Below, one piece after another: positions 1-44,760 of a stretch of DNA of 44,760 bases; positions within the stretch are counted from its first letter, which is position 1; each line of letters begins with the position of its first letter. This stretch comes from Candidatus Aenigmatarchaeota archaeon (GTDB taxonomy: Archaea; Aenigmatarchaeota; Aenigmatarchaeia; QMZS01): assembly GCA_023134135.1 (NCBI GenBank), contig JAGLVB010000019.1:1-44760 (forward strand), given 5' to 3'. The notes under the pieces are model-generated. The model was not told the DNA's origin, did not search any database, and worked only from the letters and a program-made list of their open reading frames with translations. The translations under genes and the position numbers were made by a program.

Positions 1-17
1 TAACTCACCTTACGCAA
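1..17 (+). repeat. Left terminal inverted repeat of the insertion sequence
   Basis: Seventeen bases exactly complementary to 1122-1138. This repeat may extend upstream of the window. Confidence 0.9.
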
Positions 18-52
18 AGTATAAATAAGAGAATATTCATATTTATATAATT

Positions 53-1129
53 ATGGATACGAAAATGCTCGACCTATACACTGACCATCTCATGACTTGT
101 CCAAGATATGCAACAGCAACAGGATTGTCAGCTACACTGGACAATGAAATAAAACATGATAAAGTAACGCAATTTCTTGCTTCAGATGATTTTAACTCAC
201 AGCAGTTATGGCTGCTCGTAAAGCCCACACTAAGAAAAACAGAAAACGAAGATGGTGTTATCATTTTTGATGACACAATCAGCAAAAAACCATACACTGA
301 CGAAAACAAAATCATCTGCTGGCACTTTGACCATTCAAAAGGAATAAGCGTAAAAGGCATCAACATACTCACAGGACTCTATCACAACGATGGAGCAACA
401 ATTCCTATTTCATACAATATCATTGAAAAGCCAACAGAATATACAGACCCCAAAACAGGAAAGTTGAAGAGAAAGAGCGAAAAAACTAAAAACGAATTAT
501 TCAGGGAAATGATTGTTACGAGTCTCGGAAACACAATCAAATTCAAATATGTATTAGCAGATATATGGTTTTGCAGTTCTGAAAATATAGAATTTATCAA
601 AGACAATGACAAAGAATTTATCATGGGAATAAAATCAAACAGGTTGACAGCGTTGTCTGAACAAGACAAAAAAGAAGGGAAGTTTCTGCATTTGAGAGAT
701 ATAGCAATAGAAGAAAATACTGCAAGAAAAGTATATTTAAAGGGAGTAAAATTCCCTGTTCTTGTAACAAAGCAGGTCTTTACAAACAAAGACGAAAGTA
801 CTGGTATTTTGTATCTGGTGTGCAGCAATCTTAATCTTGAAGCTTCTGAAATAAATACAATCTATCAAAAAAGATGGAAAGTTGAAGAATATCATAAATC
901 TATAAAATCCAATACAGCGCTGGAAAAATCGCCCACGAAAACCGTCAGAACTCAGTCAAACCATATCTTTGCGTCCCTATATGCGTTTTTCAAATTTGAG
1001 CGTCTAAGAATAAAAACAAATTTGAATCATTTTGCTCTAAAGGCGAAGATATATTTGAAAGCTGCGAAAGCAGCTTTTGGAGAATTGCAGGAACTTAAAT
1101 TGGTTCATGAAATTGGAGGTATTGCGTAA
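53..1129 (+). CDS. DDE transposase, IS4/IS701-like
   Basis: 358 residues. It should cut and rejoin the ends of its own element. The first catalytic Asp lies in the block IFDDTISKKPY (about residue 70), the second in LADIWFCSSENIEFI (about 170), and the Glu in YQKRWKVEEYHKSIK (about 280). That last block matches the Y-x2-R-x3-E-x6-K signature of the IS4 superfamily exactly. The start is the first ATG after the left repeat and the stop is in the right repeat. No frameshift or internal stop is seen. Family assignment between IS4 and IS701 is inference from the DDTISKKPY-like block. Confidence 0.88.
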   Translation: MDTKMLDLYTDHLMTCPRYATATGLSATLDNEIKHDKVTQFLASDDFNSQQLWLLVKPTLRKTENEDGVIIFDDTISKKPYTDENKIICWHFDHSKGISVKGINILTGLYHNDGATIPISYNIIEKPTEYTDPKTGKLKRKSEKTKNELFREMIVTSLGNTIKFKYVLADIWFCSSENIEFIKDNDKEFIMGIKSNRLTALSEQDKKEGKFLHLRDIAIEENTARKVYLKGVKFPVLVTKQVFTNKDESTGILYLVCSNLNLEASEINTIYQKRWKVEEYHKSIKSNTALEKSPTKTVRTQSNHIFASLYAFFKFERLRIKTNLNHFALKAKIYLKAAKAAFGELQELKLVHEIGGIA

Positions 1130-1138
1130 GGTGAGTTA
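1122..1138 (-). repeat. Right terminal inverted repeat of the insertion sequence
   Basis: Exact reverse complement of bases 1-17. The transposase stop codon (TAA, 1127-1129) lies inside this repeat, so the coding region runs into the element end. Confidence 0.9.
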
Positions 1139-1177
1139 ATAATTTAGCATATTATTTCCAAAAAGATAATCTTTTAT

Positions 1178-1576
1178 TTAAACAACAATTGAAGCGATTT
1201 TACCCAAATGAAGGAATCTCTCCACAACTTCTTTTGCCATTGGTCCTTTTACTTCTGAACCCATTGGAGTTATTTTCTGGTCTACAAGAATAACCGCATT
1301 ATCCTCAAAACATACTCTCATGCCATTATTTCTCCTGTATTCCTTTTTCTGCCTTACTACAACTCCATACTGGACTTTATGCCTTAATTTGAAGTCTCCT
1401 TTCTTAACAACACAACTCACAACATCTCCAACACCACCTCTGGGAAATCTTCTCTTTCTCCCTTTATAGGTTTTAAATGAAATTATCTGTATTTTCTTGG
1501 CTCCGCTGTTATCTGCGCAGTTTACCATACTCTCTGAATTCAGACTTTTCACCACTTTACTTGTTAGGGCTTTCAT
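1178..1576 (-). CDS. rpl14: Large-subunit ribosomal protein uL14
   Basis: 132 residues, full length for archaeal uL14. It binds 23S rRNA and lies at the interface between the subunits. The blocks NCADNSGAKKIQIISFK, RRFPRGGVGDVVSCVVKKGD and MRVCFEDNAVILVDQKITPMGSEVKGPMAKEV are diagnostic. It is not next to uS17, uL24 or other usual operon partners, so the ribosomal cluster is broken up here. An A/T box (TTTAAAATTTTTAAC on the coding strand) sits about 10-25 bases before the ATG, consistent with a leaderless message. It converges on the insertion sequence. Confidence 0.97.
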   Translation of the reverse strand: MKALTSKVVKSLNSESMVNCADNSGAKKIQIISFKTYKGRKRRFPRGGVGDVVSCVVKKGDFKLRHKVQYGVVVRQKKEYRRNNGMRVCFEDNAVILVDQKITPMGSEVKGPMAKEVVERFLHLGKIASIVV

Positions 1577-1657
1577 TTTACTATTTAGTTAAAAATTTTA
1601 AACTATTAAATCACGCCAGTTTTGGGAAAAATGAATTGTATATACACTATATATATT

Positions 1658-1876
1658 ATGAAAATACTGCAAATTGAAGGCAAGCATGAAGCAAGTTGGA
1701 TAACAATCTCAACTGACGAATATGATAGTATGAAAGCCACAATAGAGGTTTTATCTGACCCTGATTTAATGAGACAAATAAAAGAGAGCGAAATTGCTAT
1801 TAAAGAAGGGAGAATAAGGAATTTGGATGAAGTTATAAAAAAATTCAAGTCAAAAAATAAAGATATTAAATTTTAG
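1658..1876 (+). CDS. Small Phd/YefM-like antitoxin-type protein
   Basis: 72 residues from the ATG at 1658. The ORF track begins 12 codons earlier, but the 1658 start follows an A/T-rich promoter-like stretch and gives a better N-terminus. The pattern ISTDEYDSMKATIEVLSDPDLMRQIKESEIAIKEGRIRNLDEVIKKFK resembles the C-terminal half of type II antitoxins, where a helix ending in a (G)RxxxLDEV segment covers the toxin. No RelE/ParE-like toxin is adjacent: uL14 is divergent on one side and proS lies downstream. It may be an orphan antitoxin or an unrelated small helical protein. Confidence 0.5.
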   Translation: MKILQIEGKHEASWITISTDEYDSMKATIEVLSDPDLMRQIKESEIAIKEGRIRNLDEVIKKFKSKNKDIKF

Positions 1877-1950
1877 TTATTTTACAAAATAATATTTGAT
1901 TCTCGATATTTAATCAAAAATCCAACTATTAAAAATCACTAACTTAGATT

Positions 1951-3390
1951 ATGGAAAAGCCAAGAGAACTGAACTCAAAAAATGAGAAATTTGGGGAATG
2001 GTATCTTCAAATCCTTGAAAAAGCTGAATTGATGGATGACCGGTATAATGTAAAGGGTTTCTATATTGTCAGACCATGGCTTATGAATATTATTGATAAA
2101 GTTTACAAAATCTGGGAAGATGAACTAAACAAAAAAGGACACAAAAAAGTATCATTTCCAACAGTGATTCCTATAGAAAATTTTGAGAAAGAGAAAGAAC
2201 ATGTTGAAGGATTTTCCCCTGAAGTTTTCTGGATTACAGAAGGAGGAGACACAAAATTTGAAAGAAAAATTGCTCTGAGACCAACATCAGAAACCGCATT
2301 TTATTCAATCTATCCTTTGTGGATAAGATCTCATGAAGACCTGCCTCTCAAATTATACCAAAGTTGTTCTGTATTCAGATATGAAACCAAAGCAACAAAA
2401 CCTTTATTGAGGGCAAGAGAATTTATCTGGATTGAAGCCCACAATGCCTATTCAAATAAAGAAGAAGCCCTGAACCAGATTAAAGAAGATATGAATATTA
2501 CAACCAAAGTGAGCGAAAAACTGGGGATACCTTTCCTGTTTTTCAAAAGACCTGAATGGGATAAATTCACAGGCGCGGTTTTTAGTTTTGCATCAGACAC
2601 AATCCTGCCTGACAAAAAAAGACTGCAGTATTCCACCTCTCATTATCTTGGGCAGAATTTTTCAAAACCATTTGACATAAAATTCTCTGATGAAGATGAA
2701 AAAGAAAAATTTGTATACCAGACCTGTTACGGTCCTGGAATCTCCAGAATGATTGCTTCAATTATTTCACTCCACTCAGATGACTTTGGTCTCATCCTTC
2801 CTTTTTATCTCGCTCCAGTGCAAATTGTAATTGTTCCAATCTTAAAGAAAGGTCGGGAAAAAGAAATCCTGGAATACTGCGAAAAGATAAAAGAAAAACT
2901 AAAAGGGTACGAAGTTAAAATAGATAACAGGGATAAAGGCGTTGGCTCAAAGTTCTATGACTGGGAACTTAAAGGAGTTCCTGTAAGATTTGATATTGGG
3001 GGAAATGAAACTGATAAAAAAGAGGTGTGTTTGTTCAGGAGAGATAAAAGAGAAAAAAGTTTTATTAAACTTGAAGAGATTACTGAAAATATAAAGATTA
3101 TTGAAAAAGAGATTGAAGAAAATTTAAAGAAAACTGCATCCAAAAATTTTGAAACAGCAATGTCAGAAACGGAAACAACAGAAGAATTAAAGGAAAAAGT
3201 TAAAGAAGGATTTGTAAAAATTCCCTTTTGTTCAAGAGCTACTGATGGGGAAAACTGCGCTGAAAAAATAAAAGATATCTGCGAGATTGCGGGAACTTTG
3301 TATCCTGAAGAGAATCCTCCTGAGAATAAAAAATGTATTGTGTGCGGGAAAGAAGCAAAAGTGTGGGTTTATGCTTGCAGGAGTTATTAA
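1951..3390 (+). CDS. proS: Prolyl-tRNA synthetase, archaeal/eukaryotic type
   Basis: 479 residues, class II synthetase that charges tRNA-Pro. The catalytic core has RPTSETAFYSIYPLWIRS from about residue 110, motif 2 (SVFRYETK...PLLRAREFIWIEAH) and motif 3 near GPGISRMIASII. An anticodon-binding domain follows (about 285-390). The C-terminal zinc-type domain has Cys residues near 427, 436 and 464-467 (CIVCGK), and the protein ends in Tyr, as is usual for the archaeal form. There is no bacterial editing insertion. It is a single gene with its own A/T-rich promoter region and 51 bp before mntA. Confidence 0.97.
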   Translation: MEKPRELNSKNEKFGEWYLQILEKAELMDDRYNVKGFYIVRPWLMNIIDKVYKIWEDELNKKGHKKVSFPTVIPIENFEKEKEHVEGFSPEVFWITEGGDTKFERKIALRPTSETAFYSIYPLWIRSHEDLPLKLYQSCSVFRYETKATKPLLRAREFIWIEAHNAYSNKEEALNQIKEDMNITTKVSEKLGIPFLFFKRPEWDKFTGAVFSFASDTILPDKKRLQYSTSHYLGQNFSKPFDIKFSDEDEKEKFVYQTCYGPGISRMIASIISLHSDDFGLILPFYLAPVQIVIVPILKKGREKEILEYCEKIKEKLKGYEVKIDNRDKGVGSKFYDWELKGVPVRFDIGGNETDKKEVCLFRRDKREKSFIKLEEITENIKIIEKEIEENLKKTASKNFETAMSETETTEELKEKVKEGFVKIPFCSRATDGENCAEKIKDICEIAGTLYPEENPPENKKCIVCGKEAKVWVYACRSY

Positions 3391-3441
3391 ATTCAATGCC
3401 TTTTGTAATTATTTCATTAAAAATAAATCATCAGACTAATT

Positions 3442-3852
3442 ATGGAACTATTAAATAAAAAATTGGATAATGTTTTAGAACAAGCAAAAAAAGATAGAGA
3501 GGTAATTGCAGTTATTCTATATGGTTCAGTTTCGCGGGGAGAACAAAGAAAAGATTCTGATATTGATATATGCCTTGTATTAAAGGAAGATTATCCAAAA
3601 ACAAAGTTTACAGAAAAAAGGCTTGAATACTTAAAAAATGTTGGTGTGGATATTGACATCCAGATATTCCAGCAACTGCCTTTGTATATAAGGAAAGAAG
3701 TTCTAAAGGGAAAAATTTTAATATCAAAAGATGAAGACAAACTTTATGAACTAGCTTACAAAACAATAAAAGAATTCGAGGATTTCAGGAAATACTATTA
3801 TGATTATTTGAATTCTATTTATGAGAGAAAGAATCCTATCAAAAATAGATGA
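3442..3852 (+). CDS. mntA: MntA-like nucleotidyltransferase antitoxin
   Basis: 136 residues, minimal nucleotidyltransferase fold. The signature GS-x10-DxD is visible as GSVSRGEQRKDSDID (G28-D42), with a third acidic strand at VDIDIQIF (about 70-77). In characterised MntA/HepT pairs this enzyme attaches AMP groups to a Tyr in HepT and so silences it. The gene overlaps the next gene, a HepT-like protein, by 32 bp, which supports one TA operon. The A/T box ATTAAAAATAAAT lies about 20 bases before the ATG. Function is inferred from family and context. Confidence 0.85.
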   Translation: MELLNKKLDNVLEQAKKDREVIAVILYGSVSRGEQRKDSDIDICLVLKEDYPKTKFTEKRLEYLKNVGVDIDIQIFQQLPLYIRKEVLKGKILISKDEDKLYELAYKTIKEFEDFRKYYYDYLNSIYERKNPIKNR

Positions 3853-4234
3853 ATTGAGCGGTTATCTTGAAGAATTGGAATCCATAAAACCTGAAAACTT
3901 TGAAGAATATGAATCTCTAAAAACTAAAAGAGCATGTGAGAGACTATTGCAGATTTCAGTAGAATGCGTTGTGGATATATGCAATATGATTGTATCTGAA
4001 AAAAAACTTGGCGCTCCCGCAGATGAAGAAGATATTATTGCAAAACTAACAAAAGCAAAAATAATCCCAAAAAAGTTAAGTGAAACCATAAGGGAAATGA
4101 GGGGAACAAGAAATATTCTGGTTCACAAATACGGATATATTGATGATAAAATTATCTACAAAACACTGGATGAAAATATCAGGGATTTTGATAAATTTAT
4201 TGAATTTGTCTTAAAATTCTTAAAAAACAAATAA
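3821..4234 (+). CDS. hepT: HepT-like (HEPN) ribonuclease toxin
   Basis: 137 residues, all-helical HEPN/DUF86-type protein. The active-site motif R-x4-H-x-Y is present as RNILVHKY (R97, H102, Y104); the Tyr is the residue modified by MntA in studied systems. It begins inside the 3' end of mntA in another frame, so the two are translationally linked. In this family active HepT cleaves RNA, and the pair is thought to work as a toxin-antitoxin or defence module. Motif and partner are seen directly; toxicity is inferred. Confidence 0.86.
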   Translation: MRERILSKIDELSGYLEELESIKPENFEEYESLKTKRACERLLQISVECVVDICNMIVSEKKLGAPADEEDIIAKLTKAKIIPKKLSETIREMRGTRNILVHKYGYIDDKIIYKTLDENIRDFDKFIEFVLKFLKNK

Positions 4235-4312
4235 ACTGTTTTATATGAATTGAATTGTTAAATTCAGGAAAATAAGGGATTTAAGAACTATATATATTTT
4301 ACTTATTATTTT

Positions 4313-4567
4313 ATGGACGCAATGTGTAGAGATATTATAGGCAAAACAATTGTTTCAGAGGAAACCGGGAGAAAATTCGGATTAGTTGGAAACCTTGACT
4401 TTATTATTGAAAGCGGCGAACTCCTGAATCTGGTTATTGAAGCCCCAACAAAAGCAGTAGAACAGATAAATCTTGAGACCGACAATAAAGGAGGTTTTTT
4501 AATTCCTTTCTCAACAGTCAAAAGTGTTGGAGATTTTATAATCGTCTCTGAAAAAGAGATAATTTAA
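4313..4567 (+). CDS. PRC-barrel domain protein
   Basis: 84 residues, one PRC-barrel domain and nothing else. The pattern MCRDIIGKTIVSEETGRKFGLVGNLDFIIESGELLNLVIEAP, followed by FLIPFSTVKSVGDFIIV, is typical of the small archaeal PRC-barrel proteins. Some archaeal members (CdpB) act with SepF in cell division, while others are linked to RNA or photosynthetic complexes, so no specific role can be given here. A strong A/T box (ACTATATATATTT) lies about 15-25 bases before the ATG with no SD site. The next gene is convergent. Confidence 0.85.
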   Translation: MDAMCRDIIGKTIVSEETGRKFGLVGNLDFIIESGELLNLVIEAPTKAVEQINLETDNKGGFLIPFSTVKSVGDFIIVSEKEII

Positions 4568-4635
4568 CTGTTTTATTTTGGTTTTTTGAAATATGGTTTT
4601 TTATAGATTTGAGATATCTAAAATATTCTTTTAGT

Positions 4636-4656
4636 TTGATTATTCCAGATAATCAA
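4636..4656. terminator. Perfect 8-bp hairpin between convergent genes
   Basis: TTGATTAT-TCCAG-ATAATCAA is a perfect 8-bp stem with a 5-nt loop, in the 168-bp gap between the PRC-barrel gene (+) and the SpoIIM-like gene (-). T-rich runs lie on both sides. Its symmetric position suits a two-way terminator or RNA-processing hairpin. Archaeal termination usually relies on T-runs rather than stems, so the role is uncertain. Confidence 0.35.
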
Positions 4657-4735
4657 CCCTTTGACAGATAACAAATATTTTTAATTGTATTCTTCTACAG
4701 ATAAAGAACATTTATCCTCCAAATTCAATATTATT

Positions 4736-5527
4736 TTAAATAAACATCACTTCAACGCCAGCGCCAATGAGCACAACAATAACACCAAGAATAAGAAGCA
4801 ATAAAGAATCTTCGAAAACAAACTGGAAATGCCTTTTACTCTCTTTATGTCTAGCTAAAGCAATTGACAACAGACCGCCCGCAATTCCCGCAAGAATATA
4901 CCCAAGGAACTCAAAAACACCATGAGGCATATATGAAAATAACAATAGAGGTATTGCCGACATGCTCATCATTGTTTTTGCGGTTTGCCCCACAACAACA
5001 CCTAAAACACTTGCATTCCAGGCAATCAAAAGAACAGCCCCTGAAGAATAAAACAATGAGAATACAAAACAAATCAGCATCACACCAAGATTATTAAATA
5101 ATATTTTTGAAAAAATCTCTCCCGTGGTTATTTCACCCGTAATCTGGGAAATCACTTTTGTCTGGTCAGAGAATATCATTGAATTTGTTTCTGCGGGGAG
5201 AATAAAATAAGCCCCTGCAATTACCAGAGATACTCCGAAAATCATACAAAAATAACTTAGAATCAAATCCCCGTGTCTTTCAAAGAAACTCAAAGAATAA
5301 CAATAATCCCAGAAATGGTCATACTCCCTCCTGCTTTCCTCATACCGGATATATTTTATCATTATCGGCAAAAGGCACAGGGTTATCAGAAAAGTAAGGA
5401 AAAGCCCGCTCAGATTTAAAAAATGCGAGATTATTACTGCAACAACAGTCCCAATAATAGAAAGTATAAATATATTCATTGGATTTTCCCTCACAGTGTT
5501 TAAACTAAATAAAGATTCCAAAACCAT
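4736..5527 (-). CDS. SpoIIM/DUF95-family multi-pass membrane protein
   Basis: 263 residues with about six hydrophobic segments: two near 18-57, one near 93-110 and the remainder between 145 and 263. The block NNLGVMLICFVFSLFYSSGAVLLIAWNASVLGVVVG...PHGVFEFLGYILAGIAGG is the family hallmark. The name comes from Bacillus spore engulfment; archaeal homologues have no known role and sporulation is not implied. The gene stands alone, divergent from nrdJ with 76 bp between starts. Confidence 0.83.
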   Translation of the reverse strand: MVLESLFSLNTVRENPMNIFILSIIGTVVAVIISHFLNLSGLFLTFLITLCLLPIMIKYIRYEESRREYDHFWDYCYSLSFFERHGDLILSYFCMIFGVSLVIAGAYFILPAETNSMIFSDQTKVISQITGEITTGEIFSKILFNNLGVMLICFVFSLFYSSGAVLLIAWNASVLGVVVGQTAKTMMSMSAIPLLLFSYMPHGVFEFLGYILAGIAGGLLSIALARHKESKRHFQFVFEDSLLLLILGVIVVLIGAGVEVMFI

Positions 5528-5603
5528 AACTTATTAAATATATTTGTAAAATAAAGACACAATTGTCTGTTATTGCTAATTAAATATTTATATAAAATAA
5601 AGA

Positions 5604-8030
5604 ATGGAGATTTCAAAAGTTAAAAAAAGAAATGGCCAGATAGTATCATTTAGCAGAGACAAAATAAGAAATGTTATTTACAAAGCATTCTTATCTGTAG
5701 GAAAAAATGATTTGGTTGATAAAATCACCGAAGAAGTTATTCTTGAATTAGAAACTGTTGAAGGTATTATAAATGTTGAAGAAATACAGGATATTGTTGA
5801 ACACATCCTTATTAAAAACAACCTTCCTGAAGTTGCAAAAAGTTACATTTTATACAGGAGAAAAATGGAAGAAATTAGGGAAGAAAAAGAAAGAATTTTA
5901 AACAAAGAAGAAATTGATGATGTTGACAAAAAATTTGACCTTAATGCTCTGCGCGTTATGGTTGCAAGATATCTTGAAAAAGATATAAGAGGGAAAACAA
6001 AAGAATTCCCAAAAGATTTATTCAAAAGAGTTGCAATACATGTAACCCTACCTTCAATTTTATATGATGAAAAAATATTTGACAAAAGCGCGCAGTCAAA
6101 AGAAAATCCTTTTGAAGAATTCAGTCCCGAACAATTCGAAGGAAGAATGAAAATTGGGGAATGCAGTTTAAACAAATATCATCTCGAAGCATTAAAAAAA
6201 ACTTACGATAGATTTAACAGAAATCACCAGATGAAAATTAGTTTTAATGAATTAGTTGGATTAATTGAAAAGGAGGAATTTAAAGAATATGGAAACGAAA
6301 TAAAATATTACTTTGATTTGATGACTGAAAAAAGGTTTTTGCCAAACACGCCAGCTCTTGCAAATTTCGGAAGGGTTCTTGGAATGGGAAGCGCCTGTTT
6401 TGTAATTCCTGTGAAAGATTCTATAGAAAGCATTATGGAAGCTTTAAAAGAAGCCGCAGTTATTTTTAAATCCGGCGGAGGGGTTGGTTATAATTTCTCG
6501 CATTTAAGACCTGAAGGAGACCAGGTAAGAAGCACTTCAGGCGTTGCATCAGGACCAATCTCATTCATATCATTATTTGACAAAATGACTGATGTTATTA
6601 AACAAGGAGGTATCAGGAGAGGTGCAAATATGGGAATACTCAATATAGACCATCCTGACATTGAAAAATTTATTGTAGCAAAAAAGAAAAACCAGGGGCT
6701 GACTAATTTTAATATTTCTGTACTTATAAAACCTGAATTTTGGGAATATTACAATGAAGGAAAACCCTACCCTTTGCTAAATCCAAAAACCAAAGAAGTT
6801 GTAAAATACGCAGACCCAAGAAATATTATTGAATTAATCACCTATCAGGGCTGGGAATCCGCAGAACCTGGAGTGATCTTTGGAGATAATATAAATGACA
6901 ACAACCCATTCCTTGAATCCCTCGGACCAATCGAAACCACTAACCCATGCGGCGAAGTCCTTCTTTATCCTTATGAATCCTGCAACCTTGGAAGTATTAA
7001 TATAAACACTTTTATAAAAGAAGGCGAAAAACCAGAATTTGATTTTGAAAGTTTCAGGGAAGTAATCAACAGAACAACAAGATTTCTTGACAATGTGCTT
7101 GATATAAATAATTATCCTCTTCCAAAAATAGAAGAAATGAGTTTGAACACAAGAAAAATCGGTTTGGGAATAATGGGTCTTGCAGACGCAATGTTTGAAT
7201 TGGGCATTGCATATAATTCAAAAGAAGGGCTTGAATTCATAGAAAAGATAATGGAAGAATTGAACTATCACTCTAAAGTCGCTTCAGTTGAACTCGCAAA
7301 AGAAAGAGGAAAATTCCCTTACTATGAAAAAAGCAATTATTCAAAAGGAAAACTTCCAATCAAAGTTGATGAAAATGATTTGAAGTGGAAAGAACTTATT
7401 GAAGACGTAAAAAAATATGGAATCCGTCATGGGTTCACAATTGTATGCGCTCCAACAGGTTCAATATCAATGATAGCCGGGTGTTCCTCCGGAGTTGAAC
7501 CTTCCTTCGCTCTTGTTTATGAAAAAAAAGTTGTGATAGGAACTTTCTATTATATAAATCCTGTTTTCGAAAAAATAATGAAATCAAAAAACCTGTTCAA
7601 CGACAGATTAATAAGAAATATATGCGAAAATAACGGGGGTATCCAGAGAATAGATTTACCTGATGAAATTAAAAAAACATTTGTTACTGCAATGGATATT
7701 AATACAGAAGGTCACATAAAAGCTCTGGCTGCTGTGACTAGATGGACAGATTCTTCTGTGTCAAAAACAATTAACCTGCCTGAAAATGCAAGCGTTGAAG
7801 ATGTTAAAAATACAATTTTGATGGCTCATAAACTTGGGTGCAAAGATGTGACTGTGTTCAGACAGAATTCAATTAAGGGTGTGTATGAATCCAACCTTGA
7901 GCCAAAAAAAGAAACAACTTCCTATGAAGCAACCAAGAAAAAAGACATGTGTCCTAAATGCAAAACAAAACTGGTGAGAGAAGAGGGGTGTAAAATCTGC
8001 AAAAGTTGCGGGTATTCTGTTTGCGGATAA
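5604..8030 (+). CDS. nrdJ: Ribonucleotide reductase, class II (cobalamin-dependent)
   Basis: 808 residues. It converts ribonucleotides to deoxyribonucleotides using adenosylcobalamin. An ATP-cone regulatory domain occupies about 1-95. In the barrel, GSACF gives the first redox Cys (C265), NPCGE the thiyl-radical Cys and its Glu (C449, E451), and SCNLGS the second redox Cys (C460). The 11-residue spacing between the last two matches class II enzymes. CAPTGSISMIAGCSSGVEPSFA is the substrate-binding loop. The C-terminus carries a CPKC...CKICKSCG zinc-ribbon tail, which probably shuttles reducing equivalents. No small subunit gene is nearby, as expected for class II. It ends 2 bp from the convergent mazG-like gene. 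Confidence 0.96.
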   Translation: MEISKVKKRNGQIVSFSRDKIRNVIYKAFLSVGKNDLVDKITEEVILELETVEGIINVEEIQDIVEHILIKNNLPEVAKSYILYRRKMEEIREEKERILNKEEIDDVDKKFDLNALRVMVARYLEKDIRGKTKEFPKDLFKRVAIHVTLPSILYDEKIFDKSAQSKENPFEEFSPEQFEGRMKIGECSLNKYHLEALKKTYDRFNRNHQMKISFNELVGLIEKEEFKEYGNEIKYYFDLMTEKRFLPNTPALANFGRVLGMGSACFVIPVKDSIESIMEALKEAAVIFKSGGGVGYNFSHLRPEGDQVRSTSGVASGPISFISLFDKMTDVIKQGGIRRGANMGILNIDHPDIEKFIVAKKKNQGLTNFNISVLIKPEFWEYYNEGKPYPLLNPKTKEVVKYADPRNIIELITYQGWESAEPGVIFGDNINDNNPFLESLGPIETTNPCGEVLLYPYESCNLGSININTFIKEGEKPEFDFESFREVINRTTRFLDNVLDINNYPLPKIEEMSLNTRKIGLGIMGLADAMFELGIAYNSKEGLEFIEKIMEELNYHSKVASVELAKERGKFPYYEKSNYSKGKLPIKVDENDLKWKELIEDVKKYGIRHGFTIVCAPTGSISMIAGCSSGVEPSFALVYEKKVVIGTFYYINPVFEKIMKSKNLFNDRLIRNICENNGGIQRIDLPDEIKKTFVTAMDINTEGHIKALAAVTRWTDSSVSKTINLPENASVEDVKNTILMAHKLGCKDVTVFRQNSIKGVYESNLEPKKETTSYEATKKKDMCPKCKTKLVREEGCKICKSCGYSVCG

Positions 8031-8032
8031 TT

Positions 8033-8383
8033 TTAGAAAAAAGGATTTTTTCCAAGACTTTTTAATTCATTTCTTCTCGCTTCTAAATGAGTTTCTTCAA
8101 GATTAATTTTATAATGTTGTGCAATCCTTATCAAGCAATATAATATATCCGCAAGTTCATCCCCAATATCTTCTTTTGTTGTTTTATAATTGGGGTCTTC
8201 TTCCCGTTTCTTCAAATAATATTTCTCAAATACCATGATATGTTTCGCCAAATCACCTACCTGTTTTGACAATTCCATCATTGTCACCTCTACAGTCCAA
8301 GGTCTTTGTTCCACTTTATCAAATTCTTCAATTACTTTTTTTGTAATATCAATTAATTCCTGAAATGTGTATTCTTCACCCAT
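8033..8383 (-). CDS. MazG-like nucleotide pyrophosphohydrolase
   Basis: 116 residues, all helical. The metal-binding pattern of the MazG/all-alpha NTP pyrophosphatase family is visible: MMELSKQVGDLAKHIM (about 37-52), then EDIGDELADILYCLIRIAQHYKI (about 72-94), which holds the ExxD part. Members hydrolyse (d)NTPs to monophosphates, often as house-cleaning of damaged nucleotides. The convergent neighbour nrdJ makes dNTPs, so both act on the same pool, but they are not co-transcribed. Substrate is unknown. Confidence 0.83.
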   Translation of the reverse strand: MGEEYTFQELIDITKKVIEEFDKVEQRPWTVEVTMMELSKQVGDLAKHIMVFEKYYLKKREEDPNYKTTKEDIGDELADILYCLIRIAQHYKINLEETHLEARRNELKSLGKNPFF

Positions 8384-8450
8384 AAATTTAATTCTCTAAA
8401 ATATATATTTGGTTAAAAACAGGTTAATAATTCTTTTAACAATTATTATT

Positions 8451-8724
8451 GTGCGGAGCTAGACTGGGCTGTTAGGCGGAGCCTGTAACCCGAAATCGTC
8501 TTAGCGGGAGTTGAAAACCCCGGAAGGTATTTAAAGCGGTAAAAGCCTCTTTGGTTTAACTGCGAAGTCCAGCCTTGAAAGGTGGTTTTTATTGTGAATC
8601 CCCTAGATTCGGAAGAAAGCAAGGGTAAGCAGTGGAGATTATGCTTTTGAGTTCACTGGATGGAGAAGAATCAGGGAGTAAACTTTTGGTGTTTTGTTTA
8701 TCGACCGGGAGGCGCTCTGCACAC
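8451..8724 (+). ncRNA. Archaeal 7S signal recognition particle RNA
   Basis: About 274 nt. The 5' domain reads GGGCTGTTAGGCGGAGCCTGTAACCCG, the helix 3/4 arrangement of archaeal SRP RNA. Helix 1 closes the molecule: GTGCGGAGC (8451-8459) pairs with GCTCTGCAC (8714-8722), with a single G-U pair. The SRP54-binding helix 8 is visible as CCCCTAGATTC-GGAA-GAAAGCAAGGG, with its GGAA tetraloop. It is G/C-richer than its surroundings, as expected for a structured RNA. The exact 3' end may vary by a few bases. The ORF at 8632-8832 overlaps it and is not coding. Confidence 0.93.
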
Positions 8725-8749
8725 TTAAATTTATACCTTAAAAGATATT

Positions 8750-9271
8750 ATGAAAAACAAACTTCAAAAATATGGAAAAATCTTTTTATGGAATTCACTT
8801 ATCGTATTCATAATTTTAAAAATTGTAATTGAATGTCATTATACTGAATATATTACACAATCAAATATAATATTTCCTATAATCATCTCCTCAATTCTCT
8901 CTTATCTAATTTTTGAATATAAATTTAAACGTCAGCAAGATTATAAAGAAAAACAAGAAAAAGTGAGGATATACAATGAATTAAGAGAAATTCTAAATGC
9001 ACCTAATAATCGTAATAAAGGCAAAATTTTTAAAAAAATAGGAATAACATTCTTTCCTTGTGAGATTAATAGACTGAAAGAATTGATTGAAAAAAATCAA
9101 CATATTATAGCCCTAAAGATAATTAAAATTTGGGATGAATTGTCAAAACAAAAAGGTTATGCTAAAGACATATTCGACTCTGAAAGACGACCTGAAGGAA
9201 GCCTAAGAAAATTTAGAACCAAACATAAAAAATTACAAGAATTAATTGAAAATGAATTAAAAGGGTTATAA
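8750..9271 (+). CDS. Small membrane protein with cytoplasmic helical tail
   Basis: 173 residues, family not recognised. Two hydrophobic segments (about 11-28 and 40-58) are followed by a basic, charged helical region (YKFKRQQDYKEKQEKVRIYNELREIL) and a helical C-terminus rich in Lys and Glu. The gene starts 26 bp after the SRP RNA and is followed by a decayed second copy of the SRP RNA tail, so it may be cargo of a small element integrated at the SRP gene. It has no recognisable integrase motif. Confidence 0.6.
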   Translation: MKNKLQKYGKIFLWNSLIVFIILKIVIECHYTEYITQSNIIFPIIISSILSYLIFEYKFKRQQDYKEKQEKVRIYNELREILNAPNNRNKGKIFKKIGITFFPCEINRLKELIEKNQHIIALKIIKIWDELSKQKGYAKDIFDSERRPEGSLRKFRTKHKKLQELIENELKGL

Positions 9272-9320
9272 AGATTTCCATTAAGATTTAAATTCCCCAA
9301 AATTCTAATTCATAAATCCT

Positions 9321-9341
9321 ATTTGGTCTGCCAGACCAAAT
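9321..9341. repeat. Perfect 10-bp palindrome with 1-nt centre
   Basis: ATTTGGTCTG-C-CAGACCAAAT, perfect on both arms. It lies in the 259-bp gap between the membrane-protein gene and the 9531-10097 gene, just before the SRP RNA tail remnant. It could be an operator for a dimeric repressor, a short hairpin in RNA or an old element end. Confidence 0.6.
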
Positions 9342-9344
9342 AAA

Positions 9345-9403
9345 TAAAGGCTCAAAAGTGAATTTTTATTATTTTGCTTATCAACCGGGAGGCATTCTGC
9401 GCA
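9345..9403 (+). pseudogene. Decayed duplicate of the SRP RNA 3' end
   Basis: GCTTATCAACCGGGAGGCATTCTGCGCACT (9376-9405 region) matches the true SRP tail GTTTATCGACCGGGAGGCGCTCTGCACACT with only transition differences. The similarity fades upstream over about 25 further bases, again mostly G-to-A and C-to-T. The copy is in the same orientation as the SRP gene, about 680 bp downstream. The rest of the 9272-9530 gap holds the palindrome at 9321 and nothing else I can identify. Confidence 0.65.
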
Positions 9404-9530
9404 CTAAAAAAATATTCAAATAGTTGCAGTTTTAGTTCTAATATGATATATAACAGAACAGATGAAATACAAATAAAGATAATTGACCGCAATTTTCATT
9501 TTAATTCATTTAAAAAATAACGGATTAATC

Positions 9531-10097
9531 CTAAGAAACAACAATCAAAAGCAGTTTTCCCAAAACCTGACTTAATCCTTCTGAATCCTTCCCTTTTACA
9601 ATTATATTTTTTCCGTCAAATTCAATTGAATTGCCTTGTAATTTTTCATCAGGTCCGAGAATAATTATTGATGGTTCTTCATAGAGATATTCTGATAAAA
9701 TTGTAGAATTTATCTCTTTTGGCTCTTTCAGGAAAGTATTGTAATAATAACTCAAATAATACGCAAAAGACATAGTCTTAACAACACCCTCAGTAGTCTC
9801 CACAACAAGATTTATTCTCTCTGATTCAAAAAAGTCTTTTATTTGCTCGGTATCAGCAAATTCATATTCTTTTGCCAAAATCAGGTGAGTTCCGGCATTA
9901 TAAGCGGGTTTATGCCATTCATTGTCAATTAAAAAACAGATATAATAATAATCGCAAATCATTGTTTTATTATTCAATTGGAGATTGCCATTTCCTTCGG
10001 GCGCTAAGGGTTCCGGTGTTGTTGGAATCAACAGTAATATTGCAAATAAAAGGGTTATTATACCCATTATTCCAAAAACAATCTTCCAATCTCCCAT
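9531..10097 (-). CDS. Membrane-anchored extracytoplasmic protein, unknown family
   Basis: 188 residues. The N-terminus MGDWKIVFGIMGIITLLFAILLLIP is a single membrane anchor, followed by a proline-rich linker (about 25-34) and an exported domain. That domain includes two Cys near 48-54 (ICDYYYICF) and a strand IIILGPDEKLQGNSIEFDGKNIIVKG near the C-terminus. The M-x-D-W-K start is shared with the 13204-13845 protein. No enzyme motif is seen. It is divergent from rpl1. Confidence 0.65.
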   Translation of the reverse strand: MGDWKIVFGIMGIITLLFAILLLIPTTPEPLAPEGNGNLQLNNKTMICDYYYICFLIDNEWHKPAYNAGTHLILAKEYEFADTEQIKDFFESERINLVVETTEGVVKTMSFAYYLSYYYNTFLKEPKEINSTILSEYLYEEPSIIILGPDEKLQGNSIEFDGKNIIVKGKDSEGLSQVLGKLLLIVVS

Positions 10098-10192
10098 AAA
10101 TAATCCTTTTTCAATTTAAACCTAAAAACCAGATGTCAATCCCATTATTTTTCAATGGTATTGTAAACTTAAAATTTAACTTAATTACATTA

Positions 10193-10810
10193 ATGGTAGA
10201 ACTAAAAGTTGAAGACCTCAAAAAACTAAGAGAAAACAAAAGAAATTTCAGTCAGATGTTTGATTTAGTGATTAATATCTCTGGTTTGGACCTAAAAAAG
10301 CCGGAAAACAGGATTAGGGACAAAGTAAAGCTAAATCATAAAATCAGAGACCGTAAAATATGCTTTATTGTTGAATCTCTCATAACAAAAGCAAATGAGA
10401 CCAAACAAAAAGTATTAAAAATTTCAGAATTGGATTTTAAGAAAAGCGAAGGCAAAAAACTTGCAAGAGATTATGATTTCTTTGTTGTGGAAGCTCCTTT
10501 AATGCCTAAAGTAGCAAAAGTCCTTGGAAAATACATTGGACCAAGAAACAAATCAATGATTCCAATTCCTCCAACCGCAAAAAATCTCCCTCTTGTAATC
10601 CAGGATCTTGAACGAACAATTTCAGTAAACCTGATAAAACAACCTATGATACAAATTCCTATTGGAACTGAAAAACTAAAAGATGAAGAATTAATTGAAA
10701 ATTTCAACACTGTATACAATCACATAAATGAGAATATTGAAAATAAAGGCGGAATTATAAAAGCAGCTTACATTAAATTAACTATGTGCGAACCAATAAA
10801 ATTATTATAA
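10193..10810 (+). CDS. rpl1: Large-subunit ribosomal protein uL1
   Basis: 205 residues from the ATG at 10193. The ORF track extends 20 codons upstream, but uL1 begins at about MVELKVEDLKKL and the A/T box (CTTAAAATTTAAC) sits 20-28 bases before this ATG. uL1 forms the mobile L1 stalk that helps release deacylated tRNA. The segments DFFVVEAPLMPKVAKVLGKYIGPRNKSMIPIPPTAKN and GTEKLKDEELIENFNTVYNHI are typical. It is followed after 1 bp by uL10, the standard archaeal order, but uL11 is not upstream. Confidence 0.95.
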   Translation: MVELKVEDLKKLRENKRNFSQMFDLVINISGLDLKKPENRIRDKVKLNHKIRDRKICFIVESLITKANETKQKVLKISELDFKKSEGKKLARDYDFFVVEAPLMPKVAKVLGKYIGPRNKSMIPIPPTAKNLPLVIQDLERTISVNLIKQPMIQIPIGTEKLKDEELIENFNTVYNHINENIENKGGIIKAAYIKLTMCEPIKLL

Positions 10811-10811
10811 T

Positions 10812-11636
10812 ATGGTATCTGAAAAGAAAGTTGGGTTACTTAAAAAAATTAATAAATTGTTAAAAGAACATGACTCTCTTTTGCTTTTTGATTTAGACCA
10901 AATACCTTCAAGACAACTGCACCAGATTAGAAACCAATTAAAAAAAGAAGAAATATTTGCAATAGTTCCTAAAAAAAGCGTTCTTGAATTGAGTCTTAAA
11001 GAAAATAAAAAGGATTTAAGCCTTGACGAATTCAAACAACCTGCGCTTATTTATTCAAACAAAAATATATTTGACATTCTTAAGAGTCTTAAAAAATTAA
11101 CAGTTAAAAGAAAAATAAAAGTTAATGAAATTGTATCTGGAGAAATTGAAATTCCAGCAATGGACACTGAAATTCAGGCAGGTCCTGCAATAAGCATCTT
11201 CAAACAATTCCAGATTCAGACAATAATGAAAGCCGGTAAAATCGCAGTAAGAGAAGCAAAAGTTATATGCAAAGAAGGAGACAAAGCAGATGGAGGTCTT
11301 GTTTCTCTTTTAAATATACTAAACATAGAACCCGCTGAATTAACAATTCAACCTGCGCTTGGTTACAGCCAAAATATGATTTACAACAAAAATATTCTTG
11401 AATTGGATGAAACTTATTTCAAAAACCAGATTAATGTGTGCGCAAACAATTTATTTAAATTAACAACTCATGTGAACTATCCTACAAAAGACAATATTTC
11501 TATATTGTTGCAGAAAAGCGGACAACACGCAAGAAGTCTTGGTATGAAACTTGGAGTGCCTGCAAAAGAATTGCTTCCGGATTTATTAAGAATCGCGCGA
11601 GCAAATGCAAGCAATCTGGAGGCGAGTTCTAAATAA
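10812..11636 (+). CDS. rplP0: Ribosomal stalk protein uL10 (P0), short form
   Basis: 274 residues. P0 anchors the ribosomal stalk and recruits translation GTPases through P1 (L12) dimers. The rRNA-binding N-terminal domain (about 1-105) and the insertion domain with IPAMDTEIQAGPAISIFKQFQIQTIMKAGKIAVREAKVICKEGD are clear. Usual archaeal P0 proteins have roughly 330-340 residues and end in an acidic tail with a GLxxLFG-like tip. This one stops at ASNLEASSK and lacks that tail, and no L12/P1 gene follows. The stop is genuine in this sequence and no frameshifted tail is seen downstream. Confidence 0.94.
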   Translation: MVSEKKVGLLKKINKLLKEHDSLLLFDLDQIPSRQLHQIRNQLKKEEIFAIVPKKSVLELSLKENKKDLSLDEFKQPALIYSNKNIFDILKSLKKLTVKRKIKVNEIVSGEIEIPAMDTEIQAGPAISIFKQFQIQTIMKAGKIAVREAKVICKEGDKADGGLVSLLNILNIEPAELTIQPALGYSQNMIYNKNILELDETYFKNQINVCANNLFKLTTHVNYPTKDNISILLQKSGQHARSLGMKLGVPAKELLPDLLRIARANASNLEASSK

Positions 11637-11679
11637 AATAAGTGATTAATGAAGTTTGTGCCAATTGCTAAAAACCTCA

Positions 11680-11820
11680 TTATTTAAATTTTGCCACGCA
11701 TATTTTACACAAACCTTTTTCAGCATTATAACATTCTGAACAAACAAGTCTTCCGCAAAGATTGCAGGAATTCATTATCCCGGGTTTTCCGCAAATTTGG
11801 CAGAGACCTTCTTTTATCAT
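11680..11820 (-). CDS. 46-residue four-CxxC zinc-finger protein
   Basis: This gene is too short for the ORF track. It translates as MIKEGLCQICGKPGIMNSCN, then LCGRLVCSECYNAEKGLCKICVAKFK. Four Cys pairs (CQIC, CNLC, CSEC, CKIC) could bind two zinc ions in a cross-braced or double-ribbon fold. It lies 43 bp from the convergent uL10 gene and is divergent from the nuclease-like gene at 11860. The family is not identified; protein or RNA binding is the usual role of such modules. Confidence 0.7.
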   Translation of the reverse strand: MIKEGLCQICGKPGIMNSCNLCGRLVCSECYNAEKGLCKICVAKFK

Positions 11821-11859
11821 ATATGTAATTACAAGTAAAATCAAAATAAACAGATTATT

Positions 11860-12234
11860 ATGGAAGTTCTGTATATTATAATCCTCATTCTTTTTCTGAT
11901 AATTATTCTCTTATTCTATCTCTTAATTTCAAGAAGAAAAGATATAAAAGCCATCAGGAAAGATGCAATTGAAAAAAGCAGGCTTGTTCTGGAAGGTAAA
12001 TTTAAAGAACAACTTGCGCCTTTCCTCCCTGATTTTAATTTCAATCCAACAGATGCAAGGTTTCTTGGTTCCCCGATTGATTTTGTTATCTTTGACGGAG
12101 CCGCAGACAGCAATGTGAAAAAAATTGTATTTGTTGAGGTAAAATCCGGAAAAAGCAAGCTTACAAAAAAAGAAGAACAAATAAGAGATGTTATATATAA
12201 TGGGAATGTTGAATTTAAAATATACAGGATTTAA
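11860..12234 (+). CDS. Membrane-anchored Holliday-junction-resolvase-like nuclease
   Basis: 124 residues. An N-terminal hydrophobic helix (about 3-24) is followed by a basic stretch and a restriction-endonuclease-like core. RFLGSPIDFVIFDG supplies the Asp, and IVFVEVKSGKSKLTKKEEQIRDVI supplies the ExK motif. This layout matches the archaeal family annotated as endonuclease related to Holliday junction resolvase. The membrane anchor is normal for that family but unexplained. It is monocistronic and convergent with the 12254 gene. Confidence 0.82.
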   Translation: MEVLYIIILILFLIIILLFYLLISRRKDIKAIRKDAIEKSRLVLEGKFKEQLAPFLPDFNFNPTDARFLGSPIDFVIFDGAADSNVKKIVFVEVKSGKSKLTKKEEQIRDVIYNGNVEFKIYRI

Positions 12235-12253
12235 TAGAAAAGATCTATCAAGT

Positions 12254-12652
12254 TTAAAGTTCATCCAATAAATCCAGATCCTTCATCTGAAAATAATACT
12301 CAACTTTTTCTATTTCATAATTCACTACATCCATCTTATTGCGACCATCATATCTGGCTCCAAATATTCTTCCATTCTCTTTTAATCTTTCATATAATCG
12401 TTGCGCTATGCAAAATTCTCTATAACTGTCCGGTCTTTCCAAGAAGGTATAATAGCAGCAACCATAGGAATTAGTTCTCTCACCCTTTTCTGCTAACCTA
12501 AGAATTATTTTTTTCTTTAAATTATCATAAGGCCACTCTCTATTATATAATTCTCCCATTATAATATCTTTCTCCAGTTTTTCTGCTTCCTGATTATTTA
12601 TAAATAGGGTAAAATCCAAATCTCCATTTGAATCATATTTAATCACTTTCAT
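12254..12652 (-). CDS. Hypothetical protein, 132 residues
   Basis: Not recognised. It is soluble, without signal peptide or membrane segment, mixed alpha/beta by composition and rich in Tyr, Glu and Arg (YNREWPYDNLKKKIILRLAEKGERTNSYGCCYYTFLERPDSYREF). The ATG at 12650-12652 lies just before an A/T-rich stretch. The next gene upstream on the same strand (12685-13137) starts a similar-sized unknown protein 32 bp away, so the two may be co-transcribed. Confidence 0.6.
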   Translation of the reverse strand: MKVIKYDSNGDLDFTLFINNQEAEKLEKDIIMGELYNREWPYDNLKKKIILRLAEKGERTNSYGCCYYTFLERPDSYREFCIAQRLYERLKENGRIFGARYDGRNKMDVVNYEIEKVEYYFQMKDLDLLDEL

Positions 12653-12684
12653 ATTTTATAGTTTAATTTAAACAGAAATATATA

Positions 12685-13137
12685 TTAGATAAATAAACCA
12701 CCCAAACCTTTTTCAACAGATTCTTTAGCTATAGAATTAAATTCAAACAAATTGTCTTGTTCTATAAATTCATCATAAGATACTTCTTTATATCCTCTAT
12801 TAATCAGAAGTTTCTTTAATTCAGAAGGATTTCCTTTTAAATCAAAACGTTCTGAAATTTTATCAGCATCTCTATATAAAACCGAAGTATAACTATCAAC
12901 TCCATGTTGCGCAAGTATTTTATCAAAAGGATTTACATACCAGACCCTTGATTCCTCCGGCTCATAAATCTTCGCCCTGTTTGAATTATCTTCATAGGTT
13001 AGATTTCCGATATTTACAAAAACAGGAATTCTGTCATCTTGAAATTCTATATAAAATTTACAGGATTTTTCTAAATTAGTCATTAATCTGAATATATCTT
13101 CCTCAACGAGTCTTCCTATATAATATAATTCCACCAT
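12685..13137 (-). CDS. Hypothetical protein, 150 residues
   Basis: Not recognised. Soluble and acidic, with segments such as VWYVNPFDKILAQHGVDSYTSVLYRDADKISERFDLKGNPSELKKLLINRGYKEVSYDEF. It has no signal peptide, membrane segment or catalytic signature I can name. It probably forms an operon with the downstream 12254 gene, with a 32-bp gap, and could be the first gene of a two-gene unit of unknown role. Confidence 0.6.
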   Translation of the reverse strand: MVELYYIGRLVEEDIFRLMTNLEKSCKFYIEFQDDRIPVFVNIGNLTYEDNSNRAKIYEPEESRVWYVNPFDKILAQHGVDSYTSVLYRDADKISERFDLKGNPSELKKLLINRGYKEVSYDEFIEQDNLFEFNSIAKESVEKGLGGLFI

Positions 13138-13203
13138 ACTTTATTATCAAAAAATAATTTAAATGTTTATGAAAATTAGCAATATCCAATTCTCTCAACC
13201 AAT

Positions 13204-13845
13204 TCACCCCAAATTAAAAGAATCCATGTGAACGGTTGAACATTTCCCGCTAAAAGTCATCAGATTGCTGCCATATACCATATCTCCCTGAAAACCATAA
13301 ATCCTGCTCCCTACATCCAATTTTACTTCAAGATTCTGCGGATAAGTTACAGTCATATCGCCTTCATTGACCGTCAACTCGCCTATTTTCAAATGAGCTA
13401 CTCTTAGTTCATCAATATTCATATCATATAACTGCACCTTTGAATTTCCATCAAGTTTAAAAGTTCCAGAAGATAAACCTGTTACTGAACCTGAAATTAA
13501 GGAATTTGTGAATAAAATAGAACCTGTGAAATTCTTCAGCAACAATTCGCCATCAACAGTCAAATCCTTGTCATCTACTTTTAATTTATAAGCCCCGTAA
13601 AATTTCATATTTATATCAGATGGAACGCCTACCTGCAAATCATTCAGCTCCCTTGTTGAAAAAGACAACAAGATATTTTCCTGAAACTCCTGATTCCTGT
13701 CAAACAATTTGTTAAAAAGTTCATTAACCGGAGAAAGCACATTAGTTAAAGAACTCGCAAAATCAGATGAAAAAAAAGGAAATATCCCTAAAGAAACAAT
13801 TAACACCAAAATTAATATTGTAATAGGAACCTTCCAATCCACCAT
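13204..13845 (-). CDS. Membrane-anchored beta-rich extracytoplasmic protein
   Basis: 213 residues, not recognised. The N-terminus MVDWKVPITILILVLIVSLGIFPFF is a membrane anchor. The exported part has a short helix-like region (about 30-60) and then repeating beta strands with Asn/Ser/Thr/Gly turns (DGELLLKNFTGSILFTNSLISGSVTGLSSGTFKLDGNSKVQLYDM), suggesting a solenoid or sandwich. The M-x-D-W-K anchor start recurs in the 9531-10097 protein. Location outside the membrane is inferred from the anchor. Confidence 0.65.
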   Translation of the reverse strand: MVDWKVPITILILVLIVSLGIFPFFSSDFASSLTNVLSPVNELFNKLFDRNQEFQENILLSFSTRELNDLQVGVPSDINMKFYGAYKLKVDDKDLTVDGELLLKNFTGSILFTNSLISGSVTGLSSGTFKLDGNSKVQLYDMNIDELRVAHLKIGELTVNEGDMTVTYPQNLEVKLDVGSRIYGFQGDMVYGSNLMTFSGKCSTVHMDSFNLG

Positions 13846-13876
13846 ACCTTATTTTGTTTTTATGTTTAATATCCAG

Positions 13877-14449
13877 TCAGCTTAATTTTAACGCCTGTTT
13901 AACCTCTTCTATATTAACGCTTTCCCTCAAAATTCTCCTGTTAATCAAATCAACGACTGTAGAGGGTCTCTTATATTTGCATTCTCCCTCAACAACAAAA
14001 TCAACCTCCGGTTTCACGTATTTGGCTTCAGTGACATCTTCCTCTCCTGAAAAATTTGCTGATGTTGCTGTGATGGGAAATCCTGCTTTTTCAATTATTT
14101 CCCTTATTATCTCATTTTCAGGAAATCTTATTCCTATTAAACCATTCCCTGTAGTAAGCAAATCAGAAACAACCTCTTTTTTAGGGAGGATTATTGTAAC
14201 AGGACCCGGCAACAATTTCTTTAAAATCTCCTTGTCCTTCTCAAAAACGCAGGCAATACTATCCAGCATTTTAAAATTTGACACAGCAACAGAAATTGGT
14301 TTGCTTAAAGACTTATGTTTTACCTCAAATAATCTTCTTATTGCAATCTCATTAAAAATATTTGCTCCAAGCCCATAAACAGTTTCGGTTGGGTAAGCGA
14401 TTATTCCGCCTAATTTTAAGACCTCTGCGGCTTTTTCTATTTGGTTCAT
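13877..14449 (-). CDS. tsaC: Threonylcarbamoyl-AMP synthase (TsaC/Sua5 family, short form)
   Basis: 190 residues from the ATG at 14449. The ORF track starts ten codons earlier at a TTG, which is less likely. The enzyme makes threonylcarbamoyl-AMP from Thr, bicarbonate and ATP, the first step of the t6A modification at tRNA position 37. Visible motifs are YPTETVYGLG (about 19-28), FEVKHKSLSKPISV (about 41-54) and TATSANFSGE (about 127-136). There is no C-terminal Sua5 domain, so it is the short TsaC-like form. Kae1/Bud32 partners are not in the window. Confidence 0.93.
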   Translation of the reverse strand: MNQIEKAAEVLKLGGIIAYPTETVYGLGANIFNEIAIRRLFEVKHKSLSKPISVAVSNFKMLDSIACVFEKDKEILKKLLPGPVTIILPKKEVVSDLLTTGNGLIGIRFPENEIIREIIEKAGFPITATSANFSGEEDVTEAKYVKPEVDFVVEGECKYKRPSTVVDLINRRILRESVNIEEVKQALKLS

Positions 14450-14530
14450 AAATTTATGAAATTTTAGTTTATTTGGCAAATAACCCTTTTTCCAAAAAGT
14501 AAAATATATAATTTTAGTTATTATTAGTTT

Positions 14531-15001
14531 ATGGTAATGGATAATTTAATTTGGGTTTCTTTTGGAGAAGTCTACTATCCAGAAGATGAAATTAATTTAA
14601 GAGATACTAGAAAACTTATAGAATCTGAAACTGATTTTATTTTAATAACAAATCATACTAATTACTTATATTCCTCCAATAAACCAAAAAATGTAGAGTT
14701 GCGGATTGATTATGACGGAGAATTAAAGCTAAAAAGGGTTGGAGGTGATGCAACAGATTTTCCTAAATTAATAAATGAAGGCTATAATCTAATCAAAATA
14801 TTAAAAGAATCTGGTTTGGATTATAAAAAAGAGATAGACCTATCTTCTTATGGAAAAGACGTGGTTAAGGATTATAATACTATGAAATCTGAAATAGAAA
14901 AAACTATTAAAGAAATTTTTGGTGGTGATATGGAAAAAGATGGGATTTATAAAGAAGATTGTATGGTTGGAGTCACTTATTCTCATTTGGATACTTTTTA
15001 A
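14531..15001 (+). CDS. Hypothetical protein, first of a tandem paralogue pair
   Basis: 156 residues; the second ATG at 14537 is an alternative start. Soluble and acidic. It aligns along its length with the next gene product: both have an (L/I)IES(E/T)TDF block near residue 30, a DYDGELKL/HSDGKISL strand, FPKLINEGYNL(x)K(x)LKESG(L/F), a KEI(F)G block and an identical DTF C-terminus. The fold is not recognised. An A/T box (AAAATATATAATTTTAG) precedes the ATG by about 15-30 bases. Confidence 0.65.
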   Translation: MVMDNLIWVSFGEVYYPEDEINLRDTRKLIESETDFILITNHTNYLYSSNKPKNVELRIDYDGELKLKRVGGDATDFPKLINEGYNLIKILKESGLDYKKEIDLSSYGKDVVKDYNTMKSEIEKTIKEIFGGDMEKDGIYKEDCMVGVTYSHLDTF

Positions 15002-15101
15002 ATTATAACCTGTGTGGATTTTCTAATTTTAGTGTATTTTACAAATAAGGCACTTTTTCAGGGAATGAAGAAGTATATATTCTTTTAATCATTATTGAAT
15101 T

Positions 15102-15590
15102 ATGGTAACAAAAGATGAAGAGTCCTTAAGAATAATAGTTGGTTTTAATAGAAAATATACTCCAAACGACCTGATTGATTTAGAAGAAGCTAAAAAATTT
15201 ATAGAATCCACAACTGATTTTAAACTAACAAATTCAGACTCATCTTATCGCATAGATTTCTATAATGAATCTGAAAAAGAAGAATTGCTAGTCCACTCTG
15301 ATGGAAAGATATCTTTGGAAAAAGTTGTGGATAATGCAAAAACAGAAATACCTGAATTGATAAAGGAAGGATATGAGATGGTTGTAGGATTAAAAGAACT
15401 TGGTTTTGTGTATAAAAAAGAATTAAGTCTGCTTATTAGAAAAGAAGAAAATGCATCTGAAATTTATAATAACTTGGAACCTGAATTAAATAAAACTATT
15501 GGAGAAATTTTTGGAGAGGATATAAAAACAACTTACCGAGATTATGGTCATCTTTTTAGGGTTGATTATTCTCCTTCCGATACTTTTTAA
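15102..15590 (+). CDS. Hypothetical protein, second of a tandem paralogue pair
   Basis: 162 residues, paralogue of the 14531-15001 product (shared blocks FIESTTDF, SDGKISLEKV, IPELIKEGYEMVVGLKELGF, TIGEIFGEDI and the DTF end). The copies are 100 bp apart and each has its own A/T box, so each is probably transcribed alone. Divergence is high, so the duplication is old. The stop is only 4 bp from the 3' end of the antisense tRNA-Gln gene. Confidence 0.65.
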   Translation: MVTKDEESLRIIVGFNRKYTPNDLIDLEEAKKFIESTTDFKLTNSDSSYRIDFYNESEKEELLVHSDGKISLEKVVDNAKTEIPELIKEGYEMVVGLKELGFVYKKELSLLIRKEENASEIYNNLEPELNKTIGEIFGEDIKTTYRDYGHLFRVDYSPSDTF

Positions 15591-15594
15591 ATTA

Positions 15595-15822
15595 TAGCCC
15601 CGCGCGGATTCGAATGCCGCTGGATTTTTTGAATTATATTTTCTTTCCTTTGAGCCTTTCTTTTTAAAAAGAAAGGCTCAACCGCGGTCACTGGCTAACT
15701 TTAATCATCGCAAATTTAACATTTGCTCTTTCCTTTGAATTCCAAAGGCCAGTATCCTTGACCCTTCCTTTGCCTTATTTGACAATCTATCAAAGAAAGA
15801 TGGGCCGCTAGACTACGGGGCT
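15595..15822 (-). tRNA. tRNA-Gln(TTG) with three introns
   Basis: The 228-bp gene has ends AGCCCCG (15816-15822) and CGGGGCT plus A73 (15595-15602). Removing three segments gives a 73-nt cloverleaf: D stem GTCT/GGAT, anticodon arm CTGGC-CTTTGGA-GCCAG with TTG at 15743-15745, and T arm CGCGG-TTCGAAT-CCGCG. Introns: D-loop about 15758-15800 (43 nt), canonical 37/38 site about 15697-15741 (45 nt), T-loop 53/54 about 15615-15681 (67 nt). The T-loop intron holds a perfect 16-bp palindrome, TTGAGCCTTTCTTTTT and its complement. Borders may shift by 1-2 nt. CCA is not encoded. Gln-tRNA would be made by GatDE; gatE is at 20.5 kb. Confidence 0.9.
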
Positions 15823-15849
15823 ATAATTAATCTTCCTAAAAAAATAAAC

Positions 15850-15869
15850 AAAGCAATTATTGCTTTTTT
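15850..15869 (+). terminator. Hairpin followed by T-run
   Basis: AAAGCAA-TTA-TTGCTTT followed by more T's resembles an intrinsic terminator on the + strand. It lies upstream of mscS. The nearest + strand gene before it ends at 15590, with an antisense tRNA gene between them. It may simply lie in the mscS promoter region. Confidence 0.35.
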
Positions 15870-15890
15870 ATGTATCTTTTATAACTAATT

Positions 15891-16928
15891 ATGTTTGAGA
15901 ATCTAATTCCACAGGATTATCTATATGCTATTCTCATTTTAATTGGCTCTGTTATTTGCGCAAAAATATTCTATTTTACGCTTAAACAATATGTGGCAAA
16001 AATAACTGCAAAAACAAAAACCACTATGGATGATGAACTGGTGGAAGCGTGTCACAAACCGATTTATATGGGTATTATGCTGATTGGCGGTTATTATGCA
16101 GTAAACTACCTTAAAGTGCTTATCCCTTATAAAGCTTCAATAGAAACCTTCTTTGTTGTTGCGGGTGTTGCTCTTAGTACTTGGACTTTGGTAAAAATCA
16201 TAGATACTTTTGTGATGCATTACACAACCAAAGATAAAACTTCAAGAGCGCAAAAAACGGTTTTCCTTAGTTTGAAAGGATTGATTAATATCTTTATCTA
16301 TGTAATAGCTATATTCATCATCTTAAGTTATTTCAATGTTGAAATAACACCTCTGCTGGCTAGTTTAGGTGTTGCCGGTCTGGCTGTTGCTCTTGCTCTC
16401 CAAAGCACACTAGCTAATTATTTTGCGGGATTGTATATATCTTCAGACAGGTCAATTAAAATTAGTGATTATATTGAACTTGAAAACGGTTTGAAAGGAC
16501 ATGTAGAAAAAATCGGGTGGAGGTCAACACAAATAAGAACTCTTCCAAACAATCTTGTTATTATTCCAAACGCCAAATTATCAGAAATGATTGTGACTAA
16601 TTATTCTGACCCAACCGAAGAATTATCGTTTTCAGTTAACTGTGGTGTGGGTTATGATTCAGACCTTGAAAAAGTTGAGAAAATAACAATATCTGTTGCC
16701 AAAAAAATGTTAAAATCCGTAGATGGCGGTGTGGAAACTTATGAGCCTCTTATGAGATTCAAGAATTTTGGGGATTCAAACATAGAATTTTCAATAATCT
16801 TAAGAGTAAAAGAATTTGTCAGCCAATATAAAATGAGGCATGAATTTATAAAAGCATTAACAAAAGAATTCAGGAAAAACAAGATAGAAATAGCTTTCCC
16901 TTGTTTAAATATTTATAACCGGAAATAA
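15891..16928 (+). CDS. mscS: MscS-family mechanosensitive ion channel
   Basis: 345 residues. It opens under membrane tension to release solutes during osmotic down-shock. Hydrophobic segments lie near 10-30, 53-75, 82-105 and 125-148. The pore-lining TM3 follows as LLASLGVAGLAVALALQSTLANYFAGLYI (about 154-182). The beta domain (SDYIELENGLKGHVEKIGWRSTQIRTLPNNLVIIPNAKLSEMIVTNYS) and the C-terminal alpha/beta domain are typical. Length and topology suit a four-TM variant. It may share a transcript with the small membrane protein 20 bp downstream. Confidence 0.95.
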   Translation: MFENLIPQDYLYAILILIGSVICAKIFYFTLKQYVAKITAKTKTTMDDELVEACHKPIYMGIMLIGGYYAVNYLKVLIPYKASIETFFVVAGVALSTWTLVKIIDTFVMHYTTKDKTSRAQKTVFLSLKGLINIFIYVIAIFIILSYFNVEITPLLASLGVAGLAVALALQSTLANYFAGLYISSDRSIKISDYIELENGLKGHVEKIGWRSTQIRTLPNNLVIIPNAKLSEMIVTNYSDPTEELSFSVNCGVGYDSDLEKVEKITISVAKKMLKSVDGGVETYEPLMRFKNFGDSNIEFSIILRVKEFVSQYKMRHEFIKALTKEFRKNKIEIAFPCLNIYNRK

Positions 16929-16948
16929 ATAAAAAAGTAAGACTTATT

Positions 16949-17146
16949 ATGGCAACACAAAATAAATTAATTTGGATTATAATAATTGCAGTAACTATAA
17001 CAGCAGTAATAAACTTTTTAAGTGAAATTTTATCCAACTCAACGGGGTTTGCAATTACCCCAATTATTAGTACCATTAATATGGCACTTGCTGGTTTCGT
17101 TGCAGGTATTGGATTTTATCTTGCCAAATCTTTTGCAGAAAAATAA
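16949..17146 (+). CDS. Small two-helix membrane protein
   Basis: 65 residues, not recognised. Two hydrophobic helices (about 8-28 and 36-58) are separated by a short polar turn (SEILSNSTG), with a charged C-terminus (KSFAEK). It starts 20 bp after mscS on the same strand and could be co-expressed with it. It ends 7 bp before the convergent tpiA gene. Confidence 0.55.
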   Translation: MATQNKLIWIIIIAVTITAVINFLSEILSNSTGFAITPIISTINMALAGFVAGIGFYLAKSFAEK

Positions 17147-17153
17147 TTTGTTA

Positions 17154-17801
17154 TTACAAAACCAGATTCAACAAAGCCTCTCTCTGATCCTCAGCTTTAA
17201 CAATCGCGGAAGCAACTAACACGCCTTTTGCACCTAATTCCTGAGCAATCTGCACATCCTGCTTGGTTGCAATTCCTGCCCCGCACAGGGGAATAATCTC
17301 CGGATTTATTTCATTTAGAACTTCCACAAACTTGGAAATTGCTTCTGGTTTTTCCTGAGCTATTGACCTACCGGAACCAATTAATTCCGGATCCTCATAA
17401 GCAATATAATCCGGGGAAAATTTTGCAATATCCATTACCTCTTTTATATCAGCAGCGCAGCAAACCGTCTTAATACCCAACTGTTTTGAAACAGTTATAA
17501 TTCCTTCTATTTTATCTAAAGATAATCTTCTTTCTGAATGATTAATCAAAGTGCCCATCACCCCCGCATCTTTAACTGAAGCAGGTAAAATAGAACCTGT
17601 GTGAGAACCAAATAAAACAGAATCAATGTGCTGCGATAAAGTAGGAACTATCTTTGAAATCTCTTTTAAATCCGTGAACTGTGGAACTGCCCAAATATCA
17701 GCATTTAATTTTTCCCTTATTTCCGCAATCAAATTTGCCAGTTTAATTCCTTTAATACCCAAACTTTCTTCATAAGTTTTGAAATTTATCAGATACAACA
17801 T
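17154..17801 (-). CDS. tpiA: Triosephosphate isomerase, archaeal short type
   Basis: 215 residues, shorter than the roughly 250 of bacterial and eukaryotic enzymes, as usual in Archaea. It interconverts glyceraldehyde-3-phosphate and dihydroxyacetone phosphate. Catalytic residues are visible: N and K in NFKTYE (about 6-11), His in TLSQHIDSVLFG, and Glu in YEDPELIGSG (about 135-144). NHSERR and the phosphate-binding GAGIATKQDV and GVLVASAIV segments are conserved. The start is the only suitable ATG. It is the only central-carbon enzyme in the window. Confidence 0.96.
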   Translation of the reverse strand: MLYLINFKTYEESLGIKGIKLANLIAEIREKLNADIWAVPQFTDLKEISKIVPTLSQHIDSVLFGSHTGSILPASVKDAGVMGTLINHSERRLSLDKIEGIITVSKQLGIKTVCCAADIKEVMDIAKFSPDYIAYEDPELIGSGRSIAQEKPEAISKFVEVLNEINPEIIPLCGAGIATKQDVQIAQELGAKGVLVASAIVKAEDQREALLNLVL

Positions 17802-17829
17802 AATATATATAATAGAATATAAAGATAAA

Positions 17830-18039
17830 CGCTGGGGCTGGGATTCGAATACCTGAACCTTTCTGTTAAAGAAAAGATTTCCCAGGGATCCATTACAGAA
17901 ACTAGCTTAGCAGGCTAGCGCCTTATTGTGGAATTTAACGTCTTTTTGATATATGTCGCGAAGCGACAAATTTTCCTTTCTTTGACGTTAAGGAATTTCT
18001 TTCGAGAAAGAAAGTCTTTAGCCACTCGGCCACCCCAGC
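17830..18039 (-). tRNA. tRNA-Ser(GCT) with two non-canonical introns
   Basis: The 210-bp gene has acceptor strands GCTGGGG (18033-18039) and CCCCAGC plus G73 (17830-17837). The anticodon arm is CTAGC-CTGCTAA-GCTAG with anticodon GCT (17909-17911). The type II variable arm has 16 nt, as expected for Ser. The T arm is CTGGG-TTCGAAT-CCCAG. A D-loop intron of about 95 nt (17923-18017) and a T-loop intron of 31 nt (17850-17880) interrupt it; removal leaves 84 nt. The D intron contains nested hairpins, including GTCGCTTCGCGAC and AACGTC/GACGTT. There is no intron at 37/38. CCA is not encoded. Confidence 0.9.
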
Positions 18040-18117
18040 ATAACTAAATTATAAATTTTTAGTTTAGGAGAAATTTAACCCAAAATAATCAATTAGAGTT
18101 AATTTATTGATATATAT

Positions 18118-19554
18118 AAAATAATACAAATAAAAATATGGGAATCTATAACAAAATTTCAGTAGTTTTTTTAATGGGTTTAGTAATAGCGATGAGCGGT
18201 TGTACTACAGATGGCGGCGGAGAATCAGCAATAGCAGCAGGAACGCAGGGAGTAATGATTGAATATTTTGGACCTGATGTAGAATATCCAGTATCTGGTC
18301 AGGACATAACACTTGAAACCAGACTTAGAAATATAGGTGGAGCCGAAGCAAGTAATATTGAAAGTACCATTTATTTATTAAGTTGGGCGACAACAAATAA
18401 GCAAAATGCCTGCACCAGTGGATTAAGACCTCCAAACGCGGAAATTGGCAGGGATGGAGAAGAATGCAAAGTAACTGACGACACAACAGCTCCGGAAGTA
18501 ACAGAAACACAGACTTATGATGTTGGAGTGCATATAGACTACGATTATACCACAACCACCGTAGCAACAGTTTATGCTTTCTCTGAAAATGAATATGTTA
18601 AAAAAATGGAAGCAAACCAGAATATACCTAAAGTAAAAAGTCTAAAAAACAGCAATGCTCCAATTCATGTTGATGTAAGAGCGCAAAATGTGCTGAAAAC
18701 AGGAAGTACTGTTCCTATCACTTTAATTTTCAAAAATGTTGGGGGCGGCAATGTAAAGTATGAAGACCAGCACTATCTAATTGATAGTGCTACAATTACG
18801 GCTGGTAGTAATACTCAAACCTGCAGCGATATAAGAATGAAAGGCGGCAGGGAAGGTTCATGCACAGTGCAAGTGGCAATACCTGCTGGCGAAGAAGTAA
18901 AACTTCCTATAGAAGTAACAACAAGTTACACTTATGTAACTTCTGCTGAAACAAAAATAGTGGTACATCCAAAATTAACCTAAACCCTTTTATTTTTTAT
19001 TTTAGAATATATTTTATTTTAATGAATTAATTATATTTTTACTGGTTTGATTGTGGTGGATTATAAAAAAATAGGTTTGAAAATTGGCATTGAAATACAC
19101 CAGAGACTTGCAACAAAAACAAAACTATTCTGCAACTGCTCAACAAAAATTTCAGATGAAAAAAACCTGTTTTTGAATTCTCAAGAAAATTAAGACCAAC
19201 CGCAAGCGAGACCGGAGAAATTGATAATGCAGGAATTCTTAAAAGAAAAAGAATTCACATATTATTCTTACCCAAACTGCTGCTCTGTTGAAACAGACTC
19301 AAAATTTCCAAATGAACTAAACAAAGAAGCTCTTTTAATCAGTTTACAACTATCTAAAATGCTGAAAATACAAACGCCGGATATATTGCAGATAATGAAA
19401 AAAATTGTTATTGACGGGAGCAACACAATAGGGTACCAGAGAACCTTATTGGTTGGAAAAGGCGATGAGAACTCATATATTGAAACAAGTTTTGGAAAAG
19501 TCTATATTCAGGATTTAAACCTCGAAGAAGAAAGCGCAACAAAAATCAAAGGAA
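18118..19554 (+). repeat. Tandem duplication, first copy (lipoprotein + gatE 5' part)
   Basis: This unit repeats at about 19563-21004. Both copies begin at AAAATAATACAAATAAAAATATGGG and both contain the lipoprotein gene, the same spacer (TTTTATTTTTTATTTTAGAATATATTT) and the first part of gatE. The first copy ends within gatE at ACAAAAATCAAAG and passes straight into the start of copy two. Edges are accurate to about 10 bp. Confidence 0.85.
18138..18983 (+). CDS. Cell-surface lipoprotein, copy A
   Basis: 281 residues. The signal peptide MGIYNKISVVFLMGLVIAMSGC ends in a lipobox with Cys22, so it is probably lipid-anchored outside the membrane. Two beta domains of the CARDB/immunoglobulin-like kind follow: YPVSGQDITLETRLRNIGGAEASNI (about 55-80) and STVPITLIFKNVGGGNVKYEDQHYLI (about 195-220). 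Three paired Cys outside the lipobox could form disulfides. It is a tandem duplicate of 19583-20431, nearly identical in the first half and more divergent in the second. Ligand unknown. Confidence 0.75.
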   Translation: MGIYNKISVVFLMGLVIAMSGCTTDGGGESAIAAGTQGVMIEYFGPDVEYPVSGQDITLETRLRNIGGAEASNIESTIYLLSWATTNKQNACTSGLRPPNAEIGRDGEECKVTDDTTAPEVTETQTYDVGVHIDYDYTTTTVATVYAFSENEYVKKMEANQNIPKVKSLKNSNAPIHVDVRAQNVLKTGSTVPITLIFKNVGGGNVKYEDQHYLIDSATITAGSNTQTCSDIRMKGGREGSCTVQVAIPAGEEVKLPIEVTTSYTYVTSAETKIVVHPKLT

Positions 19555-19559
19555 ACTAA
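19053..19559 (+). pseudogene. Truncated, frameshifted gatE 5' copy
   Basis: This copies the first 170 or so codons of gatE. The start codon is GTG instead of ATG. One A is missing from the run after TTCAGATG (7 instead of 8), which leads to a TAA (after CAAGAAAAT). An 8-base deletion near 19226 restores the frame, so the ORF at 19221 reads in the normal GatE frame. The copy ends abruptly at ATKIKGN where the second repeat unit begins. It cannot make an active enzyme. Confidence 0.88.
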
Positions 19560-19562
19560 AAT

Positions 19563-21004
19563 AAAATAATACAAATAAAAATATGGGACTCCATAACAAA
19601 ATTTCAGTAGTTTTTTTAATGGGTTTAGTGATAGCGATGAGCGGTTGTACCCTGGACAGCGGCGGAGAATCAATAATAGCCGCAGGAACGCAGGGAGTAT
19701 ATATCGAATATTTCGGACCTGATGTGGAATATCCTATATCCGATCAGGACATAACCCTTGAAACCAGACTTAGAAATGTTGGTGGCGCAGAAGCAAGCAA
19801 CATAGATAGCACCCTCTATTTATTAAGTTGGGATACAATAAACTCTCAAAACGCCTGCGCATCAGGATTAAAACCACCAAACGCGGAAATTGGCAGGGAT
19901 GGAGAAGAATGCAAGGTAACTGACGACACAACAACACCGGAAGTAACAGAAACACAGACTTATAATGTTGGGGTGCACATAGACTACGATTATACCACAA
20001 CCACCGTAGCAACAGTTTATGCTTTCTCTGAAAACGAATATGCAAAACTAAAAGAAAGAGGGGAGACAATACCTACAGTAAAAGATATAAAAAATAGCGC
20101 TGCTCCAATCCAGATTGAAGTAAGAGTGCCGAATGTATTAAAAACAGACGACCCAGTTCCAGTCACATTAATTTTCAGGAATGTGGGGGATGGTAATGTA
20201 AGGTATGATGACCAGCACTATATAATTGACACTGCAGAGGTTCGTATAAACGGCGAGTATCTTGACACTTGCAGAGACATAAGAATGAAAGGCGGCAGAG
20301 AACGTTCATGCACAGTGCAAATGGACATACCTGCTGGCGAAGAAGTAAAACTACCTATTAAAATAATAACAAGCTACACCTATGTAATTTCTGCTGAAAC
20401 AAAAATAGTGGTACATCCACCATTAACATAACCCTTTTATTTTTTATTTTAGAATATATTTATTTAATGAATTAATTATATTTTTACTGGTTTGATTATG
20501 GTTAATTATAAAAAAATAGGTTTGAAAATTGGCATTGAGATACACCAGAGACTTGCAACAAAAACAAAACTATTCTGCAACTGCTCAACAAAAATTTCAG
20601 ATGAAAAAAAACCTGTTTTTGAATTCTCAAGAAAATTAAGACCAACTGCGAGTGAAACCGGGAAAATTGATAAAGCAGCAATGCAGGAATTCTTAAAAGA
20701 AAAAGAATTTACATATTATTCTTATCCAAACTGCTGCTCTGTTGAAACAGACTCAAAATTTCCAAATGAACTAAACAAAGAAGCTCTTTTAATCAGTTTG
20801 CAATTGGCTAAAATGTTAAAAATAAGGGTTCCAGATTCACTGCAAATAATGAGAAAAGTAGTTATTGACGGGAGCAACACAACAGGTTATCAAAGAACTT
20901 CATTAGTTGGAAAAGGTGATGAAGATTCATATATTGAAACAAGTTTTGGGAAAGTTCATATTCAGGATTTAAATCTTGAAGAAGAAAGCGCAACAAAAAT
21001 CAAA
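19563..21004 (+). repeat. Tandem duplication, second copy
   Basis: Second copy of the lipoprotein/gatE unit. It runs on into the rest of the intact gatE gene, so this copy keeps the functional synthetic arrangement. Confidence 0.85.
19583..20431 (+). CDS. Cell-surface lipoprotein, copy B
   Basis: 282 residues, paralogue of 18138-18983. The signal peptide MGLHNKISVVFLMGLVIAMSGC has its lipobox Cys at 22. It has the same two beta domains and the conserved IRMKGGRE(x)SCTVQ(x)(x)IPAGEEVKLPI segment. Differences cluster between about 155 and 235 (for example KLKERGETIPTVKDI), so ligand-facing parts may have diverged, or the first half was homogenised by gene conversion. It sits 66 bp upstream of gatE. 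Confidence 0.75.
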   Translation: MGLHNKISVVFLMGLVIAMSGCTLDSGGESIIAAGTQGVYIEYFGPDVEYPISDQDITLETRLRNVGGAEASNIDSTLYLLSWDTINSQNACASGLKPPNAEIGRDGEECKVTDDTTTPEVTETQTYNVGVHIDYDYTTTTVATVYAFSENEYAKLKERGETIPTVKDIKNSAAPIQIEVRVPNVLKTDDPVPVTLIFRNVGDGNVRYDDQHYIIDTAEVRINGEYLDTCRDIRMKGGRERSCTVQMDIPAGEEVKLPIKIITSYTYVISAETKIVVHPPLT

Positions 21005-22243
21005 GAAAAAGAAAACATGATTTATTACCGGCTTGACCGGTTAGGAATTCCTTTAATTGAACTTAGCTGCCACCCTGATATTTGGCACCCGGAACAGGCA
21101 AAAGAATTTGCATCAAAAATTGGGTTGTTGCTAAGAAGTCTGAAAGTGCAGAGAGGTATTGGAACAATAAGACAAGATGTAAATATCTCAATAAAGGGAG
21201 GCTCTAGAATAGAAATTAAAGGATTTCAGGAATTAAAAAAACTTGACAAGCTAATAGAAAATGAAGTCAAAAGACAATTAGACTTAATTTTAGTAAAAGA
21301 TAAATTAAAAAATAAACCATTAAATTTAACTGAAAAAGAAGTAACTGATTTATTTAAATCCTCAAAATGCAAAATTCTAAAAGGGAAGGAAAAAATATTG
21401 TGTTTAAAAATAGAAGGTCTTTCAGGATTATTCAAAAATCCGTGCGGCGAAATAACTCTCGGAAAAGAAATCGCAAATTACGCAAAAGTTTTTGGGATTG
21501 GAGGGATTATCCATTCTGATGAAGATTTAAAAAAATATAATTTTGATTTAAAAGAAATCAATAGATTGAAAAAAGAAATTAATGCTAAAGAAAAAGATTT
21601 ATTTTTGTTGATAAGCGGGGAAAATTGCGGGAACGCAATGAAGTTAATTAAAAAGAGAATTTTATATCTTAGCAAAGGGGTGCCTGAAGAAACAAGATTT
21701 GCGGAAAATCTCCTTACGAGATATGCCCGTGAACTGCCTGGGGCTGCAAGAATGTATCCTGAAACAGACCTCCCAAAAATAGACCTTAGTAAATATCTGA
21801 ATAAAATAAAACTGCCTGAAACTCTTGAAGAGAAATCAGCAAAATTTTTAAAGTTGGGTTTGAGTAAAGATTTAGCGGAACAGATTTCAAAGAGCAAAGA
21901 GTTGGGTTTATTTGAAGAATTTTTGAAATATAAAGTTGAACCTAAAATAATTGCCGATTTAATTTTAAACAAAAAAAGAGCCTTGGAAAGAAAAGGGATT
22001 AAAATTGAAAACAAAAATCTAGAATATGTTTTGGAAAATCTGGAAAATGGAAAAATTACAAAAAAAGCGATGGAAGAAATCTTAATCAATAGAAACATAA
22101 AAGGATTTGAGAAAATTTCCGGGGTTGAATTAAAGAAAATTATTGATGAATATGCAAAAAAATACGGAAAAAATGCAATGGGGGAGATTATGAAAAAATA
22201 TGGGAAAAGAGTTGACAGTGAAGAAGTTTCAAGATTATTATAA
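20498..22243 (+). CDS. gatE: Glu-tRNA(Gln) amidotransferase subunit E
   Basis: 581 residues from the ATG at 20498; the ORF track starts two codons earlier at a TTG. With GatD it turns Glu-tRNA(Gln) into Gln-tRNA(Gln), the archaea-only route. The cradle domain has [22 protein letters not shown] (about 7-28), YYSYPNCCSVETDS, and YRLDRLGIPLIELSCHPDI with RQDVNISIKGGSRIEIKG. The AspRS-like GAD insertion (about 265-390) separates GatE from GatB. The C-terminal helical/YqeY-like tail ends NAMGEIMKKYGKRVDSEEVSRLL. GatD is not in the window. Two tRNA-Gln genes lie within 7 kb. Confidence 0.95.
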   Translation: MVNYKKIGLKIGIEIHQRLATKTKLFCNCSTKISDEKKPVFEFSRKLRPTASETGKIDKAAMQEFLKEKEFTYYSYPNCCSVETDSKFPNELNKEALLISLQLAKMLKIRVPDSLQIMRKVVIDGSNTTGYQRTSLVGKGDEDSYIETSFGKVHIQDLNLEEESATKIKEKENMIYYRLDRLGIPLIELSCHPDIWHPEQAKEFASKIGLLLRSLKVQRGIGTIRQDVNISIKGGSRIEIKGFQELKKLDKLIENEVKRQLDLILVKDKLKNKPLNLTEKEVTDLFKSSKCKILKGKEKILCLKIEGLSGLFKNPCGEITLGKEIANYAKVFGIGGIIHSDEDLKKYNFDLKEINRLKKEINAKEKDLFLLISGENCGNAMKLIKKRILYLSKGVPEETRFAENLLTRYARELPGAARMYPETDLPKIDLSKYLNKIKLPETLEEKSAKFLKLGLSKDLAEQISKSKELGLFEEFLKYKVEPKIIADLILNKKRALERKGIKIENKNLEYVLENLENGKITKKAMEEILINRNIKGFEKISGVELKKIIDEYAKKYGKNAMGEIMKKYGKRVDSEEVSRLL

Positions 22244-22280
22244 ATATAATCTTGAGATAAAAATTTGAATCTCTGAAAAT

Positions 22281-25200
22281 TTACCCTCTAATGCAACTCA
22301 CAATTATATTGTAATCTGTTATGCCTGTTTTATTTATGTGGGTGGTGATACCTCCATAAGATGCGCATACATAGTCACATTCACCGAAAAATACGGCGTA
22401 AGAATTGTTTGAATCATATTGCGTAGAAGACCAATAATAATTGTTGTCACTTCCAAAATAATCATTATATAACTCTGACCCGCGCAGTCCAACCATAATA
22501 TCTTTACTGGGAAGAACCCAATCCTCCTGTCCACCGTACTTCAACTTATCGCAGTGATTACAGGCCTGATAATCGGAGCCACCCCCAATACAAGAAGGTT
22601 TATTAATATCATACCCGCCCCATATATATCCTGTAAAATCTGTTGGAGTCCAGCATTTATTAGTATTACAATCTATGTAAACTTCATCTCCATCTAAATT
22701 TTTAACGCAATAACCTGTTCCCCCGCATGAACATCCGGAATAACCGCAATCCGTATCGCAATAATCTATCTCCCCATCCAAATCATCATCAATTCCATTA
22801 GAACAATCTGTTTCCGGGGGTCTGCGAACGCAACGAATGGAAGATTCTGTATTTTTATAATCTATCTGGATATTACCAGTACCTACACAGTCCATAAAGT
22901 AAGACGTACTACTATCGGCTTCAGTAGAAGACCAGTAAGTATTAGGATAAGGGTCATCAAAACAAGCACCACCGAGACAAGTGTTGGAGTTGCACAACTC
23001 AGTAAGTATATCTTTATCAGGAAGAACCCAATCATCAAATCCGCCATAATCATCTAAATTTTCACAGTAATTGCACGCTGGTCGGTCAGCAATTCCAATA
23101 CAGGAATCTTTTAGATTGTAATTTTCTTCATCACACCCTTCTCGAATATCTTCACATTCTGCTATTTCATCTTCTATAGTCATTTCACTGCAATCAGGTA
23201 AATCTTTACAATTAGAGGTTCCATATGGTTTTATATCACTCCAAAATTTTAACTCTGTGCCTCCAGCATTCCTTAAAACCGGTGTCCAGCAAACATCATT
23301 GGCGCAATCAACATATATTGTGTCTCCTCCCACAGTATATTTTTCATAACCATCTCCTTCACAACTGCAGGTTCCATCAAAAGTACCCTCTCCATCTTCG
23401 CCCCCGGTGCAATACTCAGAATAATCATCCGAACCTGCAGCACAAGTCGAACCATCACATTTTAAATTATAATTACAAGTGCAAGGTGGAACAGAACATG
23501 TTATTTCATCACAATCTCTATGAGGCGGAGAAACACAACCGCTTAAATCAGTTGACTCGCATTCCTCAATCCCTTCTACTATCCCATCCCCGCAAATTGG
23601 GTCTAATTCTAAAGCAGTATATCTCAAAATTAACGCGCTTCCAGTATAAAAGAAATACTGGTTATCTAATAAACCCGGAGCGCTTATTTCAAGTTCGCAA
23701 GTATAATCTCCTGACGAAATAAGTCCTTCAAAAATATTGTTTTTTTCTTCAATAGCAATATTTTTATTTATGTCGCAATCACCTGTTCCTATTATTTTTA
23801 CATTTCCATTGTAATTTTTTTTATCAAAGAAAACCATTATTTTTACATGCGCTGGTTCATCTAAATAAGTGTTTAATTTCAAAGTTGTTTTATAAATATT
23901 CGTGTCTTTCGAAACCAATATTCTTGAATTCTTATCTTCAACAATAATATTTTTGCAGCGCCAATTTCCATCCTGACATACGCAGTTATATTCACTGGAT
24001 TGAGCTGCTTCACCCTTTCCAACACAGACTCCTGTTTTTAATCCGCATTTTCCTTCAGGACAGCAAATGTTATCACTCCGGTTATATAATGTGAACTTAC
24101 AAAAAAGGTTTCCAGTTGTATCCTCTGAATCAGCGCAATCGCAATCTCTGTAGCATAATTCTCCTTCATCTCTCTTACCCCATATTTCATCCCTGCATTC
24201 CCATAAACAGGTTTCTCCATTAATATTGAATTTGTGTCCCCCTTCTTCATAACATACCTCTCTATGAGCGCAGGTTCCTTTAGGGCAACAATAATACTTA
24301 GTCTCATCATAAGCAATATTTGAAGGATTATCCTGAGAACAATAAGAATTTGGCCAACATTCACCCTCTAAATGATCGCACTCGTAACCATCCGGGGTGT
24401 AACAATCAACATGAAAATCAAATTTTTCTCCCTGTATATTTTCAAGTAAAGAAAATGTCCCCACAGCGGTATCCTTATATTGTTTTGAAATTTTCTGGTC
24501 TCCCTCACCCTCAGTTCCAGAACCATAAAGCGTTTTGGAAAGTCCTATCTTAACAAAATCTTCACCAGGCACAATATAAGCAACAACATCCTTTGTTTTT
24601 CCCGGGAATGAAACCGGATAAACCAAATAAGAATTATGATAACCTCCTGAAGGATTATAAGGATTTGTGTATTTTGGTTCCAGATTATAAAATAAAGGAA
24701 AATCTGATATTGTTTTCCCGCAATTATCTGTGAAATCCTCTGCATTGCCTGTAATAAAATTCCACATTCCATCAATGCATTTTAAAGAATCTCCCTGATA
24801 CTGTATTACGGCTCCATTTGAATAACAATACGAATCAGTTAACTCAGGATCTGCAATACCCGCACCCTTGGTTCTAGACCCTCCATTCAGGATTTCTGCA
24901 TCCAATCCCAGATGAGCGCATTGCCCGGAAGGACAACAATAGTTATGCCCATTTACAAAATCAGGAGCGCAATTTCTTGAAGTGCATGAATGAGAATCAT
25001 TTATTTGAGAAGAATCGCACCTATAATAATTCTTGATTGTGCACCAACTGCAGGTGCAGTAAGGTCCAGATGGTTTAGTTCTTTTTTTATTTTTACGATT
25101 TCGATAAGTATAATAACTTCCATAAGTTTCGTAATCTGCCTCATATTTGTCGCCATGAGCGCTGCAATCCCCCACAACATTACGACCGCAGTTAGCAAAT

Positions 25201-25745
25201 TCGGGCCCATCAAAAGAAACCCCATTCCGTTCTGCCTGATGAGCGCACCAACCTATGCAATAATCAGGTTCGCATCTGCAACCATTAGAACATTTTCCCC
25301 AATTGCCGCAGTACTTGTCATTTGTACGCAATGAATACGGGTTACATGTCGTACGCCCGCTGGACCCACAATAAGGTCTACGATAAACATCCTGATTGGA
25401 TTTATATTTATATGAGGCATTACCAAAAGGAGGATAATAAGTTGCTTCGGTATCCCCTTCATAAATAGACACTAATCGCTTGCTTTGTGTGGTGGTATCT
25501 CCACACTCACAAACATGGTTTCCGCAATAATCACAAGTTTCATAACTGTGAGAATCACATGAAGTTTGGGTATAACACTCCTCACATTCACAGGTACCAC
25601 ATGAGGTAACACCTTCGTTACAAGTGCAATTAACCTGACAAGTTCTACAGGTAGGCATGCAACAACACATACAACCAAACCCGACCTGAACAAAAAGTCC
25701 AAAAATCAGAAAAAAACCCAAAGATAAATTAAATATATACCTCAT
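22281..25745 (-). CDS. Giant cysteine-rich secreted protein with two Lcl/DUF1566-like domains
   Basis: 1154 residues. A signal peptide (about 1-24) leads into an extremely Cys-rich segment (CMCCCMPTCRTCQVNCTCNEG...), so the mature protein is probably exported and disulfide-bonded. Cys clusters recur throughout (CCPSGQCAH, CCPKGTCAH, CCPEGKCG). The C-terminal third holds two related modules, about 800-975 and 985-1154. Each has a CWTP strand, a (C)NxC segment, DWVLP(D/S)KDI (near 905 and 1075) and YWSST, and ends in (R/S)C(V/I)R, the pattern of Lcl C-terminal (DUF1566) domains. TDCSNGIDDDLDGEIDYCDTDC between them is a Ca-binding-type loop. Probably a surface or adhesion protein; function unknown. 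Confidence 0.75.
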   Translation of the reverse strand: MRYIFNLSLGFFLIFGLFVQVGFGCMCCCMPTCRTCQVNCTCNEGVTSCGTCECEECYTQTSCDSHSYETCDYCGNHVCECGDTTTQSKRLVSIYEGDTEATYYPPFGNASYKYKSNQDVYRRPYCGSSGRTTCNPYSLRTNDKYCGNWGKCSNGCRCEPDYCIGWCAHQAERNGVSFDGPEFANCGRNVVGDCSAHGDKYEADYETYGSYYTYRNRKNKKRTKPSGPYCTCSWCTIKNYYRCDSSQINDSHSCTSRNCAPDFVNGHNYCCPSGQCAHLGLDAEILNGGSRTKGAGIADPELTDSYCYSNGAVIQYQGDSLKCIDGMWNFITGNAEDFTDNCGKTISDFPLFYNLEPKYTNPYNPSGGYHNSYLVYPVSFPGKTKDVVAYIVPGEDFVKIGLSKTLYGSGTEGEGDQKISKQYKDTAVGTFSLLENIQGEKFDFHVDCYTPDGYECDHLEGECWPNSYCSQDNPSNIAYDETKYYCCPKGTCAHREVCYEEGGHKFNINGETCLWECRDEIWGKRDEGELCYRDCDCADSEDTTGNLFCKFTLYNRSDNICCPEGKCGLKTGVCVGKGEAAQSSEYNCVCQDGNWRCKNIIVEDKNSRILVSKDTNIYKTTLKLNTYLDEPAHVKIMVFFDKKNYNGNVKIIGTGDCDINKNIAIEEKNNIFEGLISSGDYTCELEISAPGLLDNQYFFYTGSALILRYTALELDPICGDGIVEGIEECESTDLSGCVSPPHRDCDEITCSVPPCTCNYNLKCDGSTCAAGSDDYSEYCTGGEDGEGTFDGTCSCEGDGYEKYTVGGDTIYVDCANDVCWTPVLRNAGGTELKFWSDIKPYGTSNCKDLPDCSEMTIEDEIAECEDIREGCDEENYNLKDSCIGIADRPACNYCENLDDYGGFDDWVLPDKDILTELCNSNTCLGGACFDDPYPNTYWSSTEADSSTSYFMDCVGTGNIQIDYKNTESSIRCVRRPPETDCSNGIDDDLDGEIDYCDTDCGYSGCSCGGTGYCVKNLDGDEVYIDCNTNKCWTPTDFTGYIWGGYDINKPSCIGGGSDYQACNHCDKLKYGGQEDWVLPSKDIMVGLRGSELYNDYFGSDNNYYWSSTQYDSNNSYAVFFGECDYVCASYGGITTHINKTGITDYNIIVSCIRG

Positions 25746-25786
25746 AATATCTATTATTTTGGTTTTATTATTGTATTAATTCCCTT

Positions 25787-26110
25787 TTATTTATATTCCC
25801 TCAATTCCTTTTCGAGTTCAGCCACTCTCTTCTCTTCCGCGGCTTCTGTTTTTCTCTTTTTACTGGATAATTCCTCATAAACATTCTTCAATCCATGTTC
25901 AACAGAAGCAGCAATCCTATTTCTGTCAAGTCGCCTCAAATCCTGTCCTTCCAAAGTTCTCAACTCCTGTTCCACACTGTCTAATTGATTTAAAATCCTG
26001 CTTTTAGAAGAACCTTCCAATCTCAAAGCTTTTAACCTATATCTGCACCATTTTTTTCGTAAACCCCTTATCCTTCCATTAAAACCAAAAATTGAATCAA
26101 ATCTAAACAT
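25787..26110 (-). CDS. Basic coiled-coil protein, unknown
   Basis: 107 residues, family not recognised. It is strongly charged and predicted helical: an Arg-rich N-terminal part (RIRGLRKKWCRYRLKALRLEGSSKSRIL) followed by two Glu/Lys/Leu-rich helices (about 45-60 and 80-105) with coiled-coil spacing. No signal peptide or membrane segment is seen. It is divergent from prefoldin beta with only 26 bp between starts, so the promoters overlap. Confidence 0.6.
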   Translation of the reverse strand: MFRFDSIFGFNGRIRGLRKKWCRYRLKALRLEGSSKSRILNQLDSVEQELRTLEGQDLRRLDRNRIAASVEHGLKNVYEELSSKKRKTEAAEEKRVAELEKELREYK

Positions 26111-26136
26111 AATAATATTTAAATCCTATTATTAAT

Positions 26137-26484
26137 ATGACAGAACTATCTAAAGAAGCTCAGGATTTATTGATGAAAGTGCAGATGCAAAATCAGGAAT
26201 TGCAGGAAATTATGATACAAAAACAAAATAGGGAGATGCAAAAAATAGAAATCGAAGAAGCCCTTAAAGAGATTAAAGATAAAACAGAAATATATAAAGA
26301 AATTGGGGGAATTCTTGTTAAAACAGACAAAAATAAAATACAGGAAGAACTTGAAGAAGAAAAAGACATGATCTCTATAAGAGAAAAACAAGTTAATGCA
26401 AGGGAAGAAAAACTAAAATCAGAAATTGAAGAAAATCAGAAAAAATTGATGAGTTTTATTCAGGGGGCTAATCCAGCCGGATAA
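26137..26484 (+). CDS. pfdB: Prefoldin beta subunit
   Basis: 115 residues, usual length. Prefoldin is a hexamer that holds unfolded proteins and passes them to the thermosome. The protein is two long helices around a short beta hairpin: EIYKEIGGILVKTDKNKIQEELEEEKDMISIREKQV (about 49-84) is the family signature. The alpha subunit is not in the window. It has no adjacent partner; the IrrE-like gene begins 70 bp later. Confidence 0.93.
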   Translation: MTELSKEAQDLLMKVQMQNQELQEIMIQKQNREMQKIEIEEALKEIKDKTEIYKEIGGILVKTDKNKIQEELEEEKDMISIREKQVNAREEKLKSEIEENQKKLMSFIQGANPAG

Positions 26485-26554
26485 ATTTTTGTTAGATGTT
26501 TGGGTGAACTATTTAGCAGTAATTTGATTAAAAAGATTAATTAAATAATTTTCT

Positions 26555-27133
26555 ATGAAAGGAGGAAAAATATTGGATTTTATCCAAAAAGAACTAAATT
26601 ACACTAAAAAACATTACCCTGACGAAAAAGAATTTAACCTGAATGAACTAATTCCACACATAATTTTCGCCCGGAAAATAGAATATACATCTGATTTGAA
26701 TTTTGAAGATTCTTTTAATAATTTCCTTTCCAGAATTTATAAAGGTTTTGAGCCCCCTTTTCCTGTTGAAAAAGTTGCTAAGGCTATTGGAGTGAAAGCT
26801 ATAGAATATTATGAATTGTCACGTAAAGGGTTTGCTGTGCTCTTTCACGGAAACTGGTATATTGGCGTAAATAAGAATGATTCTCTTATTGAACAAAAAT
26901 TTACAATAGCCCATGAGACCTCGCACATAGGTTTAAATTATACCTCTAATAAAGAACTGCTTCCTCTCGGCACAGAAGACACCTGTGATTATATTGCCCG
27001 ATTAATAATCATGCCAAGTTATGATTTTGAGAATAACGCAAAAAAATTGGATTGTGATATTGAAAAATTAAGCGGATTATATTCCTGTCCTTCATATATG
27101 ATTGAAACAAGGATTGAAGAGTTAAAAATATAA
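26555..27133 (+). CDS. ImmA/IrrE-like zinc metallopeptidase
   Basis: 192 residues. The zinc site is HETSH (residues 120-124) with a downstream Glu in TEDTCDYIARLIIMP (about 143). PFPVEKVAKAIGVKAIEYYELSRKGFAVLFHGNWYIGVNKND is the typical preceding strand region. In other organisms such peptidases cut repressors that control mobile elements or stress genes; no target repressor is next to it here. An SD-like GGAGG lies just after the ATG and before a TTG at 26573, so translation might start at that TTG. The N-terminal ~65 residues are not recognised. Confidence 0.82.
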   Translation: MKGGKILDFIQKELNYTKKHYPDEKEFNLNELIPHIIFARKIEYTSDLNFEDSFNNFLSRIYKGFEPPFPVEKVAKAIGVKAIEYYELSRKGFAVLFHGNWYIGVNKNDSLIEQKFTIAHETSHIGLNYTSNKELLPLGTEDTCDYIARLIIMPSYDFENNAKKLDCDIEKLSGLYSCPSYMIETRIEELKI

Positions 27134-27134
27134 A

Positions 27135-27656
27135 TCAACCCAGAATTTCAATTATTTTCTCAGCAAATTCTTTTGCTGCCTGAGGTCCATTTGCAGTTAC
27201 AACTTTGCCGTCCGACTCAACATTTGCTCCTGTGTACTTTGCTTCTTCTTCTTCCAGCATTTTTATAAAATTACCCTCTCCCGAATCCCAGATTGTTGCA
27301 TTCTTTCCCTTCAGGATTCCCGCTTTTGCCAGAATTCCCGGAGCAATGCAGATTGCCGCAGTAATTTTACCATTCTCATAAAAAAGTTTACCCAATTCTA
27401 AAGCAGTTTTATCTTCATAATATATTGAAGAACCGCTCCCTCCAACAAACACAATAACTTCATAGTCGGTCACATCAACTTTTTCAATATCTATATCCAC
27501 TCTAATTATTGCGTCAAACATCCCTGTTACCTGTTTAACTCCTTTAGAAGCTACAATAACCTCAAATCCTGAGTTCTCAAAAACCTGTTTTGGTATTATA
27601 AATTCCTCATCTCTGAAATTCTTTGGAGCAACCACCATTAAAATCCTGCGTCCCAT
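27135..27656 (-). CDS. DJ-1/PfpI-family protein
   Basis: 173 residues. The nucleophile elbow AICIAPGIL carries Cys103, and a Glu pair at 17-18 (RDEEF) gives the Glu that activates it in this family. The usual next residue His (AICHGP) is Ile here. VFVGGSGSSIYYEDKTALELGKLFYENGKITAAICIAP and the C-terminal VTANGPQAAKEFAEKII match PfpI-type proteins. Functions in the family include protein/sugar deglycase, chaperone and peptidase, so activity cannot be named. It converges on the IrrE-like gene. Confidence 0.87.
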   Translation of the reverse strand: MGRRILMVVAPKNFRDEEFIIPKQVFENSGFEVIVASKGVKQVTGMFDAIIRVDIDIEKVDVTDYEVIVFVGGSGSSIYYEDKTALELGKLFYENGKITAAICIAPGILAKAGILKGKNATIWDSGEGNFIKMLEEEEAKYTGANVESDGKVVTANGPQAAKEFAEKIIEILG

Positions 27657-27684
27657 ATTAAAATAAATTACAAAAGTAAATTAT

Positions 27685-27961
27685 AGCCCCGTAGTGTAGT
27701 GGCCAAACTTTCTTCGGTAAATTACTGAGTAAACAGGAAAAAATTACTTCTGTGAAGCGAAGAAAGGGTCTAGCATATAGGACCCTGGATCCTATGACCG
27801 CGGTTCGAATGAACCTTTCCTGCTTTTGTAGAGCAAAAGGAGGAGGTCTCAACCCCAAAATAAAGTGAAAACCTTAATTCACAAAGCGAATTTAGGTGCT
27901 GTTCTACCATAGAACAACTATAATTGGGGATTAAAAGAGAACGAGCATCCGCGCGGGGCTA
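27685..27961 (+). tRNA. tRNA-Gln(CTG) with two non-canonical introns
   Basis: The 277-bp gene has acceptor strands AGCCCCG (27685-27691) and CGGGGCT plus A73 (27954-27961). The D stem is GTGT/GCAT, the anticodon arm TAGGA-CCCTGGA-TCCTA (anticodon CTG, 27785-27787), the T arm CGCGG-TTCGAAT-CCGCG. A 66-nt D-loop intron (27707-27772) begins ACTTTCTTCG and ends with CGAAGAAAGGGTCTA, giving a perfect 9-bp internal stem. A 138-nt T-arm intron lies after T60 (27811-27948) with several hairpins. Removal leaves 73 nt. Loop position 33 is C instead of U. Bases 27959-27961 are shared with the stop codon of the antisense gene. Confidence 0.88.
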
Positions 27962-29218
27962 TTTTTTATTAATTGTTATTTCCTTATTTGAAATAGAAGC
28001 CAATACTTTTTCAAGTTCATTTAATAAGTCCTTAATAACTCCCTCGCCCTCTATTTTAATATTTTTCTTTTCTTCTTCTAATAATTCTTTCTTTTCAGTC
28101 AACTTTTCAATGTTTTTTTCAAATTCTTCAGTTATTACTTTTTGTTTTAACTTTTTTATCTCTCCTATATTCTCAAGAAGCTTGCCTGAAATTTCTTTGT
28201 GTTTTGTCTGAACTTCTTTTATTAAACTCTTTATATTCTTTTCAATACTCAAAAATTTCTTTCTTTTCTTTTCATCCGGTTCTATTTTATCAATATTATT
28301 TTTTACATTTTTAACAACTTCTTCAAAAAAATCAGATTTTTGAAGTAATGTTTCAGGATTATCCAAAAAATATTCAATTTTCATTATTTGTTTTTTATCG
28401 GGTTTACTGGTATGTATATATCCTTTAATCTGCCTGTTAATATTAGAAATAAGTTGCGTTATATTGGTTATTACTTTCTCTGTTTGCGACTCAAATTCTT
28501 TTTGTTGTTTTTCAAGTTTCGCAAGTTTGTTTGTTTCTTCTGAAGAAGCAATCTCTGAAATTTTTAAATTCTGCGCTTTTATCTCTTTTTTCAATTTTTC
28601 CAATTCACCCTCCAATTCAATTTCCTTTTTTCCTGATTTAATTTTATTCTCTTCTATATGATTTATTTTGCAAACCAAACTTTCTGCTTCTTCCACATCA
28701 GAAATAAGAGAATAATCTGAATTAATAAAAGATTCAAATTTATCTATTTCTTTCTTAAATTTTTTCAACCCTAAAGCTATGCGTTTCATATCTTTTTCAA
28801 AAGGCTGCAAAAGAATAAGAGCTTCTCTTGAAAACTTATTTAATTTGTTGAAAGTTTCCAAAACAATTGATTTTATTTTAAGGATTTTGGGTTTTTCCTT
28901 CAGAGAATTTACTGCCCGGACAATTAATTTTTCTGAGTTGGAACAATAATTCTTTTTGCTGGTTTCAACTATATTTGAAATATCTCTTTTGTCCTGCAAT
29001 ATTACCGGCTCAAAATCGGAATCTAAAAGTTTCCCAAAAAGAGTCTCCAAAAAGTTAAGATGATTGACAAGACGCTCTCTGAATTTTTCAGATTCCCTCA
29101 TAAGTTCCTGTTTCTTATCCCCCAGCTCATCTTCTATAAAACCGCCAATTTCATCAAAATTAAGGTTTTTTATTTGTTTTTCCTGCGGTTTCTTAAAGAA
29201 TTTATCAAAGAAGTGCAT
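27959..29218 (-). CDS. Long coiled-coil protein, unknown
   Basis: 419 residues, not recognised. The N-terminus MHFFDKFFKKPQEKQIKNL is short and basic; there is no signal peptide. From about residue 110 the protein is almost entirely helical and rich in Lys, Glu and Leu, with heptad-like stretches (KKEIELEGELEKLKKEIKAQNLKISEI; KHKEISGKLLENIGEIKKLKQKVITEEFEKNIEKLTEKKELLEEEKKNI). It could be a structural or scaffold protein. Its TAG stop lies on the last three bases of the tRNA-Gln(CTG) gene. It is divergent from eL21 with 32 bp between starts. Confidence 0.65.
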   Translation of the reverse strand: MHFFDKFFKKPQEKQIKNLNFDEIGGFIEDELGDKKQELMRESEKFRERLVNHLNFLETLFGKLLDSDFEPVILQDKRDISNIVETSKKNYCSNSEKLIVRAVNSLKEKPKILKIKSIVLETFNKLNKFSREALILLQPFEKDMKRIALGLKKFKKEIDKFESFINSDYSLISDVEEAESLVCKINHIEENKIKSGKKEIELEGELEKLKKEIKAQNLKISEIASSEETNKLAKLEKQQKEFESQTEKVITNITQLISNINRQIKGYIHTSKPDKKQIMKIEYFLDNPETLLQKSDFFEEVVKNVKNNIDKIEPDEKKRKKFLSIEKNIKSLIKEVQTKHKEISGKLLENIGEIKKLKQKVITEEFEKNIEKLTEKKELLEEEKKNIKIEGEGVIKDLLNELEKVLASISNKEITINKK

Positions 29219-29250
29219 AATGTTAATTTAAATTTATTTTATCCTATATT

Positions 29251-29544
29251 ATGGCAAGATATGGACATGGAAAAATCAGCAAATCAAGGAATAAACTGAT
29301 AAAAAATAGGAAGAATGAAGGAATCACTAAATACCTTAAAAAATTCGAAATTGGTGAAAAAGTAGTAATTAAAATAGATTCAAGTTCTCAGAATTACCCT
29401 CATCCGCGATATCATGGGTTAATAGGGGAAGTCAGCAATACGCGGGGAAAAGCTTATATTGTGGATATTATTGTTGGAAACAAACAAAAACAGATAATTT
29501 CCGTGCCTGAACATTTGAAGAAGCATTTGGTTGATAAGAAATAA
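29251..29544 (+). CDS. rpl21e: Large-subunit ribosomal protein eL21
   Basis: 97 residues, full length for the archaeal protein, which is absent from Bacteria. The patterns RKNEGITKYLKKFEIGEKVVIKIDSS, HPRYHGLIGEVSNTRGKAYIVDI and ISVPEHLKKH are diagnostic. It is a single gene with an A/T box (TTAATTTAAATTTATTTTATCC) upstream. In many archaea it precedes RNA polymerase subunit F; here an unrelated small ORF follows. Confidence 0.95.
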   Translation: MARYGHGKISKSRNKLIKNRKNEGITKYLKKFEIGEKVVIKIDSSSQNYPHPRYHGLIGEVSNTRGKAYIVDIIVGNKQKQIISVPEHLKKHLVDKK

Positions 29545-29575
29545 TCTTATTAAAACTTTAATTTAAACTGGATTT

Positions 29576-29758
29576 ATGATAGAAATTGAGGATTTGCTTA
29601 ATCAATATCCTGTAGTTTTAACAACTAAAGACGGATATACTTTCACTGAAGGACATCCTTCGCCATTTCCGGGTGAAGAATACCCGAATACCTATCCTTT
29701 AGAAAACCTCAGGATATTTTCTCATCAGATTTGCAGTAAGAGCCATCTGGCTCCCTAA
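29576..29758 (+). CDS. Possible small protein, 60 residues
   Basis: The ORF begins MIEIEDLLNQYPVVLTTKDGYTFTEGHPSPFPGEEYPNTYPLENL, a plausible soluble small protein. The ATG follows an A/T-rich stretch (CTTTAATTTAAACT) at promoter distance. The last 20 codons overlap the 3' end of the convergent ORF 29699-29977, so one of the two may be shorter than shown. No family is recognised. Confidence 0.4.
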   Translation: MIEIEDLLNQYPVVLTTKDGYTFTEGHPSPFPGEEYPNTYPLENLRIFSHQICSKSHLAP

Positions 29759-29977
29759 AGCTCTTAATTGTTTGTCATCTGATTTCTGCATATATTGTGA
29801 AAGTTCATGAAAAGTACTTGCCGGGTTTTTGTCCGCTACAATCTCCTGCTCCACTTCATTAAAATATTTATCAATTGTGGCTTTCTCCTCATCAGAAATA
29901 TATTCAAAATTAGGAACTTTTGACCAACCTAAAAAAGGACATACCCAATCCATTCCAAATTTAGTATAGACCCTCAT
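29699..29977 (-). CDS. Hypothetical protein, 92 residues
   Basis: Not recognised. The N-terminal part has MRVYTKFGMDWVCPFLGWSKVP; the rest is charged and probably helical (SDEEKATIDKYFNEVEQEIVADKNPASTFHELSQYMQKSDDKQLRAL). No membrane or signal segment is clear. It follows the 29988-31319 gene by 10 bp on the same strand and may be co-transcribed with it. Confidence 0.55.
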   Translation of the reverse strand: MRVYTKFGMDWVCPFLGWSKVPNFEYISDEEKATIDKYFNEVEQEIVADKNPASTFHELSQYMQKSDDKQLRALGSQMALTANLMRKYPEVF

Positions 29978-29987
29978 AATAGATTAA

Positions 29988-31319
29988 TTAAATTGTTATC
30001 TGGTTTGAGAAAACCTCTTTCACCAAATCTTTTATTTTATATTTTACCTTTGCAAGCGAGAAAGAATATGTTTCGATCAAACCCACTCTTGGAATGATGG
30101 TATATGCAAATATTCTTGTCTCTTTTGGCTCAAGTCTTGATATCTTCCATATAAGTTTATCTTTTGCTCCTATTTTTATAATCTTATCTGGTCTTATTCC
30201 AGTAAACTCTTTATTTAACTTAAAAATTGGCTGAACATAATCTTCAATCAATACATTGCTCAATTCGTGTTTTGTTTTGTTTATAATTTCTATACAAATG
30301 GTTATTTTTTTACCTTCTTTAAGTTTATCTATTCTTTTTGTTAGGGATTTCTTTACCTTCACTTCCATCCTGACAGACCTGCCAAACAAAACAACAAAGG
30401 ATATTATCGCTAAGCAAAGTATCAGAAACAATGAATAATTATAAGAATAAGAAATAATGTATTTTTGATTTGGCAATAACACAAATTCCCACACATATTT
30501 ATAAGAATTGCCTTCAACTAATTTCTCTTTGTAATCTGTTGCTGTAAAAAAGGAGTCTGTTGATTTATCAACTAACACAGAATATTTTTTATTCTCGGTG
30601 GTCCTCCCTTTATTATCAAATACTATTCTGGAACCGGAAACAAGATAATAATTCCAGTCACTCCGGCTTTCAACTATATCTGATTCTTGTTTAACGCCTT
30701 CAAGGTATTGGATTGAATAGGATTTATTTATCCTATCTATTGCCATAGCCCCTTTCAAGAAACTTACTTTCGCCACATAATCTCCATATTCCGAATCCAA
30801 AGGAAAAGTGAAACTATTTTCCCCAACAGAAATATTTTCTTCTATTCTTTTTATCAAATGATCCTCTTTATATATTTCCAAAATCAATCCAAAATCTTCT
30901 TCAGAATTAATAACCAATCCTAAATTCCTGCCATCGCAAACAAACTCTTTAACCTCCGGCTTCTTTAAATCAGTAACAATAATTTTTAGATATTTTTCCA
31001 TCTCATCTATCCTTGATTTTGCAATTAATTTAATGTAATAATCTCCTTCTTCTATAACAGTACTTGGTTGTAAAAATATAGAAATCTCTTCAGATTCTCC
31101 TGGTTGAATTAAAATCTGGGAATATGAAAACAATATCCAAGGATACCATCCAATAGAATAAATTGAATACCTAAGAGGCTCATCACAAGTATTATTAATT
31201 TCGAACAATAACTCTTTGAATTCTCCCTGTTGAATCGTCACGGTTTCAAGCCCATAAACAGCTCCAAATGAACAAAGAAAAACCAAGACAAAGATAAATA
31301 AATTAATTTCTTTCCTCAT
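29988..31319 (-). CDS. Exported, membrane-spanning beta-domain surface protein
   Basis: 443 residues, not assigned to a named family. A signal peptide (about 1-24, MRKEINLFIFVLVFLCSFGAVYG) is followed by NEW3/CARDB-like beta domains (FKELLFEINNTCDEPLRYSIYSIGWYPW; ILIQPGESEEISIFLQPS). One membrane helix lies near 290-312 (YSLFLILCLAIISFVVLFG). After it comes a basic linker and another beta domain with KITICIEIINKTKHELSNVLIEDYVQPIF...LEPKETRIFAYTIIP, resembling DUF11-type domains. Taken literally, that last domain would be cytoplasmic. Role unknown. Confidence 0.68.
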   Translation of the reverse strand: MRKEINLFIFVLVFLCSFGAVYGLETVTIQQGEFKELLFEINNTCDEPLRYSIYSIGWYPWILFSYSQILIQPGESEEISIFLQPSTVIEEGDYYIKLIAKSRIDEMEKYLKIIVTDLKKPEVKEFVCDGRNLGLVINSEEDFGLILEIYKEDHLIKRIEENISVGENSFTFPLDSEYGDYVAKVSFLKGAMAIDRINKSYSIQYLEGVKQESDIVESRSDWNYYLVSGSRIVFDNKGRTTENKKYSVLVDKSTDSFFTATDYKEKLVEGNSYKYVWEFVLLPNQKYIISYSYNYSLFLILCLAIISFVVLFGRSVRMEVKVKKSLTKRIDKLKEGKKITICIEIINKTKHELSNVLIEDYVQPIFKLNKEFTGIRPDKIIKIGAKDKLIWKISRLEPKETRIFAYTIIPRVGLIETYSFSLAKVKYKIKDLVKEVFSNQITI

Positions 31320-31408
31320 AATTACTGTTTAATTATATAGATTATATAAACATTAAAATGTATATTTAGCCCTTTAAACAAGGTTTTGAGAGATATAAAT
31401 TATAAATA

Positions 31409-32446
31409 TTAGTCTATAAATTCATTCTGGACAAATTCTCTTGAAATATTTAACTTTTCAAAAATCTGATAATCATTCACAGACAGTCCCTTGAGTTCAC
31501 TTAATTTAGGCACATTCTCAGGTGTTTCAACATCCCTTGTTGGCATCTGCATGGCTTTTGTCTCTGAGAGTTTTTTCTCAATTTCTTTTGAAAGCAGGTA
31601 ATCTATCAATATCTTCCCGTTTTTCTCGTGAGGCGCCCCATTGATCAACATCACTGAGTTTGGGATTATTAGGGTTCCTGATTGTTCTTTTCTCTGATCA
31701 GGAAACACCATCTTAACAGGTTTCCCGTCAACAACTGCATCATTTGCATCATCGGTGTCTGTAATTCCAATCCAGCACTCGCCCGCAACAACCTGGTCTC
31801 TTACCATTGAATTGCTTGACACAATTTGTATTTCATTTTCTTTTAAATTTAACAAAAATTCTTTTGCTCCTTCATCCCCCATCATTGCAAACAACGCGGC
31901 TATATGGGAACCTGTTGTCCCAAATAAAGGATTTGCGAGGCACACTTTTCCTTTCCATTTCTCATCGGTGAGTTCATAAATTGAAGTGGGGGCTTCGCTC
32001 TCATTAACCAACTCAGTATTATAAATTAAAACCCTTGCTCTTGCCGCAAACCCTATCCAGTAACATTCCTTATCTTTATATTTTTCAGAAATATTTATAC
32101 TGCTTACAGAACAATATGGTTTGGATATAAATTCGTCCTTTAATTGTATTGACCTGCTCACTTCATTGTTCCAGAAAACATCTGCTCGGGGGTTGTCTTT
32201 TTCAGCAATTAATCTATTAACCAACCCAACGGTTTTTGTTAATTCTGTATCATATTTAATCTTAACTTTCATTCCGGTTTTTTCTTCAAATTCTTTCAGA
32301 ATAGGTTCGCTGTAATCCTGATCATGAGCAACATAAATCACAACCGTTCTGCCAATAACCTCCTGAACGCTCCACATTATTCCCATCACAATCATTATTG
32401 CAACAAAACTTCCAACAAGATAAACAACAATGGATTGGCCTTTCAT
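31409..32446 (-). CDS. ABC transporter solute-binding protein, Fe(III)/phosphonate-like class
   Basis: 345 residues. The N-terminal hydrophobic segment (about 7-26) acts as an uncleaved anchor. The binding-protein fold is visible: VVIYVAHDQDYSEPILKEFEEKTGMKVKIKYDTELTKTVGLVNRLIAEKDNPRADVFWNNE, GFAARARVLIYNTELV, WKGKVCLANPLFGTTGSHIAALFAMMG and SGTLIIPNSVMLINGAPH. This matches the iron(III)/2-aminoethylphosphonate/thiamine type. Its ligand cannot be fixed. No permease or ATPase gene is in the window. Two TGGTCA direct repeats lie upstream. Confidence 0.86.
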   Translation of the reverse strand: MKGQSIVVYLVGSFVAIMIVMGIMWSVQEVIGRTVVIYVAHDQDYSEPILKEFEEKTGMKVKIKYDTELTKTVGLVNRLIAEKDNPRADVFWNNEVSRSIQLKDEFISKPYCSVSSINISEKYKDKECYWIGFAARARVLIYNTELVNESEAPTSIYELTDEKWKGKVCLANPLFGTTGSHIAALFAMMGDEGAKEFLLNLKENEIQIVSSNSMVRDQVVAGECWIGITDTDDANDAVVDGKPVKMVFPDQRKEQSGTLIIPNSVMLINGAPHEKNGKILIDYLLSKEIEKKLSETKAMQMPTRDVETPENVPKLSELKGLSVNDYQIFEKLNISREFVQNEFID

Positions 32447-32518
32447 AATTATATATTTATAATTAGATTAAAATAAATTACCAATTCTATATTCATCAAC
32501 TGTCATTGTACATTTTTT

Positions 32519-32544
32519 TGGTCATAAGTATATTTTTCTGGTCA
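32519..32544. promoter_or_regulatory. Direct repeat TGGTCA spaced by two helical turns
   Basis: TTTTTTTGGTCA (ending 32524) and TTTTTCTGGTCA (ending 32544) are repeated exactly 20 bp apart, 73-98 bp upstream of the solute-binding gene start at 32446. The spacing puts both on the same face of DNA, as for an operator. This is inference from sequence only. Confidence 0.4.
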
Positions 32545-32574
32545 ATATATAAAAAGAAAATAAAACATTCAAAA

Positions 32575-33591
32575 TCATTTTGGAACAAACTCGTCTGTGT
32601 ACATTTCTGAGATTGGGGTTTTCTTGGTTATTATCCCTAAATCAAATAGTGTATCTTGTGTCATTGTCCATTGGTCTTTGTTGAACTGACCGAGCGGGTA
32701 TTTGTCCGGCTGGTAAACCTCATTTGTAAGTCGTTCCCAATATTCCAACTCAATATCCCTAAATTTTTCTGCGTCAGGATTAAAATTTTTAATATATGCA
32801 TCAACCACTTTTTCTGGGTTATCCATGGCATACTTAAATCCTTTATTACTTGCTCTAACAAATTTCTTAATCAATTCAGGGTTTTCTTTTAACGTATTTT
32901 CATTAGTTATGATAGAACAACCAGCGAAATTTGCATTATAATCCTTTGCATACCATACATTAATATCCACGCCTTCCCCTTGCAGTATAAGTTCATGAAT
33001 TATATACCCCGCAATTGCGTCTGCTTCTCCTCCTAATAGTGTAGGAATCAACGCGGCTCCAACTGGAACGAAATTTACATTATTATAATCTACGCCAGAA
33101 TTTTTCAGTATCGCCTTCGCCGCAATATCTGGTGGACTGCCAGGACCTGGTATTGCAATTGTTTTACCGTCCAAGTCTGATGGTTTGGTGATTGGTGAAT
33201 CTTTCTTTGTGATAACACTGAATAAATCACTATGTTCGTTTTGATATACCGCTACTATTGGTAAATCTTTTGATCTAGCCATGATAATAGAATCTCCGCT
33301 AGCGTATCCAAAATCAACATTTTCAGAAACAACCTGTTTAACTGAGCCGAAACTGCCTTCAGATGTATATAACATTGTAACACTCAGTCCTTCATCAGCA
33401 TAATATCCATTATTTATCGCTGTATAAAACGCACACCATTCGGAGTTCATAACAAAAGGCATCATAATCGTAACATCTTCCGTCTCCGAAGTTTCTGTAT
33501 TCCCGCCATAGAAACCAATTCCTATCACGGCAATTATTAGAACCGCTAAACTAATTGTTCCATATATCAAAGTATTGTTTTTCTTTGCCAT
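32575..33591 (-). CDS. ABC transporter solute-binding protein, NMT1/SsuA-like
   Basis: 338 residues from the ATG at 33591. The ORF track begins 23 codons earlier at a TTG, but a TATA-like TATATATA sits about 20-28 bases before 33591. An N-terminal membrane anchor (about 7-28) precedes the periplasmic-type fold: MPFVMNSEWCAFYTAINNGYYADEGLSVTMLYTSEGSFGSVKQVVSENVDFGYASGDSII, KPSDLDGKTIAIPGPGSPPDIAAKAIL and GEADAIAGYI. The family takes up pyrimidine (thiamine) precursors, taurine or sulfonates; the ligand is undetermined. No permease or ATPase is adjacent. Confidence 0.87.
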   Translation of the reverse strand: MAKKNNTLIYGTISLAVLIIAVIGIGFYGGNTETSETEDVTIMMPFVMNSEWCAFYTAINNGYYADEGLSVTMLYTSEGSFGSVKQVVSENVDFGYASGDSIIMARSKDLPIVAVYQNEHSDLFSVITKKDSPITKPSDLDGKTIAIPGPGSPPDIAAKAILKNSGVDYNNVNFVPVGAALIPTLLGGEADAIAGYIIHELILQGEGVDINVWYAKDYNANFAGCSIITNENTLKENPELIKKFVRASNKGFKYAMDNPEKVVDAYIKNFNPDAEKFRDIELEYWERLTNEVYQPDKYPLGQFNKDQWTMTQDTLFDLGIITKKTPISEMYTDEFVPK

Positions 33592-33620
33592 ATTAATATT
33601 TGAATTTGTGGTATATATAA

Positions 33621-33646
33621 CTGCGTGGTTGGGGAGACCACCACAG
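33621..33646. promoter_or_regulatory. Hairpin palindrome next to the TATA box of the SsuA-like gene
   Basis: CTGCGTGGT-TGGGGAG-ACCACCACAG forms a 9-bp imperfect inverted repeat, directly upstream of the TATA-like element at 33610-33618. This is where a transcription factor would contact an archaeal promoter. No riboswitch signature (for example a TPP motif) was found in the 400-bp leader region. Confidence 0.4.
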
Positions 33647-33801
33647 AAATCAGTCTTCAAGAACCTATTTCCACAAAAGGATAAATTTCATGCAGTTTAC
33701 TGACACATTTTCAGTATAAATCTTATGGCATACTGACCTATATTAATCACACCTATTTCTAAGATTAAAGTTTTCTATTCTTTAAATATTATTATAAAGT
33801 T

Positions 33802-33827
33802 CCCCGCCACAGAGTGACGGGGTATTT
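33802..33827 (+). repeat. Hairpin repeat, copy 1
   Basis: CCCCGCCACAGAGTGACGGGGTATTT. The first 21 bases fold as a CCCCG/CGGGG stem with an inner CAC/GTG pairing. It is a G/C-rich island in an A/T-rich gap of about 400 bp (33592-33998) that holds no gene. Confidence 0.6.
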
Positions 33828-33922
33828 AAAAATTAGTTAAAATATTTACTCCACCTCTCTATTATATCCATAGTGATTCACTTTCTTAACCATTAATATT
33901 TTTGTTTTTAGTGGATTTCAAT

Positions 33923-33948
33923 CCCCGCCACAGAGTGACTGGGTATTT
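33923..33948 (+). repeat. Hairpin repeat, copy 2
   Basis: CCCCGCCACAGAGTGACTGGGTATTT, identical to copy 1 except C-to-T/G change in the right arm that keeps pairing as G-U. It is 121 bp from copy 1. It is preceded by GGATTTCAAT, a context reminiscent of some CRISPR repeats. The 95-bp stretch between the copies has no visible feature. Confidence 0.6.
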
Positions 33949-33998
33949 GAGAATAAATTTTGTAAAAATCCTTCTGTTTCCAGCAACAAAAACAAAAA

Positions 33999-35630
33999 TC
34001 AATTTAAAAAATCCAAATCAAGTTCAAAACCTGTTGTGGGATTATCCAGTTTAAAATTGTCCAAAACCTTCGGACAAATCTCGCCGATTATTCCTCGCTC
34101 TTTCCCCTCAACAATTATTTTTGCAACCCTTCCTTTTATAAATCTCTTGTCTTCTGTTTCCTTTAATTTATAGGAAACATTCAAATTTGAAAATATTGAA
34201 TTTAGAATTGAAGAGATTTCATCATAAGTGGCAATTGAATTTGAGATTACTGAAGCTAAATGACTGTTCTCCCGCGACCTTGTCTCCGATTTCTTATCGG
34301 AAAACAAAACTTTTCCAACTTCAAATATTTTCTGAGGGAATTCATAATGTTGGTTTGTCTTTAACACCCTTAATAATTCAGGCAATAAAGATACCCTAAT
34401 CATATTGATGGATTTATCCACCTGAGCCTCAAGGAAAATTGCATCTCCTTTTATTCTCATCTTTTCAAATTGCTCATCCCTGCTTGTGAGTATTAACGTG
34501 AAAACTTCCTGAAACCCAAGACCAACTATTAGTTCCCTGACTTTAGTTTCTATTCTTGTATTTCTCATTAAATTCCCAATTGTTGAAACCTGCGGGAATT
34601 CCGGGATAAAATTACCAGGTCCATAAGCTCTTGCAATATCATCTATAACATCCACTTCATGCAACAGGTCTGTGCGATAACATGGAGCAAAAATATTAGT
34701 TCCTTTTATTATATACCCTGTCCTTTCCAAAAGAGAAAATATTTCTTTATCAGATAATCCCAAACCAAGCATCTTTTCCGCATTAGATTTTTTTAGGTTT
34801 ATTTTTTCCAGGTTTAAGTCAGGAGTTTCTATTTTTTTATCTTCATAAATAACCTCCATTGAATAAGCCTCCCCGCCAAAATCAACCAAAGCTGTAACTA
34901 TTAAATTCAAAGTCTTTTTAAGAGTTTCCATATTATGTCCTGAACATTCTATGAAAACTTCCTTGGTATCATTTGTAATTTTTCCAAGTTTTGCGGAATT
35001 AATTATAGGAGGCATTGACAATATTTCATCTTTTGAATCAATGAAAATCGGGTATTTATCGCATCCTTCAAGGAGGTGCTTATAATCCTTTCCTTTTGGA
35101 TGTTTTTCAAGAATCTCCTTTCCCGTCATACTCTCTGAAAAATCCAGAGGGATGAAAGAAAACTTCTCCGGTCTCTCCGCCTTATAATAAATAGGTGTTG
35201 TGATATTTTCAAAAGGATATATTCCTATTGCAGCTTTCTTTCTTCCCCTTGCAAAAGTGGAGTGTAATTTTTCCTGAAAATCTATTATCTCTTTAAGATT
35301 GTCCTCATTGAATTTCAGGTTTTTCACAACAGCGCACACTGTAAAAGGTCTGACTTTTTTAACGCTGTCTTCAACAATAACTTTATATCCGCTTTTCTTT
35401 GTTTTGTATTCCTTTGGTTTTTCCCCAAGATAATGATTTATTGCTCTTGCAAGACCGTGAGCGCATAATAAATCAGGTCTTTCAGCGGTCATCTCAATTG
35501 CAACCTCATCTCCTTTCACCTCATCCAGTTCAAAACCCATATTAAACAATAAATCCTCAAGTTCCTCTAAAGACAACTTCTTCTTTATCAGACTATTAAA
35601 ATATCCCAGACTTGTATTTAACATTACCAT
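33999..35630 (-). CDS. pheT: Phenylalanyl-tRNA synthetase beta subunit, archaeal
   Basis: 543 residues, typical archaeal length. It pairs with PheS to charge tRNA-Phe. The B3/B4 editing region is around ARGRKKAAIGIYPFENITTPIYYKAERPEKFSFIPLD (about 128-165). The B5 and catalytic-like core has GYIIKGTNIFAPCYRTDLLHEVDVIDDIARAYGPGNF and FQEVFTLILTSRDEQF. The ATG at 35630 overlaps the pheS end; the ATG at 35624 would give a TAATG stop/start overlap and may be the real start. It is the second gene of the pheS-pheT operon. Confidence 0.96.
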   Translation of the reverse strand: MVMLNTSLGYFNSLIKKKLSLEELEDLLFNMGFELDEVKGDEVAIEMTAERPDLLCAHGLARAINHYLGEKPKEYKTKKSGYKVIVEDSVKKVRPFTVCAVVKNLKFNEDNLKEIIDFQEKLHSTFARGRKKAAIGIYPFENITTPIYYKAERPEKFSFIPLDFSESMTGKEILEKHPKGKDYKHLLEGCDKYPIFIDSKDEILSMPPIINSAKLGKITNDTKEVFIECSGHNMETLKKTLNLIVTALVDFGGEAYSMEVIYEDKKIETPDLNLEKINLKKSNAEKMLGLGLSDKEIFSLLERTGYIIKGTNIFAPCYRTDLLHEVDVIDDIARAYGPGNFIPEFPQVSTIGNLMRNTRIETKVRELIVGLGFQEVFTLILTSRDEQFEKMRIKGDAIFLEAQVDKSINMIRVSLLPELLRVLKTNQHYEFPQKIFEVGKVLFSDKKSETRSRENSHLASVISNSIATYDEISSILNSIFSNLNVSYKLKETEDKRFIKGRVAKIIVEGKERGIIGEICPKVLDNFKLDNPTTGFELDLDFLN

Positions 35631-36895
35631 TTTTCAAGTTTCAAAAGATCATAATTTCTCAAATATTTTAAGTCGCAGGTGTGTCCAAGAATCTCTTTTA
35701 TATTTTTTTCAAAAATAAACATTGCGAGTCTTTCAATTCCAAAACCCCACGCAATCACAGGCACTTTAATTCCATAAGGGGCTAAAGATTCCGGTCTGAA
35801 AATTCCTGAATTTATTAACTCTATCCACCTACCCATTCTTTCTGAATACCCGAATGCCTCAATACTTGGTTCTGTATAAGGATTATAATTAAATTTAAAC
35901 TTCACTTCGTCCAGTCCGAATTTGGAATAAAATGATTTTATAAATCCCATCAGACTTCTTATATTGAGATTCTCCGCCGCAATAAAACCTTCTGCATGGT
36001 GAAACTCCGGGAGATGTGTTGCATCCGAGGCTTCATTCCTAAAAACCCTGCCAATGCAAAAACGCTTGCATGGAATCTCAATGCCTCCCGCAAGAGTTCG
36101 GTAAGTAACAGAAGTTGTATGGGTTCTCAACAATAATTGTTTTGCTATCTCAGGTTCCCATTTCAGGTTCCAGCCTTTTGAACCTGAATTTCCCCCATTC
36201 TCATGAACTTCTTTAACATTCTCAACTATTTTTTTATCAGGCAGGTCCCCCTCGCCTGAAAGATAAAATGTGTCCTGGATATCTCTCGCCGGATGGTCCT
36301 GCGGAATAAACATTGAATCCATATTCCAGAAAGCTGTTTCAACCAAAGGCCCCTGCATTTCATCAAAACCCATCTCAATAAAAACCTCTCTTATTTTTTC
36401 AAAAACAAGATTTAAAGGATGTTTTTTCCCGGGATAAATTTTCTTTCCAGGGAATTCAACATTGTATTCCTTGAATTTAACATCTCTCCACACTCCTGAT
36501 TTAATAAGTTCCGGGGTTACATCCAACACTTCTTTCCCAATCAACTTTTTAGTTTCAATTTCTTTTTCAGTGACATTCCTCACCAGATTTCTTGTCAACA
36601 ATATTTTCATTTTGTCCTCATCAAATTTTCCTGATTTAACTTCCTTCAAATATTCTTCGGTTTCGTATTTTTTTTCAAGTGTGGATTTTCCTGATTTTGT
36701 GAGTTTCATTATTCCATTCTCTATTTCAATCCATTGGTTCTTCTTTGCCCATTGCAAAGCAATGTTAAAATTCTCAAGTTTTTTTGCCTCAGAAACAGAT
36801 AATTCTTTTTTAGAAAGTTCTTTTACCAGATTTATTTCCGGCAATTTATTTTTCAAATATTTTTCCCCTTCTTCAGTTAATACATACATAATCAT
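35624..36895 (-). CDS. pheS: Phenylalanyl-tRNA synthetase alpha subunit, archaeal
   Basis: 423 residues, shorter than many archaeal PheS proteins (about 480-500), with a trimmed N-terminal region. An N-terminal winged-helix part (about 1-90) leads to the class II core: PLVETAFWNMDSMFIPQDHPARDIQDTFYL, motif 2 CKRFCIGRVFRNEASDATHLPEFHHAEGF and motif 3 AWGFGIERLAMFIF (about 381-394). The start at 36895 (ATGATTATG) has an alternative ATG two codons later. It is first in the operon with pheT; tRNA-Phe lies 1.3 kb upstream on the same strand. Confidence 0.96.
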   Translation of the reverse strand: MIMYVLTEEGEKYLKNKLPEINLVKELSKKELSVSEAKKLENFNIALQWAKKNQWIEIENGIMKLTKSGKSTLEKKYETEEYLKEVKSGKFDEDKMKILLTRNLVRNVTEKEIETKKLIGKEVLDVTPELIKSGVWRDVKFKEYNVEFPGKKIYPGKKHPLNLVFEKIREVFIEMGFDEMQGPLVETAFWNMDSMFIPQDHPARDIQDTFYLSGEGDLPDKKIVENVKEVHENGGNSGSKGWNLKWEPEIAKQLLLRTHTTSVTYRTLAGGIEIPCKRFCIGRVFRNEASDATHLPEFHHAEGFIAAENLNIRSLMGFIKSFYSKFGLDEVKFKFNYNPYTEPSIEAFGYSERMGRWIELINSGIFRPESLAPYGIKVPVIAWGFGIERLAMFIFEKNIKEILGHTCDLKYLRNYDLLKLEKW

Positions 36896-36929
36896 CTAAA
36901 GTCAATAATATTATATGAACTTAAATTTC

Positions 36930-37235
36930 TTATCTGCGTGAATAATACTCATTTACTTTTCTATATACTTCCTTTCCTCCCAGATACGCCAAACCACCTG
37001 CTAAAATCACCGGTGAAAGAACAATGCCTGCTGAACCTATTACAGATGAAGCAATAACTTTAATTGGTCTTGGATGAATAAGATTATAATAATCCAAATT
37101 ATCTTCAAGATATCCTCTATAGTCATTCATATCTCTAAGAGTTGATGAGTTTATATCTTCAGGGTTTTGTTCTTTATATTCTTTTATTTCTCCCAAAGTC
37201 TTTTCAATTGCACCCTTTATTTCTTTTCTTGACAT
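36930..37235 (-). CDS. Small protein with C-terminal hydrophobic segment, unknown
   Basis: 101 residues from the ATG at 37235; the ORF track starts four codons earlier at GTG. The first ~60 residues are charged and helical (RKEIKGAIEKTLGEIKEYKEQNPEDINSSTLRDMNDYRGYLEDNL). A hydrophobic stretch follows (VIASSVIGSAGIVLSPVILAGGLAYLGG, about 65-92), with a basic end. It may be membrane-attached. Divergent from the TrmB gene; the shared 95-bp region carries the operator-like repeat. Confidence 0.55.
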   Translation of the reverse strand: MSRKEIKGAIEKTLGEIKEYKEQNPEDINSSTLRDMNDYRGYLEDNLDYYNLIHPRPIKVIASSVIGSAGIVLSPVILAGGLAYLGGKEVYRKVNEYYSRR

Positions 37236-37280
37236 TTCTACCACCACAATATAATAATAATTATAAGTATTTATAGCTTT

Positions 37281-37301
37281 GTTGTTATAATTACCAACAA
37301 C
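37281..37301. promoter_or_regulatory. Inverted repeat operator upstream of the TrmB-type regulator
   Basis: GTTGTT-ATAATTACC-AACAAC is a perfect 6-bp inverted repeat. It directly precedes a TATA-like GTTATATAAAAAG (37303-37315) before the regulator start at 37330. The site suits autoregulation by a dimeric winged-helix protein; it also lies upstream of the divergent 36930 gene. Confidence 0.5.
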
Positions 37302-37329
37302 AGTTATATAAAAAGATTCTAGATTATAT

Positions 37330-38049
37330 ATGGATGCAGAAGAATTAATTGAAGTTGGTTTAACAAAGAATCAAGCTAAAGTATATCTCGAAGTAATGGT
37401 ATGTCCTGAACAAACTGGAGGGGAGATAGCAAAAAAACTTTCAATAGATAGATCATTTGCTTATAATGTTTTAAGTTCTTTGATTGATAAAGGTCTTATC
37501 ACTTATATTACAAAACAAGATAAAAGATTATTTTACCCCTCCGATCCAGAAAATTTGTTAAATGAAATAGAAGAAGAAAAAAATAAAATTTCCAAATTGG
37601 TTGATAAACTAAAATTAATTGAAAAACAAAAAAAACTAAAGAGGTCTGTAAAGATATATGAAGGAAAATCAGGATTAAAAGCTTATGTTAGAAACTTTTT
37701 GAATACAGATTCTTTTGTAACTTTCGGCGGCGGCGGAAACCTAAAAATACTGGAGGTTCTAAAATATACTTACCCGCAATATCTAAAAGAATTTAACAGA
37801 AAGAAAATTGAAGGTAAATTAATCACTTCGCCTCAAAACAAAGATATTGCGAAAAATCTCTATAAAAATTCTAATGTAAAAATTAAAAATATAAATGGAT
37901 TAAAAAGTGAAGTAAATTTTACGATTTTTAAAGATAATCTTGCTATATATTCCGCAGAAAAAAAACCTTTTGTAATAATAATTGAAGATAAAAACATTGC
38001 CAACTGTTTAAAACAGTATTTTGACAAACTTTGGCAATTTATAAATTAG
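37330..38049 (+). CDS. TrmB-family transcriptional regulator
   Basis: 239 residues. The N-terminal winged-helix domain (about 5-75) reads LIEVGLTKNQAKVYLEVMVCPEQTGGEIAKKLSIDRSFAYNVLSSLIDKGLITYITKQDKRLFYPSDPENLL. It is followed by a coiled-coil (about 77-103) and a C-terminal domain of the TrmB type (KIYEGKSGLKAYVRNFLNTDSFVTFGGGG...). TrmB proteins often sense sugars or metabolites and control uptake or central metabolism genes; here the ligand is unknown. It lies between phe genes and the amino-acid operon. Confidence 0.88.
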   Translation: MDAEELIEVGLTKNQAKVYLEVMVCPEQTGGEIAKKLSIDRSFAYNVLSSLIDKGLITYITKQDKRLFYPSDPENLLNEIEEEKNKISKLVDKLKLIEKQKKLKRSVKIYEGKSGLKAYVRNFLNTDSFVTFGGGGNLKILEVLKYTYPQYLKEFNRKKIEGKLITSPQNKDIAKNLYKNSNVKIKNINGLKSEVNFTIFKDNLAIYSAEKKPFVIIIEDKNIANCLKQYFDKLWQFIN

Positions 38050-38176
38050 TTTTAGCAATTGATTGAAATTCGTACAGGTATTTACCTTTTTCCAATTAAT
38101 TTATCTAAAATCAAGATTTTCCTCGATTTTGACCAAAAACCATAATCTTGGATATTAACCCTAAAATAAAATTAAG

Positions 38177-38392
38177 TGGGAAGAGTGGGATTTGATTGCG
38201 GCTTCTTTTCATGATATTTCAAAGAAAAGAGTACCCACGACATCACGGTCTTCAACCGTGCGCTCTCCCAGCTTGCCCCCTACCTTTCCTATTCCGAACA
38301 CACTTTGGCGTGTGAGCAATCTCCCTTTCTTTTGGGTGACCCTCAGCCTTATTCTTTCGGGAAAGAAAAGGGTAGGTCTGAGCTACCTTCCC
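38177..38392 (-). tRNA. tRNA-Phe(GAA) with two non-canonical introns
   Basis: The 216-bp gene has acceptor strands GGGAAGG (38386-38392) and TCTTCCC plus A73 (38177-38184; one G-U pair). The anticodon arm is CACGG-TTGAAGA-CCGTG with GAA at 38251-38253. The D arm GCTC-AG/CTGGGA-GAGC is split by a D-loop intron of about 106 nt (38272-38377). The T arm GTGGG-TTCAAAT-CCCAC is split by a 37-nt intron (38196-38232). Removal leaves 73 nt. The T intron contains CTTTTC...GAAAAG. The D intron holds CACACGCCAAAGTGTG. There is no intron at 37/38. The rest of 38050-38429 has no gene. Confidence 0.9.
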
Positions 38393-38429
38393 ATAATTTA
38401 CTTAAAAGTTTTATAATTATCCTCTTATT

Positions 38430-39332
38430 ATGGAAATATCCAAAAAAATCTGGTTTAACAACAAATTCCTGAATTGGGGCGATGCAAAAATTCATATTCT
38501 CACCCATACACTTCATTATGGCGGCGGTGTTTTTGAAGGAATAAGAACCTACAATACAAAAAAGGGTCCTGCGGTTTTCAGGCTGTCTGAACATATAAAT
38601 AGATTTTTTTATTCTGCTTCGTGTCTTGAAATGGACCTTCCTTTCACAAAAGAAGAAATAAAAAATAGGGTTTTAGAATTAATCAAAATAAACAACTTAA
38701 ATGAATGTTACATAAGGCCTATTGCCTATTTTGGATATGAAAATATGGGTTTAAATCCGAAAGGGTGTCTTGTGGATATGGCGATAGCGGCCTGGCCTTG
38801 GGGCGCTTACCTTGGCGGGAAAGAAACAGTTAAAGTAAAAATTTCAAAATATATGCGATTGCATCCAAAATCAGTAGTGCCTGATGCAAAAATCTGCGGG
38901 TATTACGCCAGTTCAATTTTGGCGAGTCTTGATGCAAAAAAATCCAAATTTGATGAAGCCTTATTTCTGGATTTTGAAGGCAACATTGCCGAGGGTCCCG
39001 GAGAAAATATATTTATGGTGAAAGATGGAAAACTTTTTACGCCAAATTCCGACTCAATCTTAAAAGGATTAACAAGAGATACTGTAATAAAAATCGCAAA
39101 AGATCTGAATATTAAAGTTGAAGAAAAAACAATCACAGTTGATGAATTAAAATCAGCCGATGAAATATTCTTTACCGGAACGGCTGTAGAAATCCAACCT
39201 ATTGGAATAATTGATGAAACAATAATCAACAATGAAAAAACAGGCAAAATTAGTGAAAAAATTAAATCTCTTTATCAAAAAATTATTCATGGGGAGGAAG
39301 AAAAATATCTAAAATATTTATATTTTACTTAG
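38430..39332 (+). CDS. ilvE: Branched-chain amino-acid aminotransferase (class IV)
   Basis: 300 residues, PLP-dependent fold IV. It transfers amino groups between glutamate and the keto acids of Val, Leu and Ile. Visible: THTLHYGGGVFEGIRTYNT (about 26-44), RPIAYFGYENMG, AKICGYYASSILASLDAKKSKFDEALFLDFEGNIAEGPGENIFMVKDGKLFTP with the PLP Lys in AKICGYY (about 157), and FFTGTAVEIQPIG. Its operon (flavoprotein, then TyrA-PheA) suggests that it may also act on aromatic keto acids. It is first in the operon with 3 bp to the next gene. Confidence 0.94.
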   Translation: MEISKKIWFNNKFLNWGDAKIHILTHTLHYGGGVFEGIRTYNTKKGPAVFRLSEHINRFFYSASCLEMDLPFTKEEIKNRVLELIKINNLNECYIRPIAYFGYENMGLNPKGCLVDMAIAAWPWGAYLGGKETVKVKISKYMRLHPKSVVPDAKICGYYASSILASLDAKKSKFDEALFLDFEGNIAEGPGENIFMVKDGKLFTPNSDSILKGLTRDTVIKIAKDLNIKVEEKTITVDELKSADEIFFTGTAVEIQPIGIIDETIINNEKTGKISEKIKSLYQKIIHGEEEKYLKYLYFT

Positions 39333-39335
39333 AAA

Positions 39336-40766
39336 ATGGAAATAATTAAAACACAGATTTTAATCATTGGCGGGGGGGCGGCTGGATTAAATGCAGCTCT
39401 AAATTTAAAATCCAATGATATCACTTTAATAGAAAAAAACGGGTCCAATTCAGTTCTCTGTCCCTGGAATTTAATGATAAAATCTAAAAAGGATTTATTG
39501 AAAGAAATTTTAGAAACAGGATGCAATAGCACGGATTCCGAACTGCTGGATATTTTTTCAAAAAACTATGAAAATATTGTTGAAGATTTAAAAAAAACAG
39601 GAATTAAATTTAGAAAATCAAACCTGGGTTTAATTCCTAACTACACACAACCAGGAAAAGAAGTTAGAAAAATATTCCTGAATAAACTAAAAGAAAAACA
39701 AGTAAAATTGCTAAAAGGAAGCGTAGAAAAATTATTAATTGATAAAAATAAAAAAATTATTGGGGTTAAAATTTCTCTTTTTAATTCAAAGAAAATAAAA
39801 ATATTCTTTAATTATTTGGTCTTGGCTGCTGGGGGGCTTGGAGGATTTTTTAAATTTAGAACTGGAAGTGGAGATTCTGATGGAAGTATATTGGCTCTTT
39901 GTTATGAAGCGGGACTTAAAATAAGGGATTTAGAATTCATGATGTTTCATCCATTTCTTCTGGTTGATAAAAGACTCCCAAGAGTTTTAGTTTCAGGAGA
40001 CCTTTTAACTAAAATGGAATATGAAAATGAAAAAGGGGAAAAATTCTTATCAAATGATATTGCTGATGCTTTAAAAACCAACAAACACCATAGGGTCTTC
40101 CCAAAAATGACTAAAGAGTTCTATTTGCAGTCGCTAAAAAGCAGAATTTTTGGAAGATTAATTTGTTCAAATAAATGGTTTGAAAAATTCAAAAAAGAAA
40201 ATGAATTTGGATTTATTTTTAAAAATTTTAAAAAAAATGACCTTAAAAAAATTGAATTGCATCCTGCGTTCCATTTCTCAATTGGAGGTCTTGTAATTAA
40301 CAAAAATTCTCAAACAAGTCAGAAAAACATTTATGCGGCAGGAGAAATAACTGGAGGGTTGCATGGTCATAACAGAATAGGGGGTTTAGCAATACTGGAA
40401 GCATTAATATTTGGAAAAAAAACAGCAATGGAAATTAATAAAAAAATAATGAAAGAAAAAGAAATAATAATACCTGAAAAAATAGAGGGGCTTGGGATGC
40501 TGGGCTTATCAGATGAAATAAAAAACAAAGCCTGGGAAGTATTGGGTCCTGTAAAAAACAAGGAGGATTTAAATAAAATGAAAAGCTTTTTAAAAAATAA
40601 AAAGAATGCAACTTCTCAGGAAAAACTGCTGGAAAAAATTATAGAAATATGTTTATTAAGAAACGAATCTATAGGAGCATTTTATAGACAGGATTTGAGG
40701 AAAAAAGAAACAGCAAGATCTTCTTTCTTAATAGATAAAAAAATTATCTTTAAATATGGCAAATAA
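39336..40766 (+). CDS. FAD-dependent FrdA/NadB-like oxidoreductase
   Basis: 476 residues. The N-terminal FAD site is ILIIGGGAAGLNAAL (about 8-22). GSGDSDGSILALCYEAGLKIRDLEFMMFHP (about 180-209) and AAGEITGGLHGHNRIGGLAILEALIFGKKTAMEI (about 333-366) match fumarate reductase, flavocytochrome c and L-aspartate oxidase subunits. The usual RGEGG segment and the Tyr of the HYxxGG motif are changed (FSIGGL), so substrate use is likely altered. It overlaps the TyrA-PheA gene by 11 bp and follows ilvE by 3 bp, so the three are one operon. The physiological substrate is unknown; no NadA/NadC partners are seen. Confidence 0.85.
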   Translation: MEIIKTQILIIGGGAAGLNAALNLKSNDITLIEKNGSNSVLCPWNLMIKSKKDLLKEILETGCNSTDSELLDIFSKNYENIVEDLKKTGIKFRKSNLGLIPNYTQPGKEVRKIFLNKLKEKQVKLLKGSVEKLLIDKNKKIIGVKISLFNSKKIKIFFNYLVLAAGGLGGFFKFRTGSGDSDGSILALCYEAGLKIRDLEFMMFHPFLLVDKRLPRVLVSGDLLTKMEYENEKGEKFLSNDIADALKTNKHHRVFPKMTKEFYLQSLKSRIFGRLICSNKWFEKFKKENEFGFIFKNFKKNDLKKIELHPAFHFSIGGLVINKNSQTSQKNIYAAGEITGGLHGHNRIGGLAILEALIFGKKTAMEINKKIMKEKEIIIPEKIEGLGMLGLSDEIKNKAWEVLGPVKNKEDLNKMKSFLKNKKNATSQEKLLEKIIEICLLRNESIGAFYRQDLRKKETARSSFLIDKKIIFKYGK

Positions 40767-42438
40767 AAAACCAATAATCGGAATAATCGGGGGCAACGGA
40801 AAAATGGGTATTTGGTTTAAGAATTTTTTCTTAAAAGAAAAACTGGAAGTAATAATCTCAGACCTTGATACTAAACTAAGTGATGAAGAATTGGCTGGAA
40901 AAGCTGATATTATTATCATTTCCGTGCCTATCAATAAAGTTTCGGAAGTGGTGAAAGAAATTAAAAAAAATATTAAAGAAGATGCCTTGTTAAGTGATTT
41001 TACTTCCATAAAAACCGGACCTATAAATGAAATGAAAAAGGTAAAATCCGGGGTTTTAGGGATGCATCCTTTATTTGGTCCTTTATGTTCTGATATAAAA
41101 GGTCAGACTATAATTTTCTGCAGAGTAAGAGATAATCTCTGGGTTATATTTTTAAAAAATATTTTCCAAAAAAATGGGGTAAAGATAATAGAATTATCTC
41201 CTAAAAAACACGATGAACAAGTCGCATTTTTACAAGCGTTGCTGCATTTCACAAATATATCTTTCTCTTATTTTCTTTATTTAAAAAAATTCAAATCAAT
41301 CCCTGATTTTATAACTCCTTTATTCAAACTTCAGAGTTTAGTGTTTGGCAGAATTTTAGCGCAAAATCCAGAACTTTACGCAAATATTGAAATAGAAAAT
41401 CCTTATTTCAAAAAAATTTCAGAAGAATATGTTAAAGAACTCTTTGAATTTCAAAAAGATATAAAAGATAAAAAATATGAAGTATTTCTAAAGAAATTCA
41501 AATCATCCCAATCTTATCTGGCTGATTCCATAAACATCGCTGAAGAAAAAAGTATGGAGATTTTAAAATTATTGGATAAACAACCAGTAAGACTTGGAAA
41601 AATAAAAAAAATAAATCTTGAAAGAGCTAAAATAGGTTATTTAGGTCCTGAAGGCACTTTTTCATGGATGGCGGCAAATAAAATATTTTGCAATACCTCG
41701 CAATTATGCCCTTTTACGAATATTAAAGATATTTTTAGAGCTCTTTCCAATGAAGAAATAGATTTTGGCATTGTTCCTATTGAAAATAGTATTGGGGGTC
41801 TTGTTTCTGAAACAATGAATTCTTTTACGGATAATTTTATTTATTCTTTAGGTTCCTTCAAAATACATATCCACCACTGTCTTACTTCCCAAGGGAAAGA
41901 TATCAAAAAAATTAAAATTATAAAATCCCATATTCAAGCCCTCTCCCAGTGTCGGGACTGGCTTGATAAAACATTTCCAAATATATTGAAAGAATCCACC
42001 ACAAGCACGATTGCTCCTATTTTAGAAGATTTTTCAGAGAACACTGGTTTTATATTGCCTCAATCTACAGCGAATAAATATAAATTAAATATTTTAGCGG
42101 AAAATATCGAAGACAGCAAAGAAAATTTTACAAAGTTTTTTCTAATCTCGCGAAATATTCAAAGAGATATAATTAAAAAGGTGAATTTAAAAAACAAAAA
42201 GACTCTTTTATTGCTGGCTGTTTATGACCGTGTAGGTATTCTTGGAGATATACTGAATGTTTTTACAGAGAGGGAAATAAATTTATCAGCTCTTCATTCT
42301 ATTCCTTCCCCCGCCCTCCCATGGGATTACTTATTCTTCATAGAATTAGAAAAATCTTATTTTTCGGAAGAATGTAAAAAAACACTTAAAGAATTGAAAA
42401 AATATTGTCCTTTTATAAAAATCCTTGGTGTGGCTTAA
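40756..42438 (+). CDS. Fused TyrA-PheA (prephenate dehydrogenase + prephenate dehydratase + ACT)
   Basis: 560 residues. TyrA part (about 1-285): GIIGGNGKMG for NAD(P), LSDFTSIKTGPINEMK, GMHPLFGP, and HDEQVAFLQALLHF. PheA part from about 294: KIGYLGPEGTFSWMAA, FGIVPIENSIGGLVSETMN and a C-terminal NFTKFFLISRN where the usual catalytic Thr-Arg-Phe reads T459-K460-F461. The ACT domain (about 482-560) has DRVGILGDILNVFTEREINLSALHSIPSP and probably senses Phe. No AroQ chorismate mutase domain lies between the two enzymes, although the fused archaeal enzyme of Archaeoglobus has one. Prephenate must then come from elsewhere. Last gene of the ilvE operon. Confidence 0.92.
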   Translation: MANKKPIIGIIGGNGKMGIWFKNFFLKEKLEVIISDLDTKLSDEELAGKADIIIISVPINKVSEVVKEIKKNIKEDALLSDFTSIKTGPINEMKKVKSGVLGMHPLFGPLCSDIKGQTIIFCRVRDNLWVIFLKNIFQKNGVKIIELSPKKHDEQVAFLQALLHFTNISFSYFLYLKKFKSIPDFITPLFKLQSLVFGRILAQNPELYANIEIENPYFKKISEEYVKELFEFQKDIKDKKYEVFLKKFKSSQSYLADSINIAEEKSMEILKLLDKQPVRLGKIKKINLERAKIGYLGPEGTFSWMAANKIFCNTSQLCPFTNIKDIFRALSNEEIDFGIVPIENSIGGLVSETMNSFTDNFIYSLGSFKIHIHHCLTSQGKDIKKIKIIKSHIQALSQCRDWLDKTFPNILKESTTSTIAPILEDFSENTGFILPQSTANKYKLNILAENIEDSKENFTKFFLISRNIQRDIIKKVNLKNKKTLLLLAVYDRVGILGDILNVFTEREINLSALHSIPSPALPWDYLFFIELEKSYFSEECKKTLKELKKYCPFIKILGVA

Positions 42439-42500
42439 CTAAATTAATTTCACGCTCTTAGCAAATCCGGTTTATTATTTTCTTAATAACTAATTAAAAA

Positions 42501-44246
42501 TTACATATATCCAAGAATTCCTTTTATCTCTTCCAACAACTCAAGATCTGTTTCATCGCATTTTATTAATTCGCGATAATCATCTTTTGAGATAAAAGAA
42601 TATAATATTTCGCCTTCCTTTATCTGCCTGCCAATCGTAACCCCTTTAAATGATACTGCTGCCTGCTCTTCCTTTTCAAGCGCTTTCAAATGCTTGCCTT
42701 CTTTCTGGATTTGGTTGGCGCTCCCGACAACCTTGCCTTCTGAATTTATTAGTTTTGCTTCGGTTACCAGATTTCCCGCAAGAACTTCAACACCAACTAT
42801 TGCGGGATTATTCTTCCTAAAAACAAACCCGGGCAATAATTTTATCTTAACTATTTTTTTCATTTTCTGCTTCTTATCGGCTTCTTCTTCCTCTTTCAAT
42901 TTATTTACCCATTCTTCATATTCTTCAAATAATTTGTAGATAACATTCCCCTGAATAACTTTTATTTTTTTATTTATTGCCAAATCCTCAAATGGATTAT
43001 CAACATTAAAACAAATCAATACTTTATTTTTGGGAGCAGCGTCCTCAAGCATTACCAAATCTTCTTTAATCGGCGCGCCTACTTTTGCTCTTCTTATGCA
43101 TGCATTGCAAAACAAATTGACCAATGCTTCCAAACCCCCAATATTTGAAGTCCTCAAAATAATTCCGTCTATTGATTTATCTATCTCATTTGAGACCTGT
43201 TCTTTTTTTAATTCTTCCAGCAATTTCCTTTTTTCCTCCTCTAATTTATAAGCGCTGAAATTAGCTCCCGCAAAAGCAGCATCAACATTTTTTCCTATTA
43301 TCTTTATTCCCGCCGCCGCCTTTATTTCTTTGACCGCAACAAACTTTTTCTCAACTCTGATATCCTGCAATGAAGCGGGCTCAAGTAAAGCTCTTATTTT
43401 AATGGAAATGGGTTTCTCCAGTTCCACCAATATTTCATCGCCAACCTTCAGAATTCCGTCATATAAAATTACATCCGCATTGCATCCTAATTTCTCGTCT
43501 TTTTTTAATTCAAGAATAACTCCTTTCCCAACATCAGACAACTGCAATTTATCTATTAAAAATTTCTGGGAAAGACCTATTAAAACAGCAAACAAATTTT
43601 GGATGCCTTCTCCGGTTATGCCTGAACAAGGAACTATAGAAATTTCTTTTGTAAAATCTTTCACCTCAAAAAATAATTCTGTTGTGAAACCCTGATTTGA
43701 AAGTTCTCCTTGTATCCGATAAAACCTTTCATAAAAATCCTGCTTTGTTCTTTCCTGTTGATCCTTAAAATTAACTGAAAAATCCTTATTTTCATTTCTC
43801 CATCCCCACAACCGGTCAATTTTTGTCAAAGCAATTACAAAAGGTGTCTTAAACTTTTTGAGAATATTTAAACTCTCCTCTGTCTGGGGTTTTATTCCAT
43901 CAGTAATATCAATAATCAAAATTGCCAAATCCGCGATGGCTCCTCCTTTTTCCCTCATTGCGCTAAATGCAAGATGTCCCGGCGTATCTATGAATAACAA
44001 CCCGGGTATTTTTACCTGATTTCTGATTGGTTCAAGGTATTCGGAAGCAATATCAAAAATCACGGATATTGGTATATCTGTTGCCCCGATTTCCTGGGTT
44101 ATATTCCCGGCTTCTCTTTTTGCGACAACAGTCTTTCTCAGATAATCCAGTAAAGTTGTTTTCCCGTGGTCTACATGCCCAAGAACAGTGACAATTGGCT
44201 GTCTTATTGATTTTTCTTTCTGTCCTTTTTCAGATGAAGCTGTCAT
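42501..44246 (-). CDS. infB: Translation initiation factor aIF5B
   Basis: 581 residues, full length for archaeal IF5B. It is a GTPase that promotes subunit joining. G1 is GHVDHGKT (23-30), G3 is DTPGH (87-91) and G4 is TKID near 140. Switch I follows as NITQEIGATDIP. Domain II contains LKVGDEILVELE; domain III-IV has KVIQGNVIYKLFEEYEEW, KIKLLPGFVFRKNNPAIVGVEVLAGNL and GRQIKEGEILYSFIS. The protein lacks a bacterial-type N-terminal extension. It converges on the amino-acid operon, 62 bp away. Confidence 0.96.
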   Translation of the reverse strand: MTASSEKGQKEKSIRQPIVTVLGHVDHGKTTLLDYLRKTVVAKREAGNITQEIGATDIPISVIFDIASEYLEPIRNQVKIPGLLFIDTPGHLAFSAMREKGGAIADLAILIIDITDGIKPQTEESLNILKKFKTPFVIALTKIDRLWGWRNENKDFSVNFKDQQERTKQDFYERFYRIQGELSNQGFTTELFFEVKDFTKEISIVPCSGITGEGIQNLFAVLIGLSQKFLIDKLQLSDVGKGVILELKKDEKLGCNADVILYDGILKVGDEILVELEKPISIKIRALLEPASLQDIRVEKKFVAVKEIKAAAGIKIIGKNVDAAFAGANFSAYKLEEEKRKLLEELKKEQVSNEIDKSIDGIILRTSNIGGLEALVNLFCNACIRRAKVGAPIKEDLVMLEDAAPKNKVLICFNVDNPFEDLAINKKIKVIQGNVIYKLFEEYEEWVNKLKEEEEADKKQKMKKIVKIKLLPGFVFRKNNPAIVGVEVLAGNLVTEAKLINSEGKVVGSANQIQKEGKHLKALEKEEQAAVSFKGVTIGRQIKEGEILYSFISKDDYRELIKCDETDLELLEEIKGILGYM

Positions 44247-44344
44247 AAAAATATTCCTGAAAATTTAACGTATCCTTTAAATCAACAATTTTATAGATTC
44301 ATTAAGTAATTAAGTGATTTTGAAAAAATAAACTCATTTCATTC

Positions 44345-44440
44345 ATGCATGGCAAATTTCGCGCGGGGCAGAGCATCTATGAATGCTTTGGTAACAGCAT
44401 AGACTGGTTTAAATTGATTTCCAAGAATTTTGCGGGGTGA
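44345..44440 (+). CDS. Possible 31-residue ORF
   Basis: MHGKFRAGQSIYECFGNSIDWFKLISKNFAG. The composition looks protein-like and differs from the A/T-rich flanks, so it might be a real micro-gene, a fragment of a longer lost protein or part of a structured RNA. No family is recognised. The rest of 44247-44450 holds nothing I can support. Confidence 0.25.
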   Translation: MHGKFRAGQSIYECFGNSIDWFKLISKNFAG

Positions 44441-44450
44441 TTTGCTGATA

Positions 44451-44760
44451 TTATTTTTCTTTTTCTAAAATTTCTTTAATATCTTTTTTTAATTCAGGTA
44501 AATCTTCTTTAACAATATCCCAAACAGCATTTAAATCAACCCCAAAACCTTCTTTTTGCAACATTCATTTTGCGATGCAAAAAGGGGTGCCGTTCATGCG
44601 TTTTCTCCGAAAACGATGCATCATTTTCCAAAAGAAAATGAATGTTTCAAAGAAAAACGAGCATAAGGATGAATCATTTTATCTCTTGTCCTGGCAATCT
44701 CACTCCATGGAACAAAAGGATATTTATTAGTAAACTCTATTGGGAGATTTTTCACAGCTT
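44451..44760 (-). pseudogene. Partial HepT-like (HEPN/DUF86) gene interrupted by a 116-bp insertion
   Basis: The gene runs off the right edge. Upstream part: [32 protein letters not shown]; it then hits a stop inside the insertion (44547-44662). Downstream part in another frame: FGVDLNAVWDIVKEDLPELKKDIKEILEKEK, ending at the TAA at 44451-44453. Joining 44663 to 44546 gives HPYFGVDLNAVW and a complete RX4HXY motif (RDKMIHPY). The ends of the gene and any MntA partner are outside the window. It is either a disrupted gene or a gene with a spliced intron. Confidence 0.82.
44547..44662 (-). other. 116-bp structured insertion (candidate intron or mini-element)
   Basis: The length is not a multiple of three and the segment has in-frame stops. 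Read with the gene, it begins GCTCGTTTTTCTTTGAAAC and ends TTGCAAAAAGAAGGT. It contains a 12-bp inverted repeat (44560-44571 with 44635-44646) and an inner hairpin CGTTTTC-TCC-GAAAACG (44599-44615). No target duplication of 3 bp or more is obvious. The pyrimidine and purine tracts near its ends resemble those in the tRNA introns of this window. Confidence 0.6.

Follow-up and report, generated by a model that had tools for sequence, protein, structure and literature searches.

The gene at positions 22281..25745 (minus strand) encodes a protein of 1154 amino acids that, judged by comparison with its relatives, is a composite of a core (residues 1-712) and a removable tail (residues 716-1154). 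We estimate with a probability of about one half that it is a Sec-exported, disulfide-braced modular protein, located on or near the cell surface of an Aenigmatarchaeote and presenting glycan- or protein-binding domains. A disulfide-braced surface binding protein is probably the most economical function. The window, i.e., the whole stretch of 44,760 nucleotides that was analysed, is the complete contig C11 of the genome carrying it (G000; 0.99 Mb, 73% complete).

An exported protein with 102 cysteines

The open reading frame noted previously in a sequence-only reading of this DNA was confirmed; it is intact, starts with ATG and contains zero internal stop codons. Homologues are present in eight other genomes at about 33-60% identity, so the reading frame is not a product of chance. 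According to the translation, 102 of the 1154 residues are cysteines (8.8%), and several regions of the protein reach 10-17%. Among the other open reading frames of at least 150 amino acids in the window, the median is 1.1% and none exceeds 2.1%. Thus, the cysteine content is indeed far above normal, as had been claimed, but the abundance of CC and CxC groups reported with it shows no excess over the cysteine content. Five CC groups were observed (9.1±2.7 expected) and 12 CxC groups (9.0±2.8 expected); as these frequencies are predicted by the cysteine content, the pair counts add no information. The idea that such a content is unusual for this type of archaeon was not supported: exported proteins with 5-13% cysteine are common in the stretches of the lineage that were compared, which were selected genomic stretches biased towards neighbours of Cys-rich genes.

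The N-terminus carries a signal peptide of the classical type (residues 1-24; 25674..25745, minus strand; MRYIFNLSLGFFLIFGLFVQVGFG^C...), which is the sole strongly hydrophobic segment; no other part of the 1154 residues is sufficiently hydrophobic for a transmembrane segment. A similar signal peptide is kept in every homologue with a complete N-terminus, which supports the predicted export. No membrane anchor or sorting signal other than the signal peptide was recognised in the protein, and it might be freely secreted rather than cell-bound. Anchoring as a lipoprotein was considered and rejected, since not every homologue has the cysteine at position +1 (VLAPP in P0007).

Architecture of the core

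The signal peptide is followed by a hypervariable Cys-rich region (residues 25-140; 25326..25673, minus strand) with 17% cysteine in residues 25-130 and very low model confidence. Here the cysteines vary as well, and 7% of the non-Cys columns are identical in the four closest genomes. The remaining part of the core contains three Cys modules, all encoded on the minus strand. Module 1 spans residues 228-332 approximately (24750..25064; CxC...DSHxC..NCAPDF..G..YCCPxGxCAH...CY..G...Q..G..LKC..G.W), module 2 residues 481-560 approximately (24066..24305; YCCPKGTCAH...C..EG...C.W.C....W....E...C..DCDC) and module 3 residues 561-599 approximately (23949..24065; CCPEGKCGL...C....C.C..G.W.C). Their sequences are related, with CCPxGxC starting at residues 270, 486 and 561. 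They are internal repeats, as the module 1 stretch of the homologue in genome G010 matches the profile of residues 481-715. In residues 481-610, 15 of the 17 cysteines are invariant in eight homologues. In the homologue of G006 (contig C79, L036:14744-17201), a Cys-rich segment has been inserted as a tandem duplication (NTPCNNVCKSGTCAFGQDM... / TTCNDACKSGTCAFGQDM...), which shows that the core grows by repeats.

The structure prediction proposed by the earlier reading succeeded in part. AlphaFold2 gave a good model of residues 481-715 (mean pLDDT 82), in which beta-rich Cys modules are followed by a predicted jelly-roll beta-sandwich (residues 600-712 approximately; 23610..23948, minus strand), which ends with ...YFFYTGSALIL, the natural C-terminus of most homologues. 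Prediction of the whole core yielded a mean pLDDT of 48 and no usable model for residues 25-480. The likeness of this whole-core model to von Willebrand factor (VWF) and mucin can be disregarded (TM-score 0.08-0.10, rmsd above 30 Å). The PDB folds nearest to the jelly roll are CBM6/CBM35; these matches are weak (best E 1.3e-3, probability 1.0, TM-scores 0.36-0.43 for CBM6 targets). Kex2/furin P-domains are also near according to Foldseek. The predicted fold of residues 600-712 thus resembles CBM6/CBM35 and similar jelly rolls, but the best matches have about 8-11% identity with E values of at least 1e-3 and there is no sequence match. Not all jelly rolls bind glycans.

The core was found in one archaeal family and evolves fast

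Besides G000, six genomes of the genus have a homologue of the core, as do two further genera within its GTDB family. The search among DPANN archaea suggested earlier thus found relatives, all confined to one family: the best-conserved part, residues 481-715, is present in nine of 156 Aenigmatarchaeota genomes, all belonging to that GTDB family. Two genomes of the same genus, G002 and G008 (85% and 70% complete), yielded no core homologue. The named relatives recovered with the core are Candidatus Aenigmatarchaeota, which agrees with the earlier suggestion that this may be a symbiotic (DPANN) archaeon.

Neither Pfam nor NCBIfam contains a model that recognises the core, and permissive thresholds gave no convincing match in Pfam or the PDB. 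The PDB was also searched by sequence, using the whole protein as well as profiles of the core and of residues 481-715, and gave no match. The core family is, as far as sequence comparison reaches, new to the libraries searched and previously unclassified. A viral origin was rejected, as nothing was found in viral contigs or phage records. Judging from where it occurs and from its synteny, the core of 712 residues looks native to its archaeal family. A literature search for Cys-rich secreted proteins of DPANN archaea returned nothing relevant.

Core identity to the three closest relatives is 50-53%, compared with 85-89% for the gene upstream (see below), 88-91% for gatE and 90-94% for MscS. 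In the core tree the branch leading to G000 has a length of 0.45 changes per site, vs. 0.053 for gatE. Cysteines are selectively retained: in an alignment of eight core sequences, 34 of 62 Cys columns are invariant (55%), compared with 39 of 626 other columns (6%; Fisher p=1e-20, with columns taken as independent and relatedness uncorrected). Fast turnover with retained cysteines is the pattern expected for extracellular disulfide-rich domains whose exposed surfaces change.

Genomic neighbourhood

A gene for a small Cys-poor protein of 107 amino acids is located 41 bp upstream (25787..26110, minus strand) and is likely cotranscribed with the Cys-rich gene. The order of the two genes is kept in G001, G004, G007, G009 and G010. 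The 107-residue protein has relatives in 15 of 40 related genomes that were searched, among them two-domain versions in G005 and G016. Elsewhere in the class these relatives have unrelated neighbours, which does not support a functional partnership with the Cys-rich protein. On the other side of the Cys-rich gene, the convergent neighbour is gatE in the closest genomes; in more distant genomes it is a gene for a 188-residue protein beside uL1/uL10. The Cys-rich gene is located among stable chromosomal genes and not on a mobile element.

The window contains several further features. Positions 18138-19561 and 19583 to about 21015 are a tandem duplication with 85% DNA identity, comprising a lipoprotein-like gene (281/282 amino acids) and the 5′ part of gatE. 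Of the two gatE copies, the one upstream (19221-19559) is a remnant; in the close relatives G001, G004 and G007 the duplicated unit is present once. An open reading frame of 560 amino acids (40756-42438) combines, by inspection, prephenate dehydrogenase, prephenate dehydratase and an ACT-like end, a fusion that is unexpected in a reduced DPANN genome. Two exported solute-binding-like proteins are encoded at 31409-33660 (by inspection, one iron-binding-like and one taurine/nitrate-type-like), with no obvious ABC transporter partners alongside. A transposase reading frame with DDE domains (DDE_5, DDE_Tnp_1) is located at the contig end (53-1129).

The C-terminal tail

The tail consists of four parts, all encoded on the minus strand. 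It starts with a DUF4215-like Cys-rich stalk (residues 716-796, CGDGIVEGIEEC...; 23358..23600), assigned because its start aligns with the DUF4215 that Pfam recognises in the Lcl_C protein of G010; Pfam itself makes no call here. The stalk is followed by a first Lcl_C/DUF1566 module of 180 amino acids (residues 797-976 approximately; 22818..23357), a linker that is acidic by sequence and charge (residues 977-1012, CSNGIDDDLDGEIDYCDTDC; 22710..22817) and appears by inspection to be Ca-binding-like, and a second, divergent Lcl_C/DUF1566 module of 142 amino acids (residues 1013-1154 approximately; 22284..22709), identified by its likeness to the first. The whole protein matches Pfam Lcl_C (PF07603) with 57.7 bits (E=1.8e-15; cut-off 34.9). 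Taken alone, module 1 scores 40.1 bits, above the cut-off, and module 2 scores 26.4 bits, below it. The two modules align with each other at 33% identity (E=3e-14), in agreement with the two C-terminal Lcl-like modules described before. A weak profile match to the Lcl domain in PDB entry 8q4e covers 113 positions (E=0.002).

Most core homologues lack the tail: seven of the eight (G001, G003, G005, G006, G007, G009 and G010) end near the equivalent of residue 712 with a conserved ending of the YFFYTGSALIL type. In G004 the frame continues through the stalk to a TGA codon, which is followed by a shortened Lcl_C stretch. The core tree places G000 outside (G004,(G007,G001)) with good support; the gatE tree leaves the order of these four genomes unresolved. 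According to the core tree, the tail was either ancestral and then decayed or lost, or it was gained twice. The tail thus comes and goes between close relatives, and we infer that it is an exchangeable specificity extension and the core the conserved part.

Lcl_C proteins elsewhere in the phylum

PF07603 is found in six of 156 Aenigmatarchaeota genomes, all from the same family as the core. Further Lcl_C proteins are encoded in G000, G005, G006, G007 and G010. Four of them are exported proteins, of 249 (G000, C29), 435 (G005, C35), 1311 (G007, C10) and 400 (G010, C53) amino acids. Their modules are 38-47% identical to module 1 described here, but all four are without the 712-residue core. The G010 protein has the same order of a DUF4215-like part and Lcl_C, though it is an otherwise unrelated exported protein. 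This order and the presence of Lcl_C proteins in other genomes indicate that the modules are common to several exported proteins.

The G010 protein (L040:7351-8550) starts with a hydrophobic pilin-like segment, which precedes DUF4215 and Lcl_C. The 1311-residue protein of G007 has its Lcl_C at the end and is part of a cluster of Cys-rich exported proteins (L039:7445-17934), which also holds a C25-like peptidase, a papain-like (C1) peptidase and short proteins with pilin-like N-termini. These N-termini and a neighbouring membrane protein hinted at a link of the G007 Lcl_C gene to pili, for which Pfam gave no confirmation.

The Lcl_C domain may plausibly have been transferred from bacteria; its patchy occurrence (six of 156 genomes, one family) is what a transfer would give. 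In the sets compared, namely plasmids (searched with module 1), phages and viral contigs, no donor or relative was found.

Possible oxidation of exported cysteines

The selective conservation of cysteines supports the disulfide-stabilised structure proposed earlier. The suggested search for thiol-disulfide oxidases had a mixed outcome. G000 encodes a membrane-anchored DsbA/GILT-like thioredoxin-fold protein of 377 amino acids (contig C4, L070:1086-2219) with the motifs SYCPYG and RGSPT, which Pfam Thioredoxin_4 matches at 23.9 and 19.3 bits, near the cut-off of 23.2. A similar protein is encoded in G006 (L036:10293-11417). The DsbA-like protein is a possible oxidant or isomerase of exported Cys-rich proteins. 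VKOR, DsbB and DsbD (DsbD_TM) were not found in the nine genomes of the genus, in a search that a divergent oxidase would escape. These genomes are 65-89% complete, which makes it unlikely that a gene missing from all of them is an assembly effect. This raises the question of how an archaeon without detected VKOR, DsbB and DsbD oxidises proteins with dozens of cysteines.

Proposed function and alternative explanations

In the proposed mechanism, the protein would be exported by the Sec pathway via its signal peptide to the cell surface or its vicinity, where the conserved cysteines would pair into disulfides outside the membrane. The braced Cys modules would form short rigid units that hold the jelly roll away from the cell and, in the G000 species, also hold out the two C-type-lectin-like Lcl_C domains. 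The domains presented might bind glycans or proteins of a host, a neighbouring cell or the sediment matrix. Adhesion to a host, as suggested in the sequence-only reading, is plausible. A more specific version sees a DPANN attachment protein with a disulfide stalk oxidised by a DsbA-only pathway and exchangeable Lcl_C tips that recognise surface glycans of the host archaeon, the tips being shuffled among exported proteins and lost in relatives with other partners; this version is speculative and rather unlikely as a whole.

The very high cysteine content with its regions of 10-17%, the conserved synteny of the core gene beside housekeeping genes and the many further Cys-rich exported proteins of the lineage would also suit a structural coat or matrix protein. 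Its intermolecular disulfides would generate a protective sheath or part of an S-layer-like envelope, and the Lcl_C tail would be a lineage-specific decoration. A main coat protein would be expected in all members, however, and no homologue was found in the incomplete genomes G002 and G008; in addition, a modular build with a CBM-like fold and lectin-like modules better suits binding. We consider a coat rather unlikely. A role as secreted protease inhibitor or as accessory of surface peptidases, with Cys modules like eukaryotic extracellular ones and a P-domain-like jelly roll, is quite improbable. The Foldseek matches to Kex2/furin P-domains and, with low confidence, to the Cys-rich assemblies of VWF, mucin and NEL would agree with this function, but they are weak and unspecific, and no inhibitor family is matched in sequence. 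C25 and papain-like peptidase genes are located near the Lcl_C gene of G007, but no secreted peptidase adjoins the Cys-rich gene among the neighbours examined.

A secreted enzyme would have its catalytic domain within residues 140-480 and use jelly roll and Lcl_C for substrate targeting. CBM-like modules are frequently found with enzymes, and residues 228-346 contain invariant residues other than cysteine (D250, S251, H252, N258, D262, G266); the DSH and NCAPDF motifs, however, sit inside a Cys module, and the core is without a convincing Pfam or PDB match at permissive thresholds, leaving this possibility as improbable as an inhibitor. Diversification of the Lcl_C tail by a diversity-generating retroelement (DGR), which would make this a hypervariable binding protein, was considered because DUF1566, a CLec-fold domain, is the Pfam domain found most often in the diversified target proteins of DGRs elsewhere (PMC6642488) and sits at the C-terminus here. 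No reverse transcriptase family was matched in the nine (incomplete) genomes of the genus, no near-identical template repeat was found in the window or, by a translated search, in its own incomplete genome, and the stretches that do match elsewhere are diverged module copies; a DGR is extremely improbable.

A disulfide-braced surface binding protein remains our preferred explanation. Little is known about how DPANN archaea recognise their partners and keep hold of them. This conserved, fast-evolving and exported family, in which close relatives differ in their recognisable binding modules, offers a concrete candidate for tests.

Comparison with the Legionella adhesin Lcl

In the Lcl adhesin, which is trimeric, an N-terminal helix and the C-terminal domain (CTD) are separated by collagen-like Gly-X-Y repeats. 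The archaeal protein and Lcl of Legionella pneumophila share a PF07603 family domain at the C-terminus of an exported protein. The remaining protein is unrelated: collagen-like Gly-X-Y repeats are absent from the archaeal translation, and the NCBIfam model for the adhesin (adhesin_Lcl, NF046116) scores 12 bits against a cut-off of 500. Lcl contains one copy of the domain, the archaeal protein two. The Lcl-CTD of Legionella has a C-type lectin-like fold without disulfides and binds sulphated glycans/glycosaminoglycans via a basic surface (PMC11162425). The archaeal modules contain many cysteines and are acidic, with net charges of -24 (module 1) and -9 (module 2), values that describe net charge alone. 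With acidic modules in place of the basic face of Lcl the ligand chemistry must differ, which makes it unlikely that the two proteins bind the same ligand.
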